A stretch of 64,000 nt of DNA from Nostocales cyanobacterium HT-58-2 (lineage in GTDB: Bacteria > Cyanobacteriota > Cyanobacteriia > Cyanobacteriales > Nostocaceae). Of the stretch, positions 1 to 64,000 are shown in pieces; within the stretch, counting starts at the first letter, position 1, and each line of letters begins with the position of its first letter. The DNA lies in NCBI GenBank assembly GCA_002163975.1, contig CP019636.1, positions 6,947,501 to 7,011,500 on the forward strand, given 5' to 3'. The notes below the pieces were generated by a model. The model saw nothing but the letters and a program-made list of their open reading frames with translations. It searched no databases and was not told the DNA's origin. The translations under genes and the position numbers were made by a program.

Positions 1-404
1 GTAAGTTAAAACTAACTACAGTAGACGGAGATGATTTGCACCTATAAGGTCAAGGCATTGTAATACTTAATACTGTTAAGTTAATCAATCAGTGATCGTC
101 TCAGTAAGAAAACATAAATAATTCTTATATGTATTAGGAATAACTGTGAATATCCTATATCAAAAGTTTATCAGCCAGATTGTCAAAATTTTTAGTACGG
201 GTGTCAGGGAAAAATGAAAATAATATTTACTCTTGATTTCTCAGAATTCAAGAATTATCTTTCTCCTTGAGAATGTTATCCTCTATACTTTAAGAAATGC
301 AAAAAGAGCTAACAGTCCAAAGCTTTAGACCATTAACTCTTTACTTAAGACGAATAATCAACCTAACTAAGCATAAAGAAACATAAAGTAGAAACTTTGT
401 TCTA
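1..404. other. Intergenic region downstream of gyrB
   Basis: AT-rich stretch with no convincing reading frame on either strand. It lies 3' of gyrB, whose stop is at 405. I see no clear hairpin with a T-run for gyrB and no tRNA-like fold. It may hold the upstream region of a gene beyond the window edge. Confidence 0.5.
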
Positions 405-2375
<1,971 letters not shown>

Positions 2376-2504
2376 CTAAAGGCGTAAAATATAAAAACAC
2401 ACCAAAATTCTAACACAAAAGCCTTGCTGGCGGCTTTAGAGCAATCTGAAGAGAAGTTTATGATAGGGATGTACCCTGTGGGGATTTATCAGTCCAAAGC
2501 TTTT

Positions 2505-2532
2505 GATTCTTGACTCTTGATTCTTGACTCTT
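2505..2532. repeat. Two tandem 14-bp repeats before miaA
   Basis: The 14-mer GATTCTTGACTCTT occurs twice head to tail, ending five bases before the miaA ATG. Short tandem repeats of this kind are common in cyanobacterial intergenic DNA. They fill the place where a Shine-Dalgarno sequence would be, and none is evident. Confidence 0.7.
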
Positions 2533-2537
2533 AACTA

Positions 2538-3494
2538 ATGACTAAATTGATTGTGATTTGTGGCGCAACGGCGACAGGTAAATCGGGGTTAGCGTTGGAC
2601 TTGGCAATGAGATTGGGTTCTGGCATTTTAAGTGCAGATTCGCGTCAGGTTTATCGGGAATTTGATATTGGCACAGCGAAACCTACAAAAGCTGAACAAA
2701 AGTTAGTGCCTCATTATCTTATAGATATCTGCAACCCCACGGACACTATGACGGTTGCAGACTATCAAGAGCAAGCACAAGCTTTGATTGCTTGTGCCCC
2801 TACAGAACAAGGGGAAGTGAGGGGAGAAATAACTTCCTCATCTTCTCTAGCTTCCCCCACTTCCCCACCTCTCCTTGTCGGTGGTACTGGTTTATACATA
2901 CGTTCTATTACACAGGGGATGAAGATTCCCAGAGTTGCACCGCATAAGGAATTGCGATCGCAACTGGAATCTCTTGGTCAAAGGCAATTGTACGCCATGT
3001 TGCAACAAATTGACCCGATTGCAGCACAAAAGATCCATCCTCATGACGCAGTGCGGACTTTAAGAGCATTGGAGGTATTTTATATCACTGGTTGCCCAAT
3101 CTCCGAACAGCAAGGAGAAAACCCTCCAAACTATCCCATTTTACAAATTGGTTTAGATTGTGACTCCACTCACCTAACCCATCGTATTTCACAGCGTACA
3201 AAGAAGATGATTTTGGATGGTTTAGTCGTAGAGGTTGAGTCTCTTTGCCAGAAATACGGTCCTGACTTACCTTTGTTAAATACCTTGGGATATCAGGAAA
3301 TTAAGCAATATTTGGCAGGGGATATTTCTTTAGATAAAGCTAAAGAATTAACTGTTGTGCATACACGACAATTTGCCAAGCGTCAACGCACTTGGTTTCG
3401 AGCATATCCTCAAATTGAGTGGTTTGATACCGAAAATCCTCATTTATTAGAAGAAGTATGGCACAAGGTACAAAAATTTATAAATGATTCATAA
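2538..3494 (+). CDS. miaA: tRNA dimethylallyltransferase
   Basis: Transfers a dimethylallyl group to N6 of A37 in tRNAs that read UNN codons, the first step toward ms2i6A. The 318-residue protein begins with the P-loop GATATGKSGLALDLA. It then has the substrate motif SADSRQVYREFDIGTAKP, the LLVGGTGLYI motif and the C-terminal RQFAKRQRTWFR segment. The start is the ATG directly after the tandem 14-mers. One oddity is a low-complexity insert of about 25 residues just before LLVGGTGLY, encoded by a purine-then-pyrimidine hairpin repeat at about 2800-2872. It does not break the frame and lies before a core strand, so the enzyme is probably still active. Confidence 0.95.
   Translation: MTKLIVICGATATGKSGLALDLAMRLGSGILSADSRQVYREFDIGTAKPTKAEQKLVPHYLIDICNPTDTMTVADYQEQAQALIACAPTEQGEVRGEITSSSSLASPTSPPLLVGGTGLYIRSITQGMKIPRVAPHKELRSQLESLGQRQLYAMLQQIDPIAAQKIHPHDAVRTLRALEVFYITGCPISEQQGENPPNYPILQIGLDCDSTHLTHRISQRTKKMILDGLVVEVESLCQKYGPDLPLLNTLGYQEIKQYLAGDISLDKAKELTVVHTRQFAKRQRTWFRAYPQIEWFDTENPHLLEEVWHKVQKFINDS
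2800..2872. repeat. Purine/pyrimidine hairpin repeat in frame within miaA
   Basis: The first half is G/A-rich (GGGGAAGTGAGGGGAGA) and the second half C/T-rich (CTTCCCCCACTTCCCC), so the RNA can fold back on itself. It encodes a Glu/Ser/Pro-rich insert in MiaA. Similar purine/pyrimidine hairpins lie at 24061-24139 and 26634-26728 between convergent genes, and at 46170-46285 inside another gene. Confidence 0.6.
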
Positions 3495-3657
3495 ATACTT
3501 TCTATATTTGTGGTAATCTTATCCAAGCAATCTCTGAAAGTACACAATAGAGAGTGCAAATCTCCTCATGCCTTTGCAAGAAGCCATGAGCTATTTGCAC
3601 CTAACTAAAAAGAATTCTTGCCTGACTAAAAGAAAAAGTAAGGCATTATTAAACAAT

Positions 3658-4455
3658 ATGAACGCTCAAGCCATAATTTTATTACTTTTTACTTCTTTAA
3701 CACTCAATATTTTGTTTATTTTGCTTGGTAGTTTATTTCTTATCAAAAGAGGTGGCTTTCATTATTTGTCTAAAAAACTTTTTAAGAAAAAGGTTCAAGA
3801 AGAATATTACGAGCCATACTATCTACATAAAAAAAGTCAGTTTGAATTTCTACCTAAATCGAGTTTAGACATTATTTTTTTAGGAGATAGTTTGACTGAA
3901 GAAGGTCAATGGTCAGAGTTATTAGAAAGTCCCTATGTAAAAAACCGTGGTATTGGTGGTGACACGACAGATTTGATATTGAATCGCCTAGACCCAGTAT
4001 TAGCCTCAAACCCCAAGAAAGTTTTTTTAATGATGGGTATTAATGATTTGCTTGGCATAGGTAAAACTGTCAAAACCATAGAACAAACACTACTTGTCTA
4101 CTCTGCCATTTTGATTGAATTTCAAAATAAAGTCCCAAATACAGAAGTCTTTATTCAAAGTGTCTTACCAGTTAATAACAGGATAACTCGTTATTGGCAA
4201 GATAACAATAATATAGTGCAACTAAATTTCCATCTCCGAAGGCTAGCAAAAGAGTTTTCCTATCAATACATAGATATTTATTCTCATTTATCAGATTGTG
4301 ACAATCAATTAGATGTTTGTTATACAGAAGATGGGCTGCATTTAAATGGTCGAGGATATTTAAGATGGAAGAATGCTATTGAAAGATATGTGAACGACAC
4401 TTGGAGAAGCGTTTCAGAAAATATCTCTATCCAAGACGTTTTTACAGAGTGTTAG
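3658..4455 (+). CDS. Membrane-anchored SGNH/GDSL hydrolase
   Basis: Serine esterase or lipase-type hydrolase with an N-terminal membrane anchor. All SGNH blocks are visible: FLGDSLTEEGQW (nucleophile Ser), RGIGGDTT (Gly), MMGINDL (Asn) and the C-terminal EDGLHLNGRGY with Asp and His. One hydrophobic helix follows the chosen ATG, so the catalytic domain is probably held at a membrane. The frame is open back to an ATG at 3568, but that adds 30 polar residues ahead of the anchor; I prefer 3658. The substrate is not predictable, with lysophospholipids and acyl esters being usual for the family. It follows miaA on the same strand 163 bases later. Confidence 0.8.
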   Translation: MNAQAIILLLFTSLTLNILFILLGSLFLIKRGGFHYLSKKLFKKKVQEEYYEPYYLHKKSQFEFLPKSSLDIIFLGDSLTEEGQWSELLESPYVKNRGIGGDTTDLILNRLDPVLASNPKKVFLMMGINDLLGIGKTVKTIEQTLLVYSAILIEFQNKVPNTEVFIQSVLPVNNRITRYWQDNNNIVQLNFHLRRLAKEFSYQYIDIYSHLSDCDNQLDVCYTEDGLHLNGRGYLRWKNAIERYVNDTWRSVSENISIQDVFTEC

Positions 4456-4635
4456 GGTCAATAGCAATAATCCAAGATCGTACTAACCTATATCCATCGT
4501 TTTGTTGGTACTAGCTGCCAGATTGCGAGAAATAGGAATAGACCCAGATAATATAAAAATGATTAATAAATGATGATCACATACTTTAATTTATAAGACG
4601 TAACTATGGATAGGATTTATAGGAAAAATTAAAAA

Positions 4636-5010
4636 ATGTCAGAAGAAAACCTCATTGGACTAGCAGAACTGATTGAGCAGGTTAAACGAGAATTGCTTGC
4701 AAATTCTCCAGATCAGGACACAGATGTCCCCTTCCTCAGCGTGGAATCCGTTGAATTGGAACTACAAGTGACAGTGAAAAAGGAAGGAAAAGGTGGAGTA
4801 AAAATTTACGTTCTGGAACTAGGAGGGGGAGGTAGTCGAGATGATGTACAGAAAGTGAAAGTCAAGCTCTCTCCCCTTTTAAGTAAAGAGACATTGCTAG
4901 GACTTTACCGGAAACGCCATCCGGAGCAAGTGCAGGAATTTGTAGATCAAAGTATCAAAGCTCTCACTAAAAATGTAGATGATAATAGTACTCTAGGAGA
5001 ACAATTCTAA
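4636..5010 (+). CDS. Trypco2 (trypsin-co-occurring domain 2) family protein
   Basis: Small cytoplasmic protein of 124 residues. It has an N-terminal helix (IGLAELIEQVKRELLA), an alternating beta core (VESVELELQVTVKKEG, GGVKIYVLELGGGG) and a C-terminal charged tail. This matches, from memory, the Trypco2 domain, a short adaptor that occurs beside trypsin-like or CHAT proteases in bacterial conflict-type systems. The stop is only 22 bases before the GTG of the CHAT-CHASE2 gene, so the two are almost certainly co-transcribed. The inferred role is coupling or regulating the protease next door. No catalytic residues are apparent. Confidence 0.75.
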   Translation: MSEENLIGLAELIEQVKRELLANSPDQDTDVPFLSVESVELELQVTVKKEGKGGVKIYVLELGGGGSRDDVQKVKVKLSPLLSKETLLGLYRKRHPEQVQEFVDQSIKALTKNVDDNSTLGEQF

Positions 5011-5032
5011 TCGGGGGTGACAAAGCAAGCCC

Positions 5033-7744
5033 GTGGAACTGTTTGAGCTATATCTCTCTCCCAACGAGCATCCTACTCGATTTAAAGCGATTGTCACCCA
5101 ATCGCCTGCAAGTGAGGGGGAAACAGAGTCATCGTTGCCCTTCTTTGCAGGAGAAAACGACTGGCGAACGACCTTGATTAAAACCCTAGAGTCTGCCACC
5201 TTCAGTCCCCAAGATTTCCAACAACAGGGAGAGCAGGACTGGATGGTTGTAGCGGGAATTCTTACGAGCGATCGCACTGCTTTTCATCCGCATCTGCTCA
5301 AGAATATCGGGCGATCGCTCTACCAAGCGCTTTTTCCGGCAGGGAGTAAGGTAGAAAGGGCATTACAGTCAGCCTTGCGCGCGGCGGAGGGCGAAAATAC
5401 CCAACTGCATATCCAGCTAAAATTTGAGGCAGACTCAGTACAGCGCTCTCGGCTAGCTGATTATCCTTGGGAACTGATGCATGACGGGCAAAGATTTCTA
5501 GCTCATCATCAAGTCACTTTTTCCCGCTATATTGCCCATGACACCGTTCCACCTAATTTACTCCCCGTAGAACAGGTCAATGTCTTGCTTGTGTCATCAG
5601 CTGCCTTCGATACTAACCAAGGATTGAAACAACTGTCCATACAAGAACAACAAGCAATTTATCAGGGGTTAAAGAATGCTCAGCAGGCAGGGCATATTCG
5701 TCTGTTGAAACTAGAGCGTGCGACTCGGAATCAATTAAGGGCATATTTGACCGAACATCAAGGCGCTTTAGCTCCCCATGTGTTGCATTTTGATGGGCAT
5801 GGTTTGTATGGCAAGCGTTGTCCAAATGAGCAGTGCCACAATATTCATAAAGGAATAAAAGCTGAGCGATGCAGAGTTTGCAACACAGTGTTACCTGAAG
5901 CCCAAGGATATCTGGTTTTTGAGGATGAGGACAGCAAACCAGATTATGTCAGTGCTACAGAACTTGGTATCATGTTGCGGCAGACGAGCTTTAGGGATAG
6001 CAGCAGCCAAACGACAGGAGTCACCTTGACAGTACTCAGCGCTTGTCAATCTGGGATGGCAGTGGCGGGAGACTCCGTATTTAATGGCACTGCTCAAAAC
6101 CTGATTGGGTATCGGTTACCCGCAGTAGTTGCAATGCAATACTCTGTTAGTGTCCAGAGTGCAACAAGGTTTGCCGAGCAGTTTTATCGGTCTGTTGGTC
6201 AGAAAAACTCTTTGGCAGTCGCGGTGAGTCAGGGACGAGAAGCAATGGGTGCTGAAGGCAATCAGTGGTACCGTCCGGTTCTCTACTTACGTTGGCGAGA
6301 CAATGAGGGCGGACAACTGTTTGCTGGAGACAGCAAGACTACTTCGCATATATCATTAAATCATTCCTCAAAAAATCATTCCTCAAATACAGTGGATGTG
6401 CCCGACGAGCGATCATCGCCGTTGCCAAAAGTGCCAAAAGCAGGATCAGCAGGGCTAGTTGAGCGAGTTCGCCCGCCTTTGCTGCGTGGGTCGAGTCTGC
6501 GAGCTATGCTAACAGTAAGTCTAGTGGTAACAGGTGTCTTAATAGGGCTACGTTTTTTTGGTCTATTGGAATGGGTGGAGTTAAAAGCATTTGACCATCT
6601 CATGCAACTCCGGCTGCTTGATGAAGAAGCTGATACAAGATTATTGGTTGTCAAGATTACCGACGATGATCTCAACAAACAACTTCAGCGGAATGAGCAA
6701 GGACAAGGAACCCTGAAAGACCCCTCACTTAACCGACTTCTAGAGAAATTGGAAAAGTCTCGACCTCGTTTGATTGGTTTAGATTTATACCGCGACTTTG
6801 AGACTGAACTGCCGGATTTAGGGACTCGTTTCAAGAGCAATCATTTGTTCTTCGTCTGCAAAGTCCCGGAAACTGATGTTCAAGGCAGGCAAATTGCCAG
6901 GACAGAGGTCGCACCGCCGAAGACAGTGTCTTCAGATCGAATTGGATTCAGCGATTTTGTCACTGACCGTGATAAAACAGTCCGTAGGCACCTGATGCTT
7001 CAAAAGTATCAGGAAAAGTATCAGGGAGTAGCTTGTAACGCCGAGCAGTCTTTTAGCTTTTTGCTAGCACGTCGTTATCTAGAACTGGAGCGAGGAGAAA
7101 ACAGCAAGTACCAAGATCCTTTCAAATCTAGGAAAAGTATGCAACTTGGTAGTATGATTTTTTCCCAGTTGCAACCCTTTACTGGAGGATATCAGGATGT
7201 GGATGCCTCTGGTTATCAAGTATTGCTGAATTATCGTGCCACTGGTGCAGAAAACATTGCCAAACAGTTGACACTAGAAGAGATTTTAAATAATCCCTTA
7301 GCTGATGAAGATGTGCGAGACAAAATCGTTCTCATTGGCGTGACCGCTACTCAAGGAATTAATGATAATTGGTCTACACCCTATGGCACTATGCCCGGCG
7401 TCATGGTGCATGCCCACATGATCAGTCAAATTCTGAGTGCTGTACTTGATAGACGACCTCTATTACAGGTTTGGTCACGGGGTATAGAAATTCTGTGGAT
7501 TTGGGGTTGGTCGTTGGTAGGTGGTGTGTTTGCTTGCTACTTTCGCTCGTTGAAGTCCTTGGGAATAACTGTTGGTTGCGGGCTTGTAGTGTTATATTTG
7601 ACTTGTTTAACCAGCTTAACTGTCACAAGTTTCTGGATACCACTGATACCGTCAGCACTGGCTCTAGTCTGTACTAGCTCTGGAGTCATGTATGTTGGTA
7701 TACTTAGCCGCAATCGCGTTGCAGGTCTATCCACAAAACCATGA
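5033..7744 (+). CDS. CHAT protease domain fused to a CHASE2 sensor, membrane protein
   Basis: A predicted caspase-like protease joined to an extracytoplasmic sensor. Residues 1-430 are a CHAT domain: YPWELMHDG near 144, catalytic His256 in HFDGHGLYG and catalytic Cys338 in VLSACQSG. A four-cysteine zinc-ribbon-like insert (C263, C268, C280, C283) sits between the catalytic residues. A helix at about 490-508 leads into a CHASE2 domain (about 510-800; LKAFDHLMQLR, IGLDLYRDF, VLIGVTATQGINDNWSTPYG). Three membrane helices close the protein (about 815-890). The expected topology puts the protease inside and CHASE2 in the periplasm. The start is GTG, 22 bases after the Trypco2 gene. The stop overlaps the next gene by ATGA. 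Confidence 0.87.
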   Translation: MELFELYLSPNEHPTRFKAIVTQSPASEGETESSLPFFAGENDWRTTLIKTLESATFSPQDFQQQGEQDWMVVAGILTSDRTAFHPHLLKNIGRSLYQALFPAGSKVERALQSALRAAEGENTQLHIQLKFEADSVQRSRLADYPWELMHDGQRFLAHHQVTFSRYIAHDTVPPNLLPVEQVNVLLVSSAAFDTNQGLKQLSIQEQQAIYQGLKNAQQAGHIRLLKLERATRNQLRAYLTEHQGALAPHVLHFDGHGLYGKRCPNEQCHNIHKGIKAERCRVCNTVLPEAQGYLVFEDEDSKPDYVSATELGIMLRQTSFRDSSSQTTGVTLTVLSACQSGMAVAGDSVFNGTAQNLIGYRLPAVVAMQYSVSVQSATRFAEQFYRSVGQKNSLAVAVSQGREAMGAEGNQWYRPVLYLRWRDNEGGQLFAGDSKTTSHISLNHSSKNHSSNTVDVPDERSSPLPKVPKAGSAGLVERVRPPLLRGSSLRAMLTVSLVVTGVLIGLRFFGLLEWVELKAFDHLMQLRLLDEEADTRLLVVKITDDDLNKQLQRNEQGQGTLKDPSLNRLLEKLEKSRPRLIGLDLYRDFETELPDLGTRFKSNHLFFVCKVPETDVQGRQIARTEVAPPKTVSSDRIGFSDFVTDRDKTVRRHLMLQKYQEKYQGVACNAEQSFSFLLARRYLELERGENSKYQDPFKSRKSMQLGSMIFSQLQPFTGGYQDVDASGYQVLLNYRATGAENIAKQLTLEEILNNPLADEDVRDKIVLIGVTATQGINDNWSTPYGTMPGVMVHAHMISQILSAVLDRRPLLQVWSRGIEILWIWGWSLVGGVFACYFRSLKSLGITVGCGLVVLYLTCLTSLTVTSFWIPLIPSALALVCTSSGVMYVGILSRNRVAGLSTKP

Positions 7745-8574
7745 TTTGGCTCAAGTTAGTGACCCAAAAGGCAATTCTCGCTTGCGTGCTGGTCTTAGTA
7801 GTCATTCAATTGCCCCTTTGCTTATCACCAGCCCAGGCACAATCACAACGCAAATCAGGTTTTATTGATTTTGTTGAGAAGATTAAACGTTTTTTCTTTG
7901 GTATTCGCCCTGGAGGAACACCCAGTGGTCGTGAGCGAGGCGGGGCTGTGCGCGATCGCTGTCCTAATGTAGCTCAACCGCTAACTGCATTGGTACCCTC
8001 TGTAAACGAATCACCTTTTGTTGAGCAGACAATTTCTGAGCGTCCTTCCTTCTGGTTTTATGTTCCCTACCTAAGCGCATCCTACCGAAAAGCAGAGTTT
8101 GTTTTGATAGATGATCAGGAGGAAAATGTCTACGCTGCCACGTTTCCTTTAACAGCATCACCAGGAGTTGTCAACCTGCAATTGCCAAAAACTGTGCCAC
8201 CACTACAGGAGGGCAAACAGTACCGCTGGGTATTATCTGTGATTTGCAATCCAAGCAGTCGCTCTGGGGATGTGACGGTTAATGGCTGGATTGAGCGCGT
8301 TCCCGTTAGTGCTACTTTAACTCATCAATTGAAAGCAGCGTCAACCAAAGAGCGTGTTTTGGTCTATACTGACGCAAGATTGTGGTGTGAAACACTAACG
8401 ACTCTGGCTGAGCTTCAACGCTCCAACCCCCAGGATCAAGAAGTTAAGGCAGATTGGGCTAATGTATTGCAACTCATTGGTTTGCCAGAGAATGCTTCAA
8501 AGACTTGGACGACCTACTCCTTGCCCAATCAAGCTGAAAACAGGAGAGGAAATCAAATAGCTCCGACAAAATAA
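7741..8574 (+). CDS. DUF928 domain exported protein
   Basis: A 277-residue protein with a signal peptide (residues 1-33, ending at PAQAQ). The DUF928 region follows: Gly-rich segment, DRCPNV, LTALVPSV, then a beta-rich domain with FWFYVPYLSA and WVLSVICNP, and a helical tail. Its start overlaps the stop of the CHAT-CHASE2 gene in an ATGA, so the two are translationally coupled. DUF928 proteins are mostly cyanobacterial and of unknown function, often found beside CHAT and ShlB-type genes. The periplasmic location suits a partner or ligand for the CHASE2 sensor. That partner role is inference. It converges on the next gene with a two-base gap. Confidence 0.85.
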   Translation: MIWLKLVTQKAILACVLVLVVIQLPLCLSPAQAQSQRKSGFIDFVEKIKRFFFGIRPGGTPSGRERGGAVRDRCPNVAQPLTALVPSVNESPFVEQTISERPSFWFYVPYLSASYRKAEFVLIDDQEENVYAATFPLTASPGVVNLQLPKTVPPLQEGKQYRWVLSVICNPSSRSGDVTVNGWIERVPVSATLTHQLKAASTKERVLVYTDARLWCETLTTLAELQRSNPQDQEVKADWANVLQLIGLPENASKTWTTYSLPNQAENRRGNQIAPTK

Positions 8575-8576
8575 GT

Positions 8577-11500
8577 TTATTGCCACTCTCCTTGGAGAGT
8601 AAACGCAGCCCAGTAATATGGATTTTGCCAACGTTGCTCTTTCCACATAGCAAGTTGGGCATTGCGCAATGCTTTTGCTGGTGGCAATTTTTCTTTGAGT
8701 ACCCCGTGGTAGAAGCGAGACATCAACTCTACTGTTGCTTTATCATCTACACTCCACAAACTCACCATTACCCGCTTTGCTCCACTGTACATCAAGCCTC
8801 CAGTTAAACCAATCAACCCCTCACCTTTGACTTGTTTACCCAAGCCTGTGCGACAACCACTCAATACAACAAGGTCTGCTGATAACTTGAGGTTGAAGGT
8901 ATCAGGTGTAGACACAAGACTTCTTTGTAGTTCACCTTGGTTATTAACGACAGATAGAAGAATACCTGAGCGCTCTGGTTTTTGAGTATCAAGGATGCCA
9001 TGAGTCGCAACGTGAATCAAGCGATACTGGCTTAACTCCGGAGAAAGGACTGCTTGCCGACTGGCAGCAAAATCAAATTTTCGGAGTTGCTCAGATGGAG
9101 GGATAAGGGATAAAATTTGGTCTGCTTCTTTACGGGTACCAGGTAGTCGCGGATAAAGCTGTTCTACTACAGGACTCGTATTATTTTGAATATCGCCACC
9201 ACCAACTGAATGTGATAAGTTTTGTTTGGACTGCGAGTGAGTTGCACCAGGTTTGCGAGTTAGTCTTTCATCTTCCCTACTCAAGACAGGATCTGCCAAA
9301 ATAGCAAGAGTTTTGATTGGCGATCGCTTTTCCCGACGATTGTGCCTAATCATGTCAATCGTAGAAGCTGAGGGGAGATTGATAATCTCATGATTCACCA
9401 GCAATGGTTCAACAGAAGTAGAAGAGCTTCCTGTATTAGGAGAGACTGAATTCGGGTGAAGTAATGCGCCGAAGGGAATATATTGCAGAACGCCATCCGC
9501 TACAATGAGTAGGCGTTTATTGCCCAATTGTTGTGCAATTGGTCCTAAGAGCATTTTACTCAGGTTCGCTCCTGATAATGCTACTTTAGTACTTCTAATT
9601 CTCAAGCTTGGTACAGTCAAAAAATCATAGAACTGACGGGAAGCAGCCTCAATCTCAGCTCTTTTAGGCAACTCATAGGTTTTGATATTAGTCTTAGTTA
9701 CTGCCCACAAGTAGCTACGCTCTTCACCCAAAGCGTATTCTAAAAGCAGCGTATCATCATCAAGTATTTGCTTTTGAATTTCCTTAATTTGGGATGGCTT
9801 GGTCAATTCTACATAGCGAGCATTGGAGTTGTTATTAGTTTGAGCTTGAGGATTGCGGTTAGCTCTATTAATCATTGCTAGAAGACTGCGAGCATGAGAG
9901 CGCTCACTTGCTTGTAGTGCTTCGACATCGTAACCTGCTGAGGGATTTCGTTGGTGGAGCTGCATCAGCAAGTCGATGTAAAAATCGTAGTAATTTTGCT
10001 TTGATTCTAGGTAGGTTGCAAGGTTAATGTAAGACTTATAGTTACTTGGTTTAAGGGGGGCGTTCTTCTCGTTCTGTTCAGCAGCGCTTGTTTGAGCACG
10101 TTCAGACTCAATCTTTTCAATCGCAGTCTCAATCTCAGTCCTAGCTTGAGTAAAATTTCCCTGTTGATTTTCAACACGGGCAATACCAAAGTGAGCTTCT
10201 GCTTCTTGTAAAACATTTTCTAGAGATTGCGACAGTGCCAGTGCCCGATTGTAATAGTCTAATGCCTGTTGATATTGTTTGGCAGTGTCGTATGCCTTGC
10301 CAATGAGGTTTAGTATCTCAGCTTCGGTTTTTTTATCTCCTTGCTTCTGCTTATCTCCTTGCTTCTGGGACAGTGTTAGTGCTTGATTGTAATCTTCGAG
10401 TGCTTGTTGTATCTTCCCTAAGTCAACCAACACCTTGCCTATAGACTTGAGGGCATTAGTTTGCTGCGTACTGTCTCCTTTAGATTGCCACCACTTCAGT
10501 GCCCGTTTATAGTAATCAAGAGCCTTCTCTTGTTTACCTAGCTCAGCATAAGTATCACCAAAACCAACATACATCATCGCCTCAGACTGAGGATCTAAAT
10601 GTATCAAATTAAAAAAGCCCACCAACTGGTTTGTAAATTCTTCTCCTTTTTTGTCACCAACGTTAGAAGCTAGTTTGGCAAGATAGTTAAAAGAGTTAAC
10701 TATGCTAAGAGTGCTAAGAGGAATGTTATTGGATTTAAAAAGACTCTCTGATTTGTCATGGACTTTTGATATTATTTGGTTAGCATAGTCTTGTGCTCGC
10801 TCTGTTATGCCCAAGTCGGAGTAGAGTGCAGCATTAAAAAACAACGGTGCAGCTTGAAAAAATGTAGTAACCATCTCTTCGCTGTTATCCGATTCTCCTT
10901 CTATAAATAGAATTTGACGGGCACTCAAAGACTGCGATAGTTGCTGCGCATCGCTAAATAAGTAGAGTGCTTGCTGATAATCACCCATGGATTGATAGAT
11001 GGTACCCACATCAAAGAGAGTGCCCACTTCCCAAAAGCGGATATCTGGAAAGCTAATTTTTTTCAAAGTTTCACCTATGTTGAGGCGGGCTGTAGACCAA
11101 TACGCGCCTTTTAGAGTTGACGCACCGAATCCAAAAGAAAATACCCCATTTTCAACATTTTCAGCTAATGGGGTTGATTGTAATCTAGGATTACTAGGGT
11201 TGTTCCTAAGTTGACGCCATATCAACAGTGCTTGGTTATGGAATTCAAGTGAACGCTCTGTTTCGTTTAATTCGCGGTAGTTTAAGGCAATATTGTTTAG
11301 TGTTAGGGCTTGCCAAAACGGAAGATTCAGAAGTTTAAATATTGGCAGCGCTTGAGTATAGGCATTAATTGCCTGCTGATACTGCTTCAATGTGTTGTGT
11401 GTATTGCCAAGATTATTGAGGACTGCGGCTTGTCCATGTAAGTCTTGTTTTGATTTGTAAATTTGTAATGCCTCTTGATATTTGGTAATTGCCCGCTTGT

Positions 11501-12707
11501 TATTCTCTTCGGTTTGAAAATTATAGTAAATATTACCAATATGGTTGAGCACCTTAGCTACCTTAGCTTGGTCTTTCTGGGATTGGTATATTTGCAGTGC
11601 TTCTTCATATTTAGTGAGCGCCTGCTGATATCCCCCATTGCTTTTGTAAATCTTGGCAAGTTTTTCGAGTAGCTCAGTTTTCCTGACGTGATCTTTTTTT
11701 TCTTGGGCAATGCGCAATTGCTCTTGATACTTGAGAATCTCCGATGCATAAGATGCTAATTTATTTTCAACTACATTCATCACTACATCTACCTTGGTGG
11801 GGTCAGTACCAGGGTCAAGGGAAACATTCACATCTTCAAAAAATCCCAGTCTAAATACCCGCTGCAGGTCTGTTTGCAGGATTTTGCGGTTGAACACTTT
11901 TCCAGGCTTCAACTCCAGAACTCGCATAATAATCTCAAGTGGTGTATGTCCCCGAATTTGTTGTCCCTTTTGGTCTGTCTCCTGACCTTCTTGATTGCGG
12001 AAGCGAACTTGAATATCTTCCACTACCCCTTCTGCTACTTGCAGAGTTACTACTCCATTTTCAGAAACTTCCGGTGCTCCAATAACGTTCGCCAGTGAAT
12101 ACCCTTGGTCTTGATACCGCTTAGTTAAACGCTTGATGCCTTCTTGCAAGTCACGCAAGTTGAGAATTTTGCCATACTGAGCACGAAAGATTTCCTCCAC
12201 AGCACCAGTAGGTAGTACGGAGGGAACATTCGTACCAGAGTTTGCTTTTACTTGCACTTGAGTGAATATAGGGTTAGGCTTTACTTCAAACTTCACCCGT
12301 ACTCCCAATGGAGTATCTTCTGGCACTGCCTGAACATTGGAGAAGTAGCCTGTAGCAAAAATACTGTTAATATCTTCTTGTAGTTGAGAACGAGTTGATG
12401 TATGTCCTGGTTTCGTTTTGATCGCTTTGTAAACTTCATCTTCTAGTTTTCCTTCCACTCCCTTAACCACAACCTCACTAACCAGTACTTTTGGCTCTGA
12501 TTCACTAGGTTTTGATGGAGTCGGTGGTTTTTTTGGAGATGGGGTTGTAGAGGATTGCGTCAGTAATTTGGAAGAATGAGGTTGTATTTGAGGATATGCT
12601 ACTGAACCTGATAGGCAAAGAACAATAATAGACAGAACAAGACTGTAGGGAGCAATATCTAGCAATGAACTCTTTAGTAGAAAATTTTGTTTAACTATAA
12701 GAGCCAT
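8577..12707 (-). CDS. Omp85-type POTRA x3 - TPR - CHAT protease fusion
   Basis: A 1376-residue chimera. Residues 1-40 look like a signal peptide and 41-72 form a Pro/Ser linker. Residues 73-143, 146-227 and 230-314 are three POTRA domains closely resembling those of cyanobacterial Omp85/BamA (LVSEVVVKGVEG, IFATGYFSNVQAVPEDTPLG, YGKILNLRDLQEGIKRL, VAEGVVEDIQVRF, RVFRLGFFEDVNVSL). Where the beta-barrel should begin, the frame runs into TPRs (about 320-880), then a CHAT domain with His1236 (HVATHGILD), Cys1285 (VVLSGCRTGLG) and the family end (NPYYWAAFTLQGEW). If the signal works, the protease is periplasmic. It converges on the DUF928 gene two bases away. It could not assemble barrels itself. 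It might dock on Omp85 substrates or partners. Confidence 0.87.
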   Translation of the reverse strand: MALIVKQNFLLKSSLLDIAPYSLVLSIIVLCLSGSVAYPQIQPHSSKLLTQSSTTPSPKKPPTPSKPSESEPKVLVSEVVVKGVEGKLEDEVYKAIKTKPGHTSTRSQLQEDINSIFATGYFSNVQAVPEDTPLGVRVKFEVKPNPIFTQVQVKANSGTNVPSVLPTGAVEEIFRAQYGKILNLRDLQEGIKRLTKRYQDQGYSLANVIGAPEVSENGVVTLQVAEGVVEDIQVRFRNQEGQETDQKGQQIRGHTPLEIIMRVLELKPGKVFNRKILQTDLQRVFRLGFFEDVNVSLDPGTDPTKVDVVMNVVENKLASYASEILKYQEQLRIAQEKKDHVRKTELLEKLAKIYKSNGGYQQALTKYEEALQIYQSQKDQAKVAKVLNHIGNIYYNFQTEENNKRAITKYQEALQIYKSKQDLHGQAAVLNNLGNTHNTLKQYQQAINAYTQALPIFKLLNLPFWQALTLNNIALNYRELNETERSLEFHNQALLIWRQLRNNPSNPRLQSTPLAENVENGVFSFGFGASTLKGAYWSTARLNIGETLKKISFPDIRFWEVGTLFDVGTIYQSMGDYQQALYLFSDAQQLSQSLSARQILFIEGESDNSEEMVTTFFQAAPLFFNAALYSDLGITERAQDYANQIISKVHDKSESLFKSNNIPLSTLSIVNSFNYLAKLASNVGDKKGEEFTNQLVGFFNLIHLDPQSEAMMYVGFGDTYAELGKQEKALDYYKRALKWWQSKGDSTQQTNALKSIGKVLVDLGKIQQALEDYNQALTLSQKQGDKQKQGDKKTEAEILNLIGKAYDTAKQYQQALDYYNRALALSQSLENVLQEAEAHFGIARVENQQGNFTQARTEIETAIEKIESERAQTSAAEQNEKNAPLKPSNYKSYINLATYLESKQNYYDFYIDLLMQLHQRNPSAGYDVEALQASERSHARSLLAMINRANRNPQAQTNNNSNARYVELTKPSQIKEIQKQILDDDTLLLEYALGEERSYLWAVTKTNIKTYELPKRAEIEAASRQFYDFLTVPSLRIRSTKVALSGANLSKMLLGPIAQQLGNKRLLIVADGVLQYIPFGALLHPNSVSPNTGSSSTSVEPLLVNHEIINLPSASTIDMIRHNRREKRSPIKTLAILADPVLSREDERLTRKPGATHSQSKQNLSHSVGGGDIQNNTSPVVEQLYPRLPGTRKEADQILSLIPPSEQLRKFDFAASRQAVLSPELSQYRLIHVATHGILDTQKPERSGILLSVVNNQGELQRSLVSTPDTFNLKLSADLVVLSGCRTGLGKQVKGEGLIGLTGGLMYSGAKRVMVSLWSVDDKATVELMSRFYHGVLKEKLPPAKALRNAQLAMWKEQRWQNPYYWAAFTLQGEWQ

Positions 12708-13003
12708 GAATATACCTCGTTTATAATAATGCTTCTACCTTGAACGCAAAATGTTACACAAATTACGGATGACTGATTCGTTGACTACTCAGTAGCTACA
12801 GTAGCGGGTGAATACTTTTGTGCAATATCAACTCAGTAGATCCCACTCATCGGTTCCACATTAATAGCTTAAGACCATTAAAATGGTTTTGATTCTTTCT
12901 TCATCCTCTTACAAGGAATTAGGGCAATTAGCTTTAATTTCCAGCAAGTCATACGATAGATGTAGTAGCTCAGTGCATCGCACCTCTTTTGTGAAAACCA
13001 CCT

Positions 13004-14482
13004 ATGCTCACCCAAGATAAACAACAACGTAACTGGAAACCCATCCTTAAGCAATTTGAGGCTATCGTTGGCAAAAATGGTGTTGTGCAACGCCGTGAGG
13101 AACTCATCACATACGAGTGCGATGGACTCACCAGCTATCGCCAACGTCCTGCTGTGGTGGTGTTACCAAGAACGACAGAACAGGTTGCGCAAGTGGTGAA
13201 AATATGCGATCGCTACTCTGTCCCTTTCATCGCACGCGGTTCTGGTACAGGTTTATCTGGTGGAGCGTTACCAGTTGAAGATTGTGTGTTGATTGTTACC
13301 TCTTTGATGCGACAAATCCTGAAAGTTGATTTTGAAAATCAACAAGTTATCGTTCAACCGGGAGTGATAAACAGCTGGGTGACACAAACCGTGAGTGGTG
13401 CTGGATTTTACTACGCTCCTGACCCTTCTAGCCAAATCATCTGCTCAATTGGTGGTAATGTAGCAGAAAACTCTGGTGGGGTACATTGTTTAAAATACGG
13501 TGTCACAACAAACCACGTTTTAGGCTTAAAACTCGTCCTTCCTGATGGTTCAATAGTAGACGTGGGTGGACAAATTCCCGAAATGCCTGGTTATGATTTA
13601 ACAGGTCTATTTGTTGGTTCTGAAGGAACACTGGGAATTGCCACAGAAATTACTTTGCGTATTCTCAAAACTGCCGAATCAATTTGTGTGCTTTTAGCAG
13701 ACTTTACAAGTATTGAAGCTGCGGGTGCAAGTGTTTCCGATATCATCAGTGCAGGGATTATTCCTGGCGGTATGGAAATTATGGATAATCTCAGCATCAA
13801 TGCTGTTGAAGATGTAGTGGCTACGAATTGTTACCCCCGCGATGCTGCTGCTATTTTACTAGTAGAAATTGATGGTCTGGCAGTAGAAGTTGCGGCAAAT
13901 AAACAGCGTATTGCTGAGATTTGTAAAAAGAATGGTTCGAGAAATATTACCATAGCAACTGACCCAGAGCAACGCTTGAAGGTGTGGAAAGGACGGAAAG
14001 CAGCTTTTGCTGCAGCAGGTCATGTCAGTCCAGATTATTATGTGCAAGATGGTGTTATTCCGCGTACTCAGTTAGCTTATGTTCTAGAAGAAATTGAAGC
14101 ATTGAGTCAAAAATACGGGTATCGTATTGCTAACGTCTTTCATGCTGGTGATGGCAATCTTCACCCATTAATTCTGTTTGATAATTCCATTCCTGGTGAA
14201 TTAGAAAAAGTAGAAGAAGTAGGAGGAGAAATTCTTAAGCTTTGTGTCAAAGTCGGCGGTAGTATTTCTGGAGAACATGGTATCGGTGCAGACAAAAAGT
14301 GCTATATGCCGGAAATGTTTACCGCCACTGACTTAGAAACTATGCAATGGGTACGAGAAGCATTTAATCCCAAAGGTTTGGCAAATCCAGGTAAGATTTT
14401 TCCCACACCACGCACTTGTGGTGAAGCAGCAAACGCTACAGGTGAGATTGCCAAAAAGTTTGAAGAAGTGGAAAGATTTTAG
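13004..14482 (+). CDS. glcD: Glycolate oxidase/dehydrogenase FAD subunit
   Basis: FAD-linked 2-hydroxyacid dehydrogenase that oxidises photorespiratory glycolate to glyoxylate in cyanobacteria. The 492-residue protein has the FAD-binding PCMH fold (RPAVVVLPRTTEQVAQVV, ARGSGTGLSGGALP, DPSSQIICSIGGNVAENSGG, LTGLFVGSEGTLGIATE). The FAD-linked oxidase C-terminal domain follows (VFHAGDGNLHPLI, SISGEHGIGADKK, FNPKGLANPGKIFP). Length is normal for GlcD. It stands alone; glcE and glcF are not adjacent, which is usual in cyanobacteria. A rho-independent terminator follows at once. Confidence 0.93.
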   Translation: MLTQDKQQRNWKPILKQFEAIVGKNGVVQRREELITYECDGLTSYRQRPAVVVLPRTTEQVAQVVKICDRYSVPFIARGSGTGLSGGALPVEDCVLIVTSLMRQILKVDFENQQVIVQPGVINSWVTQTVSGAGFYYAPDPSSQIICSIGGNVAENSGGVHCLKYGVTTNHVLGLKLVLPDGSIVDVGGQIPEMPGYDLTGLFVGSEGTLGIATEITLRILKTAESICVLLADFTSIEAAGASVSDIISAGIIPGGMEIMDNLSINAVEDVVATNCYPRDAAAILLVEIDGLAVEVAANKQRIAEICKKNGSRNITIATDPEQRLKVWKGRKAAFAAAGHVSPDYYVQDGVIPRTQLAYVLEEIEALSQKYGYRIANVFHAGDGNLHPLILFDNSIPGELEKVEEVGGEILKLCVKVGGSISGEHGIGADKKCYMPEMFTATDLETMQWVREAFNPKGLANPGKIFPTPRTCGEAANATGEIAKKFEEVERF

Positions 14483-14496
14483 CAAGATGATGTAAT

Positions 14497-14544
14497 AGAT
14501 GTGACAGATGAATGAACAATTAATTTATCTGTTACATCTGTTTT
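14497..14544 (+). terminator. Rho-independent terminator of glcD
   Basis: AGATGTGACAGAT (14497-14509) pairs with ATCTGTTACATCT (14527-14539) with a single G-U, and GTTTT follows. It begins 15 bases after the glcD stop. Confidence 0.85.
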
Positions 14545-14934
14545 AAAAAAAGTATTTATTGCTTAATTCTAATCATTTAAAATTTTTGTAAAGATTTTAG
14601 TAAACTTGTTGAAAAAGTCATTTTTTAAGATAAAACAGTAGAAGTCAATATCTAAAACTGAAGATTTAAACACAGATTCAGTGGACAAATTATCTGTGTA
14701 CCTCTGTCAGTTTTGATAGGTTATTAGGATTTTCGTAAAAAACGCCACAAACTGTGTTTCTTAACTTCTGTATAAATAAGCTGTTACACTTTTAATTTTC
14801 ATATTATTTTGCTCTAGTCAATCATTGGAACCCCCTTCCCTTCAGTTCCCGCTGCCTTGCTATTGTGTATTTTTAATGCACAATAGCTTACAATGACTTA
14901 ATTTTTAAATGTAACTCTTGCTGTAAAAGACAAA
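14545..14934. other. AT-rich intergenic region
   Basis: 390 bases between the glcD terminator and the GH10-like gene. I find no reading frame, tRNA or repeat. A short self-pairing sequence, ATTGTGTATTTTTAATGCACAAT, breaks into ATTGTG and CACAAT arms near 14862-14884, just ahead of the next gene. Confidence 0.4.
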
Positions 14935-16173
14935 ATGAATTGGTTGACTCGCCGATTTTTCAATTATTTGGTATGTTTAGGATTGGTTATTAGTTTAATT
15001 TTATCTCCTCTATTTTCTTCCCATGTATCTTCTGAAGAAATTGGTAATAGTATTACAAAGCAAGAAATTCGTGGTGTTTGGTTAACAAATGTAAATAGTG
15101 GTGTACTGTTTGCTCCTTGGGGTATTAATCGTGCTTTAAAACAACTATCAGCACTGAAGTTTAATACAGTTTATCCTGTTGTCTGGAATCGAGGACATAC
15201 TTTTTATAGCAGCAGAATTGCCAAGAAAGAGATAGGTTTAGACTCTCAACCATTGCTAAAATTTATACGTGGTGGTGGAGATATTTTAGCAACAATCACT
15301 CAACTGAGCGCTCAAAAAAATTTGCGTGTTCTTCCCTGGTTTGAATATGGGTTTATGTTACCTTCTCATTCAACATTGGCAAAATATCATCCCGATTGGC
15401 TAACAGTGGGTCTTTCTGGTGATAAGTTAATAGAAGAAATTCCTCTGGATGTACAGACAAAAAACTCAAAGCAACAGTTTTTTAGACAGCGTTCTGTTAA
15501 AAAAGAAGTTTGGTTAAACGCCCTTCATCCTCAAGTTCAAGAGTTTATCAAATCGCTTATTCTAGAAGTCATCACTCATTATAATGTTGATGGAATTCAA
15601 CTGGATGACCATTTTGGAATGCCTGTCAAGCTTGGCTACGATTCGTTTACAATTCAACTCTACCAGCAAGAACACAAAGGCAAAGAACCTCCATCTGACC
15701 CTTTTGATTCAGAATGGATGCGTTGGCGAGCAGACAAAATAACTCATTTCATGCAAGAAATTGTTACATCTGTCAAAGCAGTTAAACCTAATGCCAAAAT
15801 ATCCCTGGCTCCTAACTCATATACTTTTGCGTATAAACATTATCTGCAAGATTGGGAAACGTGGGTCAATAGAGGTTTAGTAGACGAATTGATTTTGCAG
15901 GTGTATCGCAATGATATAAATAGTTTTCAAGTAGAACTGCAACAGAGCGCAGTGCAAAATGCTCGTCGTAAAATTCCCGTAGGAGTGGGAATATTAACCG
16001 GAACCTGGGGGAATCCAATTGACATAAAACAAATAAAAGAACAAGTTGAGATAGTGCGCGATCGCAACTTCGACGGTGTCTCGTTTTTCTATTGGGAAAG
16101 TTTGTGGGGTTATATCACCCCTGAATCACCACGACAGCGCCGCAAGGCTTTTCTTGAGATATTTTCTGCATAA
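14935..16173 (+). CDS. Exported glycoside hydrolase family 10-like protein (GHL10)
   Basis: Predicted exported TIM-barrel glycosidase. Residues 1-34 form a signal peptide or anchor ending near SHVSSEE. The barrel then shows the GHL10/DUF187 hallmarks: EIRGVWLTNVNSGVLFAPWG, FNTVYPVVWNRGH, LRVLPWFEYGF, VDGIQLDDHFGMP, WRADKITHFMQEI and DGVSFFYWESLWGY. The 412-residue length matches the family in cyanobacteria. The substrate is probably an envelope or extracellular polysaccharide, but that is not determinable here. It is followed 24 bases later by a small membrane protein gene on the same strand. Confidence 0.85.
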   Translation: MNWLTRRFFNYLVCLGLVISLILSPLFSSHVSSEEIGNSITKQEIRGVWLTNVNSGVLFAPWGINRALKQLSALKFNTVYPVVWNRGHTFYSSRIAKKEIGLDSQPLLKFIRGGGDILATITQLSAQKNLRVLPWFEYGFMLPSHSTLAKYHPDWLTVGLSGDKLIEEIPLDVQTKNSKQQFFRQRSVKKEVWLNALHPQVQEFIKSLILEVITHYNVDGIQLDDHFGMPVKLGYDSFTIQLYQQEHKGKEPPSDPFDSEWMRWRADKITHFMQEIVTSVKAVKPNAKISLAPNSYTFAYKHYLQDWETWVNRGLVDELILQVYRNDINSFQVELQQSAVQNARRKIPVGVGILTGTWGNPIDIKQIKEQVEIVRDRNFDGVSFFYWESLWGYITPESPRQRRKAFLEIFSA

Positions 16174-16197
16174 ATGAATACACCATAGAGAGATTTG

Positions 16198-16752
16198 ATG
16201 CAGTCAGTAAGATTCTCATTGCAATGGACTCTAGCCACTTTTGTTGGTTTCCTTTTAAGTTTGCTATTGATTGAAATTAGCGAGAAACCTGATATTGGAG
16301 TGATACAGGGAGCATTAGGCGGATTAGTTGTTGCATTGGTTCAAGCTTTTGTTCTTAGAGAACGCACAATAAACTCTTGGATGTGGGTGTTCTCAAGTCT
16401 TGCCGGTTGGGTGCTGATTACGAGTGGGGGTATTGGTGCTGTGGGTTGGATAGTATTCACAACCCAGGTTCTTGCTCTTAGAGTTATGTATGGAGCGCTT
16501 CTAGGAGCTATAGCCGGATTTGGGATGGGATTGGCTCATTGGTTGGCTATTAAACAAGATACCCCTTTAGCATGGCAGTGGATACTGGTGAGTTCGGTAA
16601 GTTGGGCATTTGGAGTCGCAATTGGTTCAGCAGTAGGTTTGTTGTTACACCAACTTACGCAGTTATTTTTAGGTGAAGTGATGGGGTTAGCCGTCACTTG
16701 GCTTGTGGTCAGTATCTTAACAGGAATCAATGCTCACAGGATTTTGAAGTAG
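16198..16752 (+). CDS. Small polytopic membrane protein
   Basis: Unrecognised protein of 184 residues with about five hydrophobic helices and several Gly-rich segments (GALGGLVVALVQAFVLRE, GALLGAIAGFGMGLAHWL, GVAIGSAVGLLLHQL). The repeated pattern of two-helix units suggests internal duplication. I start at the ATG at 16198, since the codon just before it (16195) is TTG. It lies 24 bases after the GH10-like gene and is probably in its operon. Similar Gly-zipper proteins are frequent in filamentous cyanobacteria; no function can be assigned. Confidence 0.7.
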   Translation: MQSVRFSLQWTLATFVGFLLSLLLIEISEKPDIGVIQGALGGLVVALVQAFVLRERTINSWMWVFSSLAGWVLITSGGIGAVGWIVFTTQVLALRVMYGALLGAIAGFGMGLAHWLAIKQDTPLAWQWILVSSVSWAFGVAIGSAVGLLLHQLTQLFLGEVMGLAVTWLVVSILTGINAHRILK

Positions 16753-17280
16753 TCACCTTCACCCAGAAACGACTGGAAACTCCTAGCCTCAACTTCTTTG
16801 CTCCGTTTTCCTTCTCGTGAAATCCTCCGAGGAAAATCGTTAAAAATTGTAAATTTTATGAGGAGTATAGTTTTTTTCTTCATGTCATATGTGCAAAAAT
16901 AAAAAATTAAAGAAATATTAAAAATCTATTTTAGTAAACCTTTCTATACCTGCAAATGCGTCTCACAGCGCTTATTCTTATGATTAGACCACAAATCTTA
17001 GGGTCAGTATTGCTTAAAAGCTTATGTGATGGACATTTGTGATACTTAATGGGCAATGCCCACACGAAAGAAAACGGCTGTAAGCTGTTTCTCAGCAGGA
17101 GTTATTCAACATAAACAAATTGATATTATTCTGTTGTTAGCAGCAAAGTTGCGATAAATATGTAACCAATCAATCAGGGCTGAACATACTTGGGTTTTGG
17201 TGCTAGGGAGCTTTTTCTATCAGTAAAACGACAATAGAGAGCGCCTAGTAGAGTCAGCAATACAAGACAGGGACTCTCGC
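16753..17280. other. Long intergenic region before the hybrid kinase
   Basis: 528 bases without a supportable gene. It contains a small hairpin, TGGGCAATGCCCA (about 17049-17061), and an AT-rich centre. The promoter of the histidine kinase at 17281 should lie here, but I cannot point to clear -35/-10 elements. Confidence 0.4.
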
Positions 17281-19686
17281 ATGAGTATCAATCCATCAGA
17301 ATCAACCGCAGAGTTAACAGAATCAACCTCTTTGTTTGAGCAACCGACAGAGCAAGATGAGACAAGTAGTCACGAACAGTTTCTCCACAGGAGCTATGAT
17401 TCTGTACAGGAATCTATCTTTGTCGTTGATGTTCTAGAAGATGGAGATTTTCAGTATGTAGGGCTAAACCCAACTCACGAAAGGTGGACGGGTATTCGTT
17501 CCGAGGATATCAGGGGCAAAAGACCAGAAGAAGTTCTTCCTAGCGACGATGCAGCAAAAGTACGTAGACATTACAGTGAGTGTGTACACTTTGGCAAAAG
17601 AATTTCTTATGAAGAATGCTTGCAATTCAATGGAATGACAACTTGGTGGTTGACAACACTAACGCCTTTGCGAGATGAAAATTCACAAATTTACCGATTG
17701 ATTGGTACTAGCACCAATATCACTGAGTGCAAGCAACCGGAAGAAAGACTGCAACATCAAACTAGACGAGAGCAACTGCTAGGCGCAACTGCCCAACGTA
17801 TTCGTCAATTTCTAGATTTAGAGACAATACTTAATGAAACAGTGACGGAACTTAGGGAGTTCTTGGCGTGCGATCGCGTCATCATCAAACGCTTTGAGCC
17901 AGATGGGAGTGGAGTTATCGTTGTGGAATCAACGACTGTACCCGGTTGTCCACTTCTGGGAACCATCATAAAAGACCCCTGTTTGACAGAAAAACATATG
18001 GAACGCTACAAGCAGGGTTACATTCAAGCAATCGAGGATATTCTTGCAGCAGGTTTGGCTCCCTGTTACATTGATTCACTTGCTTCCATGCAAGTTAGAG
18101 CTAAATTAGTAGTTCCGATTTTATTAGCACAAGATTTATGGGGTTTACTTATTGCCCAGCAGTGTCATCAACCACGTCAATGGCAGCAACCAGAAATAGA
18201 CTTACTCAGACAACTGGCAGATCAGCTGGGAACTGCCGTTCAACAATCACAACTGTATCAGCAAATAGAGCATTTCAAAGCTGAGCAACAGTTACACAAG
18301 CAAAAAGCCGAGTTGCAGTACTTAGTCAAGTTTGAATCTATAGTACATGGCATGACTGAACAAATCTGCAACAGTCTGGATGAAACTCAGGTGCTGCAAA
18401 GAACTCTTGAGGAATTAGCACACGCACTCAATGCAAATTGCTGTCAAATAGAACTGTATAGCGATGCTCCACAAGAACTCCCCCAAGGAGGCGATGAGCC
18501 GTATGGTGCCAAGCCTTTTCTTGCAGAAAAGACTTCTCCATTACAGAGCAATGCGGCAACCACAGTTTATACAGTTGGGCAACAGGACAAGGCTTATCGC
18601 TCCTCTTATCACCATATAATTGCAACTATTGCCTATGAGTACACTACTACCTTGCCTCAATGTCAAGGATTGACAAAACAGATTGCAGACTTTCCAGAAA
18701 TCTATCAGCCACTGTTACAAAAACAACCCATCCAATCAATGGAAATTGTTCCTGGATGGAACCCCAAGTTGAGTGTGCTTGCACAGATAGCTTGTCCAAT
18801 TTTCGACGCTCAGGGAATTTTAGGAAATCTGTGGGTGAAAAGACCAACACAAGTGGCGTTTGATGAATTTGAACAGAAGCTTGTACAACAAGTGGCAAAT
18901 GGATGTGCAATTGCTATTCGACGAACCAGACTTTGTGAAATTATTCAAACACAGGCTGGTGAACTAGAAACACTAGAACACTTAAAACACGAATTTCTCA
19001 GAACCCTTTCTCATGAACTACGGACACCAGTCACTAGCATTAACCTTGCTGCTCAAACTTTAGAAAGTGTTCTCAAGCAAGAAGGACTATTTGAGATAGA
19101 ACTCGTACCGCAACTATTAAATATCCTGCATAAAGAGTGTCAGCGAGAAAGCAAATTAATTAATGACCTTCTCACACTCACATATCTTGAAGCACAAGCC
19201 GAACCTTTAACCTTAATCGTCATTGACCTACAAACCTGGCTTCCTTCGATCATAGAACCTTTTCGAGAACTGATTCAGTGTCAGCAGCAGCAGCTACACT
19301 TAATGATTAATAGTGATCTCCCGCCCTTGGAGACAGACATTACCGATTTAGAGCGTATCATCACTGAGCTGTTGAACAATGCCTGCAAATTTACTTCTGC
19401 AGGGGAAGCAATCACAGTTTCAGTTTCCCAAACTGCGGGTACAGTCGTTTTCAGCGTCAGTAATTCTGGAGTTGAGATACCCACGCAAGAACTATCACAA
19501 ATCTTCGACCCATTCTACCGCATTCCCAACAATGACCCTTGGAAATACGGTGGCACAGGATTAGGGCTGGCATTAGTGCGCAAACTTGTGAAGCGCATAG
19601 GAGCTTCAATTGATGTTCAGAGTGCAGCGGGGAAAACAACATTTACTATAAAATTTCCGCAGTTTCTCAGAGTAGCGGCTGCATAA
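17281..19686 (+). CDS. PAS-GAF-GAF sensor histidine kinase, possible bilin-binding GAF
   Basis: Soluble sensor kinase of 801 residues. A PAS domain covers about 35-150 (FVVDVLEDGDFQYVGLNP, RLIGTSTNITECK). GAF1 covers about 165-325, and a coiled link leads to GAF2 (about 350-550). HisKA has phospho-acceptor His578 (FLRTLSHELRTP). HATPase_c shows NNACKF and GGTGLGLALVRKL near the end. GAF1 has the QVRAKLVVPIL and WGLLIAQQ blocks typical of cyanobacterial photoreceptor-type GAFs. Cysteines sit at both positions that bind bilin in cyanobacteriochromes: C234 (KDPCL, like a DXCF site) and C262 (APCYID, at the canonical site). There is no membrane segment and no adjacent regulator gene. Confidence 0.88.
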   Translation: MSINPSESTAELTESTSLFEQPTEQDETSSHEQFLHRSYDSVQESIFVVDVLEDGDFQYVGLNPTHERWTGIRSEDIRGKRPEEVLPSDDAAKVRRHYSECVHFGKRISYEECLQFNGMTTWWLTTLTPLRDENSQIYRLIGTSTNITECKQPEERLQHQTRREQLLGATAQRIRQFLDLETILNETVTELREFLACDRVIIKRFEPDGSGVIVVESTTVPGCPLLGTIIKDPCLTEKHMERYKQGYIQAIEDILAAGLAPCYIDSLASMQVRAKLVVPILLAQDLWGLLIAQQCHQPRQWQQPEIDLLRQLADQLGTAVQQSQLYQQIEHFKAEQQLHKQKAELQYLVKFESIVHGMTEQICNSLDETQVLQRTLEELAHALNANCCQIELYSDAPQELPQGGDEPYGAKPFLAEKTSPLQSNAATTVYTVGQQDKAYRSSYHHIIATIAYEYTTTLPQCQGLTKQIADFPEIYQPLLQKQPIQSMEIVPGWNPKLSVLAQIACPIFDAQGILGNLWVKRPTQVAFDEFEQKLVQQVANGCAIAIRRTRLCEIIQTQAGELETLEHLKHEFLRTLSHELRTPVTSINLAAQTLESVLKQEGLFEIELVPQLLNILHKECQRESKLINDLLTLTYLEAQAEPLTLIVIDLQTWLPSIIEPFRELIQCQQQQLHLMINSDLPPLETDITDLERIITELLNNACKFTSAGEAITVSVSQTAGTVVFSVSNSGVEIPTQELSQIFDPFYRIPNNDPWKYGGTGLGLALVRKLVKRIGASIDVQSAAGKTTFTIKFPQFLRVAAA

Positions 19687-19689
19687 CTC

Positions 19690-19712
19690 GTTCCCAAGCT
19701 GAGCCTGGGAAC
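19690..19712 (+). terminator. Hairpin downstream of the kinase gene
   Basis: GTTCCCA (19690-19696) pairs with TGGGAAC (19706-19712), starting four bases after the kinase stop. There is no strong T-run, so it may be a repeat-derived hairpin common in cyanobacteria that serves as a terminator. Confidence 0.55.
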
Positions 19713-19819
19713 AAGACATATAAAAAATAACTATAGAACTACTATTTGATTTGTGAACAAAATTAGGTGTCGTAGTGGCGTGACTGATGTCTCTGTTATC
19801 TCTGACGCGGGAGAGAAAC

Positions 19820-20389
19820 TTATTTAACCTTCAACCAATTAAATATATCTACAGCTCGTACCTGCCAATCTGCCAACACATCAAGAACAGGTAATTTGTC
19901 GGTATCATACTTCACCTCTGGTAATTGATTGGGCTGAAATACCATCACCGATTTATCATTAGGGTCAATAAACCAACCTAGTTTTGTCCCTTGGTTAAGA
20001 CAGAAAATAATTTTATTAATAATGCGATTAGGAGATTGGTCAGGAGATAGGATTTCAATTGTCCAATCTGGGTAGCTTTCAAACCTGTTGGCTATCTCCC
20101 CATGCTCATCAGTCGGGATGCGTGACCACTCAAACACATCAATATCTGGAACTAAAGAACGTCCCCCAAATGTGCAACGTAACTCAGTGAAGCCCAAAGC
20201 TAACTTCCTTGATTTACCAACCTGATTGATAGCAGATGATAACTCAGTTTGAATAATACTATGTTTTCCCTGAGGCATTGGTTTTTGGTAAATTCGTCCG
20301 TCGATATACTCACTAGCTGGTTTGGTTTCTGGCAATTTGAGAAACTCTTCTAGCGAAAGGTTGGAAGATAGCTGAGTTGATAGCGCCAT
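19820..20389 (-). CDS. Uma2 family (DUF820) restriction-endonuclease-fold protein
   Basis: PD-(D/E)XK-fold protein of the Uma2 family, greatly expanded in cyanobacteria and of unknown biological role. Visible family features are SLEEFLKLPETKPASEYIDGRI near the N-terminus, HSIIQTELSSAI, LVPDIDVFEW, YPDWTIEILSPDQS and the end segment GTKLGWFIDPNDKSVMVF. The acidic residues in DIDV and EILS are the expected metal ligands. The ATG at 20389 is used; the longer frame begins with a TTG six bases upstream. It stands alone, divergent from the kinase gene at 20542. Confidence 0.88.
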   Translation of the reverse strand: MALSTQLSSNLSLEEFLKLPETKPASEYIDGRIYQKPMPQGKHSIIQTELSSAINQVGKSRKLALGFTELRCTFGGRSLVPDIDVFEWSRIPTDEHGEIANRFESYPDWTIEILSPDQSPNRIINKIIFCLNQGTKLGWFIDPNDKSVMVFQPNQLPEVKYDTDKLPVLDVLADWQVRAVDIFNWLKVK

Positions 20390-20541
20390 AAGCAATGACT
20401 CTTGGAATAATTCCAGTGAACAAATAATTTTTAGTTTTCAGAGATCCTCTGACTCTTTAACCAAGTTGTCGATATTCCACTTTATTAGGCAAACTATAAA
20501 GAAAAGTTTAGTAAACCTCTAACATATAGCCAGCATACAAA

Positions 20542-22074
20542 ATGGCAAAAAATATACCCTCAGACGGATGGCGCAAAACTTTCCATAGCGTTCGCGCTCG
20601 TCTTTTAGTGTGGTACTTTCTGTTAACAGCGTGTACGGCGACGTTTTCCATTCAAGCAACTCGCCAAGTATATTGCGATGATTTAAAAGCACGAGCTGAT
20701 GCTTCTCTTATTAAGGAGGTAGAACGATTTAAGTTGCTAGCAAAGCGTCAGAGTGAAAAAAAATTGTCAACCCCAGTTAACACAACCAAGCTGTTCGATA
20801 AATTCTTAGCTAACTACGCTCCCACACGCAACGAATATATTATCACTCTCATCAACGACCAAATCTACAAATACAGCCCAGTTTCACCTGCAGATTTGCT
20901 AGAGCAGTATCCCACCCTGTTGCAGCAATGGACTCAGCTAAAGGTGCCAAAAAAAGGTTATATACAAACTTCTACACAAAGGATTCGCTACATAGCACAA
21001 CCAGTGCATATAGGTGGAGAACATGGTACTCTTATCGCAATTCATGACTCCTCGGCTGCCTTCCAGGCGGGTACAAATGCGATTACCTTGGTGATGCAAG
21101 TCACGCTGATTGTCCTAGTCATCTTTTTCTTACTGGCGTGGGTGACTGCTGGCAGAGTATTGTATCCACTACGACTACTAACCAAAACTGCTCAGTCTAT
21201 TACTGGGTCGGATATGACACAGCGTATTCCAGTAAAAGACTCGGATGAAATTGCTGAGTTGACAAAAACTTTTAATGAAATGCTTGATAGGCTTCAGTTC
21301 GCCTTTGATAGCCAGCAGAAGTTTCTCAATGATGTCAGTCATGAACTGCGGACTCCCATTACGGTCATTCAGGGACACTTGGAGATGCTACAGTTTACCC
21401 CAGAAAGACAGCAAGTCACTATTGCCTTGGTTATGGATGAACTAGACCGTATGAGTCGCCTGGTAAATGACTTGCTGCTACTGGCAAGGACACAACGCCC
21501 AGATTTTTTGAGACTCAAGCCAGAGGAGTTAGACTGGCTTACAGAGGAACTCTACTTGAAAGCTCGCTCTCTAGCAAACCGGGATTGGCGGTTGGAGTCT
21601 AAAGGGTTGAGCCCAATAACAGTCGACCGTCAACGGTTAACGCAAGCAGTGATGAATTTGGTTCAGAATGCAGTTCGTCATACTTGTGATGGTGATACCA
21701 TTACACTTGGCTCATGTATCAAAGGGGACCATGCCTACATTTGGGTAAGCGATACCGGAGAAGGAATTGCCCCTGAAGACCAAAAACGTATTTTTGAGCG
21801 TTTTGTCAGGGCGACGAAAGGTGACCAACAGTTTGAAGGGCACGGCTTGGGACTTGCAATTGTGCAGGCGATCGCCCAAGCTCATGATGGATGGGTCGAG
21901 CTTTCTAGTCGTTTTGGTCATGGGTCTACATTTACCATTGTCATTCCCCTAGCTTCTTCTGTTGAGACTGCAATCCATGAATCGGATTCTTATTGCCGAA
22001 GACAATCCCCGCATTACCTCGTTTCTGGAAACCGGATTGCAGGCGCACGGCTTTACAACCACCATCGCCACTAA
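20542..22074 (+). CDS. Membrane sensor histidine kinase (HAMP-HisKA-HATPase)
   Basis: Classical two-component sensor of 510 residues. TM1 is at about 20-40, a periplasmic sensor region at 41-178 and TM2 at about 180-202. HAMP covers about 200-252. HisKA has His267 (NDVSHELRTPITVIQGHLEML). HATPase_c shows NLVQNAVRHT, VSDTGEGI and GHGLGLAIVQ. The family normally ends shortly after the IPLAS segment. Here the frame continues about 35 residues and overlaps the response-regulator gene by 98 bases. The tail has no domain character. It pairs with the regulator at 21977. The stimulus is unknown. Confidence 0.92.
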   Translation: MAKNIPSDGWRKTFHSVRARLLVWYFLLTACTATFSIQATRQVYCDDLKARADASLIKEVERFKLLAKRQSEKKLSTPVNTTKLFDKFLANYAPTRNEYIITLINDQIYKYSPVSPADLLEQYPTLLQQWTQLKVPKKGYIQTSTQRIRYIAQPVHIGGEHGTLIAIHDSSAAFQAGTNAITLVMQVTLIVLVIFFLLAWVTAGRVLYPLRLLTKTAQSITGSDMTQRIPVKDSDEIAELTKTFNEMLDRLQFAFDSQQKFLNDVSHELRTPITVIQGHLEMLQFTPERQQVTIALVMDELDRMSRLVNDLLLLARTQRPDFLRLKPEELDWLTEELYLKARSLANRDWRLESKGLSPITVDRQRLTQAVMNLVQNAVRHTCDGDTITLGSCIKGDHAYIWVSDTGEGIAPEDQKRIFERFVRATKGDQQFEGHGLGLAIVQAIAQAHDGWVELSSRFGHGSTFTIVIPLASSVETAIHESDSYCRRQSPHYLVSGNRIAGARLYNHHRH

Positions 22075-22645
22075 CGCTCATCAAGTCGTTAGTGTAGCCA
22101 GTAGTAAAGAATTTGACCTGTTAATTTTAGATTTGGGTCTACCAGATAAAGATGGTTTGGATGTGCTCGAAGAGTTACGAGGTAGGGGAGAAACGCTACC
22201 AATCATTGTTCTGACTGCCCGTGATGGTTTAGATGATACGGTAGCAGGATTGGATGGTGGTGCTGATGATTACATTACCAAACCGTTTCGTTTTGAAGAA
22301 CTGCTGGCGCGTATCCGAGTGCAACTGCGCAATCATAACGTACCAAGAGTCAAAGAGGAAACCACCCTCAGAGCAGCTGATATTGCTTTAGATTTGCTAA
22401 CACGAGAGGTTTGGGTAGGGGATAGATTAGTTGAACTTTCCACCCGCGAGTTTATTTTGGCAGAAGTGTTTTTGCGTCACCCCATGCAAGTGATGAGTCG
22501 AGAACAATTACTCAACCGTATCTGGGGTTATGACTACGACCCTGGGTCAAATATTATTGATGTCTATGTTGGTCACTTGCGAAAGAAGTTAGGTAGCAAC
22601 AGGATAGAGACGATTAGGGGAATAGGTTATCGGTTGCGGACGTAA
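21977..22645 (+). CDS. OmpR/PhoB-type response regulator
   Basis: Receiver domain plus winged-helix DNA-binding domain, 222 residues. The receiver has the acidic pair (AEDNP), the phospho-acceptor Asp in LLILDLGLPDKDG, the Thr in IIVLTARD and the Lys in YITKPFRFEELLARI. The C-terminal winged helix shows LSTREFILAEVFLRHP, SREQLLNRIWGYDYDPGSNIIDVYVGHLRKKL and the end motif IRGIGYRLR. The ATG at 21977 begins MNRILIAEDNP; an in-frame TTG lies 15 bases upstream. It is the partner of the overlapping kinase. Confidence 0.94.
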   Translation: MNRILIAEDNPRITSFLETGLQAHGFTTTIATNAHQVVSVASSKEFDLLILDLGLPDKDGLDVLEELRGRGETLPIIVLTARDGLDDTVAGLDGGADDYITKPFRFEELLARIRVQLRNHNVPRVKEETTLRAADIALDLLTREVWVGDRLVELSTREFILAEVFLRHPMQVMSREQLLNRIWGYDYDPGSNIIDVYVGHLRKKLGSNRIETIRGIGYRLRT

Positions 22646-22735
22646 TTGAGCAAAACTTCATAACTTTTCTCGTCTTTTGCTTTTGTAGTTCACAAGTCAA
22701 GAAAAGTGATAGCGCTTTTGGGCTAGAGTGGAGGT

Positions 22736-22879
22736 GCGATTGAAACTGAGATAAAACAGTCAGTCCGCACCTGATCCATCGCTCAACTTGAGGCGTTGGC
22801 AGAAACGTTGTTGGATTTCACAAGCCAAAATGATTTAATGAACTACTTGGCAGCTATCTCCTTACAAATATATTATTAG
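22736..22879 (+). pseudogene. Remnant of a DUF4351-domain gene (C-terminal end)
   Basis: One frame reads IETEIKQSVRT, then a TGA at 22772-22774, then SIAQLEALAETLLDFTS, QNDLMNYLAA and a natural stop. The arrangement (x)QLEAL(A/G)EALLDF followed by DLxxWL is the hallmark end of the DUF4351 tail found in cyanobacterial Rpn/transposase-like proteins. The TGA stands where the family has a leucine, and the frame is closed just upstream by a TAG. The rest of the gene is gone. It lies directly before the HcyBio gene. Confidence 0.72.
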
Positions 22880-22890
22880 CTACATTTAAT

Positions 22891-24060
22891 ATGCGAACAA
22901 TTGCGGAAATTAATGACAAAATCAGCCGCAAGCAAGCGGTAGTATTGACCGCTGAGGAATTAGAAGCAAGAGTTCTAGAAGTCGGTGTTACCAAAGTTGC
23001 TAAGGAAGTTGATGTTATCACTACTGGTACTTTTGAGCCCATGGAATCGAGTGGTGCAATTCTTAATTTGGGACACACTGACCCACCGATAAAAATTCGC
23101 CGTTGCTGGTTAGATGGGGTGCCAGCTTACTCTGGTTTTGGCGCAGTAGATTTGTACTTAGGCGCAAGCTGTGCGGTGGAGGTGATTGATGGGGAAGAAG
23201 TCCGGGAACGCGGTGGTGGTCATGTCATTGAAGATTTGATCGCTGGTAAAACAGTACACGTACGAGCACAAGGACAAGTGACAGATTGTTATCCTAGGGC
23301 AACTTTTGAAACGACGATTACCCTTGAAACGATAAATCAATTTTATTTATTCAATCCACGTAATCTTTATCAAAATTTTATAGTAGGTGTGAATGGGGGC
23401 GATCGCCCACTTTACACGTACCTTGGTCCTTTGCAACCGCGTTTGGGCAATGCTGTTTATTCAAATCCTGGCGCCATTTCTCCGCTACTCAACGACCCGG
23501 ATTTGCAACTTGTTGGGATTGGCACGCGAATTTTTCTAGGCGGCGGTGTTGGTTATGTTGCTTGGGAAGGCACTCAGCACTTCCCTTTACAAAAACGCTT
23601 ACCCAATCGTACACCCATTGGTCCCGCTGCAACTTTGGCTTTAATTGGTGATGCTAAACAAATGGACGCTCGTTGGGTACGTGGGTGTTACTTCAAAAGT
23701 TACGGTCCTTCTTTAATGTTGGGAGTAGGTGTACCACTCCCGGTATTGAATGAAGAAGTCGTTGCCAGATGTGCAGTTCAAGATAAAGACTTGGTAGCCC
23801 CGATAGTAGATTTTTCTATTCCCAGGCGTGTCCGTCCTACCTTTGGGTTAGTCAGTTACGCCCAACTTAAGTCGGGACGCATCAGTATAGAAGGCAGAAC
23901 TGTGCGCGTTGCACCCCTTGCCAGTCAATTTCTCTCTAGGCAAGTCGCCGTAGAGTTAAAACAATGGATTGAATCTGGTGATTTTACTCTAACAGAGCCT
24001 GTTGCCGCAATTTCGATGGAGCGATCTTTTCTGCCGCAAGACCGCTGGACGGAATTCTAG
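22891..24060 (+). CDS. Homocysteine biosynthesis (HcyBio/DUF39) family protein
   Basis: A 389-residue cytoplasmic protein of the HcyBio family. Members are implicated in making homocysteine from aspartate semialdehyde by a sulfide-dependent route in anaerobes; the cyanobacterial role is less certain. Family blocks seen: RTIAEINDKISRKQAVVLTAEE, VITTGTFEPMESSGAILNLGH, GGVGYVAWEGTQHFP, MLGVGVPLPVLNEE and DLVAPIVDFSIPRRVRPTFG. The start ATG lies 12 bases after the DUF4351 remnant, so the promoter must overlap that remnant. It converges on the gene at 24140 across a hairpin repeat. Confidence 0.85.
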   Translation: MRTIAEINDKISRKQAVVLTAEELEARVLEVGVTKVAKEVDVITTGTFEPMESSGAILNLGHTDPPIKIRRCWLDGVPAYSGFGAVDLYLGASCAVEVIDGEEVRERGGGHVIEDLIAGKTVHVRAQGQVTDCYPRATFETTITLETINQFYLFNPRNLYQNFIVGVNGGDRPLYTYLGPLQPRLGNAVYSNPGAISPLLNDPDLQLVGIGTRIFLGGGVGYVAWEGTQHFPLQKRLPNRTPIGPAATLALIGDAKQMDARWVRGCYFKSYGPSLMLGVGVPLPVLNEEVVARCAVQDKDLVAPIVDFSIPRRVRPTFGLVSYAQLKSGRISIEGRTVRVAPLASQFLSRQVAVELKQWIESGDFTLTEPVAAISMERSFLPQDRWTEF

Positions 24061-24139
24061 GAAGAGAGCAAAGGAGGCTGGGAAAGCTGAGGAGGTATTT
24101 TTCTCCCCCGACTCTCCTCGCTTCCCCTGCTACCCCTGC
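24061..24139. terminator. Purine/pyrimidine hairpin between convergent genes
   Basis: Following the HcyBio stop is a G/A-rich run (GGAAGAGAGCAAAGGAGG) and then a C/T-rich run (CTCCCCCGACTCTCC). Together they form a long imperfect hairpin that fills the whole gap between two convergent genes. It probably ends transcription in both directions. It is the same type of element found inside miaA. Confidence 0.55.
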
Positions 24140-25144
24140 TTATTGTTCGGGTGGCTTCGGACGCTTAACGGGCTTAGGAATGGGTTTTGTGGATGTAGGT
24201 CTTGACGCCACAGAGGAGTCGCTTGTTTTCCGGATTGGGCGGGGAGTTTCGCCGTTGCGTGGTCTTGAGGGAAAAGGTTTCCTTCCACCAGGACGACGAC
24301 CCCCTCCTGGTCCACCTCTGCCCCTTTGTTGTGGTGGTTTGCGCTTTTTCGGCAAATCAGCGATCGCCTCACCGCTTTCTACTACCAATTCGTCACCTTC
24401 TCGCTGGACTTGTAAGTCCCAAAACTTACCGACTGCTTTTGCTTCAAGCTTCCCTTTAATTTTCAACTTGAAATACTTTGGTTTGTCATCTTGTTTGCGA
24501 GCAGCCTGCTTAATTTTGATCACTAAGTGTTCACCTTCAAAGGACTGATAAACTACCTCGCCACGAACAGAAAAACTACCATCTGGGAGTTCTGATGAAG
24601 GGACGAGGGCACTTGGTGAACCATTAGCAGTTGTTAGCAAATCTTGAGAATCGAAATCTTGCTCATTATCGGCTGTTTGATGTTTAGCCAAGTTTTCTGG
24701 CTCCCAAACTCCTACAATTTGTAGGTGCAATTTGTCGTTCTCCTGCCGAGTGCGTGGATAAACTACCCACAGATGTTCTTTTTCCAAGTCCAAATGATTT
24801 TTGACTAAACTCATAATTCGACCTAGAAGAACGGCATCGAGTTGTGCGCCATCTGTGGTCAGCATTGAACCTTGAGTAAATTGTTCGCTGCTGGCGAGGT
24901 AGCGACCTCGAACTAAGCCAATGGCTCGGTATTGCATTGGTTCGCTAGGAGGTGGAATCGGTTGCTGCCGATTTGCTAGGTTCTCATCATTAGAAGTTTC
25001 ACTTGAAATAACAGACGAATTTTCTTCTTGGGAAGCTATGTTTGCTGCATAGACATTCATAGCAGCGGTGTCTTTGCTGTTTAAAGCCTCTTTAGAGGCA
25101 GTTGAATTGAATGATTCGGGTGACGGCATCAGGTCGGAATTCAT
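24140..25144 (-). CDS. Conserved cyanobacterial protein with basic Gly/Pro/Arg tail
   Basis: I do not recognise a named family. From the chosen ATG the product has 334 residues. It begins with a low-complexity acidic/Ser N-terminus (about 1-65). A globular part follows (about 70-260) with MQYRAIGLVRGRYL, HLWVVYPRTRQ, LQIVGVWEPENL and FKLKIKGKLEAKAVGKFWDL. The last 80 residues are strongly basic and low-complexity (KKRKPPQQRGRGGPGGGRRP), ending in repeated KP. The tail suggests nucleic-acid or ribosome binding. The ATG at 25144 has AAGGAG six bases upstream, much better than the GTG at 25168. Confidence 0.75.
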   Translation of the reverse strand: MNSDLMPSPESFNSTASKEALNSKDTAAMNVYAANIASQEENSSVISSETSNDENLANRQQPIPPPSEPMQYRAIGLVRGRYLASSEQFTQGSMLTTDGAQLDAVLLGRIMSLVKNHLDLEKEHLWVVYPRTRQENDKLHLQIVGVWEPENLAKHQTADNEQDFDSQDLLTTANGSPSALVPSSELPDGSFSVRGEVVYQSFEGEHLVIKIKQAARKQDDKPKYFKLKIKGKLEAKAVGKFWDLQVQREGDELVVESGEAIADLPKKRKPPQQRGRGGPGGGRRPGGRKPFPSRPRNGETPRPIRKTSDSSVASRPTSTKPIPKPVKRPKPPEQ

Positions 25145-25302
25145 AAAAACTCCTTGCGGCGGAGACACATCCCATTGTGGGATTTTACAAAGGCATATGG
25201 AAAGAGCGTTTGTGCGGCGCTTGTAAGTATATTTCCTTTCAAGATAGCCACGCCTTAACGCTCTGTAAGATACTCAAGACGTGACGGCATTCGCACGCTA
25301 GT

Positions 25303-25364
25303 CCCACGCCACTTGTTTCTCCTTGCGGAGATGCGACTGGCGTGGGGGTTGGGGGAAAACCCCC
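25303..25364. repeat. Two hairpins in the gap before the TPR gene
   Basis: CCCACGCCA (25303-25311) pairs exactly with TGGCGTGGG (25338-25346). A second perfect hairpin, GGGGG-AAAA-CCCCC, follows at 25351-25364. They lie in a 583-base gap (25145-25727) without any gene. They resemble the GC-rich interspersed repeats at 36601-36960. Confidence 0.7.
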
Positions 25365-25424
25365 TTCGAGTTTGCCACTTTGCTTTTACCGGGAAACTAT
25401 GTACACCAGTTGCCTGCTACAGAG

Positions 25425-25462
25425 GAATTCAAAATCATGAATTTAAAATTAATTTTGAATTC
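25425..25462. repeat. AT-rich inverted repeat
   Basis: GAATTCAAAAT (25425-25435) is perfectly inverted as ATTTTGAATTC (25452-25462). A further GAATTTTGAA-type stretch follows. Repeats built on AATTCAAAAT are common spacers in cyanobacterial genomes. Confidence 0.65.
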
Positions 25463-25727
25463 ATGACTTAGAATTTTGAATGTTTGAGTAAACGAGTGGC
25501 TCACCCGCGCTGCCTCAAATTTCGCATATATGTGCTAAATGTGTGTCATTTAGCGTCTTTAAGCTAGTTTCGGAAGCATACCATAGCTGAATTTCGGACT
25601 GTTCCTCCTAAAGTCAACACTTGTATGGACTGCGTACATTGCTTTTTGTTATAAAATTCACAAACAATTCACGGCATTCCGCAAAGTTTTTGAAATTTTT
25701 AACTTTCAAGGTTTTTTGTAAAAGATA

Positions 25728-26633
25728 ATGTCATTAGAGTTTAAGGACGGTTTTGTGTCTCAACCTCGCAAACGCTGGATAGTCAATGGGGTGCTGGTGC
25801 TGGCAGTTCTTGCTTTTGTTGGAGTTTCGATGGTGCCACTCATTGCAGCATTTAATCAAACACAAAGTTCCACCCAGAAGCCCGCAAACACAAGAAGTGG
25901 TTCACCTTCCTCTGACCAAAAATCAAAGCTGGAAGATGCGGCTCGGGGTTATGAACAGGTTTTGCAGCGGGAAAGCGAAAACCAAACGGCGCTACGAGGC
26001 TTGCTTGAGACTCGGCTACAATTACTGAGCTTAGGTGCCGGTGACATCAAGAGCGTTATTGAACCTCTAGAAAAGTTAGCCAAGCTCAATCCAGAACAAA
26101 CAAGATACGCAGTGCTACTGGCTCAAGCCAAGCAACAAATTGGCGATCGCGAGGGCGCCGCCCAAGCTTATCGTTCTGTTTTAGAAAATAAACCTGGTGA
26201 CCTTGAGGCTTTACAAGGGATGGTGGCTCTTCTGCTTGCTCAAAAACGCCCGGAAGCTGCTGTTGGCTTACTGCAAGATACTCTCAAGACTGCTAGCCAG
26301 GCAAATAAAATTCAGCCTGGAAGTATAGATACAGTTGCTGTACAAGTGCTCTTGGGTAACGTACAAGCCTCCCAGAAAAGCTATGCTCAAGCTCTCAGTG
26401 TCTATGACCAAGCAATCAAGAATGATCAACAAGATTTTCGTCCTGTCCTGGCCAAGGCAATGCTCCTGAAAGAACAGGGCAAAACCGAAGAGGCAAAGAT
26501 TTTGTTTACAAAAGCTGCAGCTTTAGCACCAACCCAGTACAAAGACGAAATTAATAAGCAGGCAAGCGCATCTCCTACCCCCAGTCCCAGTCCCACATCA
26601 ACACCAACGCCAAATAGTACCCCTAAGGAGTGA
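25728..26633 (+). CDS. Membrane-anchored TPR protein
   Basis: A 301-residue protein with one N-terminal membrane helix (about 17-37) and a linker. A TPR array covers about 60-275 (YEQVLQRESENQTALRGLLETR, YRSVLENKPGDLEALQGM, YDQAIKNDQQDFRPVLAKAMLL). It ends in a Pro/Ser/Thr-rich tail with repeated SPTP units. It is a scaffold type with no enzyme motif. Start is an ATG after a T-rich leader. Similar single-helix TPR proteins are widespread in cyanobacteria and often annotated only as TPR. It converges on the Mn exporter gene. Confidence 0.8.
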   Translation: MSLEFKDGFVSQPRKRWIVNGVLVLAVLAFVGVSMVPLIAAFNQTQSSTQKPANTRSGSPSSDQKSKLEDAARGYEQVLQRESENQTALRGLLETRLQLLSLGAGDIKSVIEPLEKLAKLNPEQTRYAVLLAQAKQQIGDREGAAQAYRSVLENKPGDLEALQGMVALLLAQKRPEAAVGLLQDTLKTASQANKIQPGSIDTVAVQVLLGNVQASQKSYAQALSVYDQAIKNDQQDFRPVLAKAMLLKEQGKTEEAKILFTKAAALAPTQYKDEINKQASASPTPSPSPTSTPTPNSTPKE

Positions 26634-26728
26634 TGAAGAAAAGAGGACACGGTGAGACAGCGAGACACGGAGACACGGGGACTTGTTTTCTCCGTACCTC
26701 CACGTCTTTCTCTCTCCTTTGTCTTTCC
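26634..26728. terminator. Purine/pyrimidine hairpin between convergent genes
   Basis: A G/A-rich half with repeated GAGACACGG units faces a C/T-rich half (TCTCCGTACCTCCACGTC and following). It fills the gap between the TPR gene and the TMEM165-type gene and is a probable bidirectional terminator of the same repeat class as 24061-24139. Confidence 0.5.
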
Positions 26729-27349
26729 TCATGGTCCCTCAATGGCGGCTACTACACCAAACACAAGAAACAAAAATCCGCCAATAAAGGTGAGTTTACG
26801 CTCAGAAATGCGCCCTGCCAGCATTCTTCCACCAATGACAGCAATTGCAGCACAAATGGCGTGTCCTAAAATGGCACCAATTGTCACTCCAATTACGTTA
26901 TTTCCTGCAGCTAAGGCAATTGTGGCAATTTGCGTGCGATCGCCCCACTCTGCCATAAATGTCAGTACAAAGGCTTCTGTTAAAATAGCCAAAGCATTTT
27001 TCTTCTTCGGCAGTTGCATATCTGCCTGTTTCACTACAGCTTTTGCTTCTTCCACAACTTCTGTATCACAACTAGAAACTGGCATTTTACTTGCATCATA
27101 AAACAGTTTTATCCCAAAGCCAAGAAATAAAGCTATCTCCGCAAAATGAATATAAACCTTTGGCAGTATGGAAGCTGCTTGTCCTACAACAACAGAAAGT
27201 ATTGTCATTGCAGCTAAAGCCGCTATCACACCTGCAAAGACGAGCCGCCGGGAGTGATGCATAGCTAAAATCACGGCGATAAAGAATGTTTTATCACCTA
27301 GCTCTGAAACTGTAATGAGTAACAAACCTGCAGTAAAAGCTGTTAACAC
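26729..27349 (-). CDS. TMEM165/GDT1 (UPF0016) family Mn2+/Ca2+ exporter
   Basis: Polytopic cation transporter that moves Mn2+ (and Ca2+) out of the cytosol. Both signature motifs of the duplicated family are present, one per half: SELGDKTFFIAVILAM and AEWGDRTQIATIAL (E-x-G-D-K/R-T). About six helices flank a soluble loop of about 35 residues. I place the start at the GTG at 27349, which has AAGGAG (27359-27364) upstream and begins directly with the first helix. The frame is open to a GTG at 27421, but those 24 residues overlap the riboswitch platform. The upstream yybP-ykoY riboswitch supports a Mn role, as for cyanobacterial Mn exporters of this family. Confidence 0.92.
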   Translation of the reverse strand: MLTAFTAGLLLITVSELGDKTFFIAVILAMHHSRRLVFAGVIAALAAMTILSVVVGQAASILPKVYIHFAEIALFLGFGIKLFYDASKMPVSSCDTEVVEEAKAVVKQADMQLPKKKNALAILTEAFVLTFMAEWGDRTQIATIALAAGNNVIGVTIGAILGHAICAAIAVIGGRMLAGRISERKLTFIGGFLFLVFGVVAAIEGP

Positions 27350-27606
27350 TCTCTCAAGCTCCTTGAAGAATCTTCTGCCTGTGTGAGCTTGATGCGAGCA
27401 GCGAGACTCCACCAAGCTCACACTTTTCCTTGTGAACTTAGTGAAGGTCTCACTTCCAAGAATTAATCGCTAGCTATCAGCTTTTCGGTACTCTTAGTAT
27501 TAACTAAGCTGATAGCGATTCATTTCTTGTCACCTGAACCAGGCTTATCACCAGTATGTTGACTCAGGTGCACTGGCTAAGTTTTGCCAGCAGTTACTCC
27601 CCTTCT
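27350..27606 (-). promoter_or_regulatory. yybP-ykoY manganese riboswitch with expression platform
   Basis: On the minus strand the aptamer hallmarks appear in order: GGGGAGTAAC (27602-27593), GTCAACATACT, GGTGACAAG and GAGACCTTCAC (27451-27441). Downstream, AAGTTCACA (27439-27431) can pair with TGTGAGCTT. The overlapping GTGTGAGCTT (27423-27414) can pair perfectly instead with AAGCTCACAC (27390-27381). The two hairpins are mutually exclusive, just ahead of the AAGGAG of the exporter gene. Mn2+ binding is expected to turn the gene on. Confidence 0.88.
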
Positions 27607-27699
27607 TTTAGGTAATTATACATCTATCTTTAGATGTAGTAAAGCAATAACTCTGTTATTAGTTATTGATGAAAAACAACTTGATAACTATTCACTATT

Positions 27700-29427
27700 T
27701 TAATACTTCCGCTCTTGTGGTTTAAACCTGGTAATCGTGACTGGACGATATTGGATGTCAATCCCTGCTGGTGAATAATAAGCCATTGTGTGCTGCAAGA
27801 AGTTGGCATCATCTCGCTGTGGGTAATCTTCACGGAAGTGAGCGCCGCGACTTTCTTGACGATTGAGGGCGGATTCCATAATCATACGCCCTACTACCAT
27901 CAAACTCCTGAGTTCTATAGCTTCTATGATTTCTGTATTCCAGCGGTCTCCTTTATCATCTAAGTATATTTGCGAGTATTGCTGTTCCAATTCTTGTATT
28001 TTTTTCAAACCTTCACGCATGAGTTCTTCTGTGCGGAACACGCCACAATACTGAGTCATGTCATCTTGGAAGGCTTGGCGGACTTGGTTAATGCGGTACT
28101 TTCCAGGCTGTTCTAGCAGAACCTGAATTTGTTTCTGGGCTTCTGTGATGTAGCGTTGCTCGTCTACAATTGGCAGTTTACGTTTTTGTACAAATTGTGC
28201 GATCGCTGCTCCTGTTTTGCGTCCATAAACCACACATTCCAGCAAGGAATTACTGCCGAGGCGATTTGCACCATGTACGGAAACACAAGCAGTTTCTCCA
28301 GCGGCAAAGAAGCCATCAACCAGACTATCACCACCACTGCGGACTTGACCATCAGTATTGACTGGTATACCGCCCATACAATAGTGAATGGTCGGGCGTA
28401 CTGGCATGGGTTGAGTGACTGCGTCAACACCTACTAAGCGATGTGCCTCCTCCCAACAAAAGGGCACACGGCTCATGATTTTTTCTTTCCCCATGTGCCG
28501 GAGGTCAAGATAGACAAAGGGACCGCCAGCACTGCCATCGGGATGAATACCTCGACCTGCACGAATTTCGTAGGCGATCGCCCGTGAAGTGATATCACGT
28601 GGGGCAAGTTCCATGCGGCTGGGAGCGTACCTTGCCATGAAGCGTTCTCCCTCACTATTGATAAGATACGCCCCTTCTCCGCGCACCGCTTCTGAAATCA
28701 AGACCCCTACTGGATATAAGCCTGTGGGGTGAAATTGTACAAATTCCATGTCTTCTAAAGGCAAGCCCGCAAGGGCTGTCATTGCGAGACCATCACCAGT
28801 GGAGGCGTAATCATTAGACGTGGTGTTGTAAACTCGACCATAGCCACCAGTAGCAAACATCACGGCCTTAGCCCGCACGACTTCGATTTTGCCATCTAAG
28901 ATACTGTACATGACGACACCTTTCGCCTGACCTTCTTCCAAAATCAGTCGCATCACGTACCACTCTTGATAAATTTGCACACCATATCGTCGTAAATTGT
29001 TCACCAATTCGTGCAGAATTGCGTGCCCAGTCTTATCAGCAGCATAGCAAGTGCGATTGTGAGAATGTCCGCCAAAAGCACGTTGAGCAATGCGACCATC
29101 GTTTAAGCGGGAAAATAAAACGCCCATGTGTTCCAGGTCAATCACCACATCTGGCGCTTCACGCGTGAGAATTTCCACGGCATCTTGGTCTGCCAAATAA
29201 TCGGAACCTTTTACAGTATCAAAAGCGTGAGCTTCCCAAGTGTCACTAGAATCGACATTTTTTAGGGTTGCAGCAATTCCACCTTGTGCCGCCACTGAGT
29301 GGGAACGAATGGGGTGGGTTTTGGCAATCACTGCCACATTCAAACTGGGGTCAGTGCGGGCAATTTCCACAGCGGCGCGACACCCAGCTAAGCCACCTCC
29401 GACAATCATTACATCATGTTCAAGCAT
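27700..29427 (-). CDS. sdhA: Succinate dehydrogenase/fumarate reductase flavoprotein subunit
   Basis: FAD subunit that oxidises succinate (or reduces fumarate), 575 residues. It shows the N-terminal dinucleotide fold ([19 protein letters not shown]), the flavin-linking His in [15 protein letters not shown] and the substrate-binding [51 protein letters not shown] and [23 protein letters not shown] follow. The C-terminal domain carries [16 protein letters not shown]. Start is the ATG at 29427; an in-frame TTG lies 12 bases upstream. SdhB and membrane anchors are not adjacent, as is usual in cyanobacteria. NadB (L-aspartate oxidase) is the related alternative, but the C-terminal [11 protein letters not shown] favours Sdh. 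Confidence 0.9.
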
Positions 29428-29635
29428 AATCAGCCTCAACTGTAAAAAAAACTATAATTGTTCTATTGTAAAGACGCGGTATGTCTCGTCTGTCAAAAAA
29501 ATTCCCCGCCAACAGACAGGGATATGGTGTCAATTTTGGCTTTTGGAGAAGGAGTAGGGATTGTTAATTGTTAGTTCTTCCTTTCCACTAACGACTAACG
29601 ACTCATTACTCACCACTGCTCAATCTAAAATCTCT

Positions 29636-29950
29636 TCAGCTCGTTGCTTGTACTGGTTGTTTCTGAGAAACATTACCTGGTATTGGTTCTAATTTTGTTC
29701 CTGCTTCCACAGGAGTCACCTCAATATGATTCAGTAAAGTCGTCACAAAGGCAAAAAGCAAAAAAGGCAAAGATAGTAGAACTACGAGCCCAACAGTGGC
29801 TAAAGCATAAACAGGTCTTCTGGCACCCATCAACGCCAAAGCTGACGCCAAACTTATCGTAATAGTAATCAACCAAACTATAATTTGACCGTAGATATCC
29901 CCAAAGGTAAGGGTACAGACAAACCGATACTTTTGAATGTTATTTGTCAT
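29636..29950 (-). CDS. Small membrane protein of unknown function
   Basis: 104 residues with two to three hydrophobic helices (IIVWLITITISLASALALMG, YALATVGLVVLLSLPFLLFAFVTTLL) and a polar C-terminal tail (EAGTKLEPIPGNVSQ). I do not recognise the family. It starts with an ATG and lies 208 bases upstream of the flavoprotein gene on the same strand, so it could share a transcript, but spacing does not require it. Confidence 0.65.
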   Translation of the reverse strand: MTNNIQKYRFVCTLTFGDIYGQIIVWLITITISLASALALMGARRPVYALATVGLVVLLSLPFLLFAFVTTLLNHIEVTPVEAGTKLEPIPGNVSQKQPVQATS

Positions 29951-30236
29951 AATTTGCCTCTAGCATCTCCTTAGGTTCTACCTTAGAACCATGTTTGGGT
30001 TTCAGACAATTTCTAAATATTTTTGAAATAATTGTAATATCACTTTACAATTGACTGAATTTTCTTTTATTTGAACATTGCAATATTAGCTAGAAGTCGT
30101 CAATTATCAATAAAGATATAATAGATTGAAGACCTATCATACACAGTAGCGCTCCTAATATCTTAATTATAAATTAAAATAATTACCAAAAAGATACTTA
30201 CACTTACAGAAGTTCGTTAACTTAAATAAAAATTTT

Positions 30237-30590
30237 TTAATAATCAGTTTTGCGATCACTGGATTCTAGCTGTTTAATTTTCATACGCAAATCAAAATCA
30301 TCACTACTAACAATTGTCTCTAGGTTAGCGATTCTTTGCTCTAACAGTTCTACCTTCTGCTGGGCTAAAGAGTGAGTTTTTGATTTTTTGTCATCAGAAC
30401 GCCACACAGCAGCTGTACCCACCGCTGCACCTGCGATAGTAGCTAAAGGTAAAAGAGGACCACTTCTCGTAACAGCTGAAAGCGGGATACAAATTGCTAG
30501 CATTCCCACAGCAATACCCCAGATTCTTGAGGTAGCAGCAACTCGCACATCTTCATATTCTTCCAGATTTTTTTTAGCTCTTTTAGCCAT
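30237..30590 (-). CDS. Small membrane protein with C-terminal coiled coil
   Basis: 117 residues. A basic N-terminus (AKRAKKNLEEYEDVRVAATSR) is followed by a hairpin of two helices (IWGIAVGMLAICIPLSAV, LLPLATIAGAAVGTAAVW). A polar tail with a heptad-like segment (QQKVELLEQRIANLETIV) ends in SSDRKTDY. No named family is recognised. The layout resembles small scaffold proteins that present a coiled coil on the cytoplasmic face. Confidence 0.65.
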   Translation of the reverse strand: MAKRAKKNLEEYEDVRVAATSRIWGIAVGMLAICIPLSAVTRSGPLLPLATIAGAAVGTAAVWRSDDKKSKTHSLAQQKVELLEQRIANLETIVSSDDFDLRMKIKQLESSDRKTDY

Positions 30591-30697
30591 AAACTTATCT
30601 TAACTCCCTTATTTAATACCTTGGCATGAAGTTCTACTAAAGTGCTTCCTACCATGGAGTTAAGTATATTTAACATAATTTCTATTGTGTACGATAT

Positions 30698-30796
30698 GTC
30701 ATTGCGAGTAGAAGGTAGCTTCCCGCAGAGTAGTGAAACGTAAGCACAAATACTGCCGTAGGTATACGCGTAGCGTCGTGTCCTGTTCGCAATGAC
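30698..30796. repeat. Interspersed repeat with 10-bp inverted ends
   Basis: GTCATTGCGA (30698-30707) and TCGCAATGAC (30787-30796) are exact inverted copies enclosing about 80 bases. Small elements with GTCATTGCGA...TCGCAATGAC ends are widespread in bacterial genomes and behave like REP or MITE-type repeats. It lies in the 311-base gap (30591-30901), which holds no gene. Confidence 0.75.
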
Positions 30797-30901
30797 CAGT
30801 ATTTAAGAGTGGCTCCCCACCACGCTGCTCCGGCTATGCAAATTAGAGATTGTTTCCATAAGCTTATTTTTATTTAGTTTCACTGCTATCAAATTAAAAG
30901 T

Positions 30902-32128
30902 TTATTTATGGTCTGGAGTGATAAGTAGGGCGCGGACATAAGCTAAGTTAGCGAGTTCTGTGAATGGGTCAGCTTTTGCTATTTCTGCAATAGTATTCAG
31001 CGAAATGGATATGTTTTCATTATTACCGGATAGACTCGCACTATCTATTACAGCAAATAGAGTGCGGAAGTTTCCTGCATGATCACCAAACCAGAGTTCA
31101 AGATACGCCTTTAGCCGTTCTCGCTGGAGGTTTATCTTGGCGATAGTTTCTTTCTCCCAAATTTCAATCTTCTGTTGCTTTTTCTTTTCCTGCTCTGCAA
31201 CCTTCAGGTAATCCGTGTACACTGAAACCGCTTGCTGCCAGCATTCAGTAAGATTCACTTTTTTAAGTGCAAAATCTTCATTATCTAAAACAGGAGTTTT
31301 CATAATTTCTGCAAGTGCCTTCACTAAAAGTGCGACCTGTTGAAACTTGTTAGTATCCCTGTGTCTATTAAATGATGGCAAGAATTCAAGTTCCTTAAGA
31401 CTTACAACAGCACGGTTGTTAAGAGATCCAAACAAATTTCTCAACTCGGTTATCCGCCGTCTGACTTGTTGCATACAGTCTTTCACGGCATCAATTTTAA
31501 CTATTGCAATATTGACTTTTGCCTCGTACTCCCGTGCTTTTGTCAAGGTATTTTCACCTTCAAGACCACCAATCAGGATAGCTGAACTGATTTCACCAAC
31601 GCCAAGAGCCTTGCTTGTGCCATCGGCAGCAAATGAACCATCGCCTAACGATGCTAGAGTTGTATTCCAAGCTGCTGTTCCCGTACTTACCATCCCTACC
31701 GAGGTAGCAAGACTCATTGCGCCGATGTATCCTGCTGCTGTAATAGCGTTAGTATCACCTATAAAAAAATGTTTAGCTTCCATAACCGCAGCTTTGTATA
31801 CCTTAAGCTGCTGAACTGAAATTCCTTCTAGCTCCTTTAAAAACTCTTGTTCGCTTTGTTGAGCCTGATCACTGTTTCGCTCAATGAAGTGAACAAAGCG
31901 TCCTATAGTATGCATCATGACATCAAGCTGGAGTTGACCGTACTCTTGTGCCAGCTTGTTAATGGTTTCCCACTCTGCTTCTAAATTGCTGACAGCATTC
32001 TCGTAACGCTTTTGAGTACGTTGATCTATTTCCTTTGCTTCATTTATATCGGCAATTCCTGCTGCTCCCGCGATTGCTCCAAAAGCGGCACTACCTAAAG
32101 CAACAGCACCAAAAATAAGTGGAATCAT
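30902..32128 (-). CDS. Unknown protein with glycine-zipper hydrophobic segments and coiled coils
   Basis: A 408-residue protein. Residues 1-27 are a small-residue hydrophobic helix (FGAVALGSAAFGAIAGAAG). Residues 28-125 are helical and charged, of coiled-coil type. Residues about 128-190 form a Gly/Ala-rich hydrophobic hairpin (GYIGAMSLATSVGMVSTGTA, then ASLGDGSFAADG). The rest is a long helical region with a basic KKKQQKIEIWEKE stretch. The central hairpin recalls a bacterial family whose core reads WLGGGSLAAGGGG; I know that family only by pattern. Such amphipathic Gly-rich hairpins can insert in membranes. CAGGAG sits well before the ATG. No partner gene is adjacent. Confidence 0.6.
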   Translation of the reverse strand: MIPLIFGAVALGSAAFGAIAGAAGIADINEAKEIDQRTQKRYENAVSNLEAEWETINKLAQEYGQLQLDVMMHTIGRFVHFIERNSDQAQQSEQEFLKELEGISVQQLKVYKAAVMEAKHFFIGDTNAITAAGYIGAMSLATSVGMVSTGTAAWNTTLASLGDGSFAADGTSKALGVGEISSAILIGGLEGENTLTKAREYEAKVNIAIVKIDAVKDCMQQVRRRITELRNLFGSLNNRAVVSLKELEFLPSFNRHRDTNKFQQVALLVKALAEIMKTPVLDNEDFALKKVNLTECWQQAVSVYTDYLKVAEQEKKKQQKIEIWEKETIAKINLQRERLKAYLELWFGDHAGNFRTLFAVIDSASLSGNNENISISLNTIAEIAKADPFTELANLAYVRALLITPDHK

Positions 32129-32417
32129 AAAATACTCCTGATTGTGATTAGCGGTTAAAGATGGGCTTGTACAGATTTTTCAAGCTACCTTTGAGTCGCC
32201 TTAAATCTATAGTTCCCAAATATACAAACTAATCACTATAAATTAGGTGCTGAAAACTTAAAACTTCCATGAATTGAATTACACTATACTTAAGCAACCT
32301 ATTGTTTGAAGATTATATTTTATACCTATTTTTTTGCTTGTATTGCTCATCCAGGTGACTTTACTCATACAGCCGTGGGTTTCTTACTGAAAGAGATAAT
32401 AATGAAGCAACCACAAC
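32129..32417. other. Intergenic region between the unknown gene and the ndhD terminator
   Basis: AT-rich, with no gene, repeat or RNA recognised. It should contain the promoter for the minus-strand gene that starts at 32128, but no clear -35/-10 pair can be assigned. Confidence 0.35.
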
Positions 32418-32446
32418 ACAAAAAAAGGCAGGTATAAACCCGCCCT
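32418..32446 (-). terminator. Rho-independent terminator of ndhD
   Basis: On the minus strand GGCGGGT-TTAT-ACCTGCC forms a seven-pair stem (32444-32427) followed by a run of at least eight T residues. It lies 30 bases past the ndhD stop. Confidence 0.92.
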
Positions 32447-32475
32447 TAAAGCAATATTGATTTGAAATCAACACC

Positions 32476-34047
32476 CTAGTTCCCAATCTCCGGCGCACTA
32501 AACGATACCGCAGGCGCTTTTGGATCTGACAAAGCCGGCACAGAATCACGCAACCGTGCTGTTAACTGTACAGTTGACGCATCATAAATCTCAGTCAGAA
32601 TCTTGGGATACAAGCCAATACCAATAATTGGCACTAACAAGCAGGCGATAATGAAGATTTCACGGGGTTCCGCATCTATCAGTTTCTGGTGAGAAACTAA
32701 TTCTTTGTTCTCTTCCCCGTAGAAAATCTCCCGCAGCATCGATAGCAAATAAATGGGAGTTAAAATAACCCCAATTGCCATTAAGAACACTACGATAATT
32801 TTGAAGGTGGGGCTATAGGCATCGCTAGTAGCAAAGCCAACAAACACCATCAACTCGGCAACAAAACCGCTCATTCCTGGTAAGGCTAAAGATGCTAGAG
32901 AACACGTTGTCCACATAGCAAACATCTTGCCCATTTTCTTCCCAACACCGCCCATTTCATCCAACATGAGGGTGTGGGTACGGTCATAAGTTGCCCCGAC
33001 TAGGAAGAATAAACTTGCCCCAATCAAACCGTGGGAAACCATTTGCAGTATTGCCCCATTCAAGCCCAAGTCGGTAAAGGAAGCAATACCAATTGCCACA
33101 AAGCCCATGTGGGAAATTGAGGAGTAGGCAATTTTCCGCTTCAGGTTACGCTGGGCAAAAGATGTGAGGGCAGCGTAGATGATATTCACGACCCCCAAAA
33201 TCACTAATACTGGGGCAAAATAAGCATGGGCATCGGGAAGCATTTGAGCATTCATCCGAATCAGAGCGTAGCCGCCCATTTTCAGTAGAACACCTGCCAG
33301 CAACATATGCACAGGTGCTGTAGCTTCACCGTGAGCATCTGGCAACCAGGTATGTAACGGGAAGATGGGAAGTTTGACGGCGTAGGCTATCAAGAAGGCA
33401 GCGTATAGCCAAAGTTGGAGATTGAGGCTGAAGTCTTTGGCAGCGAGCGATCGCATATCAAAAGTGACGGTATCGCCAAAAAACGCCATTGTCAAGCCAG
33501 CGAGCAAAATAAACAGCGAACCACCAGCAGTGTACAAAATAAACTTGGTTGCTGCGTACTGTCGCCTTTTGCCTCCCCAAATCGAAAGCAGAATGTATAC
33601 TGGCACCAGTTCCAGTTCCCACACCAGGAAAAACAACAGCATATCCTGGACGGCGAAAACGGCAATCTGACCGCCATACATTGCTAGTATCAAAAAGTAA
33701 AACAACCTCGGTTTGAGGGTCACGGGCCAAGCTGCTAAAGCCGCCAAGGTGGTAATGAATCCAGTCAAAATAATGAGGGGCATAGATAAGCCATCTGCCC
33801 CTACTGACCAATTCAAACCAATCTGTGGAAGCCAGCTATAACTCTCAAACAGTTGCAAATCCGGATTTGAGTAGTCATATCCGGTGTAAAAAGCAGTCAC
33901 AATCAGGACAAAATCTATCAGTCCTACGGTCAAGGCATACCAGCGAACTGTTTTGCCATCTTTATCGGGAATGAAGGGAATCAGCAGTGACGCCGCTATC
34001 GGAAACAGAATAATCGTCGTCAGCCACGGGAAATTTGCTGTATTCAT
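32476..34047 (-). CDS. ndhD: NAD(P)H-quinone oxidoreductase subunit 4
   Basis: Proton-pumping antiporter-like subunit of the thylakoid NDH-1 complex, used in respiration and cyclic electron flow. The 523-residue protein has about 14 membrane helices. Conserved blocks include [87 protein letters not shown] and [12 protein letters not shown]. The Glu in WELEL and Lys in [11 protein letters not shown] are the expected channel residues. It lies 279 bases after ndhF in the same direction, which fits a D1/F1-type pair. A strong terminator follows. Confidence 0.95.
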
Positions 34048-34234
34048 CGGAAGTTGTTAGTCAGCAATAATAAAGTTCGGCTATCAACTACTAGCTATTT
34101 ACTAGCAGTTTTTGCAAGGCTTGGTCTTCATTCTTAGGTTTATTTAATAAAAATAAAGAAAGATGAAGGCAAGTAAATGCAGCCTTTATTCTTCATCTTT
34201 TCTTCCGCGAGATACCCCATTTGTATTTACCAAT

Positions 34235-34268
34235 AAGTACGGGCGAGTTTTCAAACCCGCCCGTACTT
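34235..34268. promoter_or_regulatory. Strong hairpin between ndhF and ndhD
   Basis: AAGTACGGGCG (34235-34245) pairs perfectly with CGCCCGTACTT (34258-34268), an 11-pair stem with a 12-base loop. Neither strand has a T-run directly after it. It may cause partial termination or protect the ndhF 3' end, or be a mobile palindromic repeat. Confidence 0.8.
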
Positions 34269-34326
34269 GATTAATGACAATGGACAACCCAAACGGAAAG
34301 GTTACCTTTTCAGCGTGAAGGGTATA

Positions 34327-36426
34327 TCAAGTTACACCAAAAATAATCACTAAACCCAACACAGCCCCAAAGATAATCAAGGCATAGAATTGAGCGCGAC
34401 CATTTTCCAGGTATTTCAAACCTTCGCCACTAATCAGAGTAAAAAAGCCTGTGAGGTTTACAGCACCATCGACAACGCGGAAGTCAACTTCCATCACTTG
34501 TCTTGCTAAACGACGCAAGCCGATGACAAAAACACTATGGTAAAAGTCATCAAAGTACCACTTGTTGAGGGAGAGTTCGTAAAGCGGCTTGATCTTTCGT
34601 GCTATTGCCACTGGGTTAATCTTACCCAACAGATACAACAGGGAAGCCAGGGTAATGCCAATGAGGGAAATTCCAACTGAACTGCCCGCCATGATGTAGA
34701 ATTCTGTCGGGTTGAACAGTGCAGCCTTTTCTGTCACTTCTGCTAAAGTTTCAGTGGGTGGGAAGATAAACTCCTCAAAGTAGTTGGCAAAAGGAGTTCC
34801 CACTAAACCAATGAGCAGTGAAGGAATTGCCAAGAGTACCAACGGCAAGGTCATTGTCCAAGGCGACTCATGAGGGTATTCACTGTGACCATGGTCGTGA
34901 CCGTGGTCATCATGATAGTGTTCCTCTGTTGCCTCCAGTTCTCCCTTGGTCATTGCACCAGGACCAAAAGCAGGAGCAGCATCAAAACCTGTGACAATTG
35001 CCATTCCTTCTGGAGACTTGAGTTTCTGCCACAATTGACGTAAGTTGCCCCGGAATTTTCCTTCAAACGTGAGGAAATACATCCGGAACATATAGAAAGC
35101 GGTAATTCCGGCAGTGAGCCAGCCAATTCCCCAGAGAACTGGGTTAGCGTTAAATGCCGCACCGAGGATTTCATCTTTTGACCAGAACCCAGCAAAGGGT
35201 GGGACACCAGAAATTGCCAAGCAACCAATCAAAAAGGTGGTTGCTGTAACTGGCATATACTTCCGCAGTCCACCCATTAACCGCATATCCTGCGCTAAGT
35301 TAGGGTCGTGACCAGCCACTGCTTCCATGCCGTGAATCACAGAACCAGAACCAAGGAAGAGCATCGCCTTAAAGTAGGCGTGGGTCATTAGGTGGAAAAG
35401 TCCTGCGGAGTATGCGCCTACTCCCATAGCCATGACCATGTAACCGAGTTGGGAAATGGTGGAGTAAGCTAAGCCCTTTTTGATGTCGTTTTGAGTGATA
35501 GCAATTGTCGCACCCAAAAATGCTGTAAATGCCCCAGTGAAAGCAATCACGTTCATTGCAGCTGGGACGTGTTCAAAGACTGGGTACATCCGAGCAATCA
35601 GGAAAACTCCCGCTGCCACCATCGTCGCCGCGTGGATTAGGGCGGATATGGGAGTGGGACCTTCCATCGCATCTGGTAGCCAGACGTGTAGGGGGAATTG
35701 GGCAGATTTGGCAGCTGGACCAAGGAACACTAAAATCGCAAACAGGATGGCGAGTACATTGCTTAAAGAACCTGTTTGCACGAGTTGTGACAGGCGATCG
35801 CCTATCACACCAAAATCAAAGCTTCCTGTTGCCCAAAACAGCCCTAGAATGCCTAACAGCAAGCCGAAGTCGCCCACACGGTTGGTAACAAATGCCTTTT
35901 GAGCTGCATCTGCTGCTGCCTTGCGGTCATACCAGAAGCCGACCAGCAAGTACGAACACATCCCGACGAGTTCCCAGAAGATATAAATCTGTACTAGGTT
36001 AGGACTAACCACCAGCCCCAACATTGAGGAGCCGAACAAGCTGAGATAGGCGTAAAACCGGACATAGCCTGGGTCATGAGCCATGTAGCCATCCGTATAA
36101 ACCATGACCAAGAAGGCTACAGTTGTCACAATCACCAGCATTAGGGCTGTCAGGTGGTCAATAGTGTAGCCCATGCTCAGGTGAAAATTTCCTGCTGCTG
36201 CCCATTCCAAGGTGCGGGTGTAAGGGGGATGCCCTTGAATTTGACTCCACAGCAAGGCAAACGACAGACCCATCACGGCTCCCATTGTGGATATAATCAA
36301 TGCCGCATTTAGCCGCCGCAGCCTGTTTGTCACCTGATTCAACGAGATTAACCCTAGACCGACCAGCATTGCCCCAAGAAGAGGTAATACCGGAATCAGC
36401 CAGGCATACTGATAGATTACTTCCAT
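34327..36426 (-). CDS. ndhF: NAD(P)H-quinone oxidoreductase subunit 5
   Basis: Largest antiporter-like subunit of NDH-1, 699 residues with about 16 helices. It includes the long C-terminal amphipathic helix and last helix (FYALIIFGAVLGLVIIFGV). Conserved blocks: YTIDHLTALMLVIVTTVAFLV, YIFWELVGMCSYLLVGFWY, SAQFPLHVWLPDAMEGPTPISALIHAATMVAAGVFL, KGLAYSTISQLGYM and ISGVPPFAGFWSKDEIL. A His-rich loop (HYHDDHGHDHGHSEYPHE) lies between helices. The length fits the F1 type of respiratory and cyclic NDH-1. I use the ATG at 36426; the codon before it is GTG. ndhD is downstream. Confidence 0.95.
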   Translation of the reverse strand: MEVIYQYAWLIPVLPLLGAMLVGLGLISLNQVTNRLRRLNAALIISTMGAVMGLSFALLWSQIQGHPPYTRTLEWAAAGNFHLSMGYTIDHLTALMLVIVTTVAFLVMVYTDGYMAHDPGYVRFYAYLSLFGSSMLGLVVSPNLVQIYIFWELVGMCSYLLVGFWYDRKAAADAAQKAFVTNRVGDFGLLLGILGLFWATGSFDFGVIGDRLSQLVQTGSLSNVLAILFAILVFLGPAAKSAQFPLHVWLPDAMEGPTPISALIHAATMVAAGVFLIARMYPVFEHVPAAMNVIAFTGAFTAFLGATIAITQNDIKKGLAYSTISQLGYMVMAMGVGAYSAGLFHLMTHAYFKAMLFLGSGSVIHGMEAVAGHDPNLAQDMRLMGGLRKYMPVTATTFLIGCLAISGVPPFAGFWSKDEILGAAFNANPVLWGIGWLTAGITAFYMFRMYFLTFEGKFRGNLRQLWQKLKSPEGMAIVTGFDAAPAFGPGAMTKGELEATEEHYHDDHGHDHGHSEYPHESPWTMTLPLVLLAIPSLLIGLVGTPFANYFEEFIFPPTETLAEVTEKAALFNPTEFYIMAGSSVGISLIGITLASLLYLLGKINPVAIARKIKPLYELSLNKWYFDDFYHSVFVIGLRRLARQVMEVDFRVVDGAVNLTGFFTLISGEGLKYLENGRAQFYALIIFGAVLGLVIIFGVT

Positions 36427-36505
36427 CACTGACGCCTACTTTTAGAATTCTTGACTAATTTGTCGGAACTGTTAATAATTGTGACACACACCCTTTAGGA
36501 TAAAA

Positions 36506-36535
36506 TACCCCACCCGATGGTTATTAGGTGGGGTA
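36506..36535 (-). terminator. Hairpin upstream of ndhF
   Basis: TACCCCACC (36506-36514) pairs exactly with GGTGGGGTA (36527-36535). On the minus strand the stem is followed by TTTTAT, so it could end transcripts coming from the thioredoxin-like gene before ndhF. Confidence 0.6.
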
Positions 36536-36600
36536 ATTAAGCTTGGTTTTATATTTGGTTAATCGTTCAAAGTTTTTTAATTCTTAAATCCCAGTCGCCG

Positions 36601-36960
36601 ACCAAGGGAAAACGCCACTTGCTACCCCACAGAAAGCCACTCTTGCGTCTGAAATTCAGCAGAGCCGGACGCCAGTTCCCTCCGTAGGTATCTAGCGTTG
36701 GAAAGCCCTTCTCCTATCACCAGACGCACTCGCGTTCGCTAACGCCAGTCGCCGTGAGAGCGGGAAACCCTCTCCGAAGTTTCCTCAACGGGGGGCTTTG
36801 GGGTCCCCACGAAGTGGGGTTGGGGGGAAACCCCCGCACGGAACTTCTCTCTACAGCGAGCAGTTCTGAGGAGGGTTTCTCTCCGTAAGAAACTGCGGTG
36901 CTGGACTCACCATCATTCGCGCTGTCTCACCACAACGTGCTGGCTCCCCTCCTGCGGCTT
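36601..36960. repeat. GC-rich interspersed repeat cluster
   Basis: A patchwork of hairpin-forming units in the 559-base gap between ndhF and the thioredoxin-like gene. CGCCAGTCGCC...CGGGAAACCC (36743-36770) is the reverse-orientation copy of units at 41066-41186. GGAGGGTTTCTCTCCGTAAG (36870-36889) is a forward copy. GGTCCCCAC-GAA-GTGGGGTT and GGGGGGAAACCCCC between them are self-complementary. The base composition is far above the surrounding AT-rich DNA. Confidence 0.7.
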
Positions 36961-36985
36961 ACTCTCTTTGTTGACTTTCAACTCT

Positions 36986-37372
36986 TCATGCTGAGCGACA
37001 GCCTAAATCCGCTGTTTGTGAGCTACTGAATGCTCTGGGGCGGTTGGTGTAGCTGACTTTAATTTCTTCCAAAGCTAAGAGTAAATCTTCTCGTCCGCGA
37101 AATCCCTCCAAACGCTGCCGAACTATGCCATTTTCAATCAACAGTAAAGTCGGCAGTGACTTTAGCTTGTATGTTGTAGCTAGTTTAAAATTGTCATCGG
37201 CGTTAACTCCCACTAATTTCATTTGGTCGCCGCACTGAGCTTTAAATTGCAATAATAAGGGGTGAATAATTCGACATAAGCCACACCAAGGTGCTTCAAA
37301 ATTTACTAAAACAGGAATTGGGGATTCTAAAACTTCTTGAGAAAATGTCCGCTCACTAACCGACAACACCAT
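36986..37372 (-). CDS. Thioredoxin-like protein with CGLC active site
   Basis: Thioredoxin-fold protein of 128 residues. Features: VLVNFEAPWCGLCRIIHPLL, VKLVGVN-type strand (KLVGVNADDNFKLATTYKL), the cis-Pro loop SLPTLLLIENG and a final helix. The active site is WCGLC rather than the usual WCGPC, which should shift its redox potential. The C-terminal 25 residues are a short polar extension. The ATG at 37372 is used because the longer frame starts with a TTG. Thioredoxin relatives act on cytoplasmic disulfides; the target is unknown. It lies between ndhF and the carotene isomerase gene on the same strand. Confidence 0.85.
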   Translation of the reverse strand: MVLSVSERTFSQEVLESPIPVLVNFEAPWCGLCRIIHPLLLQFKAQCGDQMKLVGVNADDNFKLATTYKLKSLPTLLLIENGIVRQRLEGFRGREDLLLALEEIKVSYTNRPRAFSSSQTADLGCRSA

Positions 37373-37962
37373 GACGCCTCTGGAATTATGTTGTTTTGAT
37401 ATCAAAACTAACTGTCAGCAGGAGGGAGTGCGCTGTCAGTGTTGTGCAAACATAGTTGGTTGCATCGCTGACCAAGAAGACATTCAAGACGGTAACTCTC
37501 TCAAACTTTATAACTCTTAATAGTCGTTACTGGAGAGGAATTTGTCACCAATCTGCTATCAACTTTTGCATAGAACTTACCTACAGATGCCCATAACATA
37601 TGTAGGTACTCCTTTCCCGCTTTTACAAGTGGAAAAGCTTCCTTTTCCACTCGCTGATGTCGAGATATAGATGCTCTTACAGAAGTATTTGAAGATTTTT
37701 CCAATGACTGGTCGCAGTTGGCTAACTTGTTTTCCGCCAATTTTAACCAACTTTAGTTGATTATAGAAAAGGAAATGGCGAATTATCAAGTCTCTCCTTA
37801 TGTTTGGTAGTTGGCTAGCAACTGCCAAATGTAAGCTTTTAAAACGACTAAGCGCACCCCCACTGACAGCTACTTCAATTCATACTACATTGATTTGGCA
37901 GCAGTTGATGAGATGAAATGAATATTTCACCATTTTTACTACTGTGAATAATTGTGATTATG
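37373..37962. other. Gap with two overlapping short minus-strand frames
   Basis: 590 bases. Two overlapping minus-strand frames of about 80 codons (37501-37740 and 37577-37828) exist, but neither shows a known motif or convincing ribosome-binding site, and they exclude each other. This may be the debris of a lost gene. Confidence 0.35.
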
Positions 37963-38685
37963 TTAAAACCATGATTTTATTTTACCCGTTAATTCTAGCA
38001 ATAAAGGGTGTGACCACCAAAGTAATAGCACAAATACAGCAACTCCTAAATAAGCCCAACGAACAAATTCCTGCCATACGATAGATTGACGACCGTCCAG
38101 AACAGCTGCAAAAGGAATGACAGAAGTACGATGTTTGAGTTGAATAAAGGCTTGCCCGTAGCGATTGCTCAAACGGCGATCACCATGCCAGACTCCGAAT
38201 AAATGGTGTAACACTAATCCTATTGAAGTGACAAGAGTAAAACTAGTACCTAGCCAAAGAGTATGGGCCACACACCAGATAATCTGTCCTACCATCTGTG
38301 GATGGCGGCAAATGCGTATAATTCCAGTTTCGTAAAGATGTACTTGGGGCTTTTGGATAGCGGCAATTTCTAGTAGATTAAAGGTAGAAGGATACAAAAA
38401 CAAAAACGAAATAGCTGATAGTACCCAAACTAATTGCTGTACTCCCGGCACACTTTGGACGTACCAAAGTTGTAAACCATCGTAGCGATGGTTAAGAAAG
38501 TAAATAATTAATATGACAGCTAACGGCAGGCTGGTAGCTGCAAAAAAAATACGGTAAAGCCTACATCCAATATATTTTTCTGCCCAAGGGCGCAGGGCAG
38601 CTCCTCCACTATGGACAATTGCAAAACCAAATAGTAGTCCGAGCATGACAAAATGACTAAGGGTTAACCAAGTCGGCTGCATCAT
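37963..38685 (-). CDS. 15-cis-zeta-carotene isomerase, Z-ISO/NnrU family
   Basis: Integral membrane haem-dependent isomerase that converts 9,15,9'-tri-cis to 9,9'-di-cis zeta-carotene in carotenoid synthesis. The 240-residue sequence matches plant Z-ISO block for block from memory: FAIVHSGGAALRPWAEKYIG, FLNHRYDGLQLW, FLYPSTFNLLEIAAIQKPQ, ETGIIRICRHPQMVGQIIWC, AHTLWLG, HHLFGVWHGDRRL, RYGQAF and RTSVIPFAA. Several conserved histidines (HSGG, RHPQM, HTLW, HHLFG) could be haem ligands. About six helices are present. It begins with two ATG codons. In other cyanobacteria I recall NnrU-like genes near rbcR and ndhF, as here. Confidence 0.88.
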   Translation of the reverse strand: MMQPTWLTLSHFVMLGLLFGFAIVHSGGAALRPWAEKYIGCRLYRIFFAATSLPLAVILIIYFLNHRYDGLQLWYVQSVPGVQQLVWVLSAISFLFLYPSTFNLLEIAAIQKPQVHLYETGIIRICRHPQMVGQIIWCVAHTLWLGTSFTLVTSIGLVLHHLFGVWHGDRRLSNRYGQAFIQLKHRTSVIPFAAVLDGRQSIVWQEFVRWAYLGVAVFVLLLWWSHPLLLELTGKIKSWF

Positions 38686-38760
38686 ATAAGCACATGAAGT
38701 AATTTAAAGGAATCTTAATAATTTAGGACAACGAATACCACAAACTATGTAAAAAATCTT

Positions 38761-38776
38761 GGCAGGATATCCTGCC
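38761..38776. repeat. Perfect 16-bp palindrome, candidate left end of the TnpB element
   Basis: GGCAGGAT-ATCCTGCC is a perfect palindrome, followed by CAGGCAG. It lies 71 bases before the TnpB-like frame. IS200/IS605-type elements carry subterminal hairpins at their ends, so this may mark the left side. Confidence 0.45.
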
Positions 38777-38847
38777 TTCAGGCAGTATGTGCGTTAGATG
38801 AACACCAGTAAATCATCTTCATCCGCACCATAAAATAGTATCACCTG

Positions 38848-39642
38848 ATGAAAAAGCTACCGTCTGATGTGAAGCAAGTTATCACTGCTAACCTGAAGTT
38901 GATTACAACTTCAGAGAAGGAAAATTTGTTACATGAGGTTACTTTTAGTGACCACAGTTGTCTCAAGTTCACCTCGTGGTTAGCATTTGAGAATGGTAAA
39001 CTGTCTTCAGATATTCAGTTACAAAAGCACTCAAATTTCATCAAATTAAATAAGGAGGTGCCTCAGAAAAGAAGTTACAATCGCTACACAAAAACAACGC
39101 CAAATCAGCAAGCTATTACCTGTATTCAACATAGATTAATGGGGCTTTTTGGAAGAAATCAACAACTTATAGTTGATATCAATGACCATATTACGAAACA
39201 AATTGTCACTTGCACAAACTTCATAAAACTGAAAAATCTGATTTTATATTTGCGTATTTTCCCTAGGCATATAAGTAAAAAAATATATAATAACAGGGTG
39301 CAGAAGACAGGGAACGAGAAACAGTACTGTCATCTGTACCCTGTTTTCTATTACCTCAAGCGGCGAAAAGCAAATATCTCTCAGTCCAAATGGTCGTATG
39401 CTGAATTAGATGGCTTCATCCACTACAAAGTTGTAATGAATAATTCTTCAACCATAAGAGTGGATGCTAACCATTGCAGTCAGTCTTGTCCTTTTTGCGG
39501 ACATATAAACAGACACAACTGTCCAAATCAAGGATTGATGATTTGCTGTAGTAGAAGTCGTGGGTTTGAGTCATGTGCAGATTTGGTGGGAGGGCGATAT
39601 GTCGCAATGAAAACGTTAGTTACGTTGGCAAGCCGTTTGTGA
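38848..39642 (+). pseudogene. tnpB: Decayed TnpB (IS200/IS605-type RNA-guided nuclease), internally deleted
   Basis: The 264-residue frame begins like cyanobacterial TnpB-type proteins (MKKLPSDVKQVITANLKLI, SWLAFENGKL) and ends with a recognisable TnpB C-terminus (KWSYAELDGFIHYKV, SQSCPFCGHINRHNCPNQGL, ADLVGGRYVAMKTL). Functional members have about 400 residues. Missing here are the RuvC-I block with its first catalytic Asp and most of the wedge domain. The RuvC-II Glu position reads LKNL where LEDL or LENL is expected. The second zinc pair is altered (CCSRSRG). The RuvC-III Asp survives in ADL. It cannot cut DNA. No tnpA is nearby. It separates Z-ISO from rbcR. Confidence 0.8.
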
Positions 39643-39989
39643 TAAAGGGCTTTAGAGAACAGCTTATGCCCTTAAAATCTCCCTGTTTTAGCACAACACG
39701 GTCTCCCCCTGTAAGGAGAAACCGTAGAGAGGTGCGTCGGATTTTGGAACCAAAACTGAAGGGCTTCCAAGCTTTTTAAAGCTAGGTGATGTTTAGATAC
39801 AATTCCCTTCAAAATCCAAAATGAGGGCTGGAAAGTAAAAAAGAGGACTTTAGTTAAGATGATATGCTACTGTCTTTTTCGAGTAAAGCCTCCAAGTTTA
39901 CGATGCCATAAATCACGACTTGCCAGAAGGCTGATTACGTTGGTTTGTAGAAGACTGCTGCTCCTTTCAAAGTTTGTGGGTTTAGCCTT
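39643..39989. other. Gap holding a hairpin and possible right end of the TnpB element
   Basis: CGGTCTCC (39699-39706) and GGAGAAACCG (39715-39724) form a hairpin with a two-base bulge. Such a structured region downstream of tnpB is where the guide (omega) RNA and right end would be. A second small hairpin with AGCTTTTTAAAGCT lies near 39770-39783. The rbcR promoter should be in the last 150 bases. Confidence 0.45.
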
Positions 39990-41000
39990 ATGTCTGACCT
40001 TCCTTTCACTTTAGATCAGTTACGTATTCTAAAAGCGATCGCCGCAGAAGGGAGCTTCAAGCGCGCCGCTGATAGTCTGTACGTGTCCCAACCTGCCGTT
40101 AGCTTACAAGTACAAAACCTAGAACGGCAACTAGATGTTCCTTTATTTGACCGAGGAGGACGTCGTGCCCAATTAACCGAAGCAGGACATTTACTGCTTA
40201 ACTATGGTGAAAAAATCCTTAGTCTATGTCAGGAAACCTGTCGCGCTATTGAAGATTTACAAAATCTTCAAGGCGGGACTTTGATTGTTGGCGCTTCTCA
40301 AACCACCGGCACATATCTTTTACCCCGGATGATTGGGATGTTCCGACAAAAGTATCCAGATGTAGCAGTCCAACTGCACGTCCACTCTACCCGCAGAACT
40401 GCTTGGAGCGTGGCTAACGGACAAGTGGATTTGGCAATCATCGGTGGCGAAATTCCTGCTGAATTGGTGGAATCGTTAGAAATTATTCCATACGCTGAAG
40501 ATGAGCTGGCGCTAATTGTACCTGTAGCCCATCCTTTTGCCAAACTTGAAACGATTCAAAGAGAAGACCTATATAAATTACAATTTATAGCTCTTGATTC
40601 TCAATCGACTATCCGCAAGGTCATTGACCAAGTTCTATCACGCTGTGACATCGATACCCGACGTTTTAAAATAGAAATGGAACTAAATTCCATAGAAGCC
40701 ATTAAAAATGCCGTGCAATCAGGTTTGGGGGCTGCCTTTGTCTCGACTTCGGCAATTGCTAAAGAGTTACAAATGGGAGTACTGCACTGTGCCCCCATCG
40801 AAGGTGTTATCGTCAAGCGGATGCTAAGGCTAATTTTTAATCCCAATCGCTACAGATCCAAGGCAGCAGAAGCATTTAGTCGGGAAATTCTACCCCAGTT
40901 TGCCACACCTGGATGGAATCTAGAAGTGTTAAAAACGTCACACAAAGTCGTAGCAGTCAGTGCAGTGGATGTAGGAGCGCATCATTCTGACGATGATTAA
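39990..41000 (+). CDS. rbcR: LysR-type RuBisCO operon regulator
   Basis: LysR-family activator that controls rbcLXS and carbon-concentrating genes in response to carbon metabolites. The 336-residue protein has an N-terminal winged helix ([40 protein letters not shown]). The two-lobed effector domain follows, with blocks that match cyanobacterial and plastid RbcR (Ycf30) very closely: [55 protein letters not shown] and the [13 protein letters not shown] end. Start ATG at 39990. The neighbourhood of NDH-1 and Z-ISO genes fits photosynthetic carbon control. Confidence 0.93.
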
Positions 41001-41065
41001 GATATAGTCATTTGTCCCTTGTCATTTGTGAGCCAGCACTGCAAGAAGGTGAGCTCGGTGCTGCA

Positions 41066-41186
41066 GGAGGGTTTCCCGACCTAGGCAACTGGTGAGTCCA
41101 GTCCTGCAGGCGGGTTTCCCGCCGTAGGAAACTGGCGAACCTGAAGGGCGAACCCAAAGGGTTTCCTTCTGTAGGTGACTGGCGAA
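41066..41186 (+). repeat. Three near-tandem copies of an interspersed repeat
   Basis: Units starting near 41066, 41110 and 41157 (spacing 44-47 bases) share GGGTTTCC...GTAGG...ACTGG. The clearest is GGGTTTCCCGCCGTAGGAAA followed by CTGGCGA. Reverse-orientation copies occur at 36743 and 63922. The units themselves vary, so this is not a CRISPR array. Confidence 0.75.
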
Positions 41187-41270
41187 CCTGAAAGGTCCTT
41201 TGTCATCTCTTTCAGGCTAAGGATGAAAGACAAGGACTCATGACTAATAACTTATGACCAATAACTTATC

Positions 41271-42680
41271 ATGGAAGTTTACTGCACTCGTCCACACTGC
41301 CCTCGCCCACAAAACCAATTTCCAGATTTAGATAATAATGCGACTTTAAGAACGGTGCAGCAAAAATACTGCACTGCCTGTGGAATGCCGCTCATTTTGG
41401 TGGGACGCTATCTGCCCATAAGATTACTAGGAAGGGGCGGATTTGGAGCAGCGTTTTTGGCACGCGATCGCTATACTCCAGGGATGCGCCAATGCGTGGT
41501 GAAACAATTTCAACCAGCAGGCAATTTAAGTCCTACTCAGCTACAGCTAGCGCAAGATTTATTTGAGCGAGAAGCTGTCGTTTTAGAAGAGATAGGCAAT
41601 CAACACGAGCAAATTCCTGACTTGTTTGCTTTCTTTCCAATCATAGTTCCTAGTTTACAAGCAGGACAACAAGAGCAGTTTTTTTATTTAGTACAAGAAT
41701 ACATTGACGGACAGAACTTAGAGGAAGAATTAGCCCACAAAGGTAAGTTTTCAGAACAAGAAGTCTTGGAGGTTCTGCGAGAAATACTCAAGGTTCTCAA
41801 CTTTGTTCATGAAAAAGGCATTATCCACAGAGATATTAAGCCTTCTAACATCATGCACCATCGTAATGGCAAACTTTACTTGCTAGATTTTGGTGCAGTC
41901 AAACAGGTAACAAACTCTCCTATTGGTTCATCTGGTGCTTCCACTGGTATATATTCTATGGGATTTGCTCCGCCGGAACAGATGGCTGGCGGTCAAGTTT
42001 TCCCATCGACAGACTTGTACGCTTTGGCTGTTACAGCTGTGATGTTACTAACGGGCAAAACAGATGTCACTCAGTTGTTTGATACCTATAGTAATCAGTG
42101 GAAATGGCGGGGTCTAGTCACTGTCAGTCCACACTTTGCTGATATTTTAGACAAGATGCTCCTAAGCGCTGCCAATCAACGTTATCAATCAGCGCAGGAA
42201 GTTTTAGATGCTCTTGATGCACCTCAAAAGCGTATACCTTCCACACACATCAATCCCGGTTCGCCTTCTGGAACTCCAAATTCACAGCCACAGCAAATAC
42301 AAAAGCCATCGCTGTCTCCCACTCCAACTGCCCAACAACCATTTTCTCTAATTAAAGTATTAACTGCTGCAGCGTTTAGTGGGTTTGAAGGAGCATTGAT
42401 TGCAATCGGTCTTTTTAGTTTGCTGAAATCACCAATAATTACCCTAGCGGCTTCTTCTATCATTTTATTGGGGTTGATTTTTGCTCAATGGAAGCGCTGG
42501 GTTGGAGGCTCGGATTTGTTTATTTTTCCTGCCATTACATTACCTGTTGTCCTATTCTTGTTACGGGGTAGTCTTACCATCCAGCAAGTCGTGATCTTAT
42601 CTATTGCAGCTGCTTTAATCGTGATCGCAGTCACAGCACTCTTTCGTTTGATTTATAAATTATTATCCTTAATACTTTAA
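41271..42680 (+). CDS. Membrane-anchored Ser/Thr protein kinase with N-terminal zinc ribbon
   Basis: Hanks-type kinase of 469 residues. A four-cysteine ribbon (C5, C10, C34, C37) precedes the kinase domain (about 45-330). The domain has the Gly loop LLGRGGFGAAF, Lys78, HRDIKPSN with Asp188 and DFG with Asp206. A Ser/Pro/Gln-rich linker leads to four C-terminal helices (about 360-469: AAFSGFEGALIAIGLFSLL onward). The zinc-ribbon plus kinase plus multi-helix tail is a typical cyanobacterial arrangement. The next gene encodes a phosphate-binding-type protein on the same strand, 640 bases away. The kinase target is unknown. Confidence 0.9.
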   Translation: MEVYCTRPHCPRPQNQFPDLDNNATLRTVQQKYCTACGMPLILVGRYLPIRLLGRGGFGAAFLARDRYTPGMRQCVVKQFQPAGNLSPTQLQLAQDLFEREAVVLEEIGNQHEQIPDLFAFFPIIVPSLQAGQQEQFFYLVQEYIDGQNLEEELAHKGKFSEQEVLEVLREILKVLNFVHEKGIIHRDIKPSNIMHHRNGKLYLLDFGAVKQVTNSPIGSSGASTGIYSMGFAPPEQMAGGQVFPSTDLYALAVTAVMLLTGKTDVTQLFDTYSNQWKWRGLVTVSPHFADILDKMLLSAANQRYQSAQEVLDALDAPQKRIPSTHINPGSPSGTPNSQPQQIQKPSLSPTPTAQQPFSLIKVLTAAAFSGFEGALIAIGLFSLLKSPIITLAASSIILLGLIFAQWKRWVGGSDLFIFPAITLPVVLFLLRGSLTIQQVVILSIAAALIVIAVTALFRLIYKLLSLIL

Positions 42681-43320
42681 AGAGAGTTTATAATATAAAA
42701 AGAATTATGTATTTTTATTCACCAAATAGAATAAAGCAAACTTTCTTGTATTAAATCTTTGAATGTGTTTATTGAGGAGTTAAATAAGTTCTTGTATGGC
42801 TCTATAAGTCAACAAGTACGTGGTAATGGCAGCAGATTTTTTCTTGACTGCTTCATACCTTTGTTCCTATACCTAATAACTCATTGATATCATGTCCGGC
42901 TAATCACTTATGATTACCGCATCTTTGCAAAAATCCCAAAAGCCTCTTTCCCCCTGCTCCACTACCAGCTAAATGATAAGTCTTTAACTGAACATGCTCT
43001 GAGTTAAGAATATTAAGAATATTGAGAATTATTAGCAGTAATCTTAACTTCTTGACTAAAAGATATGAAATAGAAATGGAAGTAGTCTAAGTTAATTATT
43101 TAAAGCTTAAATAGTCATTGCTAATTTATCGTTTCTAATTCACTAACAAAGTATTAATTAGAAACAAGTTTTTTTGAATAAAAAATATGCTTGTAAAAAA
43201 TCGAAAGTATGATTTTCTTAATTTGTCATAAGTTATAAATTACTTAAAACAAGAGAAATATTATCATCTAGAAAAATATAAATTCGCAAGATTTCTTTTG
43301 AATAAAAATAAAAAACGTCT
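42681..43320. other. Long AT-rich intergenic region
   Basis: 640 bases, very AT-rich, with no gene or clear repeat. I looked for CTTAACCT-type Pho boxes ahead of the phosphate-binding-type gene and found none. Confidence 0.45.
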
Positions 43321-44355
43321 ATGATGTCACAAAAAAAAGAAACTGCAATTTTAGTTCTAACTTTGGTGATTACATTGGGATTAATGGGTGCTGTTTATTG
43401 GTGGTTAAATCGTTACGGTTTTAATTTCGGTTCTTTCAGCAACAATCAAGCACAACAAGTTGAACAATCGAATATTAACAACTTTGCCGAAGTACAAAAT
43501 ATTCCCTCTGGTTTATTTAGCTACGGTGGTAGCACCACTTGGGCACCTATCCGAAAAGAAGTTGATTCAGCTATTCAAACTGTTTTCCCTAAATTCCAAC
43601 TACGCTACACCGATCCCACTTCAGGTGCACCTGGTTCTGGTAGTGGTATCAAAATGCTTTTGAATAATCAATTGGCTTTTTCTCAGTCATCGCGCTCAAT
43701 TAAAGATGAGGAATACCAACAGGCGCAACAACGAGGTTTGACACTCAGAGAAATCCCAGTGGCGATTGATGGTATTGCGATCGCAGTTAACCCCAATCTC
43801 AATATCCCTGGTTTAACTATTGCCCAAGTCAAAGATATTTACATAGGTAAGATAACGAACTGGCAGCAAGTAGGTGGTCCGAATTTACCTGTAACGCCCT
43901 ACTCTCGCCGTGTAGGAGAGGGGGGCACCGTTGAATTTTTCGCCGATAACATTCTAGAGGGTGGAAAGTTCGGGGCAGGTGTGGAATATATACCTACGAC
44001 AACCGAAGCCTTGAGAGAAGTCGCAAAAAATACTGGAGGTATTTACTATGCCTCTGCTCCTGAAGTCGTTGGACAGTGTACTGTTAAGCCCCTGCCACTT
44101 GGAAAAACAGCTGATAAATTAGTTCCACCTTATCAGGAACCATTCGTTCCTCTTTCTCAGTGTTTGCAAAAGCGTAACCAACTTAATTCAGCCGCTTTCC
44201 AAAGTGATGAGTACCCTATCACTCGAAGATTATTTGTGATCGTCAAACAGAATCGTGAAAGAGACCAGCAAGCAGGAGAAACTTACGCTAAGTTGCTGCT
44301 GACAAATCAAGGTCAGGAATTAATTGCTAAAGCTGGATTTGTCAGGATTCGCTAA
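43321..44355 (+). CDS. PstS-like phosphate/solute-binding protein with N-terminal anchor
   Basis: Periplasmic binding protein-like (PBP) domain tethered by one N-terminal helix (ILVLTLVITLGLMGAVYWW). The 344-residue protein has SYGGSTTWAPI near the start of the domain and PTSGAPGSGSGIKMLL. FSQSSRSIKDEE, VAIDGIAIAVNP, IAQVKDIYIGKITNWQQVGG and the C-terminal LLTNQGQELIAKAGFV follow. The pattern is PstS-type, which would bind phosphate or a similar oxyanion. The retained anchor and solitary setting without pstCAB suggest a sensor or storage role rather than a transporter subunit. Two ATGs begin the frame. A degenerate second copy follows directly. Confidence 0.85.
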   Translation: MMSQKKETAILVLTLVITLGLMGAVYWWLNRYGFNFGSFSNNQAQQVEQSNINNFAEVQNIPSGLFSYGGSTTWAPIRKEVDSAIQTVFPKFQLRYTDPTSGAPGSGSGIKMLLNNQLAFSQSSRSIKDEEYQQAQQRGLTLREIPVAIDGIAIAVNPNLNIPGLTIAQVKDIYIGKITNWQQVGGPNLPVTPYSRRVGEGGTVEFFADNILEGGKFGAGVEYIPTTTEALREVAKNTGGIYYASAPEVVGQCTVKPLPLGKTADKLVPPYQEPFVPLSQCLQKRNQLNSAAFQSDEYPITRRLFVIVKQNRERDQQAGETYAKLLLTNQGQELIAKAGFVRIR

Positions 44356-44369
44356 GTAAAACAATTTGT

Positions 44370-44806
44370 GCGAGACATCTTGGGTGGTCAAGCTTCCCTT
44401 GCCGATTGTGGAGTTTGTCTCCACGACCACCCAAGCGCTGCAAAAAAGTGGCTGGTAGTCCTAGTCGCATCTACTACGCTTCTGCCTCAGAGATTCTTTC
44501 TCAATGTTCAGGCAAGCCCTTGCCGTTGGGGCAGACACAAGGGCACTCTGTCGCTCCCTACCTAGAACAACGTATCTTCCCTTCTGAATGTCCTGGTAAA
44601 CGGAACAAATTGAACATTGAGGCTTTCCCATCTGGAAAGTACCCAATTATGCACAATCTGTTTTTGGTGGTCAAACAGATTTGTTAAATCAAGCAGCAAG
44701 CGGGTGTCGCTTTCGCCAACTTACTGTAATCTCAGCAGGGACATCGAATTCATGACGCAAGCAGGGTTTGTCAAAATTCGCTCTCCACTGCATCCTGTGT
44801 TGCTTT
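44370..44806 (+). pseudogene. Degenerate paralogue of the PBP gene (C-terminal half)
   Basis: Translating across frames recovers the C-terminal half of a second copy: ILGGQASLADCGV, then VSTTTQALQK, IYYASASEILSQC, KPLPLGQTQGHSVAPYLEQ, KRNKLNIEAFPSGKYPI, LFLVVKQ and finally MTQAGFVKIR. These match the intact gene's ILEGGKFGAGVEY, PTTTEALREV, IYYASAPEVVGQC, KPLPLGKTADKLVPPYQE, KRNQLNSAAFQSDEYPI, LFVIVKQ and AKAGFVRIR. At least two frameshifts and stops interrupt it. The divergence shows an old duplication. Its end meets the stop of the Crp-type gene. Confidence 0.88.
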
Positions 44807-45563
44807 AGCTGGCTCTATTAATGGACTCTGCTGGCAAACAAATGAGGTTGTCGCCCTGAGTGAGAATTAAGCCGCGTTGACGCAATTTGCCCATCAAGCG
44901 GGTGACGGTGACACGGGTCGAACCGATCGCACTGCCAATTTGGGCATGTGTGAGGGGGAACGGCAGGCAGTAACCGCGAATGACATCTGGATCGGTTTCA
45001 CTCATTGCCGGCTCTCCATATTCCTCAATCAACAAGGTGAGGAATCCTAAGAGTCGATCAATTGTGCGTCGTTGCCCCAAGGCACTCAACCACAACAGCT
45101 TGCGCTGGTGCTGGTACCTGAAGGCATCCATAACTTCGCGGCGGAAGTGAGGCCAATTGTCCAAATCGTGCCAGTACATCCAGAGCACAGCAGTCTGGTC
45201 AACATGGGCGTAAGCCTGGAGCGTGAATGGTGACTGAGCAACAATTTCAAACGGTTGTCCTGCACCAACAAACCCTAAGAAAGCTTCCTCGGGGGTTCTA
45301 TTGATGCGTCGAGATGTTAGCTGACTCGCAGTCGCGCTAACTTGGGCGGTTCCCACCATACGGATCGCACCCCTTTGCACCAAATACAGCAATCCAGGTC
45401 GGGCTGGAATGCGCTCATCTTTGCTAAAGGTGCGGCAGCGGTAGTGTTCCTGAGCCCAATCAAGAATTCGTTGCCAGGTCAAAAAAGGACGTGATGCCTC
45501 AGAAAAGGAGGATGGAGATTGCATAGGTAACAAAGAGCGTTCGGCTGAAGACAAAGACGTCAT
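44805..45563 (-). CDS. Crp/Fnr-family transcriptional regulator
   Basis: Regulator of 252 residues with an N-terminal cyclic-nucleotide-binding-like fold (PARPGLLYLVQRGAIRMVG, EEAFLGFVGAGQPFEIV). A dimerisation helix follows (MDAFRYQHQRKLLWLSALGQRRTIDRLLGFL). The C-terminal winged helix reads FPLTHAQIGSAIGSTRVTVTRLMGKLRQRGLI. The family set is cyanobacterial and related to NtcA, but the effector pocket is not canonical. The ATG at 45563 is used; a longer frame starts with TTG and an internal ATG lies at 45524. No target is evident. It converges on the degenerate PBP copy, overlapping its end by about two bases. Confidence 0.87.
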   Translation of the reverse strand: MTSLSSAERSLLPMQSPSSFSEASRPFLTWQRILDWAQEHYRCRTFSKDERIPARPGLLYLVQRGAIRMVGTAQVSATASQLTSRRINRTPEEAFLGFVGAGQPFEIVAQSPFTLQAYAHVDQTAVLWMYWHDLDNWPHFRREVMDAFRYQHQRKLLWLSALGQRRTIDRLLGFLTLLIEEYGEPAMSETDPDVIRGYCLPFPLTHAQIGSAIGSTRVTVTRLMGKLRQRGLILTQGDNLICLPAESINRAS

Positions 45564-45820
45564 AAAAAGGTGCAAGGAGTGTCTTCAAATTAGGCACTTC
45601 TGGCATAAAACCTAACCGTGCCGTCATCCAAAAGGTAGAAAGTAGAACTCCTACTCTTTTGTTATACTTCTTACTGTACAATGATGGTAGTAAAATTTAC
45701 CCCTTATTCATTAAATTTTGCACAATTCTAATTTTTCTTCTTCTAAATTAAAGTTATATCCTAGGACAGATGACATAAAAGCAGTATATTTGAGCAACAG
45801 TATGTCTCTTGGAGAATTAT

Positions 45821-46747
45821 GTGCATCAAAAGTTACTGGTTAGTAAATACACAGCTATTAGGCAGTTAATATTTAGCTTTTTGATGCCAATAATAAGTAT
45901 TTATGCCAAAAGCCAATATATAGTAAGCACAATAAACAAAAAAATTCCTCTATCTCAGGGTAGAAGTGAAAGTAAAATTCTTTATATTTCAGGGATAGCT
46001 TTACAGCTATCAAAATCTGAGAAAATTCCTGCCATAGAGATTGCCAACGGGATTGTTTCTCATATATCAACGAACTCTGACAAAGAGTTCAAAGCTCAGG
46101 TCATTTCCCCAGGCTGGATTCATCTGGAAGTCACTCAGCTGCTTTTGGCTGCTTGGTTACAGAGGATTGCTGTCGAGGAGTGGGGGCTAGGAGTCCCCTC
46201 TGGAATAGGGGGCTGTGGAGGAGTCACAAAAGCAGAGGGAGAAATGACTCCTCTATTTCTCTCATCTTCTCCAAGCTCTTCCTTATTCACTGCTCAATAT
46301 ACTCATGCACGCTGCTGCTCACTCGTGCGGCTGGCTTTTCACGAGGGATTGATAAAACAGAGAGAACCAAATATCGATGATTGTCAAAATCCTCAGCAGA
46401 AGTTGTGGTCAAACATTCTTGCCCCCAATCCTCTTCCTTGGCTCAATAGTGAGGAAAAACTGCGCTTCAATCACCCGGCTTCATTTCGTCTCATTAATGA
46501 GTTAGTACGAGTCGTAGACAGACTGGAGTGTCGTGATTTTAGTGGCTCAGTCAACTGGGAAAAAGCTGCATTGAACTTGAGCCAGGTCTTTGAAACTTTC
46601 TGGTGTCAATGCTTAATTTTTGGTGAGGTGAAAACTGCCTCACCAGAATTAGCTCAAGCCAGAATAGGATTGGTTTTGGCTACACAGTCTGTATTGAAGT
46701 TTCTGTTGGAAGAAAAATTAGGTGTTTTTGCTCTGTGTGAAATATAA
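45821..46747 (+). CDS. ArgRS-like protein: N-terminal and DALR domains without catalytic core
   Basis: The N-terminal part ([41 protein letters not shown]) resembles the additional N-terminal domain of arginyl-tRNA synthetase. The C-terminal part ([71 protein letters not shown]) is the DALR anticodon-binding domain. The class I catalytic fold with HIGH and KMSKS is absent. So it should recognise tRNA but not aminoacylate. A low-complexity insert encoded by a hairpin repeat (46170-46285) sits between the parts. The GTG at 45821 has GGAG six bases upstream; the frame also reaches a TTG at 45809. Confidence 0.75.
46170..46285. repeat. Purine/pyrimidine hairpin repeat in frame inside the ArgRS-like gene
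   Basis: G/A-rich GAGGAGTGGGGGCTAGGAG and later GCAGAGGGAGAAATGACTCC run into C/T-rich CTCATCTTCTCCAAGCTC. The segment resembles the one in miaA (GGGAGAAAT followed by CATCTTCTC). It encodes a Gly-rich then Ser-rich insert without breaking the frame. Confidence 0.6.
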
Positions 46748-46842
46748 ACAATAAAATCTATAAAAAAATAAACTTTTTTAACAACTATTGACTCGTCTAA
46801 TCTACCACTGTATATTATGTGTTGTGTGAGGAGCGAACCAGC

Positions 46843-46891
46843 AAGAGCACCGAGACGAAACACGGCCAGTCGTCGGTGCTCTTTCTGATTT
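46843..46891 (+). terminator. Terminator after the ArgRS-like gene
   Basis: AAGAGCACCGA (46843-46853) pairs exactly with TCGGTGCTCTT (46873-46883), followed by TCTGATTTT. It lies 95 bases after the stop, between two convergent genes. Confidence 0.85.
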
Positions 46892-46936
46892 TGTAGATTG
46901 CGAGTGGTTAGCAACAACTACTAACTATTCAAGAAA

Positions 46937-47812
46937 TTAGGAAAGCAAAAATTTTTCAATAGCTGTAGCGGCTCCATCATGCTCAACGTCAGGAGCAACC
47001 CATTGAGCGATCGCCTGCACTGCTGGTGGTGCATTACCCATAGCGACACCGATGCCAGCATACTCTAGCATTTCCACATCATTAAAGTTATCGCCAATGG
47101 TCATGACATTAGCTCTTTGCAATTGCAGTAGTTCTTCGGCTAGGTAACGCACTCCAGCGCCTTTATTGACAAAAGGGTGAGTCGCTTCAAAAAACGTAGC
47201 AACAGATGTGGTGAGATAGAGTTCAGCTGGGGTGTATTGACGGCGCAAATTTCCTAGTAACTGCTCAATGACATTTGTGTCATCGCACAAAGCCAAAACT
47301 TTTGTAGGTTCGTTGCTGGTGACTTGACGTAAGTCTCCCACAGCAATAGGAGTCACTCCAGTACGTTCTGCATAAAGTCCAGTTTCTCTGGTGATTTCGC
47401 GTACATAAAGCTGGTCGTTAATATAAAAGTGAACAGATAAGAGCGATCGCAATTCCGGTTGTTCAAAATAGTCGAGAAGCTTGTGTGCTAATTCTCTAGA
47501 AACAGGCAAATGGCGATGAATTTTTTGGGTGGCGGGGTCTTGAATCCACGCTCCTTGGTACGCTAACAATGGTAGGCTAGAGCCAATTTCTTGATGAAAG
47601 CGTAACGCTGAGCGATACATACGACCAGTAGCGATCGCCACTTGGACACCTCGGGAACGCGCCGCAATAATTGCCTGCATTACGGCTGTGCTGATGCTGT
47701 TGGATTTTCCTGCGATTGTACCATCGATATCTACAACCAGCAGTTGAATGTCAAAAGTCGATATTCCTTCAATACTAGCTGATGCCAACTTAGTGGCAGA
47801 CATTTTATGCAT
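46937..47812 (-). CDS. Cof-type HAD family phosphatase
   Basis: HAD-superfamily hydrolase of the Cof/YidA type, acting on sugar phosphates or nucleotide derivatives. The 291-residue protein shows motif I LVVDIDGTIAGKSNSIS, motif II in IAIATGRM (Thr), a C2-type cap in the middle, a Lys in FVNKGAGVRYL and motif IV MTIGDNFNDVEMLEYAGIGVAMGNAP. The start is the ATG at 47812; a second ATG follows three codons later. It converges on the ArgRS-like gene with a terminator between. Confidence 0.92.
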   Translation of the reverse strand: MHKMSATKLASASIEGISTFDIQLLVVDIDGTIAGKSNSISTAVMQAIIAARSRGVQVAIATGRMYRSALRFHQEIGSSLPLLAYQGAWIQDPATQKIHRHLPVSRELAHKLLDYFEQPELRSLLSVHFYINDQLYVREITRETGLYAERTGVTPIAVGDLRQVTSNEPTKVLALCDDTNVIEQLLGNLRRQYTPAELYLTTSVATFFEATHPFVNKGAGVRYLAEELLQLQRANVMTIGDNFNDVEMLEYAGIGVAMGNAPPAVQAIAQWVAPDVEHDGAATAIEKFLLS

Positions 47813-48318
47813 AACTTACTTGTAAATATTGAAGTTCCAATAAGAGATTAACAGGCTATAAAAATATGAGTATATCGCTTAATAGTTGTAAAACTACATA
47901 TAGAACTAAAAGTCGTGTAAGACAGAAAGAAAAATCCTAACTAAAACTTACCATTTACTACCTCCTTATCAATAAATTTGGCTCTCCTTATATAATATTT
48001 TTTTATCAAAAAAATATTTCTTTAAAAAATACACAATATAAGGTGTGATTTAAGTCATTGATACTGGAATTTTATTAACTACAATCAAGAACAAGATTTT
48101 TCGGAAAACAGGATTATAAAAAGATAAATTTTCATAGTTTGTGAATTTCAAATACGAAAATATAAAAAGTTAACAAATTCTGCTTCTGGATGTAGTAATT
48201 TAAGAAAATACCGATGTATAACATAACTAAGGCAGCAAAATCACCTAAGTAAAAATAGGTGATTGAGCTTATGTAAAGACAGTATTTTACAACTTAAGAC
48301 TAAAAAATAAAGGTTGCT
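47813..48318. other. AT-rich intergenic region between divergent genes
   Basis: 506 bases between the HAD gene and the PEP-CTERM gene. There is no reading frame or RNA that I can support. An inverted motif ATCACCTAAG...AAAATAGGTGAT (about 48240-48262) lies about 60 bases ahead of the PEP-CTERM start and could be an operator or small hairpin. Confidence 0.45.
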
Positions 48319-49152
48319 ATGATGAGGGAAAAGTTAGCGGGACTCTTGGCTGCTGCGGCTACGATGACAAGTGTATTGTCTGCTGTGACTCCTGCAAGCG
48401 CTGCAACATTTACGTGGGAGAATTTGACACAAACATATGAAGTCAAAGACAAATCTACTGATGCTTCAGGGTTCCAATCCCTAATTCCCCAGTTCCAGCA
48501 GTATGTGCAACAAGAGAGGATTGCGATTCCCGACAACAAATTAAATAAGCTAGATCCCTCGAAGCTGAGCTTGAAATATGACAATAATATTCGCGTTTGG
48601 TTCTTAAATGAGGGTGCTGGCTATAAGGATCAGTTAGCTTATGAAGCCATCAAAGGTTCTGATTACCAAAAAGGATTACTCTTCAATAACATTTCCTGCA
48701 ATAGCTCTAATTCAGCTTGTCAGTTGGGAGAAGATGATGGCGTTTTAGATGTTGGTGATTATGTTGATTTAGGCAAAATATCTGGTGGTACGCAACTCAA
48801 CTTCTTTCTAAAAGCGGACGGATTCAATAATCCCAACGGGAACGTTTATGGTGCAGATGCTACTCAAAACCCAGACAAACTGGATCATCTAGTCGCTTAT
48901 GAAGTAGATGGCTACCTATTATTAGGTTTTGAGGATTTATATGGACCAGAAGGTTCGACAGCAGGTGGAAATGGCGAACTACTACCCGCTGATCGTGACT
49001 TCAATGACGTGGTTTTCTTGATTGATTTCGGTAAGGACAATATAGCGACAGTTCCAGAACCTGCAAGTGCGATCGCTCTTTTGGGTGTAGGAGCAGCTGG
49101 TCTTGTGACACTGCGTCGTCGCCGCAATACTCAAACGAAGGAAACAGTTTAA
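48319..49152 (+). CDS. PEP-CTERM sorted exported protein, DUF4114-like
   Basis: A 277-residue exported protein. It has an N-terminal signal peptide (about 1-28, LAGLLAAAATMTSVLSAVTPASA) and a beta-rich domain ending in LPADRDFNDVVFLIDFG, a DUF4114-type hallmark. The C-terminal sorting signal has VPEPAS, a short hydrophobic helix (AIALLGVGAAGLVTL) and RRRR. PEP-CTERM proteins are processed by an exosortase and displayed on or released from the cell surface. No exosortase gene is in the window. Two ATGs begin the frame. Confidence 0.9.
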   Translation: MMREKLAGLLAAAATMTSVLSAVTPASAATFTWENLTQTYEVKDKSTDASGFQSLIPQFQQYVQQERIAIPDNKLNKLDPSKLSLKYDNNIRVWFLNEGAGYKDQLAYEAIKGSDYQKGLLFNNISCNSSNSACQLGEDDGVLDVGDYVDLGKISGGTQLNFFLKADGFNNPNGNVYGADATQNPDKLDHLVAYEVDGYLLLGFEDLYGPEGSTAGGNGELLPADRDFNDVVFLIDFGKDNIATVPEPASAIALLGVGAAGLVTLRRRRNTQTKETV

Positions 49153-49204
49153 TTCTTTCCACGGGTTAGATTCTACAGTGGAAGTCGCTGGCTAAAATAG
49201 GTAT

Positions 49205-52180
49205 ATGTCCAAAACAATACCTCAAAACCAGTTGGCTTCCGATTCTTTAACGACAACACGCCCCACATTCATCCTAGTCGATGGGCATTCCCTTGCCTTT
49301 CGTTCCTATTTCGCTTTTTTAAAAGGAAGAGACGGCGGACTACGGACAAAAACAGGGATTCCTACAAGTGTATGTTTTGGTTTTCTCAAATCCTTGTTGG
49401 AAGTTATGGCGACCCAACAGCCACAAGCAATGGCGATCGCCTTTGATTTAGGTTTACCAACATTTCGTCACGAAGCAGACGATACATACAAAGCAGACCG
49501 TCCAGGGACACCAGAAGACTTTATTCCCGACCTGAAAAATCTACACGAGTTGCTAGATGCTCTAAATCTGAAAATTGTCACAGCTGCTGGTTATGAAGCA
49601 GATGATGTGTTGGGAACTTTAGCACAGCAAGCGACAAAGGCTGGATATAAAGTCAAGATTGTCACAGGCGATCGCGATTTGTTCCAACTTGTGGACCCTC
49701 AAAAAGAAATCAGTGTTTTGTATCTGAGTGCTGATGCGCTGAAGGGTTCTAGAGCAAACGTGACTGAATTTGGTCCAGAACAAGTTAAAGAAAAGCTTGG
49801 TGTGACACCATCCCAAGTGGTTGATTTCAAAGCTCTTTGCGGCGATAAGTCGGATAATATTCCAGGTGTCAAAGGAATTGGCGAAAAAACAGCCGTACAG
49901 TTATTGAACACTTACGGTTCCCTTGAGAACATTTACGCTGCATTGAGTGAAATCAAGGGAGCAACTCAGAAAAAGCTGGAAGCTGGCAAACAAGATGCTG
50001 ACAAATCGCGTTACTTAGCGGCGATCGTTGTTGAAGTTCCCCTAGAAGTTAATTTAGAAAACTGTATTCTTCAAGGATTTGATACAAATAACCTCACACC
50101 TATTTTAGAAAAGCTAGAATTCAAGTCTTTTTTAGGCAAAATTAACGAACTCCAGCAAAAGTTTGGTGGCAAAGTTGAGGAAACACCAGAAGCAGAGACA
50201 GCAGAGACATCGGAAACACTTAGTACTCAGTTCTTAGCACATAGCGCTGATAACGAGGATAATGATCTATGGTTTTTCAGTGCTGATGACACAGCAACTC
50301 AACAGCAACCGACCAATTCTGCAATTCAACCACGCATCATTAACACCCCTGAGCAACTCAGCGACTTGGTGAACCTGCTACAAAAATTCACCGATTCAAA
50401 GCATCCTGTTGCTTGGGACACTGAGACTAGTGACTTAGAACCACGGGACGCCGATTTAGTAGGAATTGGCTGCTGTTGGGGAACAGAACCAGATGAGATA
50501 GCTTATATTCCCCTTGGTCACAAAGTTGGGGATAATTTAAACAAAGACCTGGCTCTAGAAGCACTACGCCCAATTTTAGAAAGTGCTGATTACCCCAAAG
50601 CTTTGCAAAATGCCAAATTTGACCGCTTAGTTCTACGATGTCAAGGAATTAAGTTGGCGGGAGTCGTATTTGACTCCATGCTAGCGAGTTATGTCCTTAA
50701 TCCAGATAATAACCATAATTTGAGCGACTTGGCTCAGCGTCACTTGGGTATAGTGGCGAAAAGTTACACTGATTTAGTTCCAAAAGGCAAAACCATCGCT
50801 GATGTGGACATTCCCGATGTAGCAGATTACTGCGGTATGGATGTTCATGTGACATTCCAACTCGTGGCAAAATTGCGAGAGGAACTTGAGAAAAATCCAG
50901 CTTTGTATAACTTATTGGTGGAAGTGGAACAACCACTAGAACCAGTTTTAGCTGATATGGAATACCAGGGAATCTGTGTAGATACAGCATACCTGAAAGA
51001 ACTTTCGCAGCAGTTAGAAACAGATTTAGCAAAGTTTGAACAAAAAGTTTATGACATTGCTGGGGAAAAATTCAACTTGGGTTCTCCAAAACAATTGAGT
51101 CAGATATTGTTTGAAAAATTAAAATTAAGCACTAAGCATTCCCGTAAAATTCAAACGGGTTATTCCACAGATGCTGCAACACTAGAAAAGCTACAAGAAG
51201 TTGATACGACTGGTATTATTGATGCCATCATTGAGTATCGTACCTTATCAAAATTAAAGTCTACTTATGTAGATTCTCTGCCCAAATTGGTGCGTCCGGA
51301 TACTCAACGAGTGCATACGAATTTTAACCAAACGGCAACATCGACTGGTAGGTTGTCTTCTTCCAATCCAAATTTACAAAATATTCCAATTCGCACTGCT
51401 TTTAGCCGCCAAATTCGTAAAGCGTTCATACCTAAATCTGATTGGTTGATGGTAGCTGCTGATTACTCACAAATTGAGTTACGGATTTTGGCGCATTTAA
51501 GTCAAGAGCCTGTTTTGGTTGAAGCTTATCGACACAATGAAGATATTCACACCGTAACTGCGCGGCTCATTTTTGAAAAAGAAAACATTACACCAGATGA
51601 GCGACGGTTAGCAAAAACCATCAACTTTGGCGTGATTTATGGAATGGGTTCTGTGAGGTTTTCACGCTCAACTGGTGTGGATAAAGCCAATGCCAATGAG
51701 TTTATTAAGCGATTTAATAACCGCTATCCCAAAATTTTTGAATATTTAGAGGAAGTGAAAAAGCAGGCGATCGCCCAAGGTTATGTAGAAACTATCTTAG
51801 GGCGTCGTCGTTATTTTGAGTTTACCAGCAACAGCGTACGCAAGTACAAAGGCAACAAACTAGAAGATATTAACCTTAAAAAACTTGGTAATTTGGGTGC
51901 TTATGATGCAGGTTTGTTGCGTGCTGCTGCCAATGCACCTATTCAAGGTTCCAGCGCTGACATTATTAAAATTGCGATGGTAAAGCTGCATGAAGTTTTA
52001 CAGAGTTACCAAGCGCATCTTTTGTTACAGGTTCACGATGAGTTAGTCTTGGAAGTTCCACCAGAGGAATGGGAAGAATTACAACCGCAGATTAAATCCG
52101 TAATGGAAAATGCAGTATCGTTGAGTGTACCGTTGGTTGTAGATGTGCGTGCAGGGGAAAATTGGATGGAGACGAAGTAA
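49205..52180 (+). CDS. polA: DNA polymerase I
   Basis: Repair and Okazaki-fragment polymerase of 991 residues with all three activities apparently intact. The N-terminal 5'-3' exonuclease shows ILVDGHSLAFRSYFAF, AGYEADDVLGTLA, IVTGDRDLFQLV and GDKSDNIPGVKGIGEKTA. The 3'-5' exonuclease follows (AWDTETSDLEPRDADLVG, NAKFDRLVL, YCGMDVHVTFQL). The family A polymerase shows TGRLSSSNPNLQNIPIRT, AADYSQIELRILAHLS, RRLAKTINFGVIYGMGS and LLQVHDELVLEVP. An acidic linker sits between the first two. There is no intein. It converges on the methyltransferase gene with a gap of 39 bases. Confidence 0.97.
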   Translation: MSKTIPQNQLASDSLTTTRPTFILVDGHSLAFRSYFAFLKGRDGGLRTKTGIPTSVCFGFLKSLLEVMATQQPQAMAIAFDLGLPTFRHEADDTYKADRPGTPEDFIPDLKNLHELLDALNLKIVTAAGYEADDVLGTLAQQATKAGYKVKIVTGDRDLFQLVDPQKEISVLYLSADALKGSRANVTEFGPEQVKEKLGVTPSQVVDFKALCGDKSDNIPGVKGIGEKTAVQLLNTYGSLENIYAALSEIKGATQKKLEAGKQDADKSRYLAAIVVEVPLEVNLENCILQGFDTNNLTPILEKLEFKSFLGKINELQQKFGGKVEETPEAETAETSETLSTQFLAHSADNEDNDLWFFSADDTATQQQPTNSAIQPRIINTPEQLSDLVNLLQKFTDSKHPVAWDTETSDLEPRDADLVGIGCCWGTEPDEIAYIPLGHKVGDNLNKDLALEALRPILESADYPKALQNAKFDRLVLRCQGIKLAGVVFDSMLASYVLNPDNNHNLSDLAQRHLGIVAKSYTDLVPKGKTIADVDIPDVADYCGMDVHVTFQLVAKLREELEKNPALYNLLVEVEQPLEPVLADMEYQGICVDTAYLKELSQQLETDLAKFEQKVYDIAGEKFNLGSPKQLSQILFEKLKLSTKHSRKIQTGYSTDAATLEKLQEVDTTGIIDAIIEYRTLSKLKSTYVDSLPKLVRPDTQRVHTNFNQTATSTGRLSSSNPNLQNIPIRTAFSRQIRKAFIPKSDWLMVAADYSQIELRILAHLSQEPVLVEAYRHNEDIHTVTARLIFEKENITPDERRLAKTINFGVIYGMGSVRFSRSTGVDKANANEFIKRFNNRYPKIFEYLEEVKKQAIAQGYVETILGRRRYFEFTSNSVRKYKGNKLEDINLKKLGNLGAYDAGLLRAAANAPIQGSSADIIKIAMVKLHEVLQSYQAHLLLQVHDELVLEVPPEEWEELQPQIKSVMENAVSLSVPLVVDVRAGENWMETK

Positions 52181-52219
52181 GTCAGAAACAGGAAATATTT
52201 TTTCCCTTTCTACTTCTTC

Positions 52220-52810
52220 TTATTTAAGATAAAAATTAAAGACGTGTTTATCTAATTTGTCTGTCAAATTCCTGTATTCCGAAGTTGATAGAGGCGAGAA
52301 AAAGTAGGGATGGAACTGATTTAAGCTTTCACAAGTTTCTAAGGGGAAAGGTTTTTTTTCAGGAACATCATCCCATCCTACGATGAGGACACCTCCTTCG
52401 CGTAAACACCCATAGCATCCTGCAAAGGCTTCTTCCACGTCTTTTTTATCATTCAATCCCCAACCAAAAACTCCATTACAGATAATCAAATCTAAATAAT
52501 TATCTTTGAAGTGAAGGTTTAAATCACTCATGGAGCCAGTAATGTGCTTTTTAGCTCCATAAATTTTTTTCATTGGGTTAATATCAATCGTCCAGTATTC
52601 TTTTTTTTCAAACCATTTTTCATAGTGTTTTGTATAAGAACCACATCCTACAAACAAAACTTTATTAAATTCATTTTTCTCGATAAAATAGGGAATAACT
52701 TTTTGCTCCAATATGTAGCGATCATGATTGACTATGGGCATTTCCCAACCCATAACTGTGTGTGTAATGACCTTCAAGCCTCTCAAAATCATTTTTGGGT
52801 TGCTTAACAT
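52220..52810 (-). CDS. Class I SAM-dependent methyltransferase
   Basis: Rossmann-fold methyltransferase of 196 residues. Motif I is VLFVGCGSYTKHYEKWF, with a Cys in place of the usual Gly. Motif II acidic end is YWTIDINPMKKIYGAKKH. The post-I segment is DLIICNGVFGWGLNDK and a later strand is EGGVLIVGWDD. The substrate is not predictable. The Gln/His-containing N-terminus (MLSNPKMILRGLKVITHTV) may form a lid. A Pho-box type promoter lies upstream at 52856-52903, suggesting induction under phosphate starvation, so a role in membrane lipid or envelope remodelling is possible. It converges on polA. Confidence 0.78.
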   Translation of the reverse strand: MLSNPKMILRGLKVITHTVMGWEMPIVNHDRYILEQKVIPYFIEKNEFNKVLFVGCGSYTKHYEKWFEKKEYWTIDINPMKKIYGAKKHITGSMSDLNLHFKDNYLDLIICNGVFGWGLNDKKDVEEAFAGCYGCLREGGVLIVGWDDVPEKKPFPLETCESLNQFHPYFFSPLSTSEYRNLTDKLDKHVFNFYLK

Positions 52811-52855
52811 ATTTGATTTTACAATTGTTGGTGTTCAAATATACGTAAATTAGAC

Positions 52856-52903
52856 AGTATAAAATTTAAATGAAGGTTAAAAAAAGGTTAAAGAAAGTTT
52901 AAA
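52856..52903 (-). promoter_or_regulatory. Pho box with -10 element upstream of the methyltransferase gene
   Basis: On the minus strand three 8-bp direct repeats, TTTAAACT, TTTAACCT and TTTAACCT (52903-52896, 52892-52885, 52881-52874), are separated by exactly three bases. That is the arrangement and near-consensus (YTTAACCT) of cyanobacterial SphR/PhoB boxes. A -10 hexamer TATACT (52861-52856) follows after 12 bases, the usual place for a box that replaces the -35. The ATG is 45 bases further on. Confidence 0.75.
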
Positions 52904-53131
52904 ATATAGTAATAAACTGTTTTTCTGGGAGGAAGTAACAGGAAACACAATTTATACAAAAATACATATTTCATTTTTGGGAAATACACCAAGTTGTGGG
53001 AGTGAGCAAATGTTAGACCCACCCAGCAATCACATTCAATAGAATTTTGAGAGCCAATGCGAAATATATCTTATATAGATTTTTTTAGAATTAACAGAAT
53101 CATAAGTCAGTCAAAAAAAATTCCCTCACAA

Positions 53132-53401
53132 CTACTCATCGACAAAAAATTCGGTATCATCTTCTAACTCAGAACGACTTTGTCTGGAACCAGCAAGACC
53201 CCAGAGAGGTTGCAGTAGTGCCATACCAATTATCCCGACACCAGCACAGAATGCTAGTACCAAACCTACCGGGATTTGAATGGATTGAAAAGTAAGAAAT
53301 CTTAAAGATACTGGTTCAGCATTTTGTACTGAGAAGATGGCTATTCCCACCACCCATACAGCGACAACTATAGATATTAAGAGATTAGCAATAGTTTTCA
53401 T
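53132..53401 (-). CDS. LapA/DUF1049-like small membrane protein
   Basis: Small protein of 89 residues with two membrane helices (NLLISIVVAVWVVGIAIFSVQNA, IPVGLVLAFCAGVGIIGMALLQPL). Between them is the DUF1049/LapA signature, QNAEPVSLRFL, with a conserved Asn after the first helix. An acidic tail follows (SELEDDTEFFVDE). The ATG at 53401 begins MKTIANLL directly with the first helix; the frame extends 15 codons further upstream. Relatives (LapA) link lipopolysaccharide assembly factors to membranes in proteobacteria; the cyanobacterial role is unknown. Confidence 0.83.
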   Translation of the reverse strand: MKTIANLLISIVVAVWVVGIAIFSVQNAEPVSLRFLTFQSIQIPVGLVLAFCAGVGIIGMALLQPLWGLAGSRQSRSELEDDTEFFVDE

Positions 53402-54017
53402 GGCAGTCTTACACAGAGAAATAAAGCTAGTAATAACGAATTGCATTGATGTGTTATCTGTTGCCGACTCTGCTGTTACATATTTAAACGAATCTGTGAC
53501 TCATTTCATTTCTTCCATGAGTTTGGTTAACTTGTTAGCAGAGTGAGTCTCTATTTTTTACTTTAATCTCTGCAGCACCTCCAATTCACCTTTGAGATTT
53601 GCCACAATAGTATCAGTAATTCTTGAAGTGGATAAACCAGCATACTTAAGGATATATTGAATCCCCTAATGTGCTGCTAAATGATGCTTTGTACTGAACA
53701 TCACTGCCCCATCTGAATTTTGGGGGATATGTATTGTCAGTCATAACTGGTGTGGAGCAGTCTCTGTCTATTGTAGAGGATGTTTCAAGGCAACTTACAA
53801 TTGTACGGAGAGCATCACCAAAGTATCAACAGTACAAAACTCAGCGCTCTTACGGCTCATCGCAATGAAGTCATTGGCAACTATCTCTAGCCATTCGTCA
53901 GTACCAAATCTCATCTTACTACAATTCCTACTGACGCTCATTCACCAACAAGCTTTCCGGAAGCCGCGTATCGCCCTAGGTTTTTCTTACACTATTGTCT
54001 TTCACCGATTCTAAGCA
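53402..54017. other. Gap before the PD-(D/E)XK nuclease gene
   Basis: 616 bases with no supportable gene. One plus-strand frame (about 53683-54014) stays open and has a Cys-rich start (WCGAVSVYCRGCFKATYNC), but it lacks a start codon and homologous motifs. It may be the end of a lost gene or mobile element. Confidence 0.4.
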
Positions 54018-54875
54018 ATGTCTAGCCTAGACCAGCCCTTCGCCAGTTATCACCTTTGGTCTTTAGTTGCCCCCATGGTATGCCAACAACGTTGGCATTG
54101 CCAGATGAGGAGAGGTTTCATGAAAGCACGGCAACATGAACCACAAGTCAAAGCGCTTTTGGTAAAAGCTACAGCATCGCAACGAATTGGTTTACTGGCA
54201 CAAAAAGGCGTGTATGAATTTCATCATCACATCCATTTGTTGAGTCAATCCGATGGTGTCGAAAAAGTTGCACAGCTTTTGAAATTAAGCAAATCAACTG
54301 ATGAAGTGAAGCAGCGTGTTTTGCAAATTTTGAAAAAATATTATGATGCTCCTTTGCTTTTAGGCAAACGCATTATTCTATTAACTGCTGGCGATGAAGG
54401 GTTTCCTAAACCGATTTTTATTGCACAAAGACATTATTGTTTTCGCCTATATGCAGCTATGGACTGTATTTTTATTGAGTCTGATAGCACCTTGCATATT
54501 ATAGATTTTAAAACTGGTAAATCTGCTTTTGACCGACGACAGGCATTAGTTTATTTGCTTGCTGCTCGTTATCTGTATCCTAGATATCAAGTAGTAGCTT
54601 CATTTTACAATTTAGAACTTTGTAAAAAATCCGAACTTATTAGCGTTACCACAAGTGAATTAGACTGTTTAGAATGCGAACTGGCTGAGATTGCGAGGAA
54701 GCATCAGCAAGATTTACAAAATTATCAAGAAAAAAACAGTGACTTCAACGACATTTTTCCGCCCAATCCCGGACCTCACTGTCGCTTTTGTCCATTTCAC
54801 TCAATCTGTGAATTTTCTGCTTTTAAAGTTTTATCACCACACCAAATAGTAGATAATTCTATAAACTCTGATTAA
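54018..54875 (+). CDS. PD-(D/E)XK nuclease with Fe-S cluster motif (RecB/Cas4-like)
   Basis: RecB-family exonuclease-like protein of 285 residues. The nuclease core is visible as Asp149 (YAAMDCIFIE) and Asp163-x-Lys165 (IIDFKTGKS), followed by the QALVYLLAARYLYP helix. The C-terminal CRFCPFHSICEF gives three cysteines, and an N-terminal Cys (C22 or C28) could complete a four-Cys iron-sulfur cluster as in Cas4 and AddB. No CRISPR array or cas gene is near, so this is a stand-alone member of the kind common in cyanobacteria. The natural substrate is unknown. Confidence 0.85.
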   Translation: MSSLDQPFASYHLWSLVAPMVCQQRWHCQMRRGFMKARQHEPQVKALLVKATASQRIGLLAQKGVYEFHHHIHLLSQSDGVEKVAQLLKLSKSTDEVKQRVLQILKKYYDAPLLLGKRIILLTAGDEGFPKPIFIAQRHYCFRLYAAMDCIFIESDSTLHIIDFKTGKSAFDRRQALVYLLAARYLYPRYQVVASFYNLELCKKSELISVTTSELDCLECELAEIARKHQQDLQNYQEKNSDFNDIFPPNPGPHCRFCPFHSICEFSAFKVLSPHQIVDNSINSD

Positions 54876-54985
54876 AAAATTTATAAACACAAATAAGACC
54901 TTTACAAAATATTGACGTTTGGCAATTTTTCAGCGTATTATCTGATACCAGAAACATCACGTCACCGGAAAAGGAAGGGGACTTA

Positions 54986-57151
54986 ATGACAACCTTTGAT
55001 ATGTCGCAGGTACTTTCTCCCCAACCCTCAAATTTGCAATCGCAAACCTCTGCTGGGATTGGTGGGGAAACAAACCCGAAACAACAGGATGCGTACATTA
55101 CAAAGGGAACATCTACCTCCTTGGTTGATATATTTGGTAAACTCTTCGCATCGACGAGCAACCTCGGCTCATCGAATCAATCATCCGTAAACCAAAATGG
55201 TAAGACTTCTGGTAGCAGCAATGGGCTTGTTGCTCAAACTGCTACTCTGCCCAATCCATCCGGCAGCATAGATAGCATAGTTGGCAATAACAGCAAACTG
55301 GTTGGTGACTTGAAGGCGAATGACCCCTTGCTCACTCCCTCTACTAACACAAGCTCATCATCCCAGCCAAAGCCAACAGCTGGAACCTCGCAAAACGCTG
55401 ATCAGTTAATTTTTCCAGATGGCTTTATGAAGAGCATTCTGGATTATGGTGCAAAGCCTAACGATGGTATCGACGATACAGCGGCTATTCAAAGAGCGCT
55501 TGATGATGACCGACGCGATGCCAATGGGAAGTCCATACACGATGATTATCATGGTCGCCCCAAAGCACTTTACTTCGCTGCAGGCACCTATGATGTGAGC
55601 GATACCATTGATTGGACTGGCAGCAGCGTGACCCTCCAAGGTGCTGGTAGTGGTGCTACCATTATCAAGCTCAAGGACAATGCATCTGGATTTAATGACC
55701 CTGCTGCCCCTAAAGCAGTCATTAAAACTCCAGAAGGTAACACGTCTTTCTATCAGAACATCTATAACCTTAGCATTGACACTGGGAAGGGAAATGGTAA
55801 GGCGATCGGCATTGACTACATTTCTAACAATGTAGGTGCAATGCGTGATGTGAAGATTACCTCAGGAGACGGCACTGGTTTCGCGGGTCTAGCAATGGAT
55901 CGCTTTGCACCTGGACCTTGTCTGATCAAAGATGTAGAGATTAACGGCTTTGATAATGGTATTCGGGTGACCTCTGCTGAGTATGGTCCAACTTTCGAGA
56001 ACATCACTCTGAAGAACCAGAAAGTAGCAGGTATTAACAACGTCTATGGTACGCTAACCATTCGCGGGCTAAGCAGCAATAACAGCGTACCAGTGATTAA
56101 GGGAACAAGCTGGGCCGGTATGGTGACTTTGGTGGATGCAAACCTTCAAGGAGGTGCGTCCAATGTGAGTGCAATTGAAACAGAAGGTGAAATTTATGTA
56201 CGTAACCTGACAACGAGTGGCTATCAGTCAGCAATTAAGTACAAGGGCACAGTAGTCCCCGGCACAACACAGACCGAATATGCATCCAATAGTTACGACT
56301 TGTTTGGTGGTTCAAAGCAATCACTCAACTTGCCTGTTAAAGAAACTCCAACCTACCAAGACAACAACATGGCAAACTGGGGACGCTTTGAAACCAGATG
56401 GTATGGGGATACAGGTGGCTTACAGTCGTTGCTCAATTCTGGCAAGTCTACAATTTACTTCAACGCCGGTCAATACTATTCCTTTGATGAAGCAGTGGTT
56501 GAGGTTCCCGATACGGTTCAACGTATTGTCGGTTTTTCATCGGTAGTGAATGGAGATGGCAGAGGTAAGAACGGCGGCGGCATTAAGTTTGTCGTTAAGG
56601 GCAATAGTTCAAATCCGCTAACTATTGAAGGATTCAACTATGGCGTGAAGGTGGAACAAAACTCAGCACGAACGGTCGTCCTCAAGGATGGCGAATATCA
56701 GTACAACTCGAGTCCTGGTGCGGGTGACTTGTTCCTTGAGAATGTGGCGACTGGACAGTTAAAAATCCAGTCCAAGCAAAACGTGTGGGCACGCCAGTAC
56801 AATAACGAATACGATGGCACCAAAGTTATTAACGATGGCGGCAATCTTTGGACTCTTGGAATCAAGACTGAACGTAAAGGTAGTGTCATCGAATCGAAGA
56901 ACGGCGCGAATACCGAGGTGCTAGGAGGGTTCATCCTACCGACAACGGACTTTTCCGCTGAAGATAAGAAAAAAGCAGTGTTCACCAGCACCGACTCAAA
57001 CACCTCGCTAGTTTATCGGGTACGCCCTTACAATCCAGATAACAGCTACAGTATCCAAGTCGAAGAGACTCGCAACGGTCAGACACGCCAAAAATTGAGT
57101 AACAAAAGTGATCAAGAGTTTGTCAGCCTTTTTTCAGGGAAAAAAGCATAA
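54986..57151 (+). CDS. Pectate-lyase-superfamily beta-helix protein
   Basis: Large right-handed beta-helix protein of 721 residues. The first 130 residues are low-complexity Ser/Asn/Thr-rich with no normal signal peptide. The Pectate_lyase_3 domain begins with FMKSILDYGAKPNDGIDDTAAIQRAL, then KALYFAAGTYDVSDTIDWTG and VTLQGAGSGATIIKL, followed by beta-helix coils. A second such module appears later (LQSLLNSGKSTIYFNAGQYY). The usual family roles are polysaccharide lyase, hydrolase (GH55-like) or phage-tailspike-like binding. How it is exported is unclear; a type I or other non-classical route is possible. AAGGAAGGGG lies ahead of the ATG. Confidence 0.85.
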   Translation: MTTFDMSQVLSPQPSNLQSQTSAGIGGETNPKQQDAYITKGTSTSLVDIFGKLFASTSNLGSSNQSSVNQNGKTSGSSNGLVAQTATLPNPSGSIDSIVGNNSKLVGDLKANDPLLTPSTNTSSSSQPKPTAGTSQNADQLIFPDGFMKSILDYGAKPNDGIDDTAAIQRALDDDRRDANGKSIHDDYHGRPKALYFAAGTYDVSDTIDWTGSSVTLQGAGSGATIIKLKDNASGFNDPAAPKAVIKTPEGNTSFYQNIYNLSIDTGKGNGKAIGIDYISNNVGAMRDVKITSGDGTGFAGLAMDRFAPGPCLIKDVEINGFDNGIRVTSAEYGPTFENITLKNQKVAGINNVYGTLTIRGLSSNNSVPVIKGTSWAGMVTLVDANLQGGASNVSAIETEGEIYVRNLTTSGYQSAIKYKGTVVPGTTQTEYASNSYDLFGGSKQSLNLPVKETPTYQDNNMANWGRFETRWYGDTGGLQSLLNSGKSTIYFNAGQYYSFDEAVVEVPDTVQRIVGFSSVVNGDGRGKNGGGIKFVVKGNSSNPLTIEGFNYGVKVEQNSARTVVLKDGEYQYNSSPGAGDLFLENVATGQLKIQSKQNVWARQYNNEYDGTKVINDGGNLWTLGIKTERKGSVIESKNGANTEVLGGFILPTTDFSAEDKKKAVFTSTDSNTSLVYRVRPYNPDNSYSIQVEETRNGQTRQKLSNKSDQEFVSLFSGKKA

Positions 57152-57188
57152 CTTACCAGCGTAGGTTGATGACCACAACAGGGGTTTA

Positions 57189-57242
57189 GGGGTGTAGCAT
57201 TGAGGTCTTTCTCTCAATTCCTCACCTCTCTCTTTACACCCC
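57189..57242. terminator. Bidirectional terminator between convergent genes
   Basis: GGGGTGTA (57189-57196) pairs exactly with TACACCCC (57235-57242), and ATTGAG (57199-57204) with CTCAAT (57213-57218) inside. It fills the gap between two convergent genes. Confidence 0.7.
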
Positions 57243-57247
57243 ATATT

Positions 57248-58921
57248 TCACAAAGGCGGTAATTCTTCCAAAATTGTGAATCGGATATGATTAATCGCCA
57301 ATTCACCAATTGAGACATCTTCTTTGGTAAGCCGTACACCTTTACTCGTTAAAGTTTCAAAGGGAATTCCTTTACCAATTTCTATGTGATACCAGCATAA
57401 GCCCATAAAGAACCGGGTGGGATAAGGTCCACCACTACCTATGTCATCAGGATTTGATTCCATCGGCAACCAGCCAAAACCTGGGATGTAAAATTCTAAC
57501 CAAACGTGATTATACTGAGGTTGCAGAGGTACTTGTTGGTATTCAGCGTAGGGAGGACATTTGTAGCGACCTACGGTACGACAGGGAATACCATTTAAAC
57601 GGCATAGAGCAAGCAAAACACCCACATACTCGCCACAAGAACCAACACCTCGTTCTAAAACAACATCTGGCGTGTCAATATGTGGTTTAATACCATAAGA
57701 CAATTCATCGTAGACGTAGTTGCGGATACTGTACATTTTCCGCAGTAAATTTGTTTCAGTTCCAATTGCTTCACGGGCAGCGCGGCGAACAAGGCTCGTA
57801 TCCATAGCTAAGTCATCATCATCCACCAGATAGCGAGATTCAAGTTCTGGTGAAAACTCGGAGATATCTTCTACATCACCAGGCGTGATGCGATACTTGA
57901 TTCCTCGGACTTCCAAAACTGCTTTCCAACCAAAAATATGTCGTTCGCCTGGAGTGAGGGCATCAAATTTGAACACAGCCACACGTTGCCCTTCTATCAC
58001 TTCTTCTGTAAAAGGCAAACCAATGGGTTCAATGTGTTTTATCTTTTGACGAGCAGTTTCCGAAGGCATTGCAATACGCCATTCTACCTCTGGCAAATAC
58101 ACCTCTTCTAATGGAGAAATTTCTTCCATATAAGACATTTCTATGAGATATCCATTAGAGAGCGAATAGCGTTTGTCTGAATTGTAATAGTAATCTAACG
58201 GGTGGATAAAAGTGCGATCGCGGTAAGACAATTCATGATTCGGGTCAGCATTGGGATTATCTCGGACATACGGTTCTTCAGAGGCGTAGGCAATGTAGAG
58301 AGTTTTTTTGCCCGTCTCACTTTCTTTGTGTATCGCTATCCCCGTTGGCGACTCAAACGGTGTCAGCACACCGAATTGAACTTCCCCAGTCGCCCGATCA
58401 ATGCAGTAGACTGTTTGTTCTACTGTGTCGCTGACCCAAAGCGTTTCCTCGTCCACTGCCAAATTTTCCACCCCGACCCCAGGGGCATAAAACTTAGTAA
58501 TTTGTTTTCGCGTATCACGATCAAAAATCAGAATGTCTCCCAGCTTTTGACAACTGACATAGACAGTTGATTCCCAAACGGCAATGCCATCAGCTGGATA
58601 AGGCAAGGTCACAAAATGTTCCAAACCCAACGAACCCAGCTTGCACAGATAAACATTGTGACCTCGAGTCAACCAAAGAGTCTCTTCCCAGACTGCAAGA
58701 CCCGTCACATCGGTAAATTCTTTGACCTGATGAGAATTAAGAATTTTAGCATTATCAGAGTAGGGGTCAATTTGCAACAGATGCCCTTTGACCGTATCAA
58801 CAGCGATAAGTGTATCTTCAATAAAGGCAATGCCACAGAGGGCGGCAGCACCAAGGGGTCGAATAGTCCTTTTCCCAAACATTTGGTGGGTGGATGGAAA
58901 ACTGGGGAGTGCAAAAGTCAT
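57248..58921 (-). CDS. Beta-propeller plus transglutaminase-like protein
   Basis: A 557-residue protein. Residues about 20-260 form a beta-propeller (repeats such as IAFIEDTLIAVDTVKGHLLQ, VEETLWVSDTVEQ-type strands). A beta-rich linker follows. The transglutaminase-like domain has the full papain-like triad: Cys429 (VGSCGEYVGVLLALCR), His472 (YNHVWLEFY) and Asp492 (MESNPDD). There is no signal peptide, so it is likely cytoplasmic. Members act as proteases or amide-bond enzymes, and the propeller could select a partner protein. It stands alone; no ATP-grasp or circularly permuted kinase gene is nearby. Confidence 0.87.
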   Translation of the reverse strand: MTFALPSFPSTHQMFGKRTIRPLGAAALCGIAFIEDTLIAVDTVKGHLLQIDPYSDNAKILNSHQVKEFTDVTGLAVWEETLWLTRGHNVYLCKLGSLGLEHFVTLPYPADGIAVWESTVYVSCQKLGDILIFDRDTRKQITKFYAPGVGVENLAVDEETLWVSDTVEQTVYCIDRATGEVQFGVLTPFESPTGIAIHKESETGKKTLYIAYASEEPYVRDNPNADPNHELSYRDRTFIHPLDYYYNSDKRYSLSNGYLIEMSYMEEISPLEEVYLPEVEWRIAMPSETARQKIKHIEPIGLPFTEEVIEGQRVAVFKFDALTPGERHIFGWKAVLEVRGIKYRITPGDVEDISEFSPELESRYLVDDDDLAMDTSLVRRAAREAIGTETNLLRKMYSIRNYVYDELSYGIKPHIDTPDVVLERGVGSCGEYVGVLLALCRLNGIPCRTVGRYKCPPYAEYQQVPLQPQYNHVWLEFYIPGFGWLPMESNPDDIGSGGPYPTRFFMGLCWYHIEIGKGIPFETLTSKGVRLTKEDVSIGELAINHIRFTILEELPPL

Positions 58922-59210
58922 ATTACACTGGTTTAATCAACGGTTTAGCAAGTTTAGAAAAGGTGAAATGTCTTATGTGACAAAATTTTCTACTTCTATT
59001 ACTCATAATTATCAATATTATTTTGTGTGATGAAATTCTTCTTAAGTAATAAGAACAACATATTATCCTAAAGAAAAAATGGGGAACTATCAAGAATGAC
59101 ACCTGTACTGTACAACTTAGTGACAACCCTAATGTAACTTTGTATTGATGGTTTTCCTGCCATCCCTAAATTATGATCGAATTTTGTAACCATTCCCTGT
59201 AACCTACACG

Positions 59211-62114
59211 ATGTCTGCTCATTCTCTGCCTGAAAAACCCGCCCCCGTTTGGCATAGTTTGGAAGTTAATAAATCACTGGAACTGCTCAAGACAAACGCA
59301 GACACTGGCTTAACTCCGCAAGAAGTACAACAGCGGTTGCAAAAATATGGTCCCAACGAACTCAAAGAAACTGCTGGACGGAGCGCCTGGGAAATTTTGC
59401 TAGATCAGTTCAAAAACATCATGTTGTTGATGCTGATCGCCGTAGCCTTAATTTCTGGGGTTTTAGACCTCTTAGCTTGGCAACAAGGTAACTTGAAGCC
59501 AGGTGAGTTGCCTTTTAAAGATACAATCGCCATTTTAGCGATTGTTATCCTCAACGGTATACTCGGTTATGTCCAAGAAAGTCGTGCAGAAAAAGCCTTA
59601 GCAGCCCTAAAAAAACTTGCTTCCCCTAACGTGCGAGTCATTCGCAACAGCAAACTTGTGGAGGTCGTCGCCAAGGAACTGGTGCCAGGAGATGTGATGC
59701 TGGTGGAAGCTGGGGTACAAGTAGCCGCGGACGGACGCCTCATAGAACAATCTAACCTGCAAGTACGAGAATCGGCACTGACTGGTGAAGCCGAAGCGGT
59801 TAACAAACAGTCAGAAGTGACATTGCCGCAAGAAACATCATTAGGCGATCGCGTCAATTTGGTGTTTCAAGGGACTGAAGTTGTCCAAGGACGAGGCAAG
59901 GTTCTGGTGATCCACACTGGTATGGAAACAGAACTTGGCAAAATTGCCTCCTTATTGCAAGGAGTGGAAAGTGAACCTACCCCTTTGCAACAACGGATGA
60001 CCCAACTGGGTAACGTCTTGGTAACGGGTTCTTTAGTTCTGGTAGCACTCGTTGTCGTGGGTGGTCTTTTTCGTGGGGGGAACCTACAAGAACTGTTGGA
60101 AGTTTCCTTGAGTATGGCGGTAGCCGTTGTACCTGAAGGCTTACCCGCAGTTATTACTGTGACCTTGGCGCTGGGAACTCAGCGCATGGTTCGCCGCAAT
60201 GCTTTGATTCGCAAACTACCAGCTGTGGAAACCTTGGGTTCTGTCACCACCATCTGTTCTGATAAAACTGGCACCTTAACTCAGAACAAGATGGTGGTGC
60301 AATCTGTTTACGTTAGTGTTTCCAACCATAATAGGGATTCACAGCAATCTTTTGAGAGCGCTAATAACCACTCGTTCGGCGTTACAGGTTCTGGTTACGC
60401 TCCCACAGGAGAGTTTCAGATTCAAGGTCAAAAAGTTGACCCACAAGAGCATCCAGAACTCCAAGCATTACTTGTAGCTTGTGCTGCGTGTAATGATTCC
60501 GTTTTACAACAGGAAAATGGAGAATGGAAAATTTTGGGTGACCCAACAGAGGGTGCTTTGGTGACACTGGCAGCCAAAGGAGGAATAGAACAAGACCAGT
60601 GGAACAGTAAGCTGCCGCGTGTTGCTGAGTTCCCCTTCTCCTCAGAACGCAAACGCATGAGCGTTATTACTAAGGTGGAACAAGTCCAGACAGGTGTTTC
60701 ACCCTTAACAGGGGTTGACCCAGTCCTGAGCAACTTGGTGAAATCTGAAAGTTACTTAATGTTTACCAAAGGCTCACCTGAGTTAATTTTGGCACGTAGC
60801 ACCCATATTTATGGAGGGACTGAACTCGTCCCCTTGAGTGATGAGCTACGCCAAAATATTCTGGCAGAAAATGACCGAATGGCGAGTAAAGGTCTGCGAG
60901 TTTTGGGTTTTGCCCACAAAGCCCTCACCGAAATCCCACTGGAAGGGTCAGATGAAACATCTGAACAAGGATTGGTGTGGTTGGGATTAGTGGGAATGCT
61001 GGATGCACCACGTCCAGAGGTGCGAGCTGCAGTGCAAGAATGTCGGGAAGCAGGAATCCGACCTGTGATGATTACTGGTGACCACCAACTGACAGCACGA
61101 GCCATTGCGGCTGATTTGGGAATTGCTCAAGAGGGCGACCGCGTCTTCACAGGTCAAGATTTGCAACGGATGAACGAGCAGGAACTAGAGCAAAATGTTG
61201 ACTTGGTCAGCATCTACGCTCGAGTCGCGCCCGAACACAAACTACGAATTGTCCAAGCACTGCAACGCCGAGGTAGATGTGTGGCGATGACAGGTGACGG
61301 CGTCAATGATGCTCCAGCACTCAAACAAGCTGATATCGGGATTGCAATGGGTATCACCGGCACCGACGTGAGCAAGGAAGCCAGTGACATGGTGTTACTA
61401 GATGACAACTTCGCCACTATAGTCGCTGCCGTTAAAGAAGGTAGGGTAGTGTATACCAACATTCGCCGCTTTATCAAATACATTCTTGGAAGTAATATTG
61501 GCGAAGTTCTCACAATTGCTGCAGCGCCAATCCTGGGATTGGGAAGCGTTCCCCTCACACCGCTGCAAATTCTCTGGATGAACCTTGTGACAGACGGTTT
61601 ACCAGCGCTGGCATTGGCTGTAGAACCAGCTGAACCCGACGTGATGAAACGTCCGCCCTTTAATCCCCGCGAAAGCATTTTTGCTCGAGGGTTAGGTTCT
61701 TATATGATTCGGATTGGCATTATCTTTGCCATCATCTCGATTATTCTTATGGAGTGGGCATATTACCATTCTCAAGCAGTCACTGGTCCTGGGCTAGATC
61801 CAGACCGGTGGAAGACAATGGTGTTTACCGCCCTGTGTATTGCCCAAATGGGTCATGCCATAGCAATTCGCTCCAATACCCGACTGACCATTGAGATGAA
61901 TCCTTTATCAAATCCTTATGTGTTGGGGGCTGTTGTTATAACAACGATTTTGCAGTTGATGCTAGTCTACGTTCCACCCCTGCGAGATTTCTTTGGCACT
62001 CACTTTTTAACTTTGCCTGAGTTGGGGATTTGCCTTGGCTTCAGTGCTTTGATGTTTGTATGGATTGAAATGGAAAAAGTGTTCTTCCGGTTGAGGGGTA
62101 AGAAACCTGTCTAA
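59211..62114 (+). CDS. P-type Ca2+-transporting (type II) ATPase
   Basis: Cation pump of 967 residues, related to SERCA and PMR1-type pumps. It has an N-terminal cation ATPase domain ([23 protein letters not shown]). The actuator TGEA is at 191-194 and the metal-binding PEGLPA at 308-313. The phosphorylated Asp351 lies in [13 protein letters not shown]. The nucleotide domain has [16 protein letters not shown] and [22 protein letters not shown]. The last six helices include [18 protein letters not shown]. The Glu in PEGL and Asn/Asp in NLVTDG match Ca2+ or Mn2+ pumps. Inferred function is export of Ca2+ from the cytoplasm. No regulator is adjacent. Confidence 0.92.
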
Positions 62115-62161
62115 CCCTATTTAACCATACTAGTTTTCACTTGCATAAAAGACTGTTTTTG

Positions 62162-62181
62162 GGGTGGGCAAATGTCCACCC
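62162..62181 (+). terminator. Hairpin after the P-type ATPase gene
   Basis: GGGTGGGC (62162-62169) pairs with GTCCACCC (62174-62181) with one G-T pair and a four-base loop, followed by a weak T stretch (CGATTTTA). It lies 48 bases after the stop. Confidence 0.65.
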
Positions 62182-62245
62182 TGAATCGATTTTAGTAAAG
62201 GAATCACTTTCCAAATTCAGTAAAACTCTTGCAAAAGTCAATGTT

Positions 62246-63517
62246 CTGAAGGGGTGACAAGAGGGCTGAAGTCGAGAAAATAGGGGAGTGTGACCGTTTT
62301 AAGGTAAAAAAAGATAGGTCAGATATTCTCAACAAGACCTATCAAATGATAATGTTACCTAAATTCTATCAAAACTGCTTTTCCAATGTACTGACACCGA
62401 CGCAGTACAAGATGCTCTCAATCTTGATTATGCTATTGCAATTTCATAAAACTGTGACGATTGAGAAGCTCTCATCTGTATTTCCACAACCGATACTTTT
62501 TGAAAGTCGGCGACGGAGTATCCAAAGGTTTTTACTGCTGCCGCAATTATCAATTCAATATCTGTGGTTTCCCCTGCTCAAAAGATGGATAAAAAACAGG
62601 GATATATTGGGAAAGAAACAACTGATATTTGCCATTGATAGAACACAATGGCGTGACCAAAATGTGTTTGTCATCAGTTTCATTGAAGAAAAAAGAGCAA
62701 TACCTGTTTACTGGTTATTGTTATCAAAAAGAGGATGTAGCAATTTGGGTGAGCAGAAAAAGTTAATTCGACCATTGCTGCGGTTGTTTAAAGGATATCG
62801 AATGTTGGTGCTGGGTGATAGAGAATTTCATAGCATCAAACTGGCGAATTGGTTACACAGCAAGGGAATTGACTTTGTGCTACGTCAAAAGCAAGGCACA
62901 TATATTCGACAAGAAAATCAATCATATCAACGGTTACAATCTTTGGGATTAATTCCTGGTATCTCATTCTTCCTAACAGGTATTCAAGCAACTAAACAGA
63001 AAGGTTTTACTAAATTTAATTTAGCCGGATATTACAAGCGTAAATATCGTGGCAAAGTTGAGCCTGCTGGCTGGTTTTTACTGACTAACCTAAATAGTCT
63101 CGAATCAGCAAGGAAAGCATTCAAACTACGAAGTGGCATCGAGGCGATGTTTAAAGATTGTAAGACTGGTGGCTATAATCTCGAATCTACTTCTGCTGAT
63201 GGTCAACGTCTGATAGCACTAATTTTATTAATTGCTATCGCATATACTTGTGCTGTTAATGCTGGTCGTCGCTCCCGCCAGATGGGACTACAAAAATATG
63301 TTGGTCGTCTGAAGGAATTACACCGATTACATCGCCGACATAGTACATTTTGGGTTGGTTTATATGGTCTACTTTGGGTGGGAGCAATGGAATTTTGGGC
63401 TCATTTCGCTCATGATTTGATGCGCTTAAAGCCCAGTAAATTACCTTATTTTCACAAGGGTCTACGTGCTATGTCTCTTATCCAATCTGCTTTGTAGCTT
63501 CTTTGTCACCCCTTCAG
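62246..63517 (+). mobile_element. Intact IS4-family insertion sequence (1272 bp)
   Basis: The ends are perfect 15-bp inverted repeats: CTGAAGGGGTGACAA (62246-62260) and TTGTCACCCCTTCAG (63503-63517). The element is flanked by an exact 9-bp direct repeat, GTCAATGTT (62237-62245 and 63518-63526), the target-site duplication. One transposase gene fills it. Perfect ends, an intact frame and an exact duplication indicate recent insertion. Confidence 0.95.
62346..63497 (+). CDS. IS4-family DDE transposase
   Basis: Cut-and-paste transposase of 383 residues. DDE residues: Asp98 (FAIDRTQWRD), Asp158 (VLGDREFHS) and Glu266 (RSGIEAMFKDCK). Around the Glu is the IS4 signature Y-(2)-R-(3)-E-(6)-K, here F259, R262, E266, K273, with Phe replacing Tyr. 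The N-terminus is a helical DNA-binding part and the insert before Glu266 is beta-rich, as expected. Frame intact, ATG start 100 bases inside the left end and stop just before the right end. Confidence 0.93.
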   Translation: MIMLPKFYQNCFSNVLTPTQYKMLSILIMLLQFHKTVTIEKLSSVFPQPILFESRRRSIQRFLLLPQLSIQYLWFPLLKRWIKNRDILGKKQLIFAIDRTQWRDQNVFVISFIEEKRAIPVYWLLLSKRGCSNLGEQKKLIRPLLRLFKGYRMLVLGDREFHSIKLANWLHSKGIDFVLRQKQGTYIRQENQSYQRLQSLGLIPGISFFLTGIQATKQKGFTKFNLAGYYKRKYRGKVEPAGWFLLTNLNSLESARKAFKLRSGIEAMFKDCKTGGYNLESTSADGQRLIALILLIAIAYTCAVNAGRRSRQMGLQKYVGRLKELHRLHRRHSTFWVGLYGLLWVGAMEFWAHFAHDLMRLKPSKLPYFHKGLRAMSLIQSAL

Positions 63518-64000
63518 GTCAATGTTTTTGATATTAAACCACAAATGAACACCGATATTTATCTGTGTAGCCTGCGGCAAGCCGCCTCCGGCGTCTACAT
63601 CTGTGATTCCTTTTAGACTTATTCGTATTTTTGCAAGAAGTTTAGGTATTCAGCAATATTAGAGTGAATGCTCACTAACTCTTTCCTCGTGGCTTCTGAT
63701 ACAGCGATAAAAGCAGAAAGCCCACTCCTTCTAGGGCTTGTCATTACCCACATTTTTCTCTAAAAAGGCGATGGCTCAAAAATCGGATTCCAGAACCCTG
63801 ATTCTGCCCTGGTAATTCTCAACAAAATTTCACAAATGAGAATTGCTATCAAAACTTGAAATCAAGTTATGGTAGGACTTCTAGGAGATGTGGCTAATGG
63901 TAAGCCTTCTAGGGATGGGGACACCAGTCGCCTGCGATGGGAAACCCATCAGTACAGTCTTACAAACCGTTACAATGATTTATAAAAGATGTGTATAGTG
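63518..64000. other. Intergenic region with a small repeat
   Basis: After the IS element there is no supportable gene. A copy of the interspersed repeat in reverse orientation, CACCAGTCGCC...GGGAAACCC, lies at 63922-63947. A stretch GCCTGCGGCAAGCCGCC near 63570 is a short GC hairpin. Confidence 0.5.

Follow-up and report, generated by a model that had tools for sequence, protein, structure and literature searches.

An Omp85/BamA-type POTRA module joined to a TPR-CHAT protein in cyanobacteria, and its possible part in a trans-envelope relay

The window, a 64,000-nucleotide stretch of the Nostocales cyanobacterium HT-58-2 genome, carries a gene whose product begins with BamA-type POTRA domains and continues with a TPR-CHAT unit in the place of the barrel, beside genes for CHASE2, DUF928 and Trypco2 proteins (Table 1). 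The preliminary description of this fusion had proposed to discard it if the frame proved to be an assembly artefact or if the architecture never recurred. The frame is open through the POTRA/TPR junction in the window's own 3-contig genome, and the same POTRA-TPR-CHAT order recurs in other assemblies, which rules out an artefact.

Table 1. Coordinates of the fusion gene, its parts and its neighbours in the window
Feature	Position	Strand	Evidence or remark
Trypco2 protein	4636..5010	+	PF19631, E 1.1e-19
CHAT (N-terminal)-CHASE2 membrane protein	5033..7744	+	PF05226, E 2.2e-61; PF12770, E 9.8e-22; 4-bp overlap with DUF928 gene
DUF928 protein, hydrophobic N-terminus	7741..8574	+	PF06051, E 9.8e-61; convergent with fusion gene, 2-bp gap
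Fusion gene, 1376 aa	8577-12707	-	single uninterrupted ORF, ATG start
Export-type N-terminal segment, residues 1-38	12594..12707	-	hydropathy scan; similar in 11/11 members
Ser/Pro/Lys-rich linker, residues 39-72	12492..12593	-	sequence
POTRA1, residues 73-146	12270..12491	-	Pfam, PDB match, model
POTRA2, residues 147-227	12027..12269	-	Pfam, PDB match, model
POTRA3, residues 228-315 (final strand ends at 314)	11763..12026	-	Pfam, model
TPR solenoid, residues 316-880 (first helix from 316)	10068..11762	-	Pfam TPRs, model
CHAT domain, residues 1046-1373	8589..9572	-	PF12770, E 1.8e-66; fold match
His1236 codon	9000..9002	-	invariant, 11/11 members
Cys1285 codon	8853..8855	-	invariant, 11/11 members

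Pfam recognises three stretches of POTRA (PF07244, E 9.8e-27) and places POTRA_2 over residues 164-227, and residues 73-316 match the solved POTRA1-3 of Anabaena Omp85 (E 5.8e-110), bearing out the earlier assignment of three Omp85/BamA POTRAs to residues 73-314; a local phrase singled out there, IFATGYFSNVQAVPEDTPLG, is present in the protein. The same residues are 73% identical over 244 residues to the full-length Omp85 of the same genome. The NCBIfam model IAP75/Toc75 (TIGR00992) matches residues 58-317 (E 6.9e-60), a partial match of 203 versus 1163 bits that falls far below the whole-protein cut-off. The model of the fusion POTRAs matches Omp85/BamA (Alr2269, AnaToc75; PDB 3MC8) with Z 25.9 over 252 residues at 71% identity. 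Omp85/BamA bears a barrel, whereas the fusion passes directly into a TPR helix and the Omp85 barrel family is absent among the best 25 of 29 Pfam families (E<=1) and among the 19 at E<=0.001; the fusion is not an Omp85 protein. The resident Omp85 likewise has a Pro-rich stretch ahead of its POTRA1.

Replacement of the barrel by TPRs and a CHAT domain, as first described, holds in Pfam and, for the TPRs, in the model (m168261cee75d, residues 62-640, pLDDT 81 with a low-confidence stretch near 505-552). Multiple TPR families match at about residues 347-872, and PF12770 scores 225 bits against a curated cut-off of 24. His1236 and Cys1285 lie exactly where they had been placed, and the only other cysteine of the protein is Cys31, in the export segment. 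Pfam POTRA, TPR and CHAT matches (the last at E<=0.001) are found in all 11 members compared, as are both residues of the dyad. Two beta-hairpin-like insertions of some members were considered as membrane strands and set aside, with pLDDT below 50 in the window model and no counterpart in other members; hairpin-like insertions lie near residues 522-545 of the window protein and, in G009, Stenomitos, Spirulina and L159, before the CHAT domain. A BamA-BamD-like placing of the TPRs on the POTRAs (5EFR, rank 7) was also rejected (TM 0.15, rmsd 28.5), and the structural VIA list for the N-terminal half consists mostly of TPR chains.

Sequence search of the CHAT half against the PDB gave no credible match, but a fold search matched Craspase TPR-CHAT (Csx29) and separase. 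The transmembrane anti-sigma factor DdvA is a periplasmic TPR-CHAT in signalling, and the TPR-CHAT model of the fusion aligns with DdvA residues 667-991 (PDB 8ROT, 8RW5; Z 20.5-20.8). Where DdvA has its anti-sigma/transmembrane part the fusion instead has N-terminal POTRAs; an N-terminal anti-sigma domain is absent from the window protein, in which 22 residues precede the hydrophobic core and the POTRAs follow it. Csx29 shares the fold of the C-terminal half with Z 27.9 over 348 residues at 16% identity, and its H615/C658 and the His1236/Cys1285 of the fusion are both catalytic-type His/Cys pairs, a likeness at the level of the pair. In the account given in PMC10028731, the Csx29 TPR-CHAT is a triggered endopeptidase that cleaves Csx30. 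Craspase is RNA-guided, whereas the fusion has an export-type start and POTRAs. Among the 12 window proteins put through Pfam there is no Cas7-11/gRAMP.

The window protein has a basic start, a hydrophobic core from residue 23 and SVA near the end of the segment. All 11 members have such a basic and hydrophobic N-terminus and no further transmembrane stretch predicted by the hydropathy scan, and export is therefore likely on hydropathy, although the N-terminus could instead be an uncleaved anchor. The preliminary description had placed the protein in the periplasm, a compartment in which CHAT proteases are seldom discussed. That remark is not borne out as it stands: of 20 background DUF928 loci, 13 carry a CHAT ORF, most of these beginning in an export-like way as judged by eye, so exported CHATs look ordinary in cyanobacteria.

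Relatives with the same domain order were identified in eight of 217 family genomes, the window's included, with a broken copy in a ninth, and in three cyanobacterial MAGs; in two strains the fusion is plasmid-borne. Only two candidates per genome were scored in this census and in that of 386 phylum genomes, the latter (E<=1e-170) listing no full-length member beyond the window's own genome, with its overlap with other fusion genomes partly known. A two-row junction profile against 388 genomes of the order gave the whole junction, among the matches listed, for the window's own genome only. This negative is weak because the known fusion of G340 (Spirulina), which with G000 was one of just two labelled fusion genomes, out of nine, in the order sample, is not among the matches listed. 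A search of thirty chosen genomes showed one fusion (G340), and four other long frames in them end in a barrel, without CHAT. A later family census was cut at E 1e-109, and the fusion of G499 (2e-108; two unread residues in the protein) falls below it and is counted from other searches. Counts from the two-peptide-pattern search, a partial list, are to be read as at least the number given, and the two fusion contigs of G085, an assembly with 38% contamination, are counted once.

In a CHAT tree of the 11 fusions, L159 and 28 non-fusions hand-picked to span a quick tree, all 28 non-fusions fall on one side of a branch (100/99) and all 11 fusions, with one N-truncated row, on the other. That row is L159 (Phormidium FACHB-1136), whose contig starts inside the TPRs. 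After two fusion duplicates were removed from an 87-row set, the best 80 of the 85 remaining rows were retained; the 80-row set holds fusions L070 and L074 as truncated copies, and the NPA18 and Calothrix plasmid fusions are absent from it.

The POTRAs have a less uniform history. Those of one fusion nest among the BamAs of its own lineage (100/94), and a single origin of all fusion POTRAs was rejected in two trees (p-AU 0.0206 and 0.018). With Spirulina set aside a single origin is not rejected (p-AU 0.126; 0.121), nor is a clade of Spirulina, Stenomitos and G009 (0.138) or one of the window and Mastigocoleus (0.304); the place of the window protein with Nostoc BamAs may therefore reflect slow evolution. 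Nine other fusion POTRAs form a single group in one tree (83/83). A tree with fewer rows and more outgroups requires five changes of the fusion label (starred branches force at least 3); left out of it were two of the long outgroups, nine of 16 Nostoc BamAs and three fusions that are near-duplicates. Recent gene conversion from the resident BamA to the window POTRAs is unsupported, with just 54% agreement at third codon positions across 178 identical residues.

Constraint was compared between eight fusions (three near-duplicates omitted) and 24 BamAs (20 outgroups and four of 16 from Nostoc), pairs being non-independent. The fusions retain 24 of 33 BamA columns conserved at >=90% in POTRA1 and 15 of 21 in POTRA2 (39/54 combined) versus 6 of 30 in POTRA3, and these numbers are unchanged when the window is left out. 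Relative to the resident Nostoc BamA, identity in POTRA1 and POTRA3 is 51-68% and 26-35% for seven of the eight fusions, 74% and 66% for the window protein, and 53% and 52% for the most divergent BamA used; relaxation of POTRA3 is not universal, because that of the window is still BamA-like. At matched identity the POTRA3/POTRA1 identity ratio is 0.53 in 22 fusion pairs versus 1.11 in 38 BamA pairs, although a single divergent BamA enters 23 of these 38 and weighs heavily on the comparison. POTRA1 is the most conserved POTRA among fusions (pairwise identity 61% versus 45% for the whole POTRA region), and certain POTRA columns are invariant over the 11 divergent members. The suggestion that the protein is steered by BamA partners fits this sequence pattern, with POTRA1-2 kept and POTRA3 relaxed in most members.

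In nine of 13 loci (the window and eight of 12 others) CHASE2 and DUF928 genes are paired no more than 2.4 kb from the fusion; neither was found in the stretch read at the remaining four, which are alike, come from Nostoc and include a broken one. Conflict-type cytosolic heads (CHAT, trypsin, TIR, EAD1, Trypco) are present at six of the nine linked loci: CHAT with Trypco2 in the window and in Stenomitos (the latter's Trypco2 by BLAST), and elsewhere EAD1, CHAT-TIR, a short CHAT-like head, and trypsin with Trypco1 (Spirulina). A cytosolic head of known family was not found at the other three (L136, L137, L168), and the label 'Trypco-like' for ORFs beside CHASE2 in L136 and L137 was dropped, having no Pfam support. 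PADLOC scores the TIR of the CHAT-TIR head as ThsB-like (E 4.8e-63), with TPR matches only for the fusion and none for the CHASE2, DUF928 and Trypco2 proteins of the window. A Trypco adaptor, here Trypco2 in the window and Trypco1 in Spirulina, also belongs to the ternary conflict systems described by Kaur et al. 2020 (PMC7159879). A Pfam scan of 12 window proteins at 405-22074 gave no MoxR/vWA NTPase match, ORFs 19820-20395 and 21962-22645 and smaller ones lying outside the scan.

DUF928 genes are common, with up to 20 per genome in the sampled cyanobacteria, so the neighbours of the fusion may be shared background. Exported-looking TPR-CHATs of other CHASE2-DUF928 loci (L212 12737-15403, L214 11069-13786) share with the fusion the export-like start as judged by eye, TPRs, CHAT and neighbour families, but have no Pfam POTRA match. 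The POTRA is the new element relative to known-style CHASE2-DUF928 CHAT loci. The non-fusion TPR-CHATs sampled lie across the 100/99 branch from the fusions, the L212 and L214 examples being outside that tree.

Our preferred reading, to which we give slightly less than an even chance, is that the fusion would supply the periplasmic peptidase of a trans-envelope CHASE2-DUF928 relay, docked through POTRA1-2 to outer-membrane-protein assembly. The protein would be an exported TPR-CHAT cysteine peptidase with Omp85/BamA POTRA1-3 at its N-terminus and a TPR solenoid from the barrel position, and its POTRA1-2 would bind the ligands of the BamA POTRAs, either outer-membrane-protein clients or the holdase Tic22; by sharing these ligands the peptidase may read the state of outer-membrane assembly. 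PMC12895209 describes cooperation of Toc75 POTRA1 with Tic22-III and interaction of Anabaena Tic22 with Omp85. Once triggered, the CHAT domain would cleave a periplasmic partner, putatively either the CHASE2 ectodomain or DUF928; the signal would then travel through the CHASE2 protein to its cytosolic head, whether CHAT, trypsin, TIR or EAD1/Trypco. More speculatively, and in our estimation rather unlikely, the whole may be an immune or death relay sensing outer-membrane assembly, with a BamA-POTRA bait or dock re-acquirable from the resident BamA and CHASE2 leading to cytosolic TIR, CHAT or trypsin effectors.

A periplasmic quality-control protease, in which the POTRAs would hold unfolded outer-membrane proteins for DegP-like degradation by the CHAT domain, is possible but not favoured, and we consider it improbable. 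The POTRA module is intact and, according to PMC12895209, Toc75 POTRAs are reportedly chaperone-active, but the CHAT relative with known mechanism, Csx29, is described as cutting a single regulator, Csx30 (PMC10028731), and a gene in nine of 217 family genomes, plasmid-borne in two strains and near CHASE2/DUF928 at most loci, is unlike housekeeping. The policing of unfolded outer-membrane proteins proposed in the preliminary description is unsupported; CHASE2, DUF928 and the cytosolic modules in six loci speak for a role in signalling or in the control of effectors. The POTRAs might instead be an integrated decoy, bait copies of the host BamA through which an invader acting on periplasmic BamA would trigger the CHAT domain and a lethal or protective head. 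The immune-type heads, including the ThsB-like TIR, the patchy and in places plasmid-borne distribution, the derivation of one member's POTRAs from its own lineage's BamA and the retention of POTRA1-2 despite barrel loss agree with a decoy, but docking to BamA partners accounts for the same facts, PADLOC gives TPR matches only for the fusion itself and none for the CHASE2, DUF928 and Trypco2 proteins of the window, and we know of no invader that acts on POTRA from inside; we regard it as improbable.

There is likewise only a small chance that the POTRAs merely hold the peptidase at outer-membrane Omp85, the CHAT domain processing substrates that are exported or lie at the surface, for instance TPS-type adhesins from cassettes of this kind. 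TPS-type ORFs occur in six of 20 background DUF928 loci (one confirmed as PF05860) and about 2.7 kb from the fusion at one locus (L098), but a single BLAST query found none at the other 12 fusion loci, and the least retained POTRA is POTRA3, which in Omp85 adjoins the barrel. Domain shuffling that left the POTRAs without specific function would suit the patchy distribution, but is very improbable given the invariant columns, the excess conservation of POTRA1 and recurrence across several families.

Outside this architecture, POTRAs are to our knowledge confined to barrel proteins and a small number of proteins of division or secretion; the fusion links them to a caspase-like peptidase and, through the neighbouring genes, to a sensor whose cytosolic heads are of conflict type. 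If the proposed docking is true, bacteria would have a means of informing cell-fate effectors about the state of outer-membrane assembly, and the neighbourhood hints at an unstudied route by which envelope trouble is reported into the cell. The contrast between POTRA1-2 and POTRA3 suggests a division into partner-serving and barrel-serving POTRA surfaces, for Omp85 and possibly for Toc75 as well. For all the abundance of its genes in the sampled cyanobacteria, DUF928 is named in a single paper of the literature searched. Among Bam-pathway genes only POTRA matches were sought in the neighbourhoods, and an extra Omp85-like ORF lies on the Mastigocoleus contig.

The POTRA, TPR and CHAT domains of the fusion protein were all assigned by Pfam, and a partial match to the NCBIfam Toc75 family spans its POTRAs. 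Residues 73-316 match the POTRA1-3 crystal structure of Anabaena Omp85 (PDB 3MC8; E 5.8e-110) and share 73% identity with a full-length Omp85 (BamA) of the same genome. A model of residues 62-640 (pLDDT 81, built with nine sequences) contains three POTRA folds, POTRA3 completing its final strand at residue 314 and the TPR helices beginning at residue 316, and its best match is 3MC8 (Foldseek 2e-29; VIA Z 25.9, 252 residues, 71% identity). For the model of residues 885-1376 (pLDDT 73), the matches are the Craspase TPR-CHAT, with Z 27.9 and rmsd 3.3 over 348 residues, and separase, where Z reaches 23.4. The preliminary description had reported a POTRA-TPR-CHAT order with His1236 and Cys1285 in place; the order is correct, recurs in other genomes and is not due to chance, and both residues are present and invariant in all 11 aligned members. 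By hydropathy scan, rather than a signal-peptide predictor, the same 11 have a basic-then-hydrophobic N-terminus and no further transmembrane stretch. Beta-hairpin-like inserts with an alternating pattern were noted at residues 522-545, a TPR region of low model confidence, and similar inserts precede CHAT in G009 (a family genome), Stenomitos, Spirulina and the N-truncated Phormidium FACHB-1136 locus (L159).

The counts of fusion genomes given here are lower bounds. Unbroken fusion frames were found in at least eight of 217 family genomes (G000, the window genome; G085, Mastigocoleus testarum; G112; G135; G524; G499; G107; G009), and G143 has a broken copy with a 405-residue frame, whose POTRA starts at base 5041, a start shared with the disrupted copy of Nostoc sp. 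LEGE 06077. A scan of named genomes added at least three metagenome-assembled genomes (MAGs) with single-ORF fusions (Stenomitos rutilans, Leptolyngbyaceae HOT.MB2.61 and Spirulina sp. SIO3F2); in one further MAG, Leptolyngbyaceae SM2_5_2, the fusion has frame breaks. Two Calothrix strains, Calothrix sp. 336/3 and C. brevissima NIES-22, carry the gene on plasmids, where it is annotated as "CHAT domain-containing protein" or "hypothetical protein".

Coordinates of fusion genes and associated features
Feature	Locus	Position	Strand	Remark
Fusion gene	Window	8577-12707	minus	Intact ORF, 1376 residues
CHASE2-DUF928 cassette	Window	4636-8574		
CHAT-TIR protein	L102, Calothrix sp. 336/3 plasmid NZ_CP011383	3033-4136		Adjoins CHASE2, DUF928 and fusion
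Three small ORFs	L136, Nostoc PA-18-2419	12120-14236		209, 217 and 205 aa; between fusion and DUF928
Broken fusion copy	L154, Nostoc sp. LEGE 06077	4903-7220		
Broken fusion copy	L171, Leptolyngbyaceae MAG	4964-9445		
Extra Omp85-like ORF	G085:C152, Mastigocoleus testarum	23932-24639		652-residue frame; ~13 kb from fusion, same contig

In the CHAT tree, 11 fusions and the N-truncated Phormidium row are split from all 28 non-fusion TPR-CHATs by a 100/99 branch, a split also recovered in a quick tree of 80 rows. In the POTRA trees, which contain long branches, the Spirulina fusion falls within the BamAs of the lineage it belongs to (100/94), its sister being the BamA from the same genome (99/90), and the window POTRAs cluster with Nostoc BamAs (100/99 in one tree, 96/86 in another). 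A single clade of all fusion POTRAs was rejected in two tests (p-AU 0.018 and 0.0206); a clade omitting Spirulina was not (p 0.126 and 0.121), nor were two narrower groupings. On the strength of the Spirulina placement and these tests, at least one separate POTRA capture or replacement is likely, and more than one is possible.

Mean pairwise identity across POTRA1, 2 and 3 is 60.8, 44.7 and 32.5% in eight fusions versus 67.1, 56.1 and 62.8% in 24 BamAs, a pattern little altered by omitting the window protein or two divergent BamAs. Fusions retain 24 of 33, 15 of 21 and 6 of 30 BamA columns that are at least 90% conserved in POTRA1, 2 and 3, respectively. Measured against the Nostoc BamA of the window genome, POTRA1 identity is 51-68% and POTRA3 identity 26-35% for seven of the eight fusions. 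The corresponding values are 74 and 66% for the window protein and 53 and 52% for the BamA that diverges most within the set. From these figures we read POTRA1-2 as a probable retained docking surface and POTRA3 as having probably lost a barrel-side duty, the window protein being exceptional in POTRA3. Toc75 POTRA1 is described as interacting functionally with Tic22-III, and Omp85 with Tic22 in Anabaena (PMC12895209); Alr2269, the Anabaena Omp85, is reported to be active in calcium uptake and not to be required in BG11 (PMC12548389).

Adjacent CHASE2 and DUF928 genes lie within 2.4 kb of the fusion at nine of 13 loci, CHASE2 being divided into two ORFs in SM2_5_2. At the remaining four, all from Nostoc (L133, L098, L140 and broken L154), neither was seen in the stretch read; these loci have one neighbor gene in common. 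The cytosolic module fused to or beside CHASE2 differs between loci: CHAT with Trypco2 in the window and Stenomitos, EAD1 in Mastigocoleus, a CHAT-TIR protein in Calothrix sp. 336/3, a short CHAT-like protein in SM2_5_2, trypsin with Trypco1 in Spirulina, and no recognized family in L136, L137 and L168. The TIR part of the Calothrix protein is ThsB-like (PADLOC, E 4.8e-63), and its plasmid is typed as mobilizable (MOBQ). The Trypco name derives from conflict systems (PMC7159879), and related systems include EAD1 and CHASE2 (PMC8195603). All three small ORFs of L136 have export-like starts, and the one scanned had no Pfam match.

Of 31 genomes searched, the window genome included, 29 carry DUF928, with up to 20 per genome and nine in the window genome. 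In a non-random background set of 20 other DUF928 loci (eight from the window genome and the best-scoring one from each of 12 genomes), 16 have CHASE2, 13 a CHAT ORF (mostly with an export-like start as judged by eye, and two of them fragments), six a TPS-type ORF and none a POTRA-TPR-CHAT. Pfam confirmed CHAT-CHASE2, DUF1822, TPR-CHAT and TPS in selected proteins; in L212 the CHASE2 protein carries CHAT, and so does a second protein, a TPR-CHAT. CHASE2-DUF928 pairs accompanied by a CHAT ORF that is often export-like, and in some loci by a TPS-type ORF as well, look like a widespread, hardly described cyanobacterial cassette. As CHASE2 and CHAT are common in the background loci and POTRA-TPR-CHAT is absent from them, the fusion appears to represent a variant subunit within this cassette. 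In the literature searched, a single paper names DUF928, in a CHASE2/DUF928/WD40 cluster of Nostoc (PMC5587647), and none mentions POTRA jointly with a CHAT domain and cyanobacteria.

Csx29, a TPR-CHAT of the same fold, is a triggered endopeptidase cutting the regulator Csx30 (PMC10028731). The fold is also shared by DdvA, a transmembrane anti-sigma factor acting on DdvS (PMC4374960), and the cyanobacterial CHAT protein HetF belongs to the divisome and has one predicted transmembrane segment (PMC8406250). By analogy, the fusion may be a triggered peptidase exported to the periplasm, where POTRA1-2 would position it at outer-membrane-protein assembly through a putative partner; its target could be DUF928 or the ectodomain of CHASE2, through which the cytosolic head would be affected. 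The preliminary description, whose observation of the fusion stands, had suggested policing of unfolded outer-membrane proteins or steering by BamA partners. The policing role is possible, but we consider signaling within the CHASE2-DUF928 cassette more likely.

Additional POTRA genes in Omp85-size frames are present in all nine fusion genomes searched again (the eight family genomes and Spirulina, G340). Four further loci (L253-L256, from G324, G265, G384 and G367) have Omp85 frames of ~1000-1300 residues in which the POTRAs start at residue 424-688, and these unusually long N-terminal extensions occur in one genus.
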